Origin: Thermoprotei archaeon
GTDB taxonomy: Archaea > Thermoproteota > Thermoprotei > QMSL01
NCBI GenBank assembly: GCA_003650925.1
Contig: QMSP01000011.1
Location: 1 to 48,498, forward strand
Direction: 5' to 3'
Length of the DNA: 48,498 bases
The notes beneath the pieces are model-generated. The model made no database searches, was not told the origin of the DNA, and worked only from the letters and a program-made list of their open reading frames with translations. Positions 1 to 48,498 of the stretch are shown in pieces (position 1 is the stretch's first letter; the number at the start of each line of letters is the position of its first letter). The translations under genes and the position numbers were made by a program.

Positions 1-1019
1 ATAGAAGAATAGAGCGCATGAGGTATATGAACATAAGTGGTCCACATGGTCTGCTCCTTGAACTAAAGCTTCTGGGAAGGAACCATGTGAGAATTAGTCC
101 AAGTCATGGAATGGGCAATCAGTTCATTGTCGTAATTAGGAATGTAGCTATGTCCGGAGCAGATGTTACGCAGTTAATATGCAAAATTATGCAAGAAGTA
201 ATTCCTATAGGAGGCATTCCTGCATATTTTGGCTATCAGCGCTTTGGTACTATAAGGCCTAACACGCACCTAGTGGGCAAGAATATACTCAAAGGAGACT
301 ACGAGGCAGCTATTATGGAGCTCATAGCAAGGGAGTATCCTTATGAGAGCCAACATACAAAGGACGTCAGGAGAGAGTTTAGAGAGAAAAGAGACCCTAA
401 GGGCATACTGAGGAGATTTCCTAGACATCTGGTTTATGAGAGGCAAGTATTGAGGGCCCTAGCTAAGGATCCCAAGGACTATGAGAGGGCATTAAGAGCC
501 TTGCCCCTAACCATAAGGAACCTGTTCATACAGGCATATCAAGCTTATCTCTTCAACAAACTATTAAGCAGAAGGCTATCAATAGGTCTCACGTTCAGAG
601 AAGTGGTTGATGGAGACCTCGTGGTCAATATGCATGGTGAGGTAATGGTTGTAAGAGATGGTGAAGTGAATCGAATACAGAAGATGATGGATGAGGGAAA
701 AGTTAAGCTGTGCTGCCGCATTATAGGCTATGATTACAAGCTCCATAATAGCTACATGGGAGAGCTTGAGAAAGAGCTTCTAGAGGAAGAGGGGATCAAC
801 GCAGACCTGTTTAGACTTCACAAAGGAATATTCAAGCCACAGAGGGGCAGTATTCGCCCTGCCGTGATGAATGTACATAGAATGAACCTAAGAGTTCTCA
901 ATGATTGCCATGAACCCGATGCCGTAGCGATGAGCTTTTATCTTGAGAAAGGCATGTATGCAAGCATAGTTCTTCGAGAGCTACTCAAGCCTAAAATACC
1001 ACCTCTAGTAGGCTTCTAA
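1..1019 (+). CDS. truD: tRNA pseudouridine synthase TruD, 5' end cut by window edge
   Basis: Makes pseudouridine in tRNA (U13 in the bacterial enzyme). The reading frame is open to the left edge, so the ATG at 18 is probably internal. About 338 residues are visible against roughly 400 or more in archaeal TruD, and the N-terminal segment with the catalytic Asp motif lies outside the window. Visible family signatures, counted from the ATG at 18, are AYFGYQRFG near residue 69, NTHLVGK near 82 and a C-terminal MYASIVLRELLK block. The insertion domain between them matches the TruD-specific region. Family assignment is firm; the start is unknown. Confidence 0.93.
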   Translation, partial: RRIERMRYMNISGPHGLLLELKLLGRNHVRISPSHGMGNQFIVVIRNVAMSGADVTQLICKIMQEVIPIGGIPAYFGYQRFGTIRPNTHLVGKNILKGDYEAAIMELIAREYPYESQHTKDVRREFREKRDPKGILRRFPRHLVYERQVLRALAKDPKDYERALRALPLTIRNLFIQAYQAYLFNKLLSRRLSIGLTFREVVDGDLVVNMHGEVMVVRDGEVNRIQKMMDEGKVKLCCRIIGYDYKLHNSYMGELEKELLEEEGINADLFRLHKGIFKPQRGSIRPAVMNVHRMNLRVLNDCHEPDAVAMSFYLEKGMYASIVLRELLKPKIPPLVGF

Positions 1020-1088
1020 CACGATAGGAATCTTTGGTAAGGGATAAATACTGCGTATTGTATCTAATCTTCTGCAGAATAGGGTCAT

Positions 1089-1183
1089 GGGCCGGTAGCT
1101 CAGCCCGGAAGAGCGCGGGCCCCTAGATGGGCGCGAAGCTTTTAACCCCGTGGTCCCGGGTTCAAATCCCGGCCGGCCCGCCA
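1089..1183 (+). tRNA. tRNA-Lys(TTT) with an 18-nt intron in the anticodon stem
   Basis: The acceptor GGGCCGG (1089-1095) pairs with CCGGCCC (1173-1179), the discriminator is G1180 and CCA is encoded (1181-1183). The D-stem is GCTC/GAGC and the T-arm CCGGG-TTCAAAT-CCCGG. Read straight through, the anticodon arm does not close. Removing 1120-1137 restores the stem CGGGG/CCCCG around the loop CTTTTAA, with anticodon TTT at 1141-1143. This puts the intron between positions 30 and 31, a non-canonical archaeal site. A TATA-like GGATAAATA lies at 1042-1050. The intron boundaries are inferred from restored pairing. Confidence 0.85.
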
Positions 1184-1298
1184 GTTTTCACAATTAGCCT
1201 AATTGCACAATGCTGTTGCATGACTTTGTTACTTTTGCATCTGATCATAGCAAATGATTTATAACCTTCAACGCCATAGTATAATGTGAGGGTGGAGC

Positions 1299-1529
1299 AT
1301 GGCGATCGTGGTCTTTATATTAATTCAAACAGCTCCTGGCAAGGCTAATGCCGTTGTAGAAGCTATAAGGAAGATTGAGGGAGTCAAAGAAGCCTATCTG
1401 GTCACAGGCCCTTATGACATAATAGCGAAGATAGAGGTTGCTGATCTTGAAGAGTTAAAAGAGCTTGTTTTAGCCAAGGTCCATACTATAGAGGGCGTGG
1501 TTCGCACGCTAACATGTATAACAGTCTAA
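1299..1529 (+). CDS. Stand-alone RAM-domain protein of the Lrp/AsnC family
   Basis: This 76-residue protein has the beta-alpha-beta-beta-alpha-beta pattern of the Lrp/AsnC effector-binding (RAM) domain, including EGVKEAYLVTGPYDIIAKIE in the middle. There is no helix-turn-helix N-terminal domain, so it is a single-domain RAM protein of a type common in archaea. Such proteins oligomerise and bind amino acids, and may modulate full-length Lrp proteins; that role is inferred. GAGGGTGGAG just upstream of the ATG is a good ribosome site. It appears to be a single-gene unit after tRNA-Lys. Confidence 0.88.
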   Translation: MAIVVFILIQTAPGKANAVVEAIRKIEGVKEAYLVTGPYDIIAKIEVADLEELKELVLAKVHTIEGVVRTLTCITV

Positions 1530-1639
1530 CATCCTGGTCATTGGCTTTTACGTGAGGAAGATGGACGCTTACATGAACATTCTTGCTTTATTTTTGATAA
1601 GCATCAACCTATTGGATAAGAGCATTATGAGGAGATGTA

Positions 1640-1712
1640 TAGGGGCGCCCAAAGCTCGTGGCGGGCTCCCGCCTCATCCTGGGCTCTAAAGCCCTGTCCG
1701 GCGGGCGTCGCG
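1640..1712. ncRNA. GC-rich three-way-junction RNA candidate
   Basis: This stretch is far richer in G+C than its surroundings and folds well on paper. An outer stem pairs 1644-1650 (GGCGCCC) with 1703-1709 (GGGCGTC, one G-U). It encloses two hairpins, GGCGGG/CCCGCC at 1660-1673 and GGGCT-CTAA-AGCCC at 1681-1694. No open reading frame covers it. It lies between two genes whose 3' ends face each other, so the strand is not settled, and it could also be the 3' UTR or terminator of the minus-strand gene ending at 1742. I do not recognise a known RNA family. Confidence 0.38.
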
Positions 1713-1741
1713 GGCATGATAAAGTGTTTCCCATGGGCTAT

Positions 1742-3124
1742 TTAAGCCTTGTTCCTCTTGAGAAGCTCAAGATAATAATGTTCCTGGCTAAGTGCGAGTC
1801 TTAGAGCATTAATGATTACATCCTCTTTGGAGGCTCTTATTCCTTGACTCTCTACAAGCCTCATTACCTTATCAAGAAGTCTTAGACCCTCGTCTCTAAG
1901 CTCTATAATCTCCTTCGTTCTTACCTTCCTGGCCATTTCCATTAGCCTTTCAGCAAGAGGCTTGAGGTTCTGCATATTAAAGCCTACTCCATCAACCACT
2001 TCTATACCACGATTTTCAAGATAGCTCTTTACCTCTCTAGGCACTTTATCCCTAGAGACTAAAAACATTGCATCAGGCTTGTACAGAGACCGGTAGAGAG
2101 CTACTATCTGAAGGTCCTTGAGCCTCATAGCCTTCTTCTCCTCTACTTTGGCTATGGCCTCTGACCTCTTGACCCCAAGCACGTCTGCTAGGCCTTCCCA
2201 TAATCCCTCAAGCCACTTACTTCTCCACTCCTCAGCTGTCAAGGGCTTAGCGAAAGGCCCTCTTATCTCTCTTGCCCTTAAGTACCAGTCGCTTAATTCT
2301 TTGCACTCTATCACTATGTTTGGCCTGAGAATAGGCGGATCCTCTCCCAGGCGTACTATATCCATAACCTCACCGGCATAAACTAACATATCGGGTCTCA
2401 TGGCAGTGTAGAGCGACCAGGCCTTTTTCAGATCCTCTGTGTCCTCCCATCCAATAGGCCTTGGAGCTTCAAGGAAGAAGCTGAGACTACCTCCTCTCTC
2501 TAAGTGTATGATGCAGTTTGGAGGAATCCCACCAGCCTTTTGCCTTCCTGAACGTTCAAGGAGAAGACACTTGTGCTCAGGATATACAATCCTTGCGCCT
2601 TGCTCTCCAAGAAGCCTAAGCAACGTTATGAAAACCCAGCTCTGGTACACAGTCCTCATGTTAGTCCTGAGAGATGTCCTAACAGCTGCGCCAGCTGTAC
2701 GCTCGAATTCCTCAGCTCTGATCTTCCCTCTGAGTAAATCATGCAGATAGATGAAGATCTTTTTCTTGAGATGGGCTAGCGGATCCTCCACAAAGCTCTT
2801 GAACTCCTTTGACAAAAGAGCACCTCGTAGGCCAAGTTCTTTCTCCACAGCACTTAAGTCCCTTTTAAACACCTCCACCCATTCAATAGCCACCTTAAGA
2901 TCTCCACCAGCTTCCCATCGAACGAAGTCTTCCCTAAGTCTTTCTCTAAGCTTTCTAAACTTCTCCTCAAGATCTGGAGCAAATCTGAACCTACGTTGCT
3001 TGTCATAGGTATCCAGAAATTCCCTTAGCTTGAAATAGGTTGCTATCCATGGTGCCTCTTCAGCTTCAGTCATACTTCCACTATCGAAGTATGCAAAACT
3101 AGATAAAAAGCCTTTACTAATCAC
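1742..3124 (-). CDS. Unknown protein with a PD-(D/E)XK nuclease-like core
   Basis: I do not recognise this 460-residue family. The central part has RPDMLVYAGE (Asp245) followed about 28 residues later by NIVIECKELSDW (Glu273, Lys275). That is the spacing and hydrophobic context of a PD-(D/E)XK nuclease active site, with Glu219 upstream as a possible extra acidic residue. The first 150 residues are charged and helical; the last 90 are again helical. The listed start is GTG at 3124; ATG at 3073 (residue 18) is an alternative. It stands alone, so restriction, repair or defence cannot be told apart. The nuclease call is an inference from motifs. Confidence 0.55.
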   Translation of the reverse strand: MISKGFLSSFAYFDSGSMTEAEEAPWIATYFKLREFLDTYDKQRRFRFAPDLEEKFRKLRERLREDFVRWEAGGDLKVAIEWVEVFKRDLSAVEKELGLRGALLSKEFKSFVEDPLAHLKKKIFIYLHDLLRGKIRAEEFERTAGAAVRTSLRTNMRTVYQSWVFITLLRLLGEQGARIVYPEHKCLLLERSGRQKAGGIPPNCIIHLERGGSLSFFLEAPRPIGWEDTEDLKKAWSLYTAMRPDMLVYAGEVMDIVRLGEDPPILRPNIVIECKELSDWYLRAREIRGPFAKPLTAEEWRSKWLEGLWEGLADVLGVKRSEAIAKVEEKKAMRLKDLQIVALYRSLYKPDAMFLVSRDKVPREVKSYLENRGIEVVDGVGFNMQNLKPLAERLMEMARKVRTKEIIELRDEGLRLLDKVMRLVESQGIRASKEDVIINALRLALSQEHYYLELLKRNKA

Positions 3125-3184
3125 CTATAGATTGATGACCCAGCAAGCTAATTAAGAGGAACTAGCAATTGACCTATTTGAGAA

Positions 3185-3276
3185 GGGGCCGTGGGCTAGC
3201 CTGGTAGGCTGCGGGACTCGGGATCTTTCCAGGACGAGAACTCCCGTGGTCCCGGGTTCAAATCCCGGCGGCCCCA
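3185..3276 (+). tRNA. tRNA-Pro(CGG) with an 18-nt canonical intron
   Basis: The acceptor GGGGCCG (3185-3191) pairs with CGGCCCC (3269-3275), discriminator A3276. CCA is not encoded. The T-arm CCGGG-TTCAAAT-CCCGG spans 3252-3268. The anticodon stem is CGGGA (3212-3216) and TCCCG (3242-3246), with anticodon CGG at 3219-3221. An insertion of about 18 nt at 3223-3240 sits at the canonical 37/38 site. A TATA-like CTAATTAAG lies about 30-38 nt upstream, near 3148-3156. Boundaries are inferred from pairing. Confidence 0.87.
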
Positions 3277-3360
3277 TCATGAAGCTATACAACCTCTGTC
3301 CATTATTCGAGAGCACTCATGGGATCAATCGTGAAATACCACACTTCTCGACATGTTACC

Positions 3361-3768
3361 TCAGTGCTTAGTTATTGGAATCCTCTTGAGGCCTCTTACT
3401 CGATCAAACATCACGTCGTCTGAGACTATGATTCCGTCTATCCGCAGAGCAGAGGCTGCTATTAAGCTATCGAAGTAGCTCAGCCCATAGTCTGCAGTCA
3501 ACTCGATATGTCTAATGAGCAGGGGGATATCGATGGTGTTCACTTCCTGAATGTCATAATCATCGAAGATCTTCCTCAGAGCCATCAATGCAAGCCTTAT
3601 TTCATCAGGGCTTCTACCACGAGACCTCAAGGTGACTTCGAACTCAAGTAATGCAACATCAGGTACAAGGAGTTTGCCTCTTAGCTCATCTATAATTCTT
3701 AAGGCATACTTATGTCTGGGGTCTCTAGGGTTGAAGAGGAATAGCAATTCAGTATCAGCCACTGGCAT
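3361..3768 (-). CDS. vapC: VapC-type PIN-domain ribonuclease toxin
   Basis: This 135-residue PIN-domain protein has the acidic metal-binding set spread as in VapC: Asp5, Glu42/Glu44 in LEFEVT, Asp100 in YFDSLIAA and Asp117/118 in VSDD. VapC toxins cleave RNA (often tRNA or rRNA) and are held inactive by their partner VapB. The start overlaps the end of the antitoxin gene by 14 nt, typical of translational coupling. The N-terminus reads PVADTELLF rather than the usual YVDTN, but the first Asp is kept, so the enzyme looks intact. Confidence 0.9.
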   Translation of the reverse strand: MPVADTELLFLFNPRDPRHKYALRIIDELRGKLLVPDVALLEFEVTLRSRGRSPDEIRLALMALRKIFDDYDIQEVNTIDIPLLIRHIELTADYGLSYFDSLIAASALRIDGIIVSDDVMFDRVRGLKRIPITKH

Positions 3769-4000
3769 CCTTCATCAACCACTCAACAGCTTTCTTCTCA
3801 TCAACATCCTCCTTATAGGGTTCACCAATGACTTCTTCCAGAACTTTGAAGGGATTATCAGGCAAAGGCTCCAGTATGAGGCTTTTTTCTCCGTAAATCC
3901 TTAAGAGTAGCTTCGATCCCTCCTTCAGCCCTAGCTTCTCACGTACTTCCTTGGGAATTACTATGGTGTACCTTTTGCCAACTCTGACAATAGTGGACAT
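3755..4000 (-). CDS. vapB: VapB-type antitoxin with SpoVT/AbrB domain
   Basis: This 81-residue protein begins with an AbrB/SpoVT swapped-hairpin DNA-binding domain (VRVGKRYTIVIPKEVREKLG, then LKEGSKLLLRI) and ends in an acidic tail that should wrap VapC. It binds its own promoter and neutralises the downstream toxin. It is first in a two-gene operon, with GGGATGATGG just before the ATG. Confidence 0.9.
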   Translation of the reverse strand: MSTIVRVGKRYTIVIPKEVREKLGLKEGSKLLLRIYGEKSLILEPLPDNPFKVLEEVIGEPYKEDVDEKKAVEWLMKDASG

Positions 4001-4035
4001 CCATCATCCCTGTCAGAAGAATACAATCGATGTTA

Positions 4036-4044
4036 GATATATAC
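4036..4044 (-). promoter_or_regulatory. TATA box of vapBC
   Basis: On the minus strand this reads GTATATATC, 36-44 nt before the vapB ATG. Archaeal TATA elements sit about 25-30 nt before the transcription start, which would give a short leader containing the GGGATG ribosome site. Confidence 0.55.
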
Positions 4045-4288
4045 CTTACTATTTCAGATATGCCTAGTGAAAACTCTGATAAATACTCTAATCTCTGATG
4101 ATCCCTCGAGCATTCTGTTAGCATGAAGGGTTATGGTACTTACCTCCTAAGCCTTCATGGTCCTCTCGAGCATGACATCATGGCTAGTGCGTCTCAATTA
4201 GGTATTAATACTTGTGTATTAGTAGACCATCGAGCAGAGAGGAGAAAAGCTATTTAAGCATGATCCCCCTACGAATCTATCGGAAGAC

Positions 4289-4384
4289 GCCGGGGTCGCC
4301 TAGCCAGGTAGGGCGCCGGACTCATAAGGCGCCCTCCCGCGTGAAATCCGGAGGTCCCGGGTTCAAATCCCGGCCCCGGCACCA
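4289..4384 (+). tRNA. Elongator tRNA-Met(CAT) with a 19-nt canonical intron
   Basis: The acceptor GCCGGGG (4289-4295) pairs with CCCCGGC (4374-4380), discriminator A4381, encoded CCA 4382-4384. The anticodon stem CCGGA (4316-4320) and TCCGG (4347-4351) bracket CTCATA, a 19-nt intron at 4327-4345, and A4346, so the mature loop is CTCATAA. The intron is at the canonical 37/38 site. A TATA-like GCTATTTAAG lies near 4249-4258. The 3' end of this gene is the apparent integration point of the element to its right. Confidence 0.9.
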
Positions 4385-4385
4385 T
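4358..4385 (+). repeat. Left copy of 28-bp imperfect direct repeat (attL candidate)
   Basis: This is the T-arm plus 3' acceptor and CCA of tRNA-Met. It matches 7026-7053 at 26 of 28 positions, the only differences being CC versus GA inside the acceptor strand. This is what tRNA-directed integration leaves behind. Confidence 0.6.
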
Positions 4386-4396
4386 AACTTTTATAA

Positions 4397-5311
4397 TCAT
4401 GATGTAAAAGACATTATCTCCTTTGTAAGAATAAAATTCATACCTACGCTATAATTAGCTTTATATGTGGATAGGGGCTTGGGGTGGTCTTTGGGGAGTT
4501 TTCCTTCTAGGTTCTCCTCTTTTATACAAGGTTTTGCCAGAGCTAGGAATCTTCTTGAACTATTACTATCTAGAGATATGATGATGACTGGTCTTGTTCT
4601 CCTGATAACTCTTATCCTATCATTCTCCACTATCTTGCCACTCTTTGTCCGACTTACGCCTATTCTATATTTGAAGCCTGCTCTTTCTAATGCCCATGTA
4701 ATGATTTTAATCTTCGTTAAGTCAGTGTTGCTGAAGTACACAGTTTTCTTTCTCTTTCCTAGACACCCATCTCCCTCGTAGAAGCCCTTTAGGAACGCTA
4801 TCTCATGCTCTTTAATGTATTCCTTTGCAATTTCTGGGTGCTTTTTGATCGTTAACATAAACGAGTAAAATCTCTTGCCGTATGCACACACATAGTGTCT
4901 CTTCTCTTTCCTGATATAGCCTTTGAATGGTCTCAGACCTATGGTCTTCAAGGCATTATATACTTCGTCAACGAATGCTTCATCCTTTACCCTCAGCTTA
5001 AACCTATAACGTCCTTTTCCGTCTGAGTACACATTAGCGTCGCTAAGGCATACCCCTATCAAGTATGCCAGCTTCTCTGCTTTCTTTGGATCTTTTAGAC
5101 AATCCTCTGGATTCCATGGGATCTCTTCGCCGCCTCTGTATGTTCTCCTATCTCCAAGTTTAATTCTGACCAAGTAGTGTAGTGTTGAGTATGGTACTTC
5201 AATTCCATGATGCTCCTTGAGGTACTTTCGTATCCTCTCATATCCATAGCCTCTATCTCTTAGCTCCTTGATTGTTCTCAATATTTCATCGTTATACTTC
5301 CTTACCATCAT
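4397..5311 (-). CDS. LAGLIDADG homing endonuclease with N-terminal helix-turn-helix
   Basis: A 304-residue protein. Residues 1-50 form a helix-turn-helix of the resolvase/insertion-element type (YERIRKYLKEHHGI, then VPYSTLHYLV). Two LAGLIDADG motifs follow: LAYLIGVCLSDAN near 80 and AFLKGFYEGDGCL near 170. The acidic residues at the ends of both motifs are present, so metal-dependent double-strand cleavage is plausible. It is free-standing rather than inside an intein or intron. It ends 12 nt from the tRNA-Met CCA, inside the element bounded by the tRNA repeat. Confidence 0.85.
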   Translation of the reverse strand: MMVRKYNDEILRTIKELRDRGYGYERIRKYLKEHHGIEVPYSTLHYLVRIKLGDRRTYRGGEEIPWNPEDCLKDPKKAEKLAYLIGVCLSDANVYSDGKGRYRFKLRVKDEAFVDEVYNALKTIGLRPFKGYIRKEKRHYVCAYGKRFYSFMLTIKKHPEIAKEYIKEHEIAFLKGFYEGDGCLGKRKKTVYFSNTDLTKIKIITWALERAGFKYRIGVSRTKSGKIVENDRIRVIRRTRPVIIISLDSNSSRRFLALAKPCIKEENLEGKLPKDHPKPLSTYKANYSVGMNFILTKEIMSFTS

Positions 5312-5351
5312 CTCACCTCCATTCCTCCTCTAACGATGTACTTCCTCTTCT

Positions 5352-5891
5352 CTAAGTTCCTTGATAGGCATAGTACCTTGTGTGCCTTATTGCTCTTCTT
5401 GCCTTAGATAACTCTCGCATTGGTATATACAAAGTGTATCCCTCATTACCATGACATATGCTGTACCCCATTCCCAACCTATCCAAGCACTCTATGGCTA
5501 GGTCAACGTACTCCACTCTTCTAATGCTTACCATGATGTAGCTACCCATGTATTGACAGTCTCCAGCTCCGAGGAAGCCTCTTAAGAAGTCCACCTCATA
5601 ACCATTTATCCACTTCCATGATCTTTTCCTTAAGCTCTCTAGGATCTCTGTGAATCTCTCATCATGACAGAGAACTCTAAAGTATGCCCTTCTCTTCTTC
5701 TCATCATAGTACTCCTCGGCTTCACAGTGAAGCCCTAGCCTCCTAAATGCTCCCCTTACCGCCTCCACAACCTCTACACCTCTTACTCGAAGAGTATTGC
5801 ACTCATCAGCTTCTGAGGAGAGGCTTCCCAATACTGCACCTACTATAAACGCTAGTGCACGCCCCCTCTTCGCATTCCATGACATGGGCAT
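5352..5891 (-). CDS. Degenerate LAGLIDADG-type protein
   Basis: This 179-residue protein is a paralogue of the homing endonuclease downstream. RALAFIVGAVLGSLSSEAD occupies the position of the first LAGLIDADG motif and VDFLRGFLGAGDC the second. The first motif has Ser-Ser-Glu where a catalytic Asp is expected, so cleavage activity may be lost and a DNA-binding role is possible. It lacks the N-terminal helix-turn-helix, but the winged-helix gene 5 nt upstream could supply that part as a separate protein. Confidence 0.65.
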   Translation of the reverse strand: MPMSWNAKRGRALAFIVGAVLGSLSSEADECNTLRVRGVEVVEAVRGAFRRLGLHCEAEEYYDEKKRRAYFRVLCHDERFTEILESLRKRSWKWINGYEVDFLRGFLGAGDCQYMGSYIMVSIRRVEYVDLAIECLDRLGMGYSICHGNEGYTLYIPMRELSKARRAIRHTRYYAYQGT

Positions 5892-5896
5892 TCAAA

Positions 5897-6163
5897 TCAC
5901 CTCCATAGCGGTGAGCCTTTCCTTATTATGTATTTCTTTCCCATCTTATTCCTCTTAACTTCAAGCAATCCTTGCTCTGCTAAGTGATCTAGATAGGCTG
6001 AAATCAGTACTAAGCTACCTCCTCTTCCACGAACGCCTAGTACCTTGCCTACATCCCTAGCTCTGAAAGTAGCCATATCTCCCCTATGACTCCTCGTCAA
6101 CTCTTTTATAGCCTCGAGAACTAGCTTTTCACTAATCATGCTAATCACCTCATTACGAGTCAT
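5897..6163 (-). CDS. Small winged-helix DNA-binding protein
   Basis: An 88-residue single-domain winged helix: helices at EKLVLEAIKEL, ARDVGKVLG and LISAYLDHLAEQGLL, then a wing KRNKMGKKYIIRKGSPLW. It is first in a minus-strand pair with the LAGLIDADG-type gene. The C-terminal IR(K/R)GSPLW is shared with the divergent plus-strand gene at 6290, so the two are paralogues. It is probably a regulator of the element or a specificity partner; I cannot name a closer family. Confidence 0.65.
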   Translation of the reverse strand: MTRNEVISMISEKLVLEAIKELTRSHRGDMATFRARDVGKVLGVRGRGGSLVLISAYLDHLAEQGLLEVKRNKMGKKYIIRKGSPLWR

Positions 6164-6289
6164 TTACCTTGCTCTAATCTCTTCAATGAAGTCCACGATA
6201 TACTCAAGGTTATTATTGACCTGTTCAAGGATATTGTTAAGATCCTTGATGTTCTTGTTCGGCTCCTCTTAGAGGGTCAGAGAGGGGGT

Positions 6290-6475
6290 ATGGTAACATT
6301 TACTCCAACCAAGTTAGCGAAAATACTTGGCATTAAGCCACTATCAGTCTACCTATCAATAATCCATCACTATTTGAAGGAGTTAGCAGAAGAGGGTCTT
6401 ATTGAACCATTCCCACAGAGGAATCGCTGTAGGTATGTGATTAGGAGAGGTTCTCCACTATGGAAGGCTACATGA
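6290..6475 (+). CDS. Small winged-helix protein, paralogue of the divergent gene
   Basis: A 61-residue winged helix ending VIRRGSPLW, aligned over its length with the protein encoded at 5897-6163. Coding similarity continues about 30 codons upstream of this ATG in the same frame (VKILDVLVRLLLEGQRGG matches the first helix of the paralogue), yet that stretch has no ATG, GTG or TTG. Either the gene is now truncated to the ATG at 6290, which follows GAGGGGGT, or an unusual start is used. The stop overlaps the next gene as ATGA. Confidence 0.6.
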   Translation: MVTFTPTKLAKILGIKPLSVYLSIIHHYLKELAEEGLIEPFPQRNRCRYVIRRGSPLWKAT

Positions 6476-6726
6476 TGATCATTCCTAGATACAGGGTAAC
6501 AATTGGCGAACAGCATAAGTATCTAGCTGAGTATATCATTAAGCTTGATGGAGAGGTTAGAAGAGAGTGGGTTCTCTTTGATAGCAATAATGTGAACTTC
6601 TTTTCCTCACTTGATGAGGTCTTTGAGTTCATCACCAAGAACCATGAGATTGTTATCATTAAACCTTTGAAGAGGTTGAGGAGGCGATTCTCCTGCGTTG
6701 GAAATATCTTCATCAGCTTATTTTAG
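6472..6726 (+). CDS. Unknown element protein, translationally coupled, 3' part frame-disrupted
   Basis: The start chosen is ATG 6472, which overlaps the stop of the preceding gene as ATGA and has GGAAGG 4 nt before it; ATG 6460 is also possible. The protein begins MMIIPRYRVTIGEQHKYLAEY and is mostly beta-rich then helical. I do not recognise a family. After about residue 63 its own frame ends quickly, while a convincing coding frame, shifted by -1, opens at 6663. The two frames may once have been one gene or may be joined by frameshifting. Confidence 0.45.
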   Translation: MMIIPRYRVTIGEQHKYLAEYIIKLDGEVRREWVLFDSNNVNFFSSLDEVFEFITKNHEIVIIKPLKRLRRRFSCVGNIFISLF

Positions 6727-7094
6727 ACGTTCTATCTAAGGGGGATGGTATCTCTATTTGTGAGCTGTGTAGGAGGGTTAATGGTAAGCATCTCTATGAT
6801 TGTCTTCACTGTAGATACTATCTTAATCCTAGAAGGCGAGAGCAGAGGTATGTTAGGGATGCTGGATGTAAGTTCAAACTATACCAAATTAGGCAGGCAG
6901 TTAAGGAGCTTGAAAGACTAGGTTATGTGATGACTAGAAGAGAGAAGAGGAATGATAAGAGACAGTATAGAGGATGGGACTGGATGAAAATAATCTACCT
7001 AAAAGACAAACACCTAGAAAGACCTCGGGTTCAAATCCCGGCCGAGGCACCATTCAATCCTCGTCTATGTCTAACTTTGGCCTTGTCTTCATGA
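6663..7094 (+). pseudogene. Zinc-ribbon winged-helix reading frame without a start codon
   Basis: The frame from 6663 to the TGA at 7092-7094 is open for 143 codons and reads like a real protein: EEVEEAILLRWKYLHQLILD, a cysteine-rich segment with CELC, CLHC and a further Cys, then a helix pair QIRQAVKELERLGYV and a basic tail. It has no ATG, GTG or TTG before about 6935. The preceding gene reaches it only through a -1 frame change near 6660-6680. Its last 30 codons run through the tRNA-like repeat, consistent with decay or with insertion into the repeat. Confidence 0.5.
7026..7053 (+). repeat. Right copy of the tRNA 3'-end repeat (attR candidate)
   Basis: T-loop TTCAAAT with CCCGG, then CCGAGGC, A and CCA, that is a tRNA 3' end with no 5' half nearby. 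It matches the tRNA-Met 3' end at 26 of 28 positions. The two differences destroy pairing with the tRNA-Met acceptor, so it is not a functional alternative exon for that gene. Confidence 0.6.
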
Positions 7095-7210
7095 CACTCC
7101 TGCGTTCGCGATGTCTTTTTCTGAGAGCCGATTAATATCAGCTATGTTAAAGTTATAACTCACCTCCTAGAGGAATAAGCAGAAGTCGAGACCTTGGAGG
7201 GCATCTCATA

Positions 7211-8017
7211 ATGGAAGAGCTTAGAGTTTTCAAAATATTGAGACTAAGAGATGATAGTATTGAATTCATTGATGATGAGGTTGCTGTTGAGCAAGCCATT
7301 CACCTCCATGTTAACAAAGAGCACTTGACAACATTCCTAGCCACGCCTATGAAGCTGAAGGAGCTAGCTTATGGTCACCTAGCTAGTGAGGGCATTATAC
7401 GAAGGGCTAGTGATATAGAGAAGCTGACCATTAACAGATTTGTGCTGAATGTCCGAATACCAAGACACCTCATGACTAGAGTGCGCATCTACTCCATGGT
7501 GAGGATCAGATACTCGTCTTGTGGACAAGCTCCTGAGAACTACGTAAGGCTTCTAGATAGCCTGATGAAGCTGAGGATATCCTCGGAGACTAAATTCACT
7601 GTGAAGCACGTATTCAAGGCTATAAGGCTTCTGAACGAGAAGTCCGAAGTTTTCAGAAGGACTGGAGGAGTTCATGCAGCCCTCCTTATGGACTTGAACT
7701 ACAATATCATAGGATTCGCTGAGGATGTGGGAAGGCATAATGCTGTTGATAAAGCTGTAGGCGAAGCTCTGCTCAAGGGAGCTGATTTCAGCAAACTAAT
7801 TTTGGCCTGTACTGGAAGACTCTCCTCAGAGATGGTGCTGAAAGCCATTAGACTTAACATACCAGTCCTGGCATCAATAGCAGCACCTACGGATGCAGGA
7901 ATTTCTTTAGCAAGAAAGGCTGGACTAACTCTGATAGGCTTCGTGAGAGGCAGGAGGATGAACATATACAGCATGCCTGAAAGAGTCGTGATGAACTCAT
8001 GTCAGAGATATTCTTAA
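7211..8017 (+). CDS. fdhD: FdhD-type sulfurtransferase for molybdenum/tungsten enzymes
   Basis: FdhD passes sulfur to the metal of bis-pyranopterin (W or Mo) cofactors of formate dehydrogenase-like enzymes. The signatures are clear: TGGVHAA near residue 151, EDVGRHNAVDKAVG near 171, TGRLSSEM near 201, AAPTDAGISLA, then GFVRGRRMNIYSMPERV. Only one Cys (SSCG, residue 104) stands where bacterial FdhD has CxxC. No formate dehydrogenase is in the window; the natural client here would be FwdB, which shares the fold and cofactor. That pairing is inferred. Confidence 0.92.
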   Translation: MEELRVFKILRLRDDSIEFIDDEVAVEQAIHLHVNKEHLTTFLATPMKLKELAYGHLASEGIIRRASDIEKLTINRFVLNVRIPRHLMTRVRIYSMVRIRYSSCGQAPENYVRLLDSLMKLRISSETKFTVKHVFKAIRLLNEKSEVFRRTGGVHAALLMDLNYNIIGFAEDVGRHNAVDKAVGEALLKGADFSKLILACTGRLSSEMVLKAIRLNIPVLASIAAPTDAGISLARKAGLTLIGFVRGRRMNIYSMPERVVMNSCQRYS

Positions 8018-8021
8018 ATAT

Positions 8022-8993
8022 ATGACTCAAGATAGGCTTCTCAGCATGAGCAGTGGCAAGACAATCTCAGAGCTTATACCTCTAGCCTTATCCCTTGGTC
8101 CTGCTCTTGAAGTCTCAGGCTATCCTAAACCTGGCAATGTACATCGGCTAAGGGATCAGCCTGATAAGAGATTTGAGGACTTCCTTGCATCTTCTCACGC
8201 AATGCTCATAGCCATGATCAAGGCTTTTGATGATGGACTGCATCTGAGAGGAGGCATGGGGAGGCATGTATTCTCAGCCATCAAGTTGGCCAACACTTTA
8301 ACTGATGGTAGGAACACATGCCTGGGCACAGCAACATTACTCATTCCAATAGCGTACACAGCTGGAGTGCTTAGCAAGGAGGGAGACTTGCCAGAATGTG
8401 ATGACCTTGTCACTGAAACTACTAGAGTGCTCATGGATCATAGCACAGTAGATGATGCCATATGGTTTTACAGAGCGGTCAGGGAAGCAAATCCTAGATA
8501 TGTCAGAGACACTAGAAGCCCCATAGAGGGACTATTACCTGACATTTGGTCACCTAGCTTTGCTGAGGAGCTTAGGACGGGGAATATAAGGCTATGGGAT
8601 GTCCTCAAGAAATCATCGCTATGGGACTTAGTGTCTAGAGAGTGCGTAAGCGGCTATCCTGAATCTCTATGGGTCTCAAGAACTCTCAGTAAGTTGAGAG
8701 AGAAGGGATGGGACTGGAATGTGGCCGTGGTCTATACTTACCTAGGTCTTCTAGCGAAGAGAGAGGACTCCTTAGTATTTCGCAAGAATGGAGCAGAAGC
8801 AGCCAGACTAATACGTGACATGGCCTCTAAGGCTCTTGCTGATGACTGGGAGAAAGGAGTTCCTGCTAGCGTATGGTCGATGGATAGGTATCTTCAGGAG
8901 AAGGGCTGGAATCCAGGTGCCACAGCTGATATAATAGCGACTGGAATCTCACTCTATTATTATGAGAAGGTGGTCAAGTCTGGGAGTAGTTGA
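8022..8993 (+). CDS. CitG-like (triphosphoribosyl-dephospho-CoA synthase family) protein
   Basis: This 323-residue protein starts its domain with ALEVSGYPKPGNVHR and continues with FLASSHAM, a run characteristic of the CitG/MdcB family that joins ATP and dephospho-CoA. Archaea carrying it usually lack citrate lyase or malonate decarboxylase, so the true substrate is open. It begins 4 nt after fdhD and the next gene overlaps its 3' end by 32 nt, so the three are likely one transcript. Confidence 0.75.
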   Translation: MTQDRLLSMSSGKTISELIPLALSLGPALEVSGYPKPGNVHRLRDQPDKRFEDFLASSHAMLIAMIKAFDDGLHLRGGMGRHVFSAIKLANTLTDGRNTCLGTATLLIPIAYTAGVLSKEGDLPECDDLVTETTRVLMDHSTVDDAIWFYRAVREANPRYVRDTRSPIEGLLPDIWSPSFAEELRTGNIRLWDVLKKSSLWDLVSRECVSGYPESLWVSRTLSKLREKGWDWNVAVVYTYLGLLAKREDSLVFRKNGAEAARLIRDMASKALADDWEKGVPASVWSMDRYLQEKGWNPGATADIIATGISLYYYEKVVKSGSS

Positions 8994-10002
8994 GGTTTAC
9001 GGTATAATAGAGGGAGTATACTTCAAGCACGTAGATGGCGGTATATTTTACGCTAAAGGAGTTATTCATCCACCAGGAGGAGTTATAGGCTTTCCCAAAT
9101 ACATACCGTCACCAAGAGGATCAAGGGTAGCTCCAAGTGGCATATCCTACGTCAAGATAGAAGAGCTTAGATCACAGCTGAGGATATTGAAGGAAAGATA
9201 TCCTAGCTATCTTAGAGAGGATAAGTGCTTAGGGTGTCTAGTGCCAGTTGTTCCAACTAGTGACATAGACGAAATATACGATCCAGTAGTGGTAGTCAAT
9301 GAGATGAAAAGTAGAGCTAGACGTACTGTGGAACGTGTTGCTGTTGAGCTGGTCTCGCTCCTAGCAGAGCACATAGGATGGGATAAGGTTGGGCTTTCTG
9401 GCTCCTTGCTACTAGGACTTTATACACCAAGATCTGATATAGATGTGGTAGTATATGGGGGCCATTATAAGGCCTATGAAGTCTTGAAGGAGGCACGTGA
9501 TAAGAGGATATTGACTGGATATTCAGGGGATAAGTTAGCTCTGCTTTACAGAGCAAGATCAAAGGAGACTCCCATAGACCCCATAGCTTTCAAGCTACAT
9601 CAGCAACGCAAGCTACTTGAAGGGCTTATATCGGGCTTTGAGTACTTCATCAGGCTCATCGATCCTTCATCTGAGCCTCCATATTGCACATTTAAGACAA
9701 GGAAACATGGAACTGTGAAGGTGAGAGGTGAGGTTGTTGATGACTCGAGATCCATGATGACACCTTGTGTCTATGAGGTGTTCATAGATGAGGTCATCAT
9801 AGGGCCCAAGGAGGCATACGAGGTTTCAAAGCTCTATAGCCTCAGGGGCAGATTTTGTGAACTAGTTCAAGCTGATGAAAAATTTGAAGCAAGAGGCTCC
9901 TTGGAGAAAGTGGAGTACCATGATGGCTCCTGTGAGTACAGGATATATCTGGGCTATGAGGGAGATTATCTGATATCACTGGATCTTCTCAAGCGTAGAT
10001 GA
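8962..10002 (+). CDS. Predicted Pol-beta-superfamily nucleotidyltransferase
   Basis: A 346-residue protein whose centre has the nucleotidyltransferase signature GSLLLGLYTPRSDIDVVVYG: a GS motif followed by the metal-binding Asp-x-Asp. The first 130 residues hold a conserved beta-rich domain with HPP and KYIPSP. It is a paralogue of the protein encoded at 37183-38334. The family is widespread in archaea but its substrate is unknown to me. It meets the CofE-like gene tail to tail. Confidence 0.75.
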   Translation: MRRWSSLGVVEVYGIIEGVYFKHVDGGIFYAKGVIHPPGGVIGFPKYIPSPRGSRVAPSGISYVKIEELRSQLRILKERYPSYLREDKCLGCLVPVVPTSDIDEIYDPVVVVNEMKSRARRTVERVAVELVSLLAEHIGWDKVGLSGSLLLGLYTPRSDIDVVVYGGHYKAYEVLKEARDKRILTGYSGDKLALLYRARSKETPIDPIAFKLHQQRKLLEGLISGFEYFIRLIDPSSEPPYCTFKTRKHGTVKVRGEVVDDSRSMMTPCVYEVFIDEVIIGPKEAYEVSKLYSLRGRFCELVQADEKFEARGSLEKVEYHDGSCEYRIYLGYEGDYLISLDLLKRR

Positions 10003-10003
10003 T

Positions 10004-10912
10004 TTAGCATGACTTGGCTGTTGAGATTCCAGCCTTTTTTCTAAGCCTTCTTACTACAACTATAGGATAATGAGGTATGCTCTCTAACATCTCCCATGTG
10101 ACTCCATCCAGTGAAGTTCTAAATCGAGCTGCCATCTCCCATACATCTCTACCAGCGCCATGCCCTCTTCGTCTTTCCGCAATACTTGCTATCTCAAGCG
10201 CTTCTTCAACTGTGAGGCTATCGTCAGAGATGGCTATAGGGGTCGGATTAGCCTTGAGTCGTAGCATGTTGCAGATGACGTAAGTTATGAAACCTCCTAG
10301 AGACTTTATGCCTTTGAAGGATGTGGGCCTAGGCGATATATGGAGGCTTCTCCATGTATAGCATCTATCTGAGTCTACGATCATCACTATAACCCTCCTC
10401 CTGAGAGCCTTCTTTATAGCCTCCGCTATCCTTTTCGCCTCTTCTTCAGGATTACGAAGAGGAAGACAAACATACGCGTATGGCACATTGGAAGCGTCAA
10501 TACCTCCTTCCGACCCAAAGCATAGAGCTTGCAGAGGACCTGCTGCCATCAACACTAGTTGCTTATGACGAGCACCAAGCTCTAGAGGATATCTCCTGAG
10601 GTTATGTATGGTCCTTGTGCTAAGCCTGCTCATAGGTCCTAGAATATATCCCCATATGATCCTCATCCATATCCTTGCTAGGAGTTTAGACATGAGGCTT
10701 GGTCTTATTTTGCTCTCATCCACTATGTTCCCCTTAGCAACAGAGATGGCCTTTTCAGACAGAACTACTACATCTCCATTCCTAACACCAGCTCTCTTAA
10801 GGGCTTTAATTATGGCCTTGATGTAATCTGAGCCAGGCCTCCAATATCGAGTCCTTATGACCCTTACAAGATACTTAGGCCTACTATTCCTCCTCTTGCT
10901 CATGTAGTACAT
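10004..10912 (-). CDS. CofE-like (F420-0:glutamate ligase family) paralogue
   Basis: A 302-residue protein sharing with CofE the segments NGDVVVLSEKAISVAKGNIVD, GGIDASNVP, an arginine-rich RRRVIVMIVDSD region and an acidic SDDSLTVEEALEIAS. It has an inserted central region and a basic N-terminus. A normal CofE is encoded at 39405-40172, so this copy probably ligates glutamate or another amino acid to a different acceptor. It lies 8 nt before the DUF166 gene on the same strand. Confidence 0.75.
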   Translation of the reverse strand: MYYMSKRRNSRPKYLVRVIRTRYWRPGSDYIKAIIKALKRAGVRNGDVVVLSEKAISVAKGNIVDESKIRPSLMSKLLARIWMRIIWGYILGPMSRLSTRTIHNLRRYPLELGARHKQLVLMAAGPLQALCFGSEGGIDASNVPYAYVCLPLRNPEEEAKRIAEAIKKALRRRVIVMIVDSDRCYTWRSLHISPRPTSFKGIKSLGGFITYVICNMLRLKANPTPIAISDDSLTVEEALEIASIAERRRGHGAGRDVWEMAARFRTSLDGVTWEMLESIPHYPIVVVRRLRKKAGISTAKSC

Positions 10913-10920
10913 CCCTATGC

Positions 10921-11622
10921 CTAAGCTGTCCTCTGCCGCGCTCTTCTCAGGGCTCGATATACGGCTTTCTTAACCTCAAAGCCGGCTATGTGCATTGGAG
11001 TCTCATTTAGAAGAGGGTCATACTCCATAGATGCTAGGCAGGGATAGTAATGTAGTAAGAGGCCAGCCTGATCAAGAACATCTTTTACTTTAACACCTAC
11101 AAGCTTCTCTGCTATGAAGAATGCTGAGCCACAAGGAGCACTTCGCTTTACAGAAGCAGCCACTATAGTGTCATTACTTATTTCAAATTCGAACTCGGGC
11201 CTTCCAAAGAACTTGGTGAACTCATCAACAAAGGGGTCTCCTATGGGGTCAAGAGTACACAGGGGTCGAGCGAAGACGCACGATACCCCCGCTCTTCTGA
11301 GCTCTTCACTTATTTGAGTTTCCATGCCTGGCCCAGGGCTCCACTTAGGGTCATCTATCGCCACTATGGCTGATGAGGCGCCAGCTCTCTCAGCTATGGT
11401 TGGCAACAGGAGCGTAGCTGATGGTTCTTCACATAGTGATAGAAGGAGGTCACACTCAGTCAATCCTTCAATGTGAACTGATTCTGGCTCATCCAAGGCC
11501 TGTTCATAATCTACACTTGGAACTCGTATGGCATGAATAGACCAATGAGAAGGGCCCTTAGTCCTCAAGGTGTCGGCTATTCTATCACCATATCGACCTT
11601 GAGACAGAACTAAGATCTTCAA
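10921..11622 (-). CDS. DUF166 family protein
   Basis: This 233-residue protein matches DUF166, often mislabelled thymidylate synthase in methanogens. Signs are an N-terminal SQGRYGDRI, DPIGDPFVDEFTKFFGRPEFE in the middle, then KRSAPCGSAFF and HYYPCLASMEYDP. Conserved cysteines suggest metal or cofactor binding. The function is unknown. Its promoter region (CTTAAATC on the minus strand) lies in the gap before mvhA, and it is first in a pair with the CofE-like gene. Confidence 0.8.
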   Translation of the reverse strand: MKILVLSQGRYGDRIADTLRTKGPSHWSIHAIRVPSVDYEQALDEPESVHIEGLTECDLLLSLCEEPSATLLLPTIAERAGASSAIVAIDDPKWSPGPGMETQISEELRRAGVSCVFARPLCTLDPIGDPFVDEFTKFFGRPEFEFEISNDTIVAASVKRSAPCGSAFFIAEKLVGVKVKDVLDQAGLLLHYYPCLASMEYDPLLNETPMHIAGFEVKKAVYRALRRARQRTA

Positions 11623-11711
11623 TACAGACCCCCTGTCGGCTATGAGTCATAAAGATTTAAGGGGTTTGTAGACTATTAAGCTATTGGTATCCATGTAGGA
11701 GAGTGGTTATG

Positions 11712-13067
11712 CTAAGATGAGCCCTTGTCCATCAGCCTTAGCTTGACGAGATGAGTAGCGCATGATATGCATGGATCATAGGCTCTGATGATCATCTCCA
11801 GCCTATGCTCTATATCAGCTAATTTCTTACCCCTTAGAAGTAGCTCATTGGTTACCTGGAATAGCTCCTTTTCAAGCGAAGGGACATTCTGCTGAGTGGC
11901 CACTATGAGATTCACTTTTCTCAAGAGACCTCTATCGTCCACTTCATAGTGATGAATTAATACACCACGAGGTGCCTCTACCACTCCTACTCCAACTCCA
12001 GCTTTAGGCCTCACCTCAGCCCTGATGTCCTTGCTGAGTATTTCCTCATCTTCGAGAAGCTCCAATGCCCTTTCGACTGAGGCTATAAGTTCAATTGCTC
12101 TAGCCAAATTGTAAGCACCTACATTATGAGATATCCTTCCCATCATGCTCCTCAGTCTAGTCAGGTATTTGTCTGCAAGTGGAGTTCCCATTTTCTCCGC
12201 TAGGTTGACTCTAGCAAGTGCTCCTACTCTATATCGCTCATTATTAGCCCTGAGGAAGGGATATTTAACAAAGGAGTGAGGAGAAGTACGCTCGCCTATA
12301 TACTTCACGTATTCATTGCCATCAAAAACATCAACTATGTCCCCTCTAGGACTCATGACGTGCAGTCTAGCTTCATATGTTTCATGAACATTGCCTCGTA
12401 TAAGGCCCATGTAATACGTAGGATCTTCTGGATAAAGATTGAGAATGTCATGTTTTTCATAGAGGTCAAAGAGGAGGTCTACTAGCTCAACAGCGTTGTT
12501 CAGAGCTTCTCTTCCCATTTTTAGTAGCTCATCTCTAATATCAGCAGAAAGGGGCTTTGCTACTCCACCAGGCACTATGCCAGATGGATGGATGGGCCTA
12601 CCACCTATTGCCTTCGTTATCTCCTGCCCGAATTTTCGAATGAGTATAGCCTTCTTGCACAGATGGGGATATTTCTTGGCAAAACCTATAACTCCTCCGT
12701 ATTTGATCCCTTCAGGGCTTATGATATCAGGAAGTGCTAGAAAGGCTAAGTGCAGAGTGTGGCTTTGAATAAAGCCTCCTGCATGTATCAACCTCCTCAG
12801 CTTTACGGCAGCCTCAGGTGGATTAACATCCCATGCATTCTCTACAGCTTTAACGGCTGCTAGTCCATGCGCTACATAGCATATGCCACATATTCTCTCG
12901 GCTATTCTCACAGCTTCTTCAGCAGGTTTTCCTTCCATAAACTTCTCAAACAGTCTAGGCGGCTCTACAACGTTCACCTGAAGATCCTTAACCCTATTCT
13001 TCTCGATTAATATAGTGATAGCCATATGTCCTTCTATCCTTGTAACAGGCTCTATTCTCTCCATCAT
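11712..13067 (-). CDS. mvhA: [NiFe] hydrogenase large subunit, MvhA type
   Basis: The catalytic subunit of an F420-non-reducing group 3c hydrogenase. The N-terminal nickel motif RICGICYVAHG is at residues 58-68 (Cys60, Cys63) and the C-terminal one DPCISCATH at 431-439 (Cys433, Cys436). The twelve residues after that His should be removed by a maturation protease. It is the last gene of a five-gene operon and overlaps mvhG by 4 nt. H2 oxidised here should feed electrons through MvhG and MvhD to HdrA. Confidence 0.95.
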   Translation of the reverse strand: MMERIEPVTRIEGHMAITILIEKNRVKDLQVNVVEPPRLFEKFMEGKPAEEAVRIAERICGICYVAHGLAAVKAVENAWDVNPPEAAVKLRRLIHAGGFIQSHTLHLAFLALPDIISPEGIKYGGVIGFAKKYPHLCKKAILIRKFGQEITKAIGGRPIHPSGIVPGGVAKPLSADIRDELLKMGREALNNAVELVDLLFDLYEKHDILNLYPEDPTYYMGLIRGNVHETYEARLHVMSPRGDIVDVFDGNEYVKYIGERTSPHSFVKYPFLRANNERYRVGALARVNLAEKMGTPLADKYLTRLRSMMGRISHNVGAYNLARAIELIASVERALELLEDEEILSKDIRAEVRPKAGVGVGVVEAPRGVLIHHYEVDDRGLLRKVNLIVATQQNVPSLEKELFQVTNELLLRGKKLADIEHRLEMIIRAYDPCISCATHLVKLRLMDKGSS

Positions 13068-13942
13068 CTCCTCTCCCTCAACTTCTTTCTGAGCAGATCC
13101 TCAATGACAGAACTCGCAAAGGTGTATCTGTAGAAATACGCGCTATGCTGTTTAAGGCTGAAGTTCTCTATGTTCTTATAAGCTAGTGTGACCAAGGCAT
13201 CTAGGATGGAGATGCCTTGGTCGAGGGCCTTAGGAGCTGGACCGCTGCATCCATCACATGGGACACCTATTCGAGGACATTTAGCTCCACAACCAGCTCT
13301 AGTGACAGGGCCCATACAGAAATACCCCTGCTCTAATAAGCACCTATCAGGCTCAGGTGGTTCATAGATTTTTCTCAATCTCCTAGGCTTCTCCTTAGGA
13401 GGACCTAGTTCACATTCATCACATACAGTCTTAGACGGCTGTGAAGGAACCTCACCCTTTATAAGCGAGACTATGGCCTCCTTGATTTCCTCAGGCTCAG
13501 GAGGACAGCCAGGAATCTGCAGATCTACTTGAACAAATCTTGAGATGGGAGCTACTCTAATCACGCTTGGAACATTTTCATGTGGTATTACACCCTCCGT
13601 CGTGGTAGGAGTACCTCTATATACGTAGTCTAACGAGGCTCTGAGGTCATAGAGGTTTGAGAGACCAGGAATGCCACCAAAGCAAGCACAGGAGCCAAGG
13701 GCTACTAGGATCTTGGACTTACTCCTAGCCTCCTTGAGGAGCTCTATGTCATGAGTAGTTCTGACACCGCCCTCTATGAGCGCTATGTCTATATGCTCTG
13801 GAATCTCTCTTCTATCCACTAGCATGTATGAGTGGATGAGCTCCACTTGGCCTAAGAGGTGCAGAAGTTCCTCGTGTAGCTCTAGAAACGCTATGTGACA
13901 GCCACCATCAGACATTAGGCTGATGATAGCTAATCGCTTCAC
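13064..13942 (-). CDS. mvhG: [NiFe] hydrogenase small subunit, MvhG type
   Basis: A 292-residue iron-sulfur subunit that carries electrons from the nickel site. It has an N-terminal DGGCHIAF, the GSCACFGGIPGL segment near residue 110, PGCPPEPEEI near 170 and a C-terminal cysteine cluster (CLLEQGYFCMGP, then AGCGAKCPRIGVPCDGC) that binds the remaining clusters. There is no signal peptide, fitting a cytoplasmic enzyme. It is 4 nt from mvhD and overlaps mvhA. Confidence 0.94.
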   Translation of the reverse strand: MKRLAIISLMSDGGCHIAFLELHEELLHLLGQVELIHSYMLVDRREIPEHIDIALIEGGVRTTHDIELLKEARSKSKILVALGSCACFGGIPGLSNLYDLRASLDYVYRGTPTTTEGVIPHENVPSVIRVAPISRFVQVDLQIPGCPPEPEEIKEAIVSLIKGEVPSQPSKTVCDECELGPPKEKPRRLRKIYEPPEPDRCLLEQGYFCMGPVTRAGCGAKCPRIGVPCDGCSGPAPKALDQGISILDALVTLAYKNIENFSLKQHSAYFYRYTFASSVIEDLLRKKLRERR

Positions 13943-13946
13943 AGGT

Positions 13947-14372
13947 CTATCCCTCCCTAAGTCTTAGAGGATTTGGCCCCAGTCTTCTAATTCTCTCGGT
14001 AAATTCTCTTAAATAGTTGGCGAATTTGTCCAGATTACATGACCCCACGAAATACATTTCCAGTCTATCGCCGCCGAGACCTATAGCGTCTAGCATTTTC
14101 TTTAATTGTCTCACTCTACGCAAAGCTCTTAGATTTCCATCTACGTAGTGACAGCCACCTTCCAGGCAACCGCTGATTACCACTCCATCAGCTCCAAGTC
14201 TAAAGGCCTGTAGTATGTGAAGGGGGCTTACCCTGCCTGAACATGGGACTCTGATTATCCTAACGTTAGAAGGATATGATAACCTATTTATCCCAGCCAT
14301 GTCAGCAGCCCCATACGCAGCCCAGCGACAGCAGAATACGACTATTACTGGCTCAAATAGCTCATCCTTCAT
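13947..14372 (-). CDS. mvhD: MvhD, electron-transfer subunit between hydrogenase and HdrA
   Basis: A 141-residue protein with the MvhD (FlpD) pattern: VFCCRWAAYGAADMAG near the start, VPCSGRVSPLHILQAFRLGA, then SGCLEGGCHYVDGN. These cysteines hold a [2Fe-2S] cluster that hands electrons to HdrA. I use the ATG at 14372, which overlaps the hdrA stop as ATGA, instead of the longer frame from 14450. A second MvhD module is fused to the other HdrA of this operon. Confidence 0.93.
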   Translation of the reverse strand: MKDELFEPVIVVFCCRWAAYGAADMAGINRLSYPSNVRIIRVPCSGRVSPLHILQAFRLGADGVVISGCLEGGCHYVDGNLRALRRVRQLKKMLDAIGLGGDRLEMYFVGSCNLDKFANYLREFTERIRRLGPNPLRLREG

Positions 14373-16336
14373 GCTCCCAACACCCCTCTTATAGCGGCAT
14401 ATATTTGGTCGTCTTTGTAGTTCCTTAGCTGCATAGCTCCAGCCGGACATTCAGCAGCACAGATCCCGCAACCTTGACATGCCGCCTCTATTACTTGAGC
14501 TACTCCACGAGGCGTTATCTCAACGGCATCATAGGGGCATACCATGACGCATGTTGCACATCCTATACAATAGTTCTCATCGACAAAGGCCTTAGCCAGG
14601 TCTATTTTAATCACTCCCTTAGCAAGTAGAGCAGCCACTTTAGCAGCTACAGCGAGGGCTTGAGTCACGGTCTCAGATATGTCCTTTGGTCCTTGACAAG
14701 CACCACAGATGAAGATTCCATCAGTGTTAGTGTCTATGGGAGCTAGCTTTGGATGCACAGTCATAAAGAATCCATCAGGTGCAAGGTTCAGGCCTAGGAT
14801 CTCAGCTAACTTCTTAGCATCCTCTGAGGGTACGAATCCACATGATAGCACCACTAGATCTGCGATAAGCTCTTTTCTTTCTCCATATGACTCCAGCTCT
14901 ACTCTGAGCATTTTAGTCTCTGGGTCCTGGACAACATCAAGTACCTCCCCCTTAATGAATTTAACCCCGAGCTCTTCGCATTCAGTGTAATACTGCTCAT
15001 AGTCTTTTCCAGCAAGCCTAATGTCCTTGTACACTATAGCTATTTCAGCTTCTGGATACCTCTTCTTCAAGCTCCTAGCGTGCTTTAAGGCTATGGCACA
15101 ACACACCTTGGAGCAATAGGGATTGATCTTTGGGTCTCTCGAGCCAACGCATTGGATCATAACAATTCTTGAAGGACGCCTACCATCGCTTGGCCTGATG
15201 ACCTCTCCCTTGGTAGGACCACTGGGATCAAGCATTCTAGCAAGCGTCAGCTGAGTTATCACATCTGGATAGGTTCCATATCCGTACATGCCCTTGGGAT
15301 TGAACTCTTCAGCACCCGTAGCCACTATAATAGCTCCTACTTCCACCTCTACATCTTGAGGCTTTTCATTCAAGCTTATAGCATTGAAAGGACAAGCCTT
15401 TACGCAGGCTCCACACCTAGTACAGTGGTCTTCATCTACTACGTAAGTATGAGGCACTGCATAAGGCGAGGGCATATATATGGCCTTTCTGGTGCTCAAT
15501 CCAAGGTCGAATTCATTAGGCACTTCTACAGGACATACCTCTTCGCAGACCCCACATGCTACGCAATCTTTCTCATCAACATACCTAGGACCTCTTCTAA
15601 TAGTGACCTTGAAGTTACCTACATGACCTTCGACATGTTCAACTGTCGATCTAGTGAACACTTTTATTCTTGGATGGACCATCACCATCTGAGCATATTT
15701 GTATAGGCACTTGCGATGTCTCTCGAGTACATAGGGAGGCATACATACTCCACAATCTTCAGTTGGAAAAACTGTTCCCAGCTGTAGTACTCTGCCACCT
15801 AATGTTGCATTCTTCTCAACTAGATATACTTGAAAACCATACTCAGCAAGTTTGAGAGCAGCAGTAATACCAGCTATGCCACCGCCTATTATCAAAACTG
15901 ATGTTTTAACTGGCACTGATATCTCTCCTATTTCCTCAAGAGTAGCAACCTTTAATACGGCTGCTCTGACCAAGTACTTAGCTTTCTCAGTAGCTTTCTC
16001 AGGCTCATGAGAATGAGGCCAGGCACACTGTTCCCTTATATTAGCTATTTCAAGGAGGAATGGATTAAGTCCTGCCTCTTGTATTGCCCTCCTGAAAGTT
16101 AGTTCATGTAGTTTTGGAGAGCAAGCAGCGATTACTACACGGTTTATTCCATATCTTCTTATCGTCCTCTTGAGTACTTCCAATCCTTCTCTGGAGCAGA
16201 GGAATTCATGTTCAGTCACGTAGGCTACATTAGGTATTTTTCGTGCGTATTCACTCAGAGCCTTTACGTCTACTACTCCTGCTATATCGGTTCCACATCG
16301 GCATATGAAAACTCCAATTCTGAGGCTCTCCCCCAT
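14369..16336 (-). CDS. hdrA: HdrA, flavin subunit of heterodisulfide reductase-type complex
   Basis: This 655-residue protein has the HdrA layout. An N-terminal cysteine domain has CRCGTDIAG and NIREQCAW. A Rossmann FAD site has GGGIAG at 151-156. Inserted clusters are CVACGVCEEVCP and CTRCGACVKACP, and two C-terminal [4Fe-4S] motifs are CIGCATCVMVCP and CQGCGICAAECP. HdrA splits electrons from H2 between ferredoxin and a high-potential acceptor. No HdrB or HdrC is in the window, so the acceptor is unknown. It is the second gene of the operon, 4 nt after the HdrA-MvhD fusion. Confidence 0.95.
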   Translation of the reverse strand: MGESLRIGVFICRCGTDIAGVVDVKALSEYARKIPNVAYVTEHEFLCSREGLEVLKRTIRRYGINRVVIAACSPKLHELTFRRAIQEAGLNPFLLEIANIREQCAWPHSHEPEKATEKAKYLVRAAVLKVATLEEIGEISVPVKTSVLIIGGGIAGITAALKLAEYGFQVYLVEKNATLGGRVLQLGTVFPTEDCGVCMPPYVLERHRKCLYKYAQMVMVHPRIKVFTRSTVEHVEGHVGNFKVTIRRGPRYVDEKDCVACGVCEEVCPVEVPNEFDLGLSTRKAIYMPSPYAVPHTYVVDEDHCTRCGACVKACPFNAISLNEKPQDVEVEVGAIIVATGAEEFNPKGMYGYGTYPDVITQLTLARMLDPSGPTKGEVIRPSDGRRPSRIVMIQCVGSRDPKINPYCSKVCCAIALKHARSLKKRYPEAEIAIVYKDIRLAGKDYEQYYTECEELGVKFIKGEVLDVVQDPETKMLRVELESYGERKELIADLVVLSCGFVPSEDAKKLAEILGLNLAPDGFFMTVHPKLAPIDTNTDGIFICGACQGPKDISETVTQALAVAAKVAALLAKGVIKIDLAKAFVDENYCIGCATCVMVCPYDAVEITPRGVAQVIEAACQGCGICAAECPAGAMQLRNYKDDQIYAAIRGVLGA

Positions 16337-16340
16337 GATG

Positions 16341-18674
16341 TCACCTGCCTATAAGCTTGTTCACAAGCTCCCTTGAGGCCTTAAGAAAGTCCTCAACCAT
16401 GGTCCCAGAGAGGTTAACTATTCTGACTCTATCTGGGATGAGGCCTATCTCCTCAAGTATACTCTTGATGAGCAATACCCGCCTCATGGCTATCTCAGCT
16501 CCTTGTTCAAAGTGACATCTATCAAGAGGACATCCTACGAGGAGAACTCCATCTGCACCATAGTTAAGCGCCATGAGGATGTGGCCTATAGAGAGTATGC
16601 CGAGACATGGGACAAATATGGGTATGACCTCAGAGGGATATTCTTCATGATAGAAGCCAACCGTGTCCATTAGTGTATGAGCACACTCCTCGCAACACAG
16701 TGCTATGATTACTCTCCTTCCTAGAGCCTTAGCTTCCTCCATGACGGACTTTATCTGCCTAGTTATTAGCTCGCTGGCACTATTAACGATATTAATTGCA
16801 TTATTGGGGCATACGCTAGCACATATTCCACATCCTTGACATAGCATCTCGTCTACTATAGGGCCTTTCTCCTCTAGCGTAAGAGCCCCATATGGACATG
16901 AGAGAACACAAAGACCGCAACGTCCACACAGATCCTCGTCAAGTGTGGGGATGAGGAGCTTCTTCTCTCTATACTGACTTATATGTAGTGCTGCCAGCAT
17001 GGCAGCTGCACTTGCCTGCGCTATGCTCTCGGATACGTCCTTTGGTCCTTGACATGTACCACAGATAAAGATTCCAGGAATCTTAGTCTCCACACTGCCA
17101 ACCTTTCTGTCCAATTCTTTGAAGAATCCATATTCATCAAGCTCCACTCCTAGAACCTTTGCCAAGTCCTTGAAGCTCTTCCTAGGTACCATAGCACATG
17201 CCAACACCACCATGTCGGCAGGTAAAGAGTGTACATTGCCAAGAGGGTCTTGATACTCCACGACTAAGTAGCCGGGCTTTTCCTCATAGACTTTCGTTAC
17301 CTCACCTTGTACGAACTCTATGCCAAGTTCGTCTTTAGCCTGTATGTAGTATTCCTCAAGTCTGCCATACGTTCTTATATCCTTGTATAGGATAGTGATC
17401 TTAGCCTCTGGGTTATGCTCTGTTTTTATCAGTATTGCATTTTTAATAGCCTCCATACAGCAGTATCTTGAACAATATGGATTAGCCTCTGGATCTCTTG
17501 AGCCTACACATTGGACCATGACGATCCTGGCTGGAGGCTTGCCATCAGAGGGCCTGATTAGTCTCCCACCTGTGGGTCCAGAGGGGTCTAGAATTCTCTC
17601 CAGCTGCAGTTGTGTTATGACGTCCTTGTACTTGCCATAACCATACTTGGGAAGAGCTGATGGGTCATATTCTTCAGACCCTGTAGCTACTATTATAGCT
17701 CCTACCTCCAGCTCAATCTCCTCGGGTTTCTGATTGAAGTCTATAGCATTGTAGGGACAGACTTCTTCGCATACTCTGCATGCTTTCTTAGTAAAATAGA
17801 GGCAGTGTTCTGGATCTATCGTATATTTGCAGGGTATGGCATGTGGAAAGGGGAGATATATGGCTTTGCGATGGCTTAGACCTCTATCCCACTCATTTGG
17901 AACTTCTACAGGGCATTTCTCAGCACATATTCCACAGCCAATACATTTATCATAGTCTACATATCTTGGTTTCTTCAATATCTTGACTTTGAAGCCCCAT
18001 GGATAACGCTTGACCTCCTTTACTTCACAGTAGGTCAATAGCTCTATGTTGGGATGCATAGCAGCCTCAGTCATTCTGAATCCTTTTACGCATATGGCGC
18101 AGTCACAGTCATCCATAGGAAATGTCCTGACGAGCAAGGCTGCTGTTCCGCCAATGCTTGGACTTGACTCCACTAGGTATACCTTGAAGCCCTGATTAGC
18201 TAAGTCCAGAGAGGCTTGAATGCCTGCTACACCTCCTCCTATGACTAGTACAGCTTCCTTAACCTTGAACTTCCTCTTCTTCACAGGCTCCAGCGCTCTA
18301 GCCTTCTCTAAGGCTGCTGCTATCATGAGTAATGCCTTTTCAGTAGCATTCTTTCTGTCTTCACAAATCCATGCGCACTGCTCTCGAATATTGACGAACT
18401 CCACCAGACCAGTCAGGTCAACGCCTAGCACCTCAGCTGCTTTCTCGAGTGAAGGAGAGCATATATATTTAGAACAAGCAATCACGAGGAGAGCTTTGGC
18501 GCCTGATTTGATGAAGTCCTGTATTAGCTCCTTAGAGTCTTGAGTACAAAGAGCTGAGTATCTCCTGACCATTACAACATCCTTATTACGCTTTATGTAG
18601 CTCTCGAGTTCGTCGAAGTCGAGGTATTTCTCAAGCACTCCGCCACAGGTGCAGAGCACGGCGCTTATGCCCAT
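16341..18674 (-). CDS. hdrA2: HdrA fused to a C-terminal MvhD domain
   Basis: A 777-residue protein. Residues 1 to about 640 are a second HdrA: CTCGG near the start, GGGVAG for FAD, CIGCGICAEKCP, a modified insert CLYFTKKACRVCEEVCP, and C-terminal CGRCGLCVLSCP and CQGCGICASVCP. The last 130 residues are an MvhD domain (IALCCEECAHTLMD, VPCLGILSIGHILMAL, GCPLDRCHFEQG). It leads the operon, so two HdrA and two MvhD modules are made with one hydrogenase. The N-terminal domains differ enough that the two HdrA chains are probably not interchangeable. Confidence 0.94.
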   Translation of the reverse strand: MGISAVLCTCGGVLEKYLDFDELESYIKRNKDVVMVRRYSALCTQDSKELIQDFIKSGAKALLVIACSKYICSPSLEKAAEVLGVDLTGLVEFVNIREQCAWICEDRKNATEKALLMIAAALEKARALEPVKKRKFKVKEAVLVIGGGVAGIQASLDLANQGFKVYLVESSPSIGGTAALLVRTFPMDDCDCAICVKGFRMTEAAMHPNIELLTYCEVKEVKRYPWGFKVKILKKPRYVDYDKCIGCGICAEKCPVEVPNEWDRGLSHRKAIYLPFPHAIPCKYTIDPEHCLYFTKKACRVCEEVCPYNAIDFNQKPEEIELEVGAIIVATGSEEYDPSALPKYGYGKYKDVITQLQLERILDPSGPTGGRLIRPSDGKPPARIVMVQCVGSRDPEANPYCSRYCCMEAIKNAILIKTEHNPEAKITILYKDIRTYGRLEEYYIQAKDELGIEFVQGEVTKVYEEKPGYLVVEYQDPLGNVHSLPADMVVLACAMVPRKSFKDLAKVLGVELDEYGFFKELDRKVGSVETKIPGIFICGTCQGPKDVSESIAQASAAAMLAALHISQYREKKLLIPTLDEDLCGRCGLCVLSCPYGALTLEEKGPIVDEMLCQGCGICASVCPNNAINIVNSASELITRQIKSVMEEAKALGRRVIIALCCEECAHTLMDTVGFYHEEYPSEVIPIFVPCLGILSIGHILMALNYGADGVLLVGCPLDRCHFEQGAEIAMRRVLLIKSILEEIGLIPDRVRIVNLSGTMVEDFLKASRELVNKLIGR

Positions 18675-18710
18675 GGCGTCGCCTCTCCAAGGGATTGATA
18701 TCTAGCAAGC

Positions 18711-18726
18711 GAATAAAAGCTTATAT
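18711..18726. promoter_or_regulatory. Bidirectional promoter for the hdrA-mvh operon and metVF
   Basis: GAATAAAAGCTTATAT gives a TATA-like element on each strand: TTTTATTC reading left, 37-44 nt before the hdrA2 start, and AAGCTTATAT reading right, about 55 nt before the metV start. One short AT-rich patch would thus drive both the hydrogenase/HdrA operon and metV-metF-mobA. Confidence 0.5.
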
Positions 18727-18779
18727 TCTTACATAACAACTCTCTCCCACAGAAGATATGTTGTGGAGGTCGTTACACA

Positions 18780-19448
18780 TTGATAGTCCTAAAGCAGAAG
18801 CCTCTTGAATGGATTCTCGACGCAGTTAAGAATTATGATAGCGTCCTGATCGTGGGCTGTAACGGCTGTTCAGGAATTTATCAGGTAGGAGGAGAGAAAC
18901 AGGCAGAGGCCATGAAGCTACTCCTAGAGATGGCTTCTGAGATCAAGCTTAAAAAGAACCTTGAAGTTGAGACATGTACAGTCTTGAGGCAATGCGATAG
19001 AGACCTAGTGGCAAGCTCTCTCAGACCACTCATAAGGAGAATGAAAGGTCATAAGGCCATACTCTCTATGGCATGTGGTGTAGGTGTTCAGACTATATCG
19101 GAGATATTTCCAGAAATTCCAGTAATACCAGGATGTGATACACTATTCATAGGGATGCGAACCAAAGAGTTTGGAGAATTCTATGAATTCTGCAGAGCAT
19201 GTGGAGACTGTATATTGTTCGAAACAGGAGGAATATGTCCAGTGACTAGATGCGCTAAAGGCTTACTCAATGGTCCATGTGGAGGTATGCGTGAAGGCAA
19301 GTGTGAGGTGGACCCTGAAAGGGATTGTGCCTGGGTTCTCATCTATGAGAGGCTTAAAGCTCAGGGAAGATTGGATCTGTTCATCAAGTTCCGTCCTCCT
19401 CGTGACCATAGGATAACCATAGGGCCTCGTGTATGGCGAGGTGAGTAG
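18780..19448 (+). CDS. metV: MetV-type zinc/iron-sulfur partner of methylene reductase
   Basis: A 222-residue protein of the MetV (methylene-tetrahydrofolate reductase C-terminal) family. It has VGCNGCSG near residue 27, SMACGVGVQT near 105, and a cysteine-rich end CRACGDCILFETGGICPVTRCAKGL then NGPCGGM. The start is TTG at 18780 with GGAGGT ending 9 nt before it. It lies directly before metF, as in acetogenic bacteria where MetV and MetF form the reductase. Confidence 0.88.
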   Translation: MIVLKQKPLEWILDAVKNYDSVLIVGCNGCSGIYQVGGEKQAEAMKLLLEMASEIKLKKNLEVETCTVLRQCDRDLVASSLRPLIRRMKGHKAILSMACGVGVQTISEIFPEIPVIPGCDTLFIGMRTKEFGEFYEFCRACGDCILFETGGICPVTRCAKGLLNGPCGGMREGKCEVDPERDCAWVLIYERLKAQGRLDLFIKFRPPRDHRITIGPRVWRGE

Positions 19449-19450
19449 TT

Positions 19451-20371
19451 ATGAAGAGGATCTATAGTAGGCTAATGGAGGAGCTTCTAAGTGGGAAATT
19501 CGTCTTTACGGCTGAGATAGAGGCAGGAAAGACAACTAGCTTGGATAAGGTAATAGAAGCCGCTAAGATGCTAAAGAACTACGTGACTGCGATAAATATC
19601 ACTGATAATCCAGGAGCATGCGCTCACATGAATCCTCTAGTCCCAGCATATGTAATTCAGAGGGATGTAGGTGTGGAGGCTGTCTACCAGATAACATGCA
19701 GAGACCGCAATAGAATTGCCATCATCTCAGACCTTCTAGCAGCTGCTGCCTTGGGCATTAGAAACGTATTAGCCTTAACGGGTGATCATGTTACCATGGG
19801 AGATAACCCCGAGGCTAAGCCCGTATTCGACCTGGACTCAGCATCACTAGTATATCTCATTAGGAGGATGGTTGATGAAGGCGTTGACCTAGCAGGGAAC
19901 AAGATAGAGGGAGAAGTCAAGTTTCATGTGGGAATAGCGGCTAATCCGAATGCCATGCCTCTTGAACTGGAGATACTCAAGATTGAGCGTAAAGTTAGAC
20001 TAGGAATAGACTTCATACAAACTCAGTGTGTATTCGACATGGAGCTGACTAAAGAGTTTCTTAGGGAAGTAAAGAAGTTTAATGTTCCAGTGCTTGTTGG
20101 CATATGCCCCATAAGGTCAATTGGAATGATGAAGTGGTACATTAAGGAGTGCCCAGGAGGGATTAAAATACCCATGGAGATACAGGAGAGGCTCTTAACT
20201 GCAAGAGAGCGAAGGGGCAAGAAAGGAGTCTTGGAGGAGAGCATAGAGATCTCTGCTGAACTAATAAAAGAGATACGGAAGACTACAAGTGCTGCAGGAG
20301 TACACATAATGGCAATAGGCTTCGAATGGGTTATACCTCAAATAATAGAGCGCACTGGGCTCAAGTGCTAG
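19451..20371 (+). CDS. metF: Methylene-tetrahydro(methano)pterin reductase, MetF family
   Basis: A 306-residue TIM-barrel flavoprotein. It starts with FVFTAEIEAGKTTSLDKVIEAA, followed by the MetF motifs AINITDNPG, LALTGDHVTMGD and DFIQTQCVFD. MetF converts the methylene carrier to methyl. The neighbouring C1 genes all use H4MPT, and no F420-dependent Mer is seen, so this enzyme may act on methylene-H4MPT; that is inference. Two bases separate it from metV. Confidence 0.9.
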   Translation: MKRIYSRLMEELLSGKFVFTAEIEAGKTTSLDKVIEAAKMLKNYVTAINITDNPGACAHMNPLVPAYVIQRDVGVEAVYQITCRDRNRIAIISDLLAAAALGIRNVLALTGDHVTMGDNPEAKPVFDLDSASLVYLIRRMVDEGVDLAGNKIEGEVKFHVGIAANPNAMPLELEILKIERKVRLGIDFIQTQCVFDMELTKEFLREVKKFNVPVLVGICPIRSIGMMKWYIKECPGGIKIPMEIQERLLTARERRGKKGVLEESIEISAELIKEIRKTTSAAGVHIMAIGFEWVIPQIIERTGLKC

Positions 20372-20374
20372 ACT

Positions 20375-21025
20375 ATGAGAACACGTTCAAGTTCTATACT
20401 CAAGAACCTCTCCTGTGCTGTGCTAGCTGGTGGTGAATCCTCGAGGTTTGGAAGCTATAAAGCTCTTGCTCCTCTTAATGGTAAGCCCTTGATAGTGCAC
20501 GTAGTTTCAAGACTCAAGACATTGATGGAAGATATCCTCATATCAGTAAGCAATGAGGCACAAAAGCGAGTGATAGGCCAGCTCTTCAGGGAGGAAAATG
20601 TAAAAATCCTAATTGACCCCCAGCTAGAGGTCCATGCACCGCTCATAGGCTTCTACACCTGTCTAAAGCACTGTTCTACAAGTTTGATATTTGTCGTAGC
20701 CTGTGACATGCCATATGTGTCGCCAATCGCAGTGAGGATCCTCTATCGAGAAATGCTGAGTCGTCAAGTTGACGCAATAGTGCCTATGTGGTCTAATGGC
20801 ATGATAGAGCCCCTACACGCCATATATAGCAGCGAGAAGGCCTTGAGAGCCGCCAAGGAGGCTATCAAAAGGAGAAGGCTGGACATGAGGGCACTACTTG
20901 AAGAACTATCAGCAGTATATTACATTCCTGTTAATGTACTCTTTCAAGAAGGTGTTAGCCCTATGACATTCTATAACATAAACTACCCTAGAGATCTTCA
21001 GCGACTCAGTTCACTGAATAATTGA
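20375..21025 (+). CDS. mobA: Molybdenum cofactor guanylyltransferase MobA
   Basis: MobA adds GMP to molybdopterin, making the dinucleotide cofactor used by FwdB. The 216-residue protein has the nucleotide motif LAGGESSRFGSYKALAPLNG near residue 18 and VACDMPYVS near 108. It begins 4 nt after metF and is convergent with the FrhB-like gene. Its place beside the C1 genes fits supply of bis-MGD to formylmethanofuran dehydrogenase. Confidence 0.9.
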   Translation: MRTRSSSILKNLSCAVLAGGESSRFGSYKALAPLNGKPLIVHVVSRLKTLMEDILISVSNEAQKRVIGQLFREENVKILIDPQLEVHAPLIGFYTCLKHCSTSLIFVVACDMPYVSPIAVRILYREMLSRQVDAIVPMWSNGMIEPLHAIYSSEKALRAAKEAIKRRRLDMRALLEELSAVYYIPVNVLFQEGVSPMTFYNINYPRDLQRLSSLNN

Positions 21026-21027
21026 CC

Positions 21028-22071
21028 TTAGCCCTGTAGTCTCTTCCTCTTTACCCTCTCCAATCTCCTAATGGCTTCGAGTGAGCTCTCAGGAAGAGGT
21101 TTACTCACAAGCATGCCATCCCTAACTGCCATATTGAATATCTTCCTTCCATTCTCAGTTCTTATTAAAACGGACGTCCAGCCCTCCTCCGACCCAACAC
21201 TGCCTACGGATATGTCAGAGAACCATGCAGTGAAATCAGGACATCTACGACAAGTTTCACCAGCGTAGCTCTTAAGCTTTGAGACCTTGACCACATGTTT
21301 ACTGCCATCCTTACATAGTGCAGCAAGCTTTCCTTTTCGAATGATAATCTTCTCTACTACATCAGGTGAGACCCCTACGACATCTCTCAATGCCTTGATG
21401 AACTTCGCATAGGGATAATTGTTCATGCAGAAGAGCCCTATGGTGAACTTAATGGGCTCTGAATACTTGACGAGGCCCGAGCTCTTGATTAGGTAAATTG
21501 CTCTTATGTGGCAAGGAAGCCCTACAACTGCTATGCTCTTGAACTTGGATACAGCCTCCTTGAGCAAGGAGAGGATGGGGGAGAGCGAGTATTTGGAGCC
21601 AGCGCTTGAAAGCAGATCTTGCTTATTAGTTGAGATTAGAGGGAGAGGCTTGAGAGGCTCTGTTTCACTAACGCCACACGTTATAGCAGCCTCTATAATA
21701 CCCTCATCTAGCGCCTTTATCAACAAGGTCGTGACAACCCCTCCATCTTGACACACTTTCTCTACATCACTAAGAGTTGTCTTAGCCGTGTATGCCTCCA
21801 GGATCTTTTCTTCCTCGATCAAGGTCATGTTAAGAGCAGGACATATCTTGGAGCATAGCTGACATTCTGTGCACTTCTCCTTGTCTAGATGTGGAGTATC
21901 GTCCCTGGGACTTAGGGCAGAGACAGGGCATATGGCTATGCAGGCACCGCAGTACGCACATCCTAATTCAAGGAGAGACTCTATCTTCGGCATCGTCCGA
22001 GAGTGATCAGTGATAGTCTTATAAGCATTGCTAACTAGCTGAGGAAAAGCCTCATGAGAGCTCTTCGTCAA
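21028..22071 (-). CDS. F420-dehydrogenase beta-subunit family (FrhB/FdhB-like) iron-sulfur protein
   Basis: A 347-residue protein with two N-terminal [4Fe-4S] motifs (CAYCGACIAICP and CTECQLCSKICP) followed by the FrhB domain: CQDGGVVTTLL, SAGSKYSLSP, VGLPCHIRAIY, FTIGLFCMNN and a CRRCPDF cluster. Such proteins bind FAD and exchange electrons between F420 and ferredoxin or a partner enzyme. The start is TTG at 22071; ATG at 21993 is possible. It ends the mtd-fwd-mch operon, so it may link F420 to the ferredoxin used by Fwd. Confidence 0.85.
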   Translation of the reverse strand: MTKSSHEAFPQLVSNAYKTITDHSRTMPKIESLLELGCAYCGACIAICPVSALSPRDDTPHLDKEKCTECQLCSKICPALNMTLIEEEKILEAYTAKTTLSDVEKVCQDGGVVTTLLIKALDEGIIEAAITCGVSETEPLKPLPLISTNKQDLLSSAGSKYSLSPILSLLKEAVSKFKSIAVVGLPCHIRAIYLIKSSGLVKYSEPIKFTIGLFCMNNYPYAKFIKALRDVVGVSPDVVEKIIIRKGKLAALCKDGSKHVVKVSKLKSYAGETCRRCPDFTAWFSDISVGSVGSEEGWTSVLIRTENGRKIFNMAVRDGMLVSKPLPESSLEAIRRLERVKRKRLQG

Positions 22072-22086
22072 GAGTGCTTAAGGTCA

Positions 22087-22977
22087 TCAACTCCTAGCCT
22101 TAGATATTACATATTCCACTATCTTATCTGCTATCCTCACCTTGGTCACTGATTGAAGGCCACGCCATCCAGGCTGACTATTGACCTCCAGCACTACATA
22201 GCCTTCAGGCCCTTCCAGTATGTCCACACCCGCAACCTCACAGCCTAAGATCTCGGCTACCTTTATGGAGAGCTCTTCCAGCTCCTCGTCAGGTCTTAAG
22301 GGCTTGGGTCTAGCACCTTGTGCTATATTGGTCTTCCATCCACTACTCTCTCTGTACATAGCTGCTATCACCTCATTTCCCACCACAAAGGTTCGTATGT
22401 CTCTATTGCCATGAGGTATAAACTCCTGTATGTATAGAACCTGATGCGTGAAGCTTAGTGCTCTAAATATTCTTAGCGCCACTTCTGGGTCAGAAACTCT
22501 AGTGATTCCCATTCCTCGAGAGCCAAAGAGAGGCTTTATGACTACATCCTGGCCTAGCTCATAGAAGGCTTTTAGGGCCTCATCTGCATTCTCAGTTACT
22601 ACAGTTCTAGGGACTGGAACACCCTTCTCCTCAAGGAGAAATAGAGCGTAGAATTTATCAATACACTTCTCAATGGCCGATGGGTGATTTATGACTATCA
22701 TGCCCAGTCTTGCAAGCCTGTGTAGGACATCCATTCTGAAGATTGCCTCCTCAAGTGAGCATCTGCCTATAGGCCTAACTATGAGGGCTAAGACCTCCTC
22801 CAGCAGATCAACACCTCTGACTTCGAACTTTGGGAGGAAGCCCACTCTCGTCTTTATCTCAGGGAATCTAAAGCAGAAAGGCTCATAGCCTCTCTTAATT
22901 ATAGCGAGCTGAAGCTGACTACTGCACCATGAAGCAGGATTACGAGTTATTATACCAATCTTGTTCTGCTCCTTCAC
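22087..22977 (-). CDS. mptN: RimK-type ATP-grasp glutamate ligase (MptN or CofF type)
   Basis: A 296-residue ATP-grasp protein. ATP-site features are VVIKPLFGSRGMGITRV near residue 146, IQEFIP near 183, RDIRTFVVG, and VAGVDILEGPEGYVVLEVNSQPG near the end. In methanogens this group adds alpha-glutamate to H4MPT (MptN) or to F420 (CofF), and the two are hard to separate by eye. Its place between mch and the FrhB-like gene favours MptN, but CofF is possible. Confidence 0.75.
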   Translation of the reverse strand: MKEQNKIGIITRNPASWCSSQLQLAIIKRGYEPFCFRFPEIKTRVGFLPKFEVRGVDLLEEVLALIVRPIGRCSLEEAIFRMDVLHRLARLGMIVINHPSAIEKCIDKFYALFLLEEKGVPVPRTVVTENADEALKAFYELGQDVVIKPLFGSRGMGITRVSDPEVALRIFRALSFTHQVLYIQEFIPHGNRDIRTFVVGNEVIAAMYRESSGWKTNIAQGARPKPLRPDEELEELSIKVAEILGCEVAGVDILEGPEGYVVLEVNSQPGWRGLQSVTKVRIADKIVEYVISKARS

Positions 22978-23004
22978 ATTCAGCCCCCAAGAGTAAAAAT
23001 AATT

Positions 23005-23982
23005 CTAAGTAATGGCCAGGCCCCAGGAGGAGCGTAGCACATCGATGTTAACTCTTCCTGCCCTATGTATCTTGCCTGACATCACATTGAATATGGTCAA
23101 GGAAGAGGGCGCGAATATCCTTGGATCCACCTTGTAGAAGTCAAATCCAGCCTCCTTGAATATCTCATAGAAGGGCTTGCCATAGCTGGATGACCTACAT
23201 GAAGGTGCCTCATTGATGAGCTTCTCAAGCTTCTTATCATCCTCATGACGAACCGTTAGCGTTACTTCTCCAGCATATATGAGAGCATCATTAGTTCTTC
23301 CCATCATTATGGTGGAGTCTGGATGTAGTGGAGCTATGGGGCATACTCCCAGCCCCTGAAGTATTCTATCGAGCTTGAAGCCCAGCACATGAAGTCTATG
23401 GATCCCGGTCTCCACTATCCTAGCGCTTATCTGAACAGCTCCTGCAGGACTGCTAGTAGGCACAACTATGACGTACAGGTTTTGTGGTGAGACTCCACAC
23501 TTATCAGCTATATCCTTCAAGACAGATTCAGGAGGAAATCTTGAAGCTTCAAGCACTATTACGGTCTCATCTGATTGATCTTCATAGCCTATCTCCTCAA
23601 ATAGCTTCTTAGGCTTCTTGGCCAGAGCTCTAGCGGGACCAGAGCCTAGTGCTGAGAAGCCATCACCTCTTATGCTCCATCCTGCATATTGAGAGGCCAT
23701 ACAGGCTATCACAGGATGGTCAGTGAACTCCTCGACTACAGGCAGGGTAACTCCATCATATTCCCTTAGCCTAATGGAGACTGATGCAAGTCCACCAAGA
23801 CAGATCTCTGCAACATATAGCCCTGCAGCATAACCAGCCTTAGCCTCAACGCCACAATCTACTATAGTAGCTCCAATCTTTGACTTGAAATATTTGATGC
23901 CAAGGACGTCAGCCTCACTAAGCATTTTATCTAATATTTTAAGACTTCTCTTATTCACACTCACATTAGTAGGGACCAACAT
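23005..23982 (-). CDS. mch: Methenyl-H4MPT cyclohydrolase
   Basis: Mch interconverts formyl-H4MPT and methenyl-H4MPT. The 325-residue length is normal. Family blocks are KIGATIVDCGVEAKAGY, FTDHPVIACMASQYAGW, GSGPARALA and LEASRFPPESV. The start overlaps the end of fwdC by 17 nt, placing it in the fwd operon, and it is 27 nt before the MptN-like gene. Confidence 0.95.
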   Translation of the reverse strand: MLVPTNVSVNKRSLKILDKMLSEADVLGIKYFKSKIGATIVDCGVEAKAGYAAGLYVAEICLGGLASVSIRLREYDGVTLPVVEEFTDHPVIACMASQYAGWSIRGDGFSALGSGPARALAKKPKKLFEEIGYEDQSDETVIVLEASRFPPESVLKDIADKCGVSPQNLYVIVVPTSSPAGAVQISARIVETGIHRLHVLGFKLDRILQGLGVCPIAPLHPDSTIMMGRTNDALIYAGEVTLTVRHEDDKKLEKLINEAPSCRSSSYGKPFYEIFKEAGFDFYKVDPRIFAPSSLTIFNVMSGKIHRAGRVNIDVLRSSWGLAIT

Positions 23983-24838
23983 CCTTCACCTCCAACAGCT
24001 CCTTGTAGGATTCAAGCTCAGGATTCTTATTCACGGATATGTATAATCTGCACCCACAGCTAATATTGCTTAGCACATCACCTACGAAGAGGTAGAATGG
24101 TCCCTTTAGCCTCTCTCCTCTCACCTTCACAGTGGGAACGATGCCGCTTATGTAGAATGTTGGTAATACTCCTCCTGCCTTGCCACAGATCACTACCTTT
24201 CCTCCACTAGCTCTTGCTCCTGCTCTTCCTTCACAGTCTCCTCTAATCAGGATGCTCCCTCCTCTCATCCCACGACCTGGCATTACTCCACAGCTGCCAT
24301 CAACGACTATCAGTCCTTTATTCATACCTCCTCCCAGCTCTACGCCTGCATTTCCATGAATTCTTATCTCTCCCCCCTTCATTCCTCGGCCTGGCCTTTC
24401 TCCTCTGAAGATAGCACCCACATAGTCTCCAGCATCTCCATGAACTTCTATGGAACCGCCACTCATTTCAGCGCCTAGCCATGAACCAGCATTTCCATGG
24501 ACTACTATCCTTCCTCCTCTCATGCGAAGACCTAGAAATGGACCACAGTTGCCCTTGACCACAACTTCTCCCGATTCCATATCTTCTCCTATTCTCCACA
24601 CCTTGCTGAAGTCCCCTTCCAATACTATTCTTAGTGACTCCTCAGAGCCCTCCCTTTCCTCCTTTATTATGAACAAGTCCTCTAGTCTCCTGATCTTGTT
24701 CCCTTCGTATACTCTAAGCTTCTTCGTCTCCTCAAGGTCAAGCTCTGAGAGCACCTTAGGTGATAGACATTCAGCCTCTATGGGGACTCTAAAGGTCTTT
24801 CTAGGACGAACTATGATAATCCTCATATCTTCATGCAC
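23966..24838 (-). CDS. fwdC: Formylmethanofuran dehydrogenase subunit C
   Basis: This 290-residue protein is dominated by a beta-helix of about six repeats of the form G-x-x-(L/M)-G-x-x-M-x-x-G-x-I-x-x-x-G, for example near residues 105-225. The fold is shared with the C-terminal domain of glutamate synthase. FwdC frames the internal tunnel of the Fwd complex. It overlaps fwdA by 8 nt and mch by 17 nt. Confidence 0.94.
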   Translation of the reverse strand: MHEDMRIIIVRPRKTFRVPIEAECLSPKVLSELDLEETKKLRVYEGNKIRRLEDLFIIKEEREGSEESLRIVLEGDFSKVWRIGEDMESGEVVVKGNCGPFLGLRMRGGRIVVHGNAGSWLGAEMSGGSIEVHGDAGDYVGAIFRGERPGRGMKGGEIRIHGNAGVELGGGMNKGLIVVDGSCGVMPGRGMRGGSILIRGDCEGRAGARASGGKVVICGKAGGVLPTFYISGIVPTVKVRGERLKGPFYLFVGDVLSNISCGCRLYISVNKNPELESYKELLEVKDVGPY

Positions 24839-26531
24839 CTCCTACATATATGGGCTGAGGATTACGTAGCTCATGTTCGGCTATGATATAGTTCTGAAGC
24901 TCCACAGTGTACCACTCCCTGAAGAACTTCTCCACCTCACCATATATCTCCTCCTCAAGCTTAGTCTTTGCCTTTACGTAGAAGGTCTTGCCATAGACTT
25001 CATTCACTACCTCTCCCTTCATGACCACTATCTCACCACTCTTGATGGTGTATTCAGCTCTCTTGAACGCCTTTAGATACTTCTCATAATCTCTTGAGGG
25101 GTCAAGCTCCTTTGGATTTATATCGTAAATCGCCACATCAGCATCCGCGCCAATTCCTAGATGGCCTTTGGTTCTCTCAAGCCCAAGTAGCTTGGCAGGA
25201 GCTGCTCTAGTCATGACCGCGATCTCATAGAGGTCGTACTCCCTATCTATTGATGGAAGTATGGCTTTGCGTAGTGCTCTTCGGTTCAGCTTCTTCATGA
25301 CTTCCTCCCTAAACCTCTTGCTCATGAGTAAGGTCATTATCTTCGGATAGCGTGTGAAGGGAGCTCCATTGGGATGGTCAGTAGTGATCATCACACGCCA
25401 TGGATCCTCAACTAGTAGAGCTATCTCCAGTCCAATGCACCATTGGAGAGCATTCACAAAGTTCCTCCTTCTATATTTATAAGGAACTATGCCTGCTGCA
25501 GCCTCAGCCTCCACATCAGTTCCTAGCCACTTCCATCTAGCCATGTGAAATAGAGCATACTCAAAAGGTGCATCGGCGGTCATGGTTGTAGCTGTTCCAA
25601 AGTCTATTTGACCCATGTCCAAACTTACGTGCTTATGGGTATTGACGTACTTCGCTATCTTCTCAGACCCTGTCCCTAAATCATACCAGTTCCCGCCTAG
25701 ATATGCATTGAACTGAACATGTGTTATGTGCAGAATCACCTTATCGCTGGATAAGCGAGATACAGCATCCATGGTCTTCAAGGTGGTCTCACAGTTTCCT
25801 GGAATACCAAGCTTATTGCAATGCACGTGAAGTGGATGTGGTAAACCAAGCTCCAGGTTGACTCTACACAGTCCTTCTACTATGTCTCTCGGTGTTAGGC
25901 TATATGGCTCCACTGGGTCATCTACGTCCAGCCCATAACCCCTTCCCCAGCTCCATAGCACAGCAGTGCCTGGGTCAACTAGCTTCACGCCATAGCCCTT
26001 AACAGCCTCTAGGAGCCATAGGATGAACTCCTTACAGCCTTCATAGTCTTTATTATCAAGATAGTTCAGGATTATCCTGTTGGAGTCCATTAATATAAGA
26101 CAAGCCTTGTCAACAATTGGTATGTCGTTCAGCTCCTCATGTGTATGCCTAGTCTTCAATGGAGGAGATGCTGGTTCTATGACCGTGGTCCATCCCATTC
26201 TTGCATATCTGTAGCCAGTGATGTAGGTTGATGGCGTGTATTTCCCAGTCCCAGATCTTCTTCTTCCAGGCACCAGCTTCATGAAGCTTCTATAGTGGTC
26301 ATTGAGCATCATTATCCTGCCAGAATTAACCTTTGGCCCAGCTACATGAGCATGGATGTCTATTCCGCCAGGCATGACTACCTTACCTTTTGCATCTATC
26401 ACCTTAGCACGTTGGAGGTCTATCTCGGATGGCTCTACGATCTTGCCATCCTTTATTGCTATGTCCATTACATCTCCTTTGATATTATTCATGGGGTCAT
26501 ACACATACCCATTCTTGATCAGGATCTCCAA
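24831..26531 (-). CDS. fwdA: Formylmethanofuran dehydrogenase subunit A (amidohydrolase)
   Basis: FwdA condenses formate made by FwdB with methanofuran using a binuclear metal site. The 566-residue protein has the amidohydrolase HxH (GGIDIHAHV, His60 and His62), a later HVHCNKLG histidine pair, HITHVQFN and the metal-binding Asp in TTDHPNGAPFTRYP. Length and motifs are those of methanogen FwdA. One base separates it from fwdDB. Confidence 0.96.
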   Translation of the reverse strand: MEILIKNGYVYDPMNNIKGDVMDIAIKDGKIVEPSEIDLQRAKVIDAKGKVVMPGGIDIHAHVAGPKVNSGRIMMLNDHYRSFMKLVPGRRRSGTGKYTPSTYITGYRYARMGWTTVIEPASPPLKTRHTHEELNDIPIVDKACLILMDSNRIILNYLDNKDYEGCKEFILWLLEAVKGYGVKLVDPGTAVLWSWGRGYGLDVDDPVEPYSLTPRDIVEGLCRVNLELGLPHPLHVHCNKLGIPGNCETTLKTMDAVSRLSSDKVILHITHVQFNAYLGGNWYDLGTGSEKIAKYVNTHKHVSLDMGQIDFGTATTMTADAPFEYALFHMARWKWLGTDVEAEAAAGIVPYKYRRRNFVNALQWCIGLEIALLVEDPWRVMITTDHPNGAPFTRYPKIMTLLMSKRFREEVMKKLNRRALRKAILPSIDREYDLYEIAVMTRAAPAKLLGLERTKGHLGIGADADVAIYDINPKELDPSRDYEKYLKAFKRAEYTIKSGEIVVMKGEVVNEVYGKTFYVKAKTKLEEEIYGEVEKFFREWYTVELQNYIIAEHELRNPQPIYVGGA

Positions 26532-26532
26532 G

Positions 26533-28287
26533 TCAACTCCCTCCTATGCCTTTTAGCTTCTTAACTTCATCAAGGAGCATTCTCAATATCTCCTCATCTG
26601 ATAAAACTCCAGGAGGAGGCTCGATAAGTTTCCTAAGCCTTATTGGAACAGCATCCATTCTGTAAGCCGTACCCTCGCATTCTAAGCCTACTATGGCTGA
26701 AGGTATCACCACGTCCGAGACCGTGGCTGTAAGGCTCCACTTGGGGTCTATGGTTATTAAAGGTATCTTTAGCATATGCCTAACAGCCTCATTGGGGAAG
26801 TGGGCTACAGGATCAGAAGCCACTATGAGAACAGCATCTACATCACCATTGGCTAGAAGGTCTGGAGCACTGGTGAGGCCAGGTATGTGCCTAGGATAGC
26901 CTCTTCTGAAGTCTATTGAGTATGGGTAGCCTGTGGTCCATGCACACACCTGATTGGCTCCAGTCACATTATAGTGCCCTCTCATGGGTATTAGGACAAA
27001 TTTGGTCCATTCATTAAGCTCTTGAACTAATTTTATTACCTCCTCAATGTTTCTGCTCTTGCCCTTTGTCATGGTCAATCCTAGGCCATAAAATATGACA
27101 CCGAACTTTGCACTCATCATCATATCTGCAAGCTCATAGATCTTCTCAATGGGCACTCCTGCTACTTCGCTTGCTTCAATATCGAATCCCTTTATGATCA
27201 TTCTCAAAGCAGATAACAGTTCGTAGTCTTCATTTGGTCTGACCTTTATGAAGAGGTCAGCTGCTCTAGCTGTTGAAGTCTGACGAACGTCTACAACGAC
27301 GAATTTTCGCTCTTTCCTGGACTTAACATAGACTCCTCTTGAGAGCACCGTGTAGCGGGCAAGATGTCTGGGATGAGCATGAAGTGGATTACAGCCCCAG
27401 TAGATGATGAGATCTGCGTAATTCTTCACTTGGCCTAAGGTGCAAGTGACAAGGCCCACCTCCTGTAGTGCTTGAATGGAGGGCCCATGACATATGACGC
27501 TAGTGTTGTCAAAGGCTCCACCAAGTATCTCAGCCAGTTCAAGCCCTAGCTTTATGGCTTCAACTGAGGTGGAGCTCCATCCATAGAGCAGAGGATAGTC
27601 AGCATTGACGAGTATCTTAGCTGCATGCCTTATGGCCTCTTTCAGGTCAGCCTTTACTAGTTCACCATTCTTCCTGATATACGCACTGAGTATCCTATTC
27701 TCATGGGCATGTAGTATCTTACTTCTGCCTAGAGCACATGCTTTTCTAACGTCTATGATTCTACCTCCTGATATCACAACTTCAAGGTCATCACAGAGAG
27801 AGCCACAGAAAGCACATGTTACATGCTTTTCTATTCTCTTAGTCTCCTCTTTCACAACTACGACTTCAGCAGGATCCATTGGAGGGATTTTCTTGGTCAA
27901 GTTATAAACCCTCCTCAATATCTCAACGGGGTTCATTACTGGCTCTTTTGTGGGAGAGATCTCAGCATGAATTCCCTTTAGCGTAGGCATTCCAGAACCT
28001 TCAGTACTAGGGTCTACCACTAGGCTAGCCCAAGGTCCCATGGGTATGAAGGCTATTCCAGGATGAGGCTCTCTGGACTTTATAGCCTTGACCACAACTT
28101 CTCCAAACTTAGTCTTTACCTTTACAGTATCCCCTTCAGATATACCTAGTCTTCTGAGGTCGTTTTCATCAAGCTCAACTACTGCTACGTTCTTTAGGTA
28201 GTCCTCACTGAGCTTTCCCTTTTCAAGTGCTATGCCTTGTGCAAGACTTCTTCCCGTGACCAGCGTGACCTCAATTGAGGTCATCAA
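26533..28287 (-). CDS. fwdDB: Formylmethanofuran dehydrogenase, fused subunits D and B
   Basis: Residues 1 to about 118 are FwdD, the small cofactor-clamping domain (GRSLAQGIALEKGKLSEDY and GDTVKVKTKFGEVVVKA). Residues from about 155 are FwdB, which reduces CO2 to formate at a Mo/W bis-MGD. A [4Fe-4S] cluster is bound by Cys158, Cys161 and Cys165, and the metal ligand is Cys184 in RKACALG, so it is a cysteine and not a selenocysteine enzyme. The usual order in methanogens is separate fwdD and fwdB. The linker between the domains is rich in Pro and Lys. No FwdF or FwdG polyferredoxin is in the window. Confidence 0.94.
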   Translation of the reverse strand: MMTSIEVTLVTGRSLAQGIALEKGKLSEDYLKNVAVVELDENDLRRLGISEGDTVKVKTKFGEVVVKAIKSREPHPGIAFIPMGPWASLVVDPSTEGSGMPTLKGIHAEISPTKEPVMNPVEILRRVYNLTKKIPPMDPAEVVVVKEETKRIEKHVTCAFCGSLCDDLEVVISGGRIIDVRKACALGRSKILHAHENRILSAYIRKNGELVKADLKEAIRHAAKILVNADYPLLYGWSSTSVEAIKLGLELAEILGGAFDNTSVICHGPSIQALQEVGLVTCTLGQVKNYADLIIYWGCNPLHAHPRHLARYTVLSRGVYVKSRKERKFVVVDVRQTSTARAADLFIKVRPNEDYELLSALRMIIKGFDIEASEVAGVPIEKIYELADMMMSAKFGVIFYGLGLTMTKGKSRNIEEVIKLVQELNEWTKFVLIPMRGHYNVTGANQVCAWTTGYPYSIDFRRGYPRHIPGLTSAPDLLANGDVDAVLIVASDPVAHFPNEAVRHMLKIPLITIDPKWSLTATVSDVVIPSAIVGLECEGTAYRMDAVPIRLRKLIEPPPGVLSDEEILRMLLDEVKKLKGIGGS

Positions 28288-28298
28288 AGCCTAGCCTC

Positions 28299-29135
28299 CT
28301 ATTTTAATGGCTTCTCAAGTAGTCTAGTCTTGTGAAGAATAACTCCCTCCTTTGAGTGAGGTCTTCTCACTACATGGTCTCCATACTTCTCAATCTCTCT
28401 AGCCTCATCGGCTAGAGAGGCTGCATACCTCATCATCTCATGAGCAGCAGCAGCGTAGAATATGTACCTCTCGCGCTCCTTTATCTTGAAGCAAGCTGCT
28501 GTGGTTAGCTTTGACACAGTGGCTGCGATCTCAAAGGCAGCCATCGCCTTGGCCTTTGCATAGGGATTGCCAAACCCAGCTTTATTTACCGCAGTTTCAG
28601 CGTTCACCACAATTCTGGGAAGGGTTAACTCCTTGCCTGTCTTCAAAGCCTCTATGATGCTGTCTATGGCCTCGTATAGTATGTTGTATACGCCAGTGAT
28701 CGCCAATACTCTTATGACATCTGAATTGTAGATGGCCATTTCCACTGGGTCTAGAAACTCTCTGCGAGCTCCTATCATTGAGTCCGCCAGTACTATTATG
28801 TAGCCAGCCCCTTTTTCCTCCAAGTACTTGCGCGCCTTCTGCGCAGGCGCATCCGATATGACTAGAGTAGGTAGTTTTGCGTTAGTGAGAAGCTCAACGA
28901 CCTTCTTGGGGCCAGGTAATGTAGCATTGGGCGTGGTAAGTATGACAAAGCTTGGATTGAAGTTCAGCATACCCTTGACCACGTCCTCAACATCCTCATC
29001 AGTCATCTTAGCTCCTGACCCTACGACTCTCACTTCTATGTCCTCTCTGTCAGCTCTCTCATCCAGAAGATATTCAAGAAGAGGCGTGCAGCCTATGCAT
29101 CCGATTTTCAGCACTCCGACCCTAACTTTGGGCAT
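28299..29135 (-). CDS. mtd: F420-dependent methylene-H4MPT dehydrogenase
   Basis: Mtd reduces methenyl-H4MPT with F420H2. I use the ATG at 29135 (MPKVRVGVLKIGCIG), which gives 278 residues, the normal length. The frame runs on to 29198, but that part would overlap the TATA elements. Signatures are IGCIGCTPLLEYLLDERADRED, VVGSGAKM, TTPNATLPGPKK and FLDPVEMAIYNSDVIRVLA. ATG 29150 is an alternative. It heads the seven-gene mtd-fwd-mch operon, 11 nt before fwdDB. Confidence 0.94.
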   Translation of the reverse strand: MPKVRVGVLKIGCIGCTPLLEYLLDERADREDIEVRVVGSGAKMTDEDVEDVVKGMLNFNPSFVILTTPNATLPGPKKVVELLTNAKLPTLVISDAPAQKARKYLEEKGAGYIIVLADSMIGARREFLDPVEMAIYNSDVIRVLAITGVYNILYEAIDSIIEALKTGKELTLPRIVVNAETAVNKAGFGNPYAKAKAMAAFEIAATVSKLTTAACFKIKERERYIFYAAAAHEMMRYAASLADEAREIEKYGDHVVRRPHSKEGVILHKTRLLEKPLK

Positions 29136-29169
29136 GTTCCACAGCCCCATGTACTCTTCTCTGAGAAGG

Positions 29170-29190
29170 ATATTTAAAATCTTTAAATCC
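29170..29190. promoter_or_regulatory. Bidirectional promoter between mtd and ftr
   Basis: The AT-rich patch gives ATTTTAAATA reading left (about 35 nt before the mtd ATG at 29135) and CTTTAAATCC reading right (about 30 nt before the ftr ATG). Both spacings suit archaeal TATA boxes with short leaders, so the two arms of the C1 pathway would share one promoter patch. Confidence 0.55.
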
Positions 29191-29219
29191 TCTCTCATCT
29201 AAACTACATCAGGGGCCTT

Positions 29220-30143
29220 ATGAAGCTGAACGATGTAGAGGTAGAGAGCACATTCGCTGAAGCTTTCCCAATGTACGTCGCTAGGCTTCTCATAACCGCC
29301 AAGAATAGGCGTTGGGCTCTAATAGCTGCTAAGCAGGCTACTGGCTTTGCAACTTCCATCATAATGTGTCCTGCTGAGGCAGGCATAGAGAAGCTAGTCT
29401 CAGAGAAGGCTACTCCTGATGGAAGACCTGGTGTCTTGATTCAAATATATCATCGCACCATACCTGAGCTCAAGGTTCAGGTGATGGCCAGAGTAGGACA
29501 ATGCGTATTAACATGCCCCACCACAGCCGTCTTCGATGCTCTTCCTCGAGTCAAGAGGAGGATGAGGATTGGATCAGCCATCGCTAAGTTTGGGGATGGA
29601 TTTGAAGTCAAGGACAAGGTCTATGGAAGAGAGATGTGGAGAATACCTGTCATGGAGGGTGAATTTCTGCTTGAGGATAGTGTTGGAGTCATAAGTGGAG
29701 TAGCAGGAGGCAACATAGTAATCCTAGCTGAGAGCCTTGATGCAGGGCTTCTAGCCGCTGAGAATGCTGTCAGGTTCATAAGGAGGTACTCCAAAGGGGT
29801 AATTCTTCCATTTCCAGGAGGAATCGTAAGATCAGGCTCTAAGGTGGGGTCACTTAAGTATCCCAAGCTCATTGCAACCACCAACCATCCCTACTGTCCC
29901 ACCTTAAGAGATAAAGTGAGTGATACCAAGGTGCCCAAGGACGTTAACTGCGTATATGAGATAGTGATAAATGGCCTTAAGGAGGAATATGTACTCAAGG
30001 CGATGGGGCTAGCCATTCTAGGAGCAAGCAGAGTGAAGGGCGTGAGGAGAATAACAGCGGTGAACTTTGGCGGAAAGCTTGGACCCTACAAGCTGAACCT
30101 AGAGGAGGCAGTAGAAGTAGTCAAGGGCATGTCTCTTAGCTAG
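29220..30143 (+). CDS. ftr: Formylmethanofuran:H4MPT formyltransferase
   Basis: Ftr moves the formyl group from methanofuran to H4MPT. The 307-residue protein opens with NDVEVESTFAEAFPMYVARLLITA and has GFATSIIMCPAEAGIE, GRPGVLIQIYH, RVGQCVLTCPTTAVFD and FPGGIVRSGSKVG, all family blocks. It is divergent from mtd and 27 nt before adk. Confidence 0.95.
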   Translation: MKLNDVEVESTFAEAFPMYVARLLITAKNRRWALIAAKQATGFATSIIMCPAEAGIEKLVSEKATPDGRPGVLIQIYHRTIPELKVQVMARVGQCVLTCPTTAVFDALPRVKRRMRIGSAIAKFGDGFEVKDKVYGREMWRIPVMEGEFLLEDSVGVISGVAGGNIVILAESLDAGLLAAENAVRFIRRYSKGVILPFPGGIVRSGSKVGSLKYPKLIATTNHPYCPTLRDKVSDTKVPKDVNCVYEIVINGLKEEYVLKAMGLAILGASRVKGVRRITAVNFGGKLGPYKLNLEEAVEVVKGMSLS

Positions 30144-30170
30144 CTCCACTAACGACACTTGGGGGTGATT

Positions 30171-30860
30171 GTGTTTGTTAAGCTGATAATCCTTGGCCCT
30201 CCAGGAGTTGGCAAGGGAACGTATTCCACTAGGCTATCGAAACTATTAGGGATAGTCAAGATCTCCACAGGCGATATCCTTAGGGAAGAGGTCAGGAAGG
30301 GCAGTAAACTAGGTAGATTAGTGGAGAAGCACCTTAAGGAAGGAACACTAGTCCCAGACGATATCATGGTTAGAATAGTGGAGAAGAGAATTCGCAAAGC
30401 AGGATCCAAAGGCTTCATACTTGATGGCTTTCCTAGAACCTTAGAGCAGGCTCAAGCCCTAGACAAGATAGTCAAGATTGACGCTATCATCTACCTCAGC
30501 ATGGATGAGGAGATCCTTATAGAGAGACTCTTGAGAAGGAGAGTGCGCAAGCGCTGTGGAGCTGTCTACAATGTTACTGATATTCGAAAAGTTGTAAATG
30601 GAGTGGAGTACATATTCCCTCCTCTTCTCTCTCAAAGGAGAAGAATATGTGATTTATGTGGAGGACCTCTAGTTCGAAGAGAAGATGATGAGCCTGAAGT
30701 TATTAGAAGAAGGTTGAAGATCTACAAGAGGCTCTCTAAGCCAATCATCAATTACTACAAAACCAGAGGCGTACCCTTCATAGAGATCTGTGTTAACAGA
30801 GAGCCATCGATAATAGTTGATAGAATAGTTTATCGTCTCAAAGAGCTCAACCTCATATAA
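30171..30860 (+). CDS. adk: Adenylate kinase with zinc-binding lid
   Basis: Converts AMP and ATP to ADP. The P-loop GPPGVGKGT is near residue 8, ISTGDILREE and GFILDGFPRT follow, and the LID domain has CGAVYN and CDLCGG, a zinc set. This is the bacterial-type Adk rather than the short archaeal AdkA. I choose GTG at 30171, preceded by GGGGGTGAT, over the TTG at 30159. It probably shares a transcript with ftr. Confidence 0.92.
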   Translation: MFVKLIILGPPGVGKGTYSTRLSKLLGIVKISTGDILREEVRKGSKLGRLVEKHLKEGTLVPDDIMVRIVEKRIRKAGSKGFILDGFPRTLEQAQALDKIVKIDAIIYLSMDEEILIERLLRRRVRKRCGAVYNVTDIRKVVNGVEYIFPPLLSQRRRICDLCGGPLVRREDDEPEVIRRRLKIYKRLSKPIINYYKTRGVPFIEICVNREPSIIVDRIVYRLKELNLI

Positions 30861-31021
30861 TACGGTACCATGATTTGCTCCTTATTTTGTATTTTAAAGC
30901 TTGATATTGCAAATGATACCAGCTCCAAATGTATAATAGCCAAAGATGGTGCATACTTAAGGATTGCCTGAGGTGGAAAGCTTAAATCCTGAATATGTAG
31001 TATACTACTAAGCGATGTAAT
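30861..31021. other. Intergenic region with likely promoter, no gene seen
   Basis: A 161-bp gap. CTTAAATCC near 30983, about 36 nt before the next ATG, is a likely TATA element. I see no riboswitch I can name and no short ORF with a convincing ribosome site. Confidence 0.35.
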
Positions 31022-31804
31022 ATGATAGAAAGCTCTGTAAATATATACAGAAGGTCTTCGCTAAGGGTTGCGATAATAGCGCTATTCGCTGCACTATACT
31101 TCCTGCTCTCAATACTGCCAGGCATACCAGTCGTAGGATTGCCTGGAATGAAGATACAGCTGGAAGCCTCCATAGCCTCGATCTTCGGAATATTGCTGGG
31201 CCCCTATCTAGGAGCTCTCTCAGCGCTATTAGGAACTTTAATAGCAACCTTCTATGGTGGGCTTAGCTTGTTCAACATGATATTCATATTAAATCCAGCA
31301 TCCAATGCCTTCATAAGCGGATTATTGGTAAGAGGGAGATGGAGAGAGGCGCTCGTGATGTTTGCTTTGATAGTGATAGGATTCTGGCTTACACCAATGC
31401 CTCATCCTCTACACGAGAATTGGTACGTAGGGGTCGCAGCCACCTTCGATAAAGTTATAGCACTCCTCCTCATACCACCTCTTCATAAGTTCATGAGTGG
31501 AGAGCTTAGCGCGATAACGAAGAGAAGAGCTAGGCTCCTTAGACTGGTCAGCCCCATATTCTTGATAGCCTTTATTGGGAACCAGTTTGACTCAGCACTA
31601 GGATGCCTCATCTTTGCCCTTCCACTTGTCTATCAGGGTATTTTCGGCTTGGAGACAGAATTTGTCAGAACACTTTTCATAATAAGTCCACTTGCATACC
31701 CAGCGATAAGGCTGTTACAGGCAGTGATAGCATCGATAATAGGCATTCCCTTAATAAAAGCACTACACATGAGCAAGCTTGTCCCATCCTTTGAACATGA
31801 ATAG
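31022..31804 (+). CDS. ECF transporter substrate-binding S component
   Basis: A 260-residue membrane protein with about six hydrophobic segments (roughly 14-33, 43-60, 62-82, 108-124, 148-164, 190-215), typical of the S component that binds a vitamin or metal in energy-coupling-factor transporters. ALFAALYFLLSILPGIP and FGILLGPYLGALSALLGT fit the family. The substrate cannot be read from sequence. The ATP-binding A and transmembrane T components are not nearby. Confidence 0.75.
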   Translation: MIESSVNIYRRSSLRVAIIALFAALYFLLSILPGIPVVGLPGMKIQLEASIASIFGILLGPYLGALSALLGTLIATFYGGLSLFNMIFILNPASNAFISGLLVRGRWREALVMFALIVIGFWLTPMPHPLHENWYVGVAATFDKVIALLLIPPLHKFMSGELSAITKRRARLLRLVSPIFLIAFIGNQFDSALGCLIFALPLVYQGIFGLETEFVRTLFIISPLAYPAIRLLQAVIASIIGIPLIKALHMSKLVPSFEHE

Positions 31805-31979
31805 AATAGCGTTCAAGTACATGAGGGAAAAGAATGGGAAGTCATTATGCTCTGGCAGAGAGTGGAGACTAGAAGCTTGAGAGTTGGATCAAGGAGTGAG
31901 GAAAATACAGTTGATGACAAGACTGCGCGAGTAAGAAGTGATTCAAGATAAGAAAGAATTAGAGTAAGGTCTGCAATAA

Positions 31980-31991
31980 ATGTCATGACAT
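31980..31991. promoter_or_regulatory. Perfect 12-bp palindrome, operator candidate
   Basis: ATGTCATGACAT is self-complementary and ends 14 nt before the ATG of the winged-helix regulator. A symmetric site there would suit binding of a dimer, possibly autoregulation. Confidence 0.4.
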
Positions 31992-32005
31992 GATGTGCAT
32001 AGGGC

Positions 32006-32515
32006 ATGGAGGTATTCAACTTGAAGATATGGCCATATGTGCTTCCTCTCCCAACTGACAGAGAGAAATTGTTGAAGTACCTTTTAGTGATCTTCGGCTC
32101 AGATGTCACCATAAATATCCTCAGAAGGATCCCTCTCAAGGGCAAGGCTTATCAAGGAGATCTAATAAAGGGCTTACCCTACTCGAACAAGACTATTATA
32201 AATCACCTCAAAGCTCTAGTAACCTTGGGGGTTTTGAAGGAGGGCATGGAGAAGGTGATGAGGGATGGAAGAAGTGTTTGGGTTAAATGGTACACTCCAA
32301 CAGACCTTGGTAAGTGGATAGTCTTGCTTCTAAGCTCTCCTGAACAAATAGATAGGGAGACCCTTGAGGAGACAATAAAAGAGCTCTTCAGGATGTATGT
32401 TAAAGGCTTATTCGAACTATGTTATAGATATGGCTTAGACGTAGGCTTTCTAAGAGGCATATTCGAGGAGGAGCTTGAACGGGCAACTGCGAAAATGACC
32501 AGCGACAACTCCTGA
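32006..32515 (+). CDS. Winged-helix transcriptional regulator
   Basis: A 169-residue protein with an N-terminal ArsR-like winged helix: DVTINILRRIP, YQGDLIKGLPYSNKTIINHLKALVTLGVLKEG as helix-turn-helix, then a wing around RDGRSVWVKWYTPTDLG. The C-terminal 70 residues are helical and acidic and may dimerise. It precedes mfnD on the same strand and the palindrome before it is a candidate operator. Control of methanofuran synthesis is a guess from position. Confidence 0.75.
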   Translation: MEVFNLKIWPYVLPLPTDREKLLKYLLVIFGSDVTINILRRIPLKGKAYQGDLIKGLPYSNKTIINHLKALVTLGVLKEGMEKVMRDGRSVWVKWYTPTDLGKWIVLLLSSPEQIDRETLEETIKELFRMYVKGLFELCYRYGLDVGFLRGIFEEELERATAKMTSDNS

Positions 32516-32616
32516 GTTTGATGGCACAACGTATATCCCAAGGTTCTTGCCTAAGAGAATTCTAGGAAAACTGTGATGAAGCCATCACCGAAGGTCTCAG
32601 ACTCTAGGTGGTGGGC

Positions 32617-33804
32617 ATGACGTTGAGGGCGCTAGTCACTGAATACATTTGTGGGACAGATCTAGCCCTTCTCAGTGATGCATATAGAGACTTGTTGATT
32701 GAAGGCTACTCAATGTTATACTTCACCGCACGAGATCTGTCCAATGCTGGATGTAAGGTTTCAGTGCTACTTCATAGCAAGCTCAAGGAGCTTCCTCTGC
32801 CTCTAGGCGTTGAAGTGATTGAGATAAGTGAAGACTACTTTGACTTCCTTGAGAGAATATACAAGAACTATGATTATATTCTGGCCATAGCCCCACCCCT
32901 TGAGTTAATGGAGATATGTAGCATAGTTGGAGACAAGTATATGGGGCCTGAGCCAAGGCTTGTGGAGCTCTTCTCTGATAAGTGGCAGGCCATCAAGGAG
33001 CTGAAGGAGCTAGGCTTCTCAGTGCCAAAGACTATTTTGCTTAAAGGAGACCATGTAGGTGTGCGCCCACTTAAGTATCCCGTTGTCATCAAGCCCAGCA
33101 ATGGAGCAGGAGGGACAGGCATAACCATGGCATGTAAAGAGGAGGAGCTCGAGAGAGCTTTGAGAAGTGCAAAAGCTGTGAGTAGCAAGCCCTATGTTCT
33201 ATTACAGGAGCTCATAGATGGTATACATGCAAGCATATCGATCATTACGTCGTCTGATCATGAGCTACTCCTCGTTAGTTCCAATGCTCAGCTCATAGAG
33301 ATCACCAAGGAAGGCAAGTTCAGATACCGAGGAGGAGTATTGCCGCTCAGGTACTATGCGGAGAAGGCTGTAGAGCTAGCGCGCAGGCTAATCAAGGCTT
33401 TTCCAGGCCTGAGAGGTTACTTTGGAGTAGACGTTGTATGGAGAGGAGATGTTCCATACATTATGGAGATAAATCCCAGGATTACGACATCCTATCTAGG
33501 ATTGAGTAGATTGATAGGTTCAAAGCTTGGATTATGCATGATAGGCTCAATGGAATACTTGGACACAACACTCGTCAAGCATGTGCCTTTATCCATTGAC
33601 ACCACAGCATATTATATAACCATTTATGAGAAACTCAGTAAGCCTAGGGATGATGAGGTCATAATGTTGCCTAGCTATACTAAGAGAAGTATTGTCATAG
33701 GTACTGTGCATTCGATGAATGAGCTTCTAAGGGAAATAGAGAGGCTAGCCCCAGACCTTCTTTTGTATGTGAGCACCTTGGCTAGTAAAATCTTTTATCG
33801 ATGA
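32617..33804 (+). CDS. mfnD: Tyramine-glutamate ligase MfnD
   Basis: MfnD joins glutamate to tyramine in methanofuran synthesis. The ATP-grasp core shows YPVVIKPSNGAGGTGITMA near residue 150, YVLLQELIDG, GYFGVDVVWRGDVPYIMEINPRITTSY. The N-terminal SDAYRDLLIEGYSML is also typical. ATG 32617 follows GGTGGTG; GTG at 32608 or 32611 are possible. Its end overlaps the convergent HisA-like gene by 23 nt. Confidence 0.88.
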   Translation: MTLRALVTEYICGTDLALLSDAYRDLLIEGYSMLYFTARDLSNAGCKVSVLLHSKLKELPLPLGVEVIEISEDYFDFLERIYKNYDYILAIAPPLELMEICSIVGDKYMGPEPRLVELFSDKWQAIKELKELGFSVPKTILLKGDHVGVRPLKYPVVIKPSNGAGGTGITMACKEEELERALRSAKAVSSKPYVLLQELIDGIHASISIITSSDHELLLVSSNAQLIEITKEGKFRYRGGVLPLRYYAEKAVELARRLIKAFPGLRGYFGVDVVWRGDVPYIMEINPRITTSYLGLSRLIGSKLGLCMIGSMEYLDTTLVKHVPLSIDTTAYYITIYEKLSKPRDDEVIMLPSYTKRSIVIGTVHSMNELLREIERLAPDLLLYVSTLASKIFYR

Positions 33805-34471
33805 TTCCCTTGTGAAGAGCTGTTGCGATAAGCACACAGTTAACGCCTATTTCTTTTAGCTGCAATATATCCTTAACACTGCGAACTCCACCACCTACTA
33901 TGAATAGTCCTGAGTACTCATTTCGAATGCGCTTGATGAGCTCAAGGTTGGGCCCTTGCATGGTGCCAACTCTGTCAAGATCTATGAAGAGGAGCTTCCT
34001 GAGATGTACCTGTTTAATAACATTGAGCACGTAGTCTATGTCAAGTGAATACTTTGCAAACTTCACTTTGCCATGTATCATATCAAGGCTTACTACTCTG
34101 CCACTCAAGTCTAATAGTTGCTCTACGGTTCTCAAATATTCAGTTCCCACTACATACTCTATATGCTCAGTATCAGATCTTCGCAGCCCTGATATCCCTA
34201 TGTCCATCATCGCTCTCATCCCTACTTCCTCCACTAGTCGAGGGATGTTATCATTAACCTTATTGTACATTATTCCATCCAAGTCAGCAATATAGACACT
34301 CTCAAAGCCCATCTCCTTAAGCCTTACAAGAAGCTCTCCAGGGTCTGGCTGCCTAATGAGAACACTATCCCTTATGGGCTTATACTCCTCTCTTCTCCCT
34401 GCTACTGCATGGACAACCACACCATTCAGTATATCGATAACAGGTATGACCTCTATGCGCTCACTCAACAC
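33782..34471 (-). CDS. HisA/HisF-fold protein of the methanogen-associated type
   Basis: A 229-residue TIM barrel related to HisA: VIPVIDILNGVVVHAVAG at the start, SVYIADLDGIM in strand 3, and FIVGGGVRS with IATALHKG at the phosphate-binding end. No other histidine gene is near, and related proteins occur with methanofuran genes in methanogens. It probably acts on a sugar- or furan-phosphate; the reaction is unknown. The start GTG at 34471 follows GAGGTGATGAA. Confidence 0.75.
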   Translation of the reverse strand: MLSERIEVIPVIDILNGVVVHAVAGRREEYKPIRDSVLIRQPDPGELLVRLKEMGFESVYIADLDGIMYNKVNDNIPRLVEEVGMRAMMDIGISGLRRSDTEHIEYVVGTEYLRTVEQLLDLSGRVVSLDMIHGKVKFAKYSLDIDYVLNVIKQVHLRKLLFIDLDRVGTMQGPNLELIKRIRNEYSGLFIVGGGVRSVKDILQLKEIGVNCVLIATALHKGIIDKRFY

Positions 34472-34507
34472 TTCATCACCTCTAATTATGGTCTCATCAA
34501 TGGAACG

Positions 34508-34522
34508 CCTTAAAATGCTTAT
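34508..34522. promoter_or_regulatory. Bidirectional promoter between the HisA-like gene and mfnF
   Basis: CCTTAAAATGCTTAT contains TATA-like elements on both strands, about 40-50 nt from each start codon. Confidence 0.4.
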
Positions 34523-34573
34523 CCCTTTGTCTATAGATACCTAGTCCTTGAGGAGTAAGGTTAGGAGGTGATC

Positions 34574-35659
34574 ATGCCAGTGTATGTCCTTGGCATGGAC
34601 ATTGGAGGTGCTAATATAAAGATCGTCTCAATGAAGATAAAGGGACGTGAAAAGCCAGAGATATGCTCCATACTAAGAGAATATTTCCCACTTTGGATAC
34701 ACGGCAAGAAAGGGCTAGAGAACAAACTTAAGGAGCTCAAGAAAAGGCTTGTGACACAAGGCATGAAGTACGCGATCTCCGCTTGTATGACTGCTGAGCT
34801 GTGCGACGTATATAGAGTCAAGAGGGAGGGGGTTCTTCATGTAGCAAACTCTCTTAAGAAGACATTTGATGACGCACTTGAGATGTACTTCGTGTCCGTG
34901 GACAGAAGGCTCATTGAATATGAGGAGGTGCTAAAGGAGCCCCTGAAGGTGGCAGCAGCTAACTGGGCTGCTTCTGCATACTATCTTGAGAGGGTGGTAG
35001 CCGTTGAGAAGGGGCTCAAGAATTGCATATTCATTGATATTGGCAGCACTACTACCACAATAATACCTATAGTGGAGGGAAGAGCGGATATACGTGGTCT
35101 AAACGATCCTGAGAAGCTGACGTGGGGCGAACTAGTCTATCTAGGGGCCTTAAGGAGTAATGTAGTAGCCATTGTGGATAAAGTCCCCTACAAAGGGCTA
35201 TTTGCAAGAGTTTCAACGGAGAAGTTCTCCTTAAGTGGAGATGTGCATCTAGTTCTTGGGAAAATCACCAGTGAAGAATACACTACTGAGACAGCTGATG
35301 GAAGGGGTGTGTCCATCAGAGAGGCCATGGAGAGGCTTGCTAGAGTTCCTTGCGCAGATGCAGAGCTTCTCAATGAGTACGAGATCAAGGAGATCGCTAG
35401 ATATGTATATGAAGTTGAGGTGTTCAAGGTATTCGAGGCATTGGTGCAGATAAGGTCTAGAATAGCCTCAAAAGGCATTAATCCAGACGAGTTCACCGTG
35501 ATATCAGCTGGCTCTGGAGATTTTCTGATAAAAGAGGCAGCAAGAAGAGCAGGCTTCAAGAGGATAATCCATATAGATGACTTGGTAGGAGAGAGAGTCG
35601 CAAGTATCTTTCCTGCCTATGCATCAGCGATAATGTACGTCAAGGAGAGGTATAGCTGA
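34574..35659 (+). CDS. mfnF: Methanofuran furan-tyramine coupling enzyme MfnF
   Basis: MfnF joins the aminomethylfuran diphosphate to gamma-glutamyl-tyramine. It belongs to the ASKHA/hydantoinase-like H4MPT-linked family: GMDIGGANIKIVSMK, ISACMTAELCDVY, NWAASAYYLE and FIDIGSTTTTIIPIVEG. ATG 34574 has GGAGGTG 4 nt upstream, one of the strongest ribosome sites here. mfnE follows after 1 nt. Confidence 0.9.
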   Translation: MPVYVLGMDIGGANIKIVSMKIKGREKPEICSILREYFPLWIHGKKGLENKLKELKKRLVTQGMKYAISACMTAELCDVYRVKREGVLHVANSLKKTFDDALEMYFVSVDRRLIEYEEVLKEPLKVAAANWAASAYYLERVVAVEKGLKNCIFIDIGSTTTTIIPIVEGRADIRGLNDPEKLTWGELVYLGALRSNVVAIVDKVPYKGLFARVSTEKFSLSGDVHLVLGKITSEEYTTETADGRGVSIREAMERLARVPCADAELLNEYEIKEIARYVYEVEVFKVFEALVQIRSRIASKGINPDEFTVISAGSGDFLIKEAARRAGFKRIIHIDDLVGERVASIFPAYASAIMYVKERYS

Positions 35660-35660
35660 T

Positions 35661-36314
35661 ATGATTAGGAGAGCTGTCTTCAAGATAGGCGGTAGTTTAA
35701 TGAGGCATACAGACGAGCTAAAGGCTTTGCTGAAGATGCTAGAGGCCTTGTGCAAGGAGGGCAGAGAGCTGGTCATTGTACCAGGTGGAGGACCTTTTGC
35801 AGACGTAGTACGTGACCTTCAGGATGAGCTAAGATATGATGATGAGACAGCTCATTGGATGGCCATAAAATCCATGGAGGTATATGGCGTATATCTAAGC
35901 GGCCTCCTATCAGACACCACATTATGTGAGACATTAGAGGAGATTGAGAGGGCATGGAAAGAAGGAATACTTCCCATCCTGTTGCCTTTCAAGCTACTGA
36001 GGAAGCATGATGTCTTGCCAAAGTCATGGAGAGTGACGAGTGATTCCATAGCGGTGCTCATAGGGACACTAATTTCATCAGAGCTTGTGGCCTTGGCCAA
36101 GGTTGTGGATGGCGTATATGATGAGAGGGGTAAATTGCTCAAGGTCATCAAGGCTAGAGAGGCTAGACAGCTATATGGTGTAGCTGATGACTATGTGTTG
36201 GACATGGTTCGAAGATTTAGCATGAGGGTTGTGATATTCAGTGGGCTTAAGCCTCACTTGGTTAAGCACATACTTGATGATGTACCGGGCGAATACACGT
36301 TGATAGTGCCCTAG
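35661..36314 (+). CDS. mfnE: Aminomethylfuran phosphate kinase MfnE
   Basis: An amino-acid-kinase-fold protein of 217 residues that phosphorylates [5-(aminomethyl)furan-3-yl]methyl phosphate. KIGGSLMRH and IVPGGGPFADVVRDL form the phosphate site, and TSDSIAVLIGTL with AKVVDGVYDERG the nucleotide site. It follows mfnF and overlaps the convergent mfnB by 4 nt at the stops. Confidence 0.9.
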   Translation: MIRRAVFKIGGSLMRHTDELKALLKMLEALCKEGRELVIVPGGGPFADVVRDLQDELRYDDETAHWMAIKSMEVYGVYLSGLLSDTTLCETLEEIERAWKEGILPILLPFKLLRKHDVLPKSWRVTSDSIAVLIGTLISSELVALAKVVDGVYDERGKLLKVIKAREARQLYGVADDYVLDMVRRFSMRVVIFSGLKPHLVKHILDDVPGEYTLIVP

Positions 36315-37048
36315 TGCGTGGTATTAGTCTTCAAGCACTTGTCCAAGGCATGTCTCAGCTGAAATACCTTAGCTTTGTCGACCAAGCCAAGCCTGTCGCC
36401 TCCACATACAGCACCTCTGAAGCCTATCACATCGAAGCCAAGTTCTACAGCCAGTGGCACATGCTCTACGCTTAATCCACCTGCTATGGCAGCCAATAGG
36501 CCAAGCTCATGAGATTCATTGACAAATCTCGTTAAGTGCTTCTTGGTCAGGTATTGAAATGTGTTTCTTCCATCCTTTATCCTAGTATCTATCATTACCC
36601 CATAAGCCCCTAGCTTATACGCAGTCCTTGGCAGAAGCAATGGATTTATTGAACCTATGCGCGTGTAATCAGCATAACCGACCAGAATGACCTTCTCATC
36701 TCCTGTGATGCCACTCAGCACACATTCATATATCTCCTTTATCTTCTGCAAATCTGCCGTTTCAAGGCCTATCTTGAGGTAGAGGACTTCCATGGATGAA
36801 GCTACGTATGCAGCATGTGAGAGTAGTGGTGTGGGCTCCTTGATGTCTCCAAGCGCCATGCTTATCTCCCTACGATTACCTACTGCTTTTACCACTTCAC
36901 ACAAGGTCGCGTAGTCTGGGGGGCCTAGACTACCATATCTAGGATCTTTGACATCTATTATATCAGCTCCACCCTCAATGGCTGCTTCTACTTCGACTGG
37001 CTTGCACACAGTGATAAGTAGCCTAGTGGTCTTGAGCTTCTGCCTCAT
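36311..37048 (-). CDS. mfnB: (5-formylfuran-3-yl)methyl phosphate synthase MfnB
   Basis: MfnB makes the furan ring from two glyceraldehyde-3-phosphates. The 245-residue TIM barrel has the catalytic lysines in IIDVKDPRYGSLGPPDY and MIDTRIKDGRNTF, plus IAGGLSVEH and GFRGAVCGG at the phosphate end. A TATA-like CTTAAATA sits about 55-60 nt upstream. With mfnD, mfnE and mfnF this is four of the six known methanofuran genes. Confidence 0.92.
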   Translation of the reverse strand: MRQKLKTTRLLITVCKPVEVEAAIEGGADIIDVKDPRYGSLGPPDYATLCEVVKAVGNRREISMALGDIKEPTPLLSHAAYVASSMEVLYLKIGLETADLQKIKEIYECVLSGITGDEKVILVGYADYTRIGSINPLLLPRTAYKLGAYGVMIDTRIKDGRNTFQYLTKKHLTRFVNESHELGLLAAIAGGLSVEHVPLAVELGFDVIGFRGAVCGGDRLGLVDKAKVFQLRHALDKCLKTNTTH

Positions 37049-37182
37049 ATCATATCACCTAATATCTAAGAGCTCCATAGTTAAGGCGGGAGTCATGACT
37101 ATTTAAGGATTTCACCATAGGCAGCTTGACAACCCATCATGAGACGCTGATGAATAGCCGAGCTAATGTGGCTGATAAGAAG

Positions 37183-38334
37183 CTAAGGCATGGATGGTTC
37201 CAGCCATCTCTCTGGCTTCAGGTAATCTCTACCTTGCGCCTCATAAGTTCCAATTACAAGCCTATAATAGCCTCTTCCACTAACTCTATCTATCACTTCC
37301 TCTACCTTACCATAAGCATACACTACCTCACCTGGCTTAGCTATGTCACAATATAGTCCTTCATAGCTGACTATCTCTTCAAGCCCCTTGACTTGTACTC
37401 CTTCCATGAAGATCACGTTCGTGACCTTGTAGACCGCCGGCAGGAATATCGAGTCCTTGGAGTCCACTACTTGACACCTGATCTTCGCTATTCCAACTCC
37501 TCTGTACACCTTGTCTCCATATCTCTCATTGACTTCCTCCTCCTTTTTGACTGGATGTATTGAGAATTGTCTTCCCTTGAACAGCGCTCTATTCCATTTC
37601 TCATAGCCATATAGCTTCTTTGCCTCGGCTAGTGTTAATGCGTGTATCTTGACTATGTCCCTTGCCCAGCTCTCCAGCATTGCCCCATGTACTCTGCGGA
37701 AGCTACTGTTCTCCTCTTCATACAGCCTCAGCAACGTCTCCTTGACCCTATACGCATTCTCTCTTCCATAGACCGTCAGGTCCACGTCGGAGTAAGCTGG
37801 ATTATGCATCTGCAGCAGTATAGAGCCGGTGATGCCAAAATCCTCAAGAGGAACCCCAGAGCTGGAGGACAGGATTTCCACCATCTCCTTCGCCATGCTC
37901 TCCAAGGGATCTCTAGGATGTCGCAACACCTCCTTTAGCCTCCTCTCTGGCAGATAGTGTTTCTTTATGCAATTCACATTAACTTCTATGGTCTCAATCC
38001 CAAGCACTTCATCATGAACGAGATAGTGAGGATAATGTCTCCTCAGGAACTCCTTAACTTGAGCAACTCCTTCAGCACTATAATAGGGCAGAATTCTGCT
38101 ATAGATTACTCCCCTCCTCGACCACTTCGTCCTAACGGCGGATGTTAAGTGCCCAGGGATGTACTTCAGATAACATATCACGCGATCATCTGGATGCACA
38201 TTACCTACTACGCACATCAGGAGACCTTCAGTAGTTTCAATGAAATCCCTATCACGAAATGAGCGCACTGGCATACTCAGACTGATACAACGTCTAGGCG
38301 CTTTAATAAGAGTAGCCCTAGCCCTAGCTTTCAT
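37183..38334 (-). CDS. Predicted Pol-beta-superfamily nucleotidyltransferase, second paralogue
   Basis: A 383-residue paralogue of the protein at 8962-10002. The catalytic motif is GSILLQMHNPAYSDVDLTVYG and the N-terminal domain keeps HPDDRVICYLKYIPG. The paralogue has no counterpart for the first 20 residues, so ATG 38274 (MPVRSFRDRDF) is a likely start. The gene lies 46 nt from cofD on the same strand, with cofE beyond. Confidence 0.75.
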   Translation of the reverse strand: MKARARATLIKAPRRCISLSMPVRSFRDRDFIETTEGLLMCVVGNVHPDDRVICYLKYIPGHLTSAVRTKWSRRGVIYSRILPYYSAEGVAQVKEFLRRHYPHYLVHDEVLGIETIEVNVNCIKKHYLPERRLKEVLRHPRDPLESMAKEMVEILSSSSGVPLEDFGITGSILLQMHNPAYSDVDLTVYGRENAYRVKETLLRLYEEENSSFRRVHGAMLESWARDIVKIHALTLAEAKKLYGYEKWNRALFKGRQFSIHPVKKEEEVNERYGDKVYRGVGIAKIRCQVVDSKDSIFLPAVYKVTNVIFMEGVQVKGLEEIVSYEGLYCDIAKPGEVVYAYGKVEEVIDRVSGRGYYRLVIGTYEAQGRDYLKPERWLEPSMP

Positions 38335-38380
38335 GAGAACATGTAGTTACATCATCAAAGGACTCAGCATCCATCTGACT

Positions 38381-39349
38381 CTATACTTGATGACTGCCCT
38401 CACTCTCAATAGCTTCTATGAGCTCAATTACAACCCTTGCCAGCCTGACCTTTGAGTCAAGGTCCTTCATCAAGGTGTCACACATCGCAACCTTGACCTT
38501 GAGTTCCTTCTCTATGCGGTCTTTGAGGAAGTGGTCCCTCTCATCTATCACTATGGCGTCTATGTATCCTTGATATATCTTGGCCACACCATAGCTAGTA
38601 GGCTCGTATCCCAGAGCCTTCATGAACTTGTCAGCCGGGCCTGAGACAGGCCTACCGCTTATGAGAGGAGACACTGCGACAATGGGTATTCTCTTACGTA
38701 GCTTCATTAATAGCTCGTCTATGCCCTTGACCTTGATTATCGGCGTAATGCTATTTATCGGATTGCTAGGGCCGATGAGTATGGCGTCTGCACCTTTGAG
38801 CTCTTCGATCACGTCCTCAGTTGCCTTGGCCTTGTCCAGTCCAGGGAACGTTATGCCATAGACCTCTGGCTGAAATCTATACTTGACCAAAAACTCCTGT
38901 ATATGGAGATTGCCTAGATTCGTCAGGACATAGGTCTCGATATGATCATCGGTGGCTGGCAGGATATGTGCGCTTATGTCTAGCCTCTTGGCTAAATACT
39001 TAGTAACTTGTGTCAGAGTGTAGCCTTTCTTCAGGAGCATAGTCCTCACTAGGTGTACTGCTAGGTCTTTATCGCCTATGTTAAACCAATCCATTTCAAT
39101 GCCATAGACCTTGGCCTGTTGTAGGAAATTGAATGTATCACCTATTATGCCCCAGTACTTCTCAGTGTCGAGAAGGTTAGCGAAGAGGTACAACACGGTA
39201 TCGACATCAGGAGCTACATAGAGGCCATTCCACCAGAAGTTATCGGCTACGTTAACGATAACAGTTATCTCTTTATCATCAAGTATTCTTCTCAAGCCCT
39301 CGATCAGCTTGGGAGTGCCTGTCCCTCCACTCAGCACCACCAGCTTCAT
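38381..39349 (-). CDS. cofD: 2-phospho-L-lactate transferase CofD
   Basis: CofD transfers lactyl phosphate to the deazaflavin FO to give F420-0. I use ATG 39349 (MKLVVLSGGTGTPKLIEGL), the normal start, over 39391. Other blocks are VNVADNFWWNGLYVAPDVDTV, DWFNIGDKDLA, IGPSNPINSITPI and PLISGRPVSGPADKFM. Length 322 is usual. It follows cofE. Confidence 0.95.
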   Translation of the reverse strand: MKLVVLSGGTGTPKLIEGLRRILDDKEITVIVNVADNFWWNGLYVAPDVDTVLYLFANLLDTEKYWGIIGDTFNFLQQAKVYGIEMDWFNIGDKDLAVHLVRTMLLKKGYTLTQVTKYLAKRLDISAHILPATDDHIETYVLTNLGNLHIQEFLVKYRFQPEVYGITFPGLDKAKATEDVIEELKGADAILIGPSNPINSITPIIKVKGIDELLMKLRKRIPIVAVSPLISGRPVSGPADKFMKALGYEPTSYGVAKIYQGYIDAIVIDERDHFLKDRIEKELKVKVAMCDTLMKDLDSKVRLARVVIELIEAIESEGSHQV

Positions 39350-39404
39350 ATGCAAGACACCTTGCTTGCCCACATTAAACATGATCACCATACATAGAAG
39401 ACTT

Positions 39405-40172
39405 TTACCTAAACAGCCACTTACTCCTATTCATAATGACCTGCTCTAGGCCGGCCTTCTCATCCCAGTCAAATTTAACGCCTCTCATGATCACTACGGG
39501 GATGCCCTCGCCTCCCTGACCCATGATGAGCTCAGCTGCAGCAGCTATCTCATCTACGACACATACTCTCGTCACCCTCATTATGTAACCATACCTGTCT
39601 GGCTTTCCTATGTAGTCTCTGAAGGGGGCAATCCCTGAGAAGCCAATAGCGAAGTTGACTACGCCTTCTCTGAATGGTCTACCGAACGTGTCAGTTATCA
39701 CAACCACGACGTTCTTGCCAGTCAGCTCCCTTATCCTCTTTCGAATTCGCCTAGCCGATTCATCAGGGTCTATGGGTAAGAGCGAAACTCTTATGCCACT
39801 ACCATCGACATTCGAGGCATCCACGCCAGCATTTGCACACACAAGCCCATGACGTGTTAGAACTATCAAATGGCCAGACTCCGCCTTTAACACCTCACGA
39901 CATTCTCTCAACACGACCTCTACTAAACGAGGGTCTTTGCCTAGCTTCTCGCCTAGTTCATACGCTGTCTTTGATGGCACTATTTTGTCGAGGTCTACGA
40001 TCCTACCTTCAGCCTTTGATACTATCTTCTGAGCTACGATAACTACATCTCCATCCATGAGCTCCACGCCATTCTTTCGAGCTATCTCAACAATGAGCTT
40101 ACCGATATCATCACCTTTCTTAACATCGGGAAAACCTTTCAGCCCAATGATCTCAATCCTCGTACAGCACAT
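39405..40172 (-). CDS. cofE: Coenzyme F420-0:L-glutamate ligase CofE
   Basis: CofE adds glutamates to F420-0. The 255-residue protein has GDVVIVAQKIVSKAEGR, CANAGVDASNVDG, VVVVITDTFGRPFREG and AIGFSGIAPFRDY, as in characterised CofE. Its leader shows a TATA-like AAATAAAAAG and the ribosome site AGAGGTG. With cofD it forms a two-gene F420 unit. Confidence 0.95.
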   Translation of the reverse strand: MCCTRIEIIGLKGFPDVKKGDDIGKLIVEIARKNGVELMDGDVVIVAQKIVSKAEGRIVDLDKIVPSKTAYELGEKLGKDPRLVEVVLRECREVLKAESGHLIVLTRHGLVCANAGVDASNVDGSGIRVSLLPIDPDESARRIRKRIRELTGKNVVVVITDTFGRPFREGVVNFAIGFSGIAPFRDYIGKPDRYGYIMRVTRVCVVDEIAAAAELIMGQGGEGIPVVIMRGVKFDWDEKAGLEQVIMNRSKWLFR

Positions 40173-40288
40173 GAGAACACCTCTCTTGAAGACTCCAATA
40201 CTCCTTTTTATTTCACTTAGAATTTAAGCTAGTCGTATTGCCTAGTCGCTATGTGGCTCTTCAGATTCATCGACACTTAAAGCTCATC

Positions 40289-40597
40289 ATGATGTATCTG
40301 TGGCGTTCTAAGAAGCATGAAACGCTCCCTCCCTGCACTGTTGGCAAATACATCATGAAGATTAGTTTGAATTCTCCTGACAATCTCATATATCCAGCGC
40401 ATAAAACATAATCAGGAACGTTCCATAAGAACTGTGAGGGGATTTGTTTGCTCACTCGTGAGAAACTCGAGGCCTGGCGTCTTGGTAGGAAAATAATGAG
40501 AGAGAGGAGGAAGATCAAGTTCATTGGATATCTGAAGCTTACTGGGCGTAAGGTTGTGTATGAGAGGGTTGATAATGGGGATTCGAGTACGCATTAG
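40289..40597 (+). pseudogene. Interrupted ORF, unknown protein
   Basis: From ATG 40289 one frame stays protein-like to the TAG at 40595-40597, interrupted by a single TAA at 40409-40411. Before it reads MMYLWRSKKHETLPP, after it a basic segment KLEAWRLGRKIMRERRK and GYLKLTGRKVVYERV. Its downstream part alone could start at TTG 40448 and overlaps the next gene. I do not recognise the family. Confidence 0.35.
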
Positions 40598-41000
40598 GAT
40601 AAACATTAAAGGAAAGTCCATAGACACCTCTGCCCTTGTGAGCTCTGGTTTTGAAGCCCCTGAGCCTACTATATGCATACCTACGTCTCTAGCTCGTACA
40701 CTAGGGCTATGGCCTAGTCAAAGGCTTGTTGCAGAGGAAGCCATGACTGCTGGAGGAGAGGTTACTGTTCATGAAGTTCCTGAGAGAGCTATAGTCCAAC
40801 TTCTAGCTAATAGTGAAGTCCTGAGTGAAGCACGTTGTCTTGTCATAGTTAACCCGATCATAGATGAGGTTCTCCTCAGCGATATGGCAATAGACGAACT
40901 AGGGATTGTTCCCATCAGTTTTGGAAAAGGGTTGTGGAGACATAAGACGGACAATGTCTCAATAGTGAGACGTAGTGCAGAACCTGAGTACTGGCCTTGA
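40575..41000 (+). CDS. Conserved small protein, possible retropepsin-like fold
   Basis: A protein of about 141 residues from ATG 40575. The first strand pair (RVRIRINIKGKSIDTSALVS) and the later IVNPIIDEVLLSDMAIDELG resemble the two-lobed order of aspartic-protease-like proteins, but the DTG motif is replaced by SSG, so protease activity is doubtful. It sits between the broken ORF and tRNA-Lys. ATG 40563 or GTG 40554 are alternative starts. Confidence 0.5.
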   Translation: MGIRVRIRINIKGKSIDTSALVSSGFEAPEPTICIPTSLARTLGLWPSQRLVAEEAMTAGGEVTVHEVPERAIVQLLANSEVLSEARCLVIVNPIIDEVLLSDMAIDELGIVPISFGKGLWRHKTDNVSIVRRSAEPEYWP

Positions 41001-41220
41001 GCTCTAGGAAGGAATAGGTCTTCAGAAACCATGGCCTTGACCTAGCTACTTCAATGATAATTGGTATTGCTCATGTCAGAGGACTCTCCCCCATGAGGAC
41101 TAAAGTTCAGTGGCTCAAAATCTCGGCAGCCAGCACCTCATGAATCCAACTGAACTATCTGATGATGCTCGTTATGAAACGTCATGATGTATTTAGGAGT
41201 TCTAAGATGAGAAGCATGGT
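41001..41220. other. Intergenic region with a diverged repeat
   Basis: No gene seen. Bases 41182-41218 resemble the beginning of the broken ORF at 40287-40319 (TCATGATGTAT, GTTCTAAGA and AAGCATG in the same order) and stop next to the tRNA-Lys 3' end. Confidence 0.3.
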
Positions 41221-41315
41221 TGGCGGGCCGGCCGGGATTTGAACCCGGGACCGCCGGGTTAAGAGCCCGGCGCTTTAGGTGGCCCACAACCTCTACCTGG
41301 CTGAGCTACCGGCCC
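41221..41315 (-). tRNA. tRNA-Lys(CTT) with an 18-nt intron in the D-arm
   Basis: On the minus strand the acceptor GGGCCGG (41315-41309) pairs with CCGGCCC (41231-41225), G and encoded CCA ending at 41221. The anticodon loop CTCTTAA (41265-41259) gives CTT between the stems CCGGG and CCCGG. The D-stem GCTC lacks its partner unless 41290-41273 is removed; then GAG joins CGCCGGG and GAGC is restored. The intron is therefore near position 24/25, a rare non-canonical site. An AT-rich promoter patch lies at about 41333-41347. Confidence 0.85.
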
Positions 41316-41347
41316 CCATATCCGCAATGGATTATTATTAAAGGCGT

Positions 41348-41944
41348 CTATTTAAGGTTTCCACTAGACAGTCTCTTGGCCTTTTCCACGGCCTTCCTAA
41401 TGACCTCTAGGTGGAGATTCCTGCCATGGGTATCTATGGTGACTATGAGGGGGCCTAAACTGTCGACTTCAAACACCCATAATGCTTCTGGCATGCCTAG
41501 GTCAAGCCACTTAACATCAACAACTCGTTTTATTGCCTTCGCAGCAATAGCTCCTGCTCCTCCAGGAAGCGTCAGGTAGGCTGCAGTATGCCTCCTCATG
41601 ATCTCACTAGCAGTCTTTCCCATGCCCCCTTTGCCTATTATCAGCTTAACCCCAAGTACTTTAACTACAAGCTCTGTGAAGTGTTCAAGTCTTGCACTAG
41701 TGGTAGGGCCAGCCGATACGACTATGTAAGACCCATCCTCAGACTTCTTGACTATGGGGCCACAGTGGTAGATGGCTAATCCTTTGAAGTCCATGGGAGG
41801 AGCTCCTTTTGAGGCTAGCTGAAGAAGTCTTCTATGCGCAGCATCTCGTGCAGTTACTACGATCCCGCTCAAGTAGACGATGTCCCCTACGTGCAGTCTT
41901 CTGACCTCATCCTCCGTTATGGGAGTGTGTAGTAGATGCTCCAT
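41348..41944 (-). CDS. Fumarate hydratase class I, beta subunit
   Basis: The C-terminal half of the two-subunit iron-sulfur fumarase. Visible blocks are VGDIVYLSGIVVTARDAAHRR, IYHCGPIVKK, AGPTTSARLE, IGKGGMGKT and YLTLPGGAGAIAAKAIK. I use ATG 41944, which follows AGGGTGG. It is the last gene of the kor-fum operon, 2 nt after the alpha subunit. Confidence 0.93.
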   Translation of the reverse strand: MEHLLHTPITEDEVRRLHVGDIVYLSGIVVTARDAAHRRLLQLASKGAPPMDFKGLAIYHCGPIVKKSEDGSYIVVSAGPTTSARLEHFTELVVKVLGVKLIIGKGGMGKTASEIMRRHTAAYLTLPGGAGAIAAKAIKRVVDVKWLDLGMPEALWVFEVDSLGPLIVTIDTHGRNLHLEVIRKAVEKAKRLSSGNLK

Positions 41945-41946
41945 CT

Positions 41947-42825
41947 TTACCACCCTAGCCTGTAGCTTCCATCTGGTCTTATGGTGCAGGATGCTTTTCT
42001 AAGTGCCCAGCACTGCAGGACTATGCCTAGGGGGAATGATGCAGGATGTCTATGGGCCCATTCTATCTTCACGTCAAGAGCTGTTATATCGCCTCCAAGG
42101 CCCATGGTGCCTATGCCCAGCCTATTTATCATCTTAAGGAGCTTCTCCTCGAGTTCAGCTATCATGGAGTCCTCATTCCTCTGGCCTAGGGGCCTCATGA
42201 GCGCACGCCTTGCTAGCCTAAGCGCCATGTCAACAGTAGATCCCAGCCCTATTCCAACTATGATTGGTGGACAGGAGAAGGCTGCTCTCTTCGCAATAGC
42301 CGTAAGCACAGCCTTGGGCAGTACTTCAAGGGCTCTTGATGGCTTCAACACGTATAGCCTAGAGGGATACTCGCTTCCTCCGCCTTTAAGCATAACCTTG
42401 ATCTCCAGGCTATCACCAGGTACTAACTCAGTTTCTACCACGGGAGCATACCTTCCCACGTTATCTCCAGTATTGATGCCCGTGATGGGATGTACGGCGT
42501 TAGGCCTTAGAGGTATTGTCTTCGTAGCTTTTCTGACAGCCTTCTCTAGTAATTGATAAAGATTAGCCTTGATAGGAAACTCATCTCCAACTCTTACAAA
42601 GAAGCATATCAAGCCAGTGTCTTGACATATGGGGACATTCTCCTTAGAGGCTATCTCACAGTTCTTTATTATGAGCTCCAGCTGCCTCTTGGCCAGCTCA
42701 TGTGTCTCCATCCGAAGTGCGTTCTTTAGGGCGTTCATCACATCAGGGGGTATTTCAGTGGCAGCTCTTCTGAGGAGCTTTATAGTAGCCTCAACCACGA
42801 CTTCCTCTAGATAGCTTAATTCCAT
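41947..42825 (-). CDS. Fumarate hydratase class I, alpha subunit
   Basis: The N-terminal, cluster-binding half of fumarase, converting fumarate and malate. It has NVPICQDTGLICFF with the first cluster Cys, RPNAVHPITGINTGDNVG, AAFSCPPIIVGIGLGSTVD and GTMGLGGDITALDVKIEWAHRH. It overlaps the korC-like gene by 35 nt, so it is translated from the same message. Confidence 0.94.
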   Translation of the reverse strand: MELSYLEEVVVEATIKLLRRAATEIPPDVMNALKNALRMETHELAKRQLELIIKNCEIASKENVPICQDTGLICFFVRVGDEFPIKANLYQLLEKAVRKATKTIPLRPNAVHPITGINTGDNVGRYAPVVETELVPGDSLEIKVMLKGGGSEYPSRLYVLKPSRALEVLPKAVLTAIAKRAAFSCPPIIVGIGLGSTVDMALRLARRALMRPLGQRNEDSMIAELEEKLLKMINRLGIGTMGLGGDITALDVKIEWAHRHPASFPLGIVLQCWALRKASCTIRPDGSYRLGW

Positions 42826-43348
42826 ATTGATAACCTCTTCTGGCAGCCTCTAAGTTGATCTCTCTATTTCTTTTAATCACATCTTCCACTGACCTCACTA
42901 ATGAGTCAAGCTTCAAGAGGCCAGTGGCTCCTGCCATGACGCCTAGCATGAATATGTTGAGATAAGAGCTTAGGCCATGTCGCCTTGACACATGGGAGGA
43001 CACCTCTATCACCTTAGCCTTCATGTTCATCAAGGAATAGGCGCTAACAAGGGTAGGATCTATGAAGACTAGAGCTCCCTCCTTAAGCCTCTGCACTACA
43101 TGTCCAAGCGCAATACTGTGCAGGAGTATGGCTATATCAGCAGAACTCACTTTGAAGCACATGACTTCATCTCTGCAGTCGCCAACGATGAGCTCGGCTA
43201 TGCTTACGCCGCCTCTAGTTTCAGCACCATAGGTTCCTACGTGCACGACCTCTTTCCCTTCATAGATGGCCAATGCATGCCCTAATACCTTAGCCATGAG
43301 CTGGACTCCTTGACCACCTCTACCTCCTATCAGCACCTCTAGCCTCAT
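42791..43348 (-). CDS. korC: 2-oxoacid:ferredoxin oxidoreductase gamma subunit
   Basis: A 185-residue KorC/PorG-type subunit: EVLIGGRGGQGVQLMAKVLG at the start, then YGAETRGGVSIAELIVGD. ATG 43348 has GGAGGTG 5 nt before it. The subunit overlaps korB and the fumarase alpha gene. Confidence 0.92.
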   Translation of the reverse strand: MRLEVLIGGRGGQGVQLMAKVLGHALAIYEGKEVVHVGTYGAETRGGVSIAELIVGDCRDEVMCFKVSSADIAILLHSIALGHVVQRLKEGALVFIDPTLVSAYSLMNMKAKVIEVSSHVSRRHGLSSYLNIFMLGVMAGATGLLKLDSLVRSVEDVIKRNREINLEAARRGYQYGIKLSRGSRG

Positions 43349-44156
43349 TAACACACCTCCTAATCCTCCTTGTGAAGCCTTCTCGTTCTCGATCTATGAA
43401 CTCTCCACACACGATAAGATTGTTCCAATCGATTATAGCCTTGGAGGGGTCTACATGGCTCTTTATGATGGATATTTTCTTTAAATGTCTTATCATGCTG
43501 GCTGGGTCATTTAATCCTATGAACTTCCCATACATAGTTGGGCATGTAGATATGACTTCTATGAAGGAGAAGCCTTCCTTCAGCATGGCCTTCTTTATTG
43601 ACTCCTTGAGCTGTATGGGATGTGCTACGGTCCACCTAGCCACATATACTGCGCCAGATGTAGCCATAAGCGACACAGCGTTGAAAGGCTCCTCAAGGTT
43701 TCCATATGGAGTCGTGGTAGTCTTAACTCCATGAGGAGTAGTTGGAGCTACTTGGCCACCAGTCATGGCGTATACTCCATTGTTTATCATGATGGTGGTT
43801 ATTTCAACATTTCTTCTAGCAGCATGGATTAGATGGCTGCATCCTATGGCCATGAGGTCACCATCTCCACCTACGACTATCACCTTCAGATGAGGCTTAG
43901 CGAGCTTAACGCCTATGGCGAAGGGTATAGCTCTACCATGAAGAGTATGGGCAGTATCTACATCAAGGTACATGGCCATTCTACCTGAGCAGCCTATGCC
44001 GCACACGAGAACTACTTCCTCTTTCCTAAGACCCAACTCCTTAAGTGCCCTTGCTAGAGCTTGAAGCACTATTCCATTTCCACATCCAGGGCACCATATT
44101 GTTGGAAGCATCCAATACCTTATGTAGTCGTCAAGTGGATGTTGCTTACCCCGCAT
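43320..44156 (-). CDS. korB: 2-oxoacid:ferredoxin oxidoreductase beta subunit
   Basis: The thiamine-diphosphate subunit. WCPGCGNGIVLQALARAL near residue 18, CGIGCSGRMAMYLDVDTAHTLHGRA, and GGDGDLMAIGCSHLIHAARR with MINNGVYAMTGGQ give the ThDP site. Substrate is probably 2-oxoglutarate, from the KorA neighbour. It overlaps korA by 11 nt. Confidence 0.93.
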   Translation of the reverse strand: MRGKQHPLDDYIRYWMLPTIWCPGCGNGIVLQALARALKELGLRKEEVVLVCGIGCSGRMAMYLDVDTAHTLHGRAIPFAIGVKLAKPHLKVIVVGGDGDLMAIGCSHLIHAARRNVEITTIMINNGVYAMTGGQVAPTTPHGVKTTTTPYGNLEEPFNAVSLMATSGAVYVARWTVAHPIQLKESIKKAMLKEGFSFIEVISTCPTMYGKFIGLNDPASMIRHLKKISIIKSHVDPSKAIIDWNNLIVCGEFIDREREGFTRRIRRCVNEARGADRR

Positions 44157-45261
44157 GGAGATGCCTCCTGATCATGGCCTTGGCTTCCTCCAGACATGGA
44201 AACTCAAGTCTTAACCATGGACAGAATACCACCCTTTTTCGATCAGTTAATCGCTCTATCTCACGAACCAGTTGCCCATAGTTCATCTCAACTACGAGCA
44301 CTTTCTTCATCTCTGACATTAAGTCAGATAGTTCTTCAGGGAGAGGCCATATGGTGATGGGCCTGATTAAGCCTATTCTCTCGCCTTCATCTCTCAATTC
44401 TCTTATAGCCGCATACATGATCCTTGCCATAGTTCCATAGGCCAGGATAGCTACCTCAGCATCATCTAGGAAGTAGTACTTGAGCTGAGCTATCCTATGA
44501 GAATTCAGCCTTATCTTATCACATAGACGTCTAACAAGCTCTTCATATACATCGGGTGACGAAGTAGGCATGCCCTGATAGTCATGAGCAAGCCCTTCAC
44601 ATCTAGTCCTATAGCCATCCCCAAAGCTGGCCATGGGGGGCACTAGATAGGAGCTTGGCTTGTAGGGCATGTACTCCTCAGGTGGAGAAGACGGCTTAGG
44701 CCTGTTGACAAGTCTCACATCATCCTCAGAGGGTATAGCCACCTTTTCATGGAGATGAGCAAGAGTACCATCCATGAGAAGAATCGTGGGTACTCTGAAT
44801 TCCTCTGCTAGATTGAAAGCTCTTATGGTGAGGTCAACTACCTCCTGAACACTCCATGGGTACATGGCTACTATCTCGTAATCTCCATTGCTTAGCCATC
44901 GAATCTCCATTATGTCACCCTGAGAAGGCTTTGTAGGAACACCTGTAGCAGGACCTGCCCTCTGGACATCAACTATGACCAGGGGGGTCTCAGTCATGGC
45001 AGCATAACCTACTGCCTCCGCCATGAGGGCTATTCCAGGACCACTTGTGGCAGTCATGGACTTAAGCCCTGCCCACGATGCTCCTATTGCAGCCATGATA
45101 GAGGCTATCTCATCCTCCATCTGAATACATACACCGCCTACTCTAGGAAGCTCTCTAGCCATGACTTCGAAGATCTCAGAGGAAGGCGTTATTGGATAGC
45201 CAGCGAAGAATCTACATCCAGCTACTACAGCGGCATATGCACATGCCTCATTTCCCTGCAC
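44146..45261 (-). CDS. korA: 2-oxoacid:ferredoxin oxidoreductase alpha subunit
   Basis: A 371-residue alpha subunit: GNEACAYAAVVAGCRFFAGYPITPSSEIFE, then QMEDEIASIMAAIGASWAG and TATSGPGIALMAEAVG. The KorA-type order suggests 2-oxoglutarate:ferredoxin oxidoreductase, which with fumarase makes part of a reductive or incomplete TCA route. GTG 45261 is the only standard start after an upstream TAG, but it has no good ribosome site, so the true start is uncertain. Confidence 0.9.
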   Translation of the reverse strand: MQGNEACAYAAVVAGCRFFAGYPITPSSEIFEVMARELPRVGGVCIQMEDEIASIMAAIGASWAGLKSMTATSGPGIALMAEAVGYAAMTETPLVIVDVQRAGPATGVPTKPSQGDIMEIRWLSNGDYEIVAMYPWSVQEVVDLTIRAFNLAEEFRVPTILLMDGTLAHLHEKVAIPSEDDVRLVNRPKPSSPPEEYMPYKPSSYLVPPMASFGDGYRTRCEGLAHDYQGMPTSSPDVYEELVRRLCDKIRLNSHRIAQLKYYFLDDAEVAILAYGTMARIMYAAIRELRDEGERIGLIRPITIWPLPEELSDLMSEMKKVLVVEMNYGQLVREIERLTDRKRVVFCPWLRLEFPCLEEAKAMIRRHLHAG

Positions 45262-45407
45262 ATAAGCGTATCTCGTTACCTATCACCACCTCAAGGTCTC
45301 AAGATATACTTATAGGAATGTGTAAGTGAAATTAAGCCTTAATGAACACTCACATCATGTGATATCATGAAGAAGAATATTGATTGATAACACAGGGAGG
45401 TAGAGTC

Positions 45408-45443
45408 ATGAGAAGACTTCTACAGCTATCGCTTATGGTGTGA
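45408..45443 (+). CDS. Possible 11-codon leader ORF
   Basis: ATG 45408 follows GGGAGGTAGAGTC, a strong ribosome site, and the frame ends at TGA 45441 after eleven codons (MRRLLQLSLMV). It lies about 90 nt before the thymidylate-synthase-family gene. It could be a leader peptide or a chance site. Confidence 0.3.
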   Translation: MRRLLQLSLMV

Positions 45444-45531
45444 TGAGGCGCTAGATGCTTATTGCGAAGGTTACTGATAAATGAGGCTTAGCTTTTGGTT
45501 TATACGAACAGTCTCGCCTGGAGGCAATGAC

Positions 45532-46287
45532 ATGTTGCCAATAGTCTATGTGGAAGGCGACGTACTGCCTGAAGTATGGGAAAGAGCTGTAGTAGAGGTC
45601 TATAAAAGGGGAGTTCTAATTGACTCTGAATATGGCCAGAAATGCAAAGAGGCCACTGCTGTACTAATCGTCAGAAAGCCATTAGAGGAGCCTAGGGTTC
45701 ACGTAGCCGGAATCCTTGACTTCAAAAGCCTCTTCGAGTACATAGACGAAGTCCTCGAAGGCATCAGCGATTGGAGAATTGGCAAGGATTGGCACTATAC
45801 CTATCATGAGAGGTTAAGAGCCTACAAAGCAGGACATGGAGAAGTTGTTGACCAAATAGCCTATATACTTGAGAAGCTCAAGAAGGTACCATACTCAAGA
45901 CGGGCAGTTGCTATAACTTGGCAGCCTTGGAGGGATGAGTGGGTAGACAGTCCTCCTTGTCTGCAGTTTGTTCAGGCAAGAGTTATCAAAGGTAGGCTTC
46001 ACCTCTGGACTTTCTGGAGGAGCAGAGACCTCTTTAAAGCATGGTTCTATAATGCATTTGCCATGAGCGAAATGATGAGGTATATGGCCAAAGAGCTCGG
46101 CGTTGAGGTAGGTATCTACTATGACATGAGCACTAGCTTGCACATATATGAAAGAGATTTTGAGCAAGTCGAGAAATTAGTCCGCCTAGTCAAGGAAGGT
46201 AGGTCGAGGACAAAATGGATCACAACTGATCTAACTGCCAGGAGAGCTAAGTTCGAGGCCATGGTAAGGCAGAGCATGCTTCCCTAA
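45532..46287 (+). CDS. Thymidylate synthase family protein, archaeal type
   Basis: A 251-residue protein from ATG 45532, which follows GGAGG; ATG 45481 is possible. The ThyA-like signatures are PPCLQFVQARV (nucleophilic Cys), WRSRDLFKAWFYNAFAMSEMM, and DMSTSLHIYERD near the end. It should methylate dUMP, perhaps with methylene-H4MPT as C1 donor in this organism. That donor is inferred from the neighbouring pathway. Confidence 0.82.
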   Translation: MLPIVYVEGDVLPEVWERAVVEVYKRGVLIDSEYGQKCKEATAVLIVRKPLEEPRVHVAGILDFKSLFEYIDEVLEGISDWRIGKDWHYTYHERLRAYKAGHGEVVDQIAYILEKLKKVPYSRRAVAITWQPWRDEWVDSPPCLQFVQARVIKGRLHLWTFWRSRDLFKAWFYNAFAMSEMMRYMAKELGVEVGIYYDMSTSLHIYERDFEQVEKLVRLVKEGRSRTKWITTDLTARRAKFEAMVRQSMLP

Positions 46288-46475
46288 ACTATGACCTAAG
46301 CCCTCACCATGTAGCTAAGCTCTACGGCAAACTGACCTCTAGGCTCAAATAGTCCTCGATGACTTTCTCAGGAGAAGGAAGCGAATGAGAAGGATAGTAT
46401 CGACTAGAACCTCACAACATGAAGGTTCGAGAAATATAGGGAAAGTTCTATGATAATGCTTGTTGAGCTAAGAAC
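46288..46475. other. Intergenic region, nothing recognised
   Basis: I see no gene or RNA in this stretch; it leads into the decayed nuclease reading frame that follows. Confidence 0.3.
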
Positions 46476-46707
46476 ATGGAAGAGCACTTGAGAAGCATAA
46501 TAAGACCCTTGAAGGCAAGGCGAGGAGCTGATGAGACGATAATCAGAGAGAAGAGAGTTTCCTGGTTGAAGACGTTGAAATAGACCTACTAGTAGAGATT
46601 GATGGCAGAGTATATGCGTTGAAGTCAAAGTCCAGCTTAAGGTAGAAGACGTAGGAGATTTGATAGTCAAATGTTATTACTTGAGAGCAGTCTCCATTCT
46701 TGCCTGA
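46476..46707 (+). pseudogene. Frame-broken PD-(D/E)XK nuclease-like gene
   Basis: From ATG 46476 one frame gives KARRGADETIIREKR, a later frame gives FLVEDVEIDLLVEIDGRVYA, and a third gives EVKVQLKVEDVGDLIVKCYY. Joined, these read like the end of a PD-(D/E)XK protein, with Asp in the VEID strand and ExK in VEVK. At least two frameshifts separate them, so no full protein is made. Confidence 0.55.
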
Positions 46708-46710
46708 CGA

Positions 46711-46917
46711 TCAGACCTTCCCAACATAGATTGCAAGGTCAGGACACATGAGCTCACACATTCTACAGCCAACACATCTATCCTGAGCTTTAACCACAAC
46801 ATAGCGATAACCTCTGCTATTTACATGTTCGCCGATGTCTAACACCTTGTTGGGACATAGCTCAACACATATACCACATCCCTTACATCTATCGGTGATA
46901 ACAACGACTTTGAACAT
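46711..46917 (-). CDS. korD: 2x[4Fe-4S] ferredoxin subunit, KorD type
   Basis: A 68-residue ferredoxin with CKGCGICVELCP and CVGCRMCELMCP. The tail DLAIYVGKV and spacing match the delta subunit of 2-oxoacid:ferredoxin oxidoreductases. The other three subunits are 1.4 kb away on the same strand, separated by the thymidylate-synthase-family gene and a nuclease pseudogene. Confidence 0.85.
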   Translation of the reverse strand: MFKVVVITDRCKGCGICVELCPNKVLDIGEHVNSRGYRYVVVKAQDRCVGCRMCELMCPDLAIYVGKV

Positions 46918-47023
46918 TCAAGCCCCCTTAGAACTGTCACAGCACAGCTTAATAACGATATGAAACAGCAGTAGACCATGGTGATTAAACTTATATCCTT
47001 GTAGTGTAAATCTCTTAACTGGC

Positions 47024-47143
47024 GCCCCGGCTAAGGCTGCGCCTGCGCGCCGCCGATTAATCGGCGCGAACCGGTAGTTTAGCCCGGAAGAATGCGGGAC
47101 TGTCACTCCCGTGGCCCGGGTTCAAATCCCGGCCGGGGCGCCA
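47024..47143 (+). tRNA. tRNA-Asp(GTC) with a 44-nt intron in the acceptor stem
   Basis: The body TAGTTTAGCCCGGAAGAATG, anticodon stem CGGGA-CTGTCAC-TCCCG (GTC at 47102-47104), T-arm and 3' strand CCGGGGC with G and CCA form a standard tRNA-Asp. Only CCGG precedes TAGTTTAG at 47071-47074, while the full GCCCCGG lies at 47024-47030. Removing 47027-47070 (or the same length shifted by up to four bases) restores GCCCCGG, so the intron lies near position 3/4. The intron contains the 16-bp palindrome CGCCGATTAATCGGCG. A TATA-like AACTTATAT lies near 46988-46996. Confidence 0.82.
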
Positions 47144-47181
47144 ACTCACGATATTACATCACATTCGATGGACCATCAAGA

Positions 47182-47877
47182 TCACCATGCTTCTACTAGA
47201 AGATCCTTAACCTCGTGGGTATTTCTGCCAACAACCACTCCATTCTGAATAAGTATCGCATGGTCAGCATCATCTAGTAGAGGATGAGGATTATTGCTGG
47301 CCACTACTACTGCTCTATCCCTCTTAATATCACGTATGAGCTCAACTATCAATCGGCGATTTCTGAGGTCTAAGTGTGCGAGAGGTTCGTCCAGGAACAT
47401 GAAGTCAGGGCTTAGAAGAAGAGCTCTTATGATACATACTAGCTGCTGTTCACCCCTTGAGAGCTCACTTCGCCTCTTCATCATTAAATGCCTCATGTGC
47501 CATCTCTCCAAGAGCACCAGCGCCTTTTTCTCGGCCACTCTCCTATCAATACCTCTCAGTAGAAGACCTGCCATGATATTATCGAGCACAGAGCCTCTGA
47601 TGAGGATAGGGCTCTCATGCACATAAACTATGTTCCTCCTAACACGCTCCTTTTCCTCATCAGGCATATCCCAGTAGCTCACTCCATCCACGAGAACCCT
47701 GCCTTGATCGGGCATGTATATGCATGAGGCGACTTTCAGCAATGTCGTTTTGCCAGAGGCATTAGGGCCTACGACTAGAGTGAGGCCTCTCCTTAGCTTG
47801 ATATTCACTCCCCTCAGAACATATTTTTTCTTGATATAGCTAAACCAGATATCCTTGAGCACTATTTCTCTAACCAT
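47182..47877 (-). CDS. tupC: ABC transporter ATP-binding subunit, tungstate type
   Basis: A 231-residue ATPase: Walker A GPNASGKTT near residue 38, LSRGEQQ signature, Walker B FMFLDEPLAHLD and a late ASNNPH in place of the usual H-loop ATH. The last 16 nt of tupB overlap its start. The permease identity points to tungstate; the solute-binding protein should lie beyond the right edge. Confidence 0.85.
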   Translation of the reverse strand: MVREIVLKDIWFSYIKKKYVLRGVNIKLRRGLTLVVGPNASGKTTLLKVASCIYMPDQGRVLVDGVSYWDMPDEEKERVRRNIVYVHESPILIRGSVLDNIMAGLLLRGIDRRVAEKKALVLLERWHMRHLMMKRRSELSRGEQQLVCIIRALLLSPDFMFLDEPLAHLDLRNRRLIVELIRDIKRDRAVVVASNNPHPLLDDADHAILIQNGVVVGRNTHEVKDLLVEAW

Positions 47878-48498
47878 GCTCTCAAGAGCCTCACAGTAGT
47901 CGCTAAGAGGATCATCATAGTGAGCAACACCATGCCAAGGAATACTGCTAAGTCAAACTCACCAGCTTCAATGGCTAGAGCAATAGAGGTTGTTATAACC
48001 CTTGTGAAGCCTTTTATATTCCCCCCTACTAACAAGGCTACGCCAAGTTCTCCTATGGCCCTAGAGAAGGACATCAAGAGGACGATCATGAGCTCAGGAA
48101 GAGTCTGCTCCATGACAAACCACGTAGCTCTCCTCTTGGAAGCTCCTAACGATATAGCCAGCTCCCAATATACACTTACTGACCTACAGACAACTTCATA
48201 GAGTAGAGACATCATCAAAGGAGTTATGAGGAGTGCTTCACCAATGATTATGGCCTGGGGAGTGTATATGAGGCGAAGCATTCCCAAGGGCCCTGAGCTA
48301 CTGAAGACTAGATAGAGAAGAAGGCCTACGAGGACCGTGGGAAAGCCCACGAGAGAGTTCAATATCCCCATTAGGGATTCCTTGAGAGGATGTTTCGAAA
48401 GTGATAACTTAATGGTTAGTGGTAGACTCCATGCTGTCGATAATAGTGTAGCTGTACCCGATATCATGATGGATCTCATGATTATTCCTGGGAGCTCC
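47862..48498 (-). CDS. tupB: Tungstate ABC transporter permease TupB, N-terminus cut by window edge
   Basis: A membrane permease with at least five hydrophobic segments. NSLVGFPTVLVGLLLYLVFS and the coupling region RAIGELGVALLVGGNIKG followed by TRVITTSIALAIEAGEFD are typical of TupB. The frame is open to the edge before the ATG at 48479, and about 30 residues are missing compared with the family. Tungsten import suits FwdB with FdhD and MobA elsewhere in the window. Confidence 0.88.
   Translation of the reverse strand, partial: ELPGIIMRSIMISGTATLLSTAWSLPLTIKLSLSKHPLKESLMGILNSLVGFPTVLVGLLLYLVFSSSGPLGMLRLIYTPQAIIIGEALLITPLMMSLLYEVVCRSVSVYWELAISLGASKRRATWFVMEQTLPELMIVLLMSFSRAIGELGVALLVGGNIKGFTRVITTSIALAIEAGEFDLAVFLGMVLLTMMILLATTVRLLRAWLEK

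Follow-up and report, generated by a model that had tools for sequence, protein, structure and literature searches.

A probable integrase-less homing element behind tRNA-Met belongs to a multi-copy family found at archaeal tRNA genes

The Thermoproteota are noted for tRNA genes that are fragmented and rich in introns, and orphan tRNA 3′ fragments are commonly attributed to integrases. Elements that pair an endonuclease gene with a new 3′ part for a conserved gene have been described in fungal mitochondria, where such mORF elements have produced hybrid genes at atp6 in Allomyces, at atp6, atp9, cox2 and nad3 in Glomus, and at atp9 in Rhizopus (PMC3630166). The displaced native 3′ part of the gene is in these cases closer to the sequences of relatives than is the inserted part (PMC3630166).

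We analysed a 48,498-nucleotide stretch of DNA from a Thermoprotei archaeon (contig QMSP01000011.1; hereafter the window) that contains an arrangement of this general type behind a tRNA-Met gene. Across the loci that share it, an I-DmoI-like gene lies convergently behind a tRNA, a second tRNA 3′ end is often present on its far side, and at tRNA-Arg, tRNA-Lys and tRNA-Thr it is this far copy that is ancestral. We consider it probable that the window region is an integrase-less homing element of a multi-copy family that invades tRNA genes, combining intronless homing with a built-in rescue of the target. The features of the region are:

4289..4384, plus strand: functional tRNA-Met(CAT) gene with an intron and encoded CCA (Rfam RF00005, 58 bits)
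4385..4435, plus strand: conserved, T-rich left end of the element family (TAAnTTTnATAATC...), directly after the CCA; the same sequence stands behind six tRNA genes
4397..5311, minus strand: predicted LAGLIDADG homing endonuclease, 304 aa, convergent with the tRNA (Pfam LAGLIDADG_3, PF14528, E 1.6e-10)
4475..4496, plus strand: G-rich motif GGGCTTGGGGTGGTCTTTGGGG in the 3′-terminal part of the endonuclease gene; its conservation is at the DNA level
5352..5891, minus strand: degenerate second LAGLIDADG copy, 179 aa (profile A1, E 1.3e-32; acidic residues of the motifs lost)
5897..6163, minus strand: small winged-helix-like protein, 88 aa (the elements on contigs C1 and C17 have copies at 70% identity)
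6290..6475, plus strand: small winged-helix-like protein, 61 aa (weak HTH match)
6460..6726, plus strand: 88-aa ORF without assigned function (ORF list, domain search)
6663..7020, plus strand: broken C-terminal winged-helix (wHTH) gene without a start codon, in the conserved right end (DNA identity to contigs C13 and C50)
7021..7052, plus strand: orphan tRNA 3′ end (T-arm, acceptor and CCA), a displaced or decayed tRNA-Met end (26/28 match, no 5′ half)

The original prediction for this locus was that the tRNA-Met 3′ end recurs as an orphan about 2.7 kb away, and this is borne out. The 28-nt 3′ end of the gene (4358-4385) matches 7026-7053, 2.67 kb downstream, at 26 of 28 positions. The repeat is real, because the other window matches of at least 22/28 are all genuine tRNAs, and shuffling the window 30 times gives no match above 21/28. 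The module duplicated at the far end of the element comprises the T-arm and the acceptor 3′ strand of tRNA-Met (about 4353-4384), and the boundaries of the orphan were corrected to a start a few bases earlier, at 7021, and an end at the CCA, at 7052. The window element therefore has a direct repeat in the tRNA 3′ end, as att sites do. A tRNA 5′ half matching the CCGAGGC acceptor of the orphan, which would have told against the original prediction, was sought genome-wide and none was found; no further tRNA 3′ end of this genome has the acceptor. Orthologues of the tRNA-Met gene are present in three relatives (G001-G003).

Between the repeats the original prediction placed homing-endonuclease-type, winged-helix and broken genes, and the LAGLIDADG and wHTH frames are confirmed. 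The 304-aa protein has an N-terminal extension resembling a helix-turn-helix followed by two LAGLIDADG motifs (LAYLIGVCLSDA and FLKGFYEGDG) in which the acidic residues are retained (alignment A1). Its best PDB match is I-DmoI, by sequence profile as well as by fold, the latter from an AlphaFold2 model (Foldseek E 4.6e-9). Judged from sequence and model, the protein is a predicted nuclease of the LAGLIDADG homing endonuclease class, and its gene looks intact. The degenerate 179-aa copy has no Pfam match. The GGGCTTGGGGTGGTCTTTGGGG motif is present in eight loci, where different endonuclease C-termini read it in three frames, and the T-rich left end may double as the tRNA terminator. At the other end of the element, 6663..7020 is 80% identical in DNA to C13:491-846 (357 nt) and 83% identical to C50:737-892 (157 nt), with both matches running up to a tRNA 3′ end. 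The element had been expected to lack an integrase, and searches of it with Pfam, PHROGs and NCBIfam indeed returned no integrase, recombinase or transposase. No Rfam group I intron family matches the window, and the element begins after the complete tRNA and its CCA, so it lies outside any spliced transcript of tRNA-Met, unlike a mobile group I or BHB intron. In this copy part of the cargo is broken and the orphan carries a few changes.

The host genome contains about ten copies of the LAGLIDADG gene, the window copy included. Six lie right behind tRNA genes, namely tRNA-Met, -Arg(CCT), -Ser(GGA), -Tyr(GTA), -Asn(GTT) and -Pro(GGG), all convergently, and the sequence directly after the CCA is common to all six. 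The four others, on contigs C6, C9, C21 and C28, are away from tRNAs, one of them between nusA and rps12. A profile of the left end finds a seventh, solo fossil copy behind tRNA-Leu(CAA) (E 7e-4); similar-looking candidates at tRNA-Ala and tRNA-Pro(TGG) are not significant and were set aside. The right end with the broken winged-helix gene is common to two contig starts, each leading into an orphan tRNA 3′ end. The acceptor in one of the two orphans is that of the tRNA-Tyr with an element that stops at a contig end, and from this match we infer that the tRNA-Tyr element probably spans the two contigs. The window region is thus one member of a multi-copy family and not a lone integrase-type remnant.

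Nuclease matches are present in 56 of 398 Thermoproteota genomes, and the family elements range in size from 0.6 to 3 kb. We read 69 nuclease loci with their flanks, locating the tRNA T-arm by pattern with ARAGORN as a supplement. About 31 of the 69 are convergent with a tRNA within ~350 bp (29 by the T-arm pattern, with L250 and L268 added by ARAGORN), as against a convergent T-arm within 450 bp in 16 of 264 control ORFs; roughly half the family loci lack a neighbouring tRNA. At seven loci the 3′ end of the adjoining tRNA occurs again past the nuclease, in one case in part. The tRNAs concerned are Thr(GGT), Ala(TGC), Pro(CGG), Thr(CGT), Lys(TTT) and Pro(GGG), with the partial case at Arg(TCG); several isotypes were assigned from the anticodon where ARAGORN called another. 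Most tRNA-linked copies, including a tRNA-Phe with a convergent nuclease in G048, have no recognisable orphan, and here the contig often ends, the genomes being fragmented. The tRNA-Ile locus L083 was rejected as an element since its wHTH gene is a conserved host gene. Introns are not significantly enriched in occupied tRNAs (17/28 versus 13/33, p 0.13). The family is absent from the three order relatives examined. The element proteins, which the original prediction proposed to compare with viruses and plasmids, have no relatives found in phages or plasmids and remote matches only in viral contigs.

The nuclease tree follows the host genome, with 18 changes compared to at least 25 in shuffles. 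By tRNA identity there is no clustering (24 changes, against a shuffled median of 24), and in one genome (G211) closely related nucleases are found at tRNA-Ser, -Pro and -Val. Because the tree follows the genome and not the identity of the tRNA, the elements appear to switch between target tRNA genes; this weighs against our model, in which a switched element would need a matching acceptor strand.

A minimal version of the arrangement occurs in a CPR bacterium. On a Portnoybacteria contig a tRNA-Leu(CAA) is followed by a gene for a 193-aa LAGLIDADG protein and then, within 40 bp, by the 3′ end of the same tRNA. The repeat is a 15-nt exact match, barely above the shuffled maximum of 14 in a local-alignment null, and its position is that predicted for an element. 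No relatives of this nuclease were found among viral contigs, phages and plasmids. The nuclease gene is the sole gene present here, an argument that mobility resides in the nuclease.

We compared the two tRNA 3′ ends flanking the element in nine tabulated pairs. The acceptor is the same at 60 of 63 positions and the T-stem at 66 of 90 (Fisher p 4e-4), a pattern of retained acceptors and differing T-stems that the exchange of a self-contained 3′ module would produce. The T-stems of the working tRNAs are paired 5/5 throughout. At tRNA-Arg(CCT) the orphan has the T-stem of relatives G001 and G027, from which the working tRNA differs. At tRNA-Lys(TTT) relatives have exactly the 3′ end of the orphan, down to an unusual G in the T-loop, and the working copy is changed relative to them on both T-stem strands. 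At tRNA-Thr, likewise, relatives share the T-stem of the orphan and the working tRNA differs. The polarity is the opposite at tRNA-Asn, where relatives match the working copy and the orphan is changed. The tRNA-Tyr pair is uninformative since relatives carry another acceptor, and the tRNA-Met of the window gives no polarity because its working copy equals that of relatives, the orphan carrying several changes. In three of the four informative cases (Arg, Lys and Thr, not Asn), therefore, the element appears from these comparisons to have put a new 3′ end on the tRNA and moved the old one away; with the orphan ancestral and the working T-stem changed, it would be the element that delivers the replacement.

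Comparison of occupied and empty sites, as the original prediction proposed, is possible at tRNA-Lys in a related lineage. This gene directly precedes rpoH-rpoB, with no element, in G308, whereas in G260 the element, the orphan and two further genes lie between them, so that the comparison is not perfectly clean; the difference supports a probable insertion. For the window locus no synteny was found: fdhD is absent from the order relatives and no window gene was detected near their tRNA-Met.

These observations suggest a mechanism in which the endonuclease would cut an empty tRNA gene within its 3′ part. Repair of the break from an element-bearing copy would then insert the nuclease gene and cargo and co-convert the tRNA 3′ end, leaving an occupied gene that would stay functional with a T-arm and acceptor strand now supplied by the donor. 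The host's own 3′ end would be moved to the far side, where it would decay, and the altered or interrupted T-arm would likely make the occupied hybrid gene immune to recutting. Cleavage of the empty allele and mobility are predicted activities of the family endonuclease.

The original prediction took the region to be an att-bounded element. Insertion at a tRNA 3′ end with a displaced fragment is supported; nothing supports the integrase-type origin that it implied. Such an origin would involve an SSV-like or plasmid element at a tRNA attB, with the integrase lost or acting in trans and the endonuclease a passenger. A tRNA 3′ target, a direct repeat of ~30 nt, a restored tRNA and a displaced end are the classic outcome of integration by a tyrosine recombinase, archaeal att sites vary in length (PMC8371274), and a 30-nt repeat is by itself also compatible with such an enzyme. 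We nevertheless judge this origin rather unlikely. The window element has no recombinase gene, and the LAGLIDADG gene is the sole gene common to all copies, with nothing besides it in the CPR case. This gene adjoins the tRNA, convergently in the archaeal copies, and many different tRNA genes are occupied. Moreover, att cores must match, yet the T-stems of the two copies differ in most pairs.

Homing of the nuclease into the trailer behind a tRNA, with the orphan a separate tandem duplication made during break repair and having no replacement role, has a precedent in phage T4 SegB, which homes to a tRNA intergenic region (PMC2988022). It would suit the many tRNA-linked copies without an orphan and the lineages in which the shared left end begins ~10 nt past the tRNA. 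At Arg, Lys and Thr, however, it is the working tRNA and not the orphan that is changed on both T-stem strands, which simple duplication does not yield, and we think this explanation unlikely. A reading of 7021-7052 as a decayed second tRNA gene or a split-tRNA half, with ordinary intergenic accessory genes before it, might be entertained because split and permuted tRNAs and tRNA fragments are known from Thermoproteota (PMC3218864). Given that the genome yields no 5′ half with a matching acceptor, that the repeat marks the right end conserved in a multi-copy element and that many more tRNAs show this layout, this is extremely improbable, and the fragment is not a split-tRNA half.

A homing element that brings its own replacement tRNA end is thus our preferred reading of the window. 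Its extension to a phylum-wide home-and-rescue family, in which one nuclease lineage cuts the shared T-arm, hops between tRNA genes, always leaves a working tRNA and swaps 3′ halves between species, is more tentative, and we rate its chances at somewhat under even. Were it true, such a family would be a hidden source of archaeal tRNA gene evolution and possibly of fragmented tRNA genes. The family offers a specific origin for orphan tRNA 3′ fragments, and our reading predicts the existence of hybrid tRNA genes. Searches of a collection of open-access literature turned up no account of such an arrangement at tRNA genes; this does not prove novelty.

Several known systems share parts of the arrangement. 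I-DmoI has the same fold and is likewise a monomer with two LAGLIDADG motifs, but it belongs to a spliced intron of archaeal 23S rRNA, whereas the family protein is encoded outside an intron and has an extra N-terminal HTH. SSV-type tyrosine-recombinase elements also target a tRNA 3′ end, restore the tRNA and leave the host 3′ end at the distal border (PMC8371274); the elements described here differ in having no recombinase, a much smaller size, a universal endonuclease and repeats with differing T-stems. Phage T4 SegB (PMC2988022) is, like the family nuclease, a homing endonuclease aimed at tRNA genes or regions, but it is a GIY-YIG enzyme that inserts between tRNA genes, and no replacement tRNA end is described in that paper. 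The endonuclease of the tRNA-fMet group I intron, as cited in PMC3984707, is similarly directed at a tRNA gene; there harmlessness comes from a self-splicing intron, and the citing passage describes no replacement tRNA end.

The closest resemblance is to the mORF elements, which also combine a free-standing endonuclease gene with a foreign 3′ part in a conserved gene and displace the native end downstream. As in those elements, a second 3′ part lies beyond the endonuclease gene, and at Arg, Lys and Thr, although not at Asn, the displaced copy is that of relatives and the working copy is foreign. The targets differ, being mitochondrial protein genes for mORF elements and tRNA genes of archaea and one CPR bacterium here, and in the archaea the nuclease gene is convergent with its target and the element occupies many different tRNA genes of a single genome. 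If our reading is correct, homing that brings a replacement gene end applies to tRNA genes in addition to mitochondrial protein genes, and engineered home-and-rescue gene drives (PMC7968924) have a counterpart in nature.

The endonuclease gene of the element carries at its 3' end a G-rich motif, GGGCTTGGGGTGGCCTTTGGGG, that is conserved at the DNA level, its reading frame varying between copies. It lies at the following positions, the L-numbers denoting loci read with their flanks:

Window 4475-4496, G-rich motif
L071:3103, L073:10625, L074:3082, L075:266, L077:5882, L078:6124 and L105:5878, G-rich motif

In other lineages the equivalent place is taken by a G-rich stretch of different sequence, and the motif is possibly a terminator, an insulator or a protein site. 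Immediately 5' of the endonuclease start codon, two comparison genomes (G246 and G155) have a pair of hairpins enclosed by an outer stem, with pairing kept as the stem sequence varies:

L242:4868, L259:5673, L261:412 and L288:5888, T-arm-like hairpin and second hairpin

These hairpins could be an operator that mimics the target, or a structured RNA.

Just 5' of the tRNA-Met gene the window encodes a toxin-antitoxin-like pair of PIN-domain and MazE-type (AbrB-fold) proteins (3361-4000). A conserved small winged-helix gene adjoins tRNA-Ile and ileS (L083:3898-4212, L202:956-1249). The C-terminal SPLW motif of its product also occurs in the 88-aa and 61-aa proteins of the element, which may have acquired this gene from the host.

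Elsewhere in the genome of the window, contig C6 holds a family copy without a tRNA (L078:4446-6156), placed between nusA and rps12 in an RNA polymerase and ribosomal protein operon. The solo left end behind tRNA-Leu(CAA) on contig C12 (L085:2779-2711) is a fossil insertion. Two further tRNA-linked LAGLIDADG genes fall outside the main family clades:

L125:1216-2415, gene behind tRNA-Phe (G048)
L118:4326-5037, gene behind tRNA-Leu (Portnoybacteria)

These two cases suggest that the LAGLIDADG habit of sitting behind tRNA genes is old or has more than one origin.
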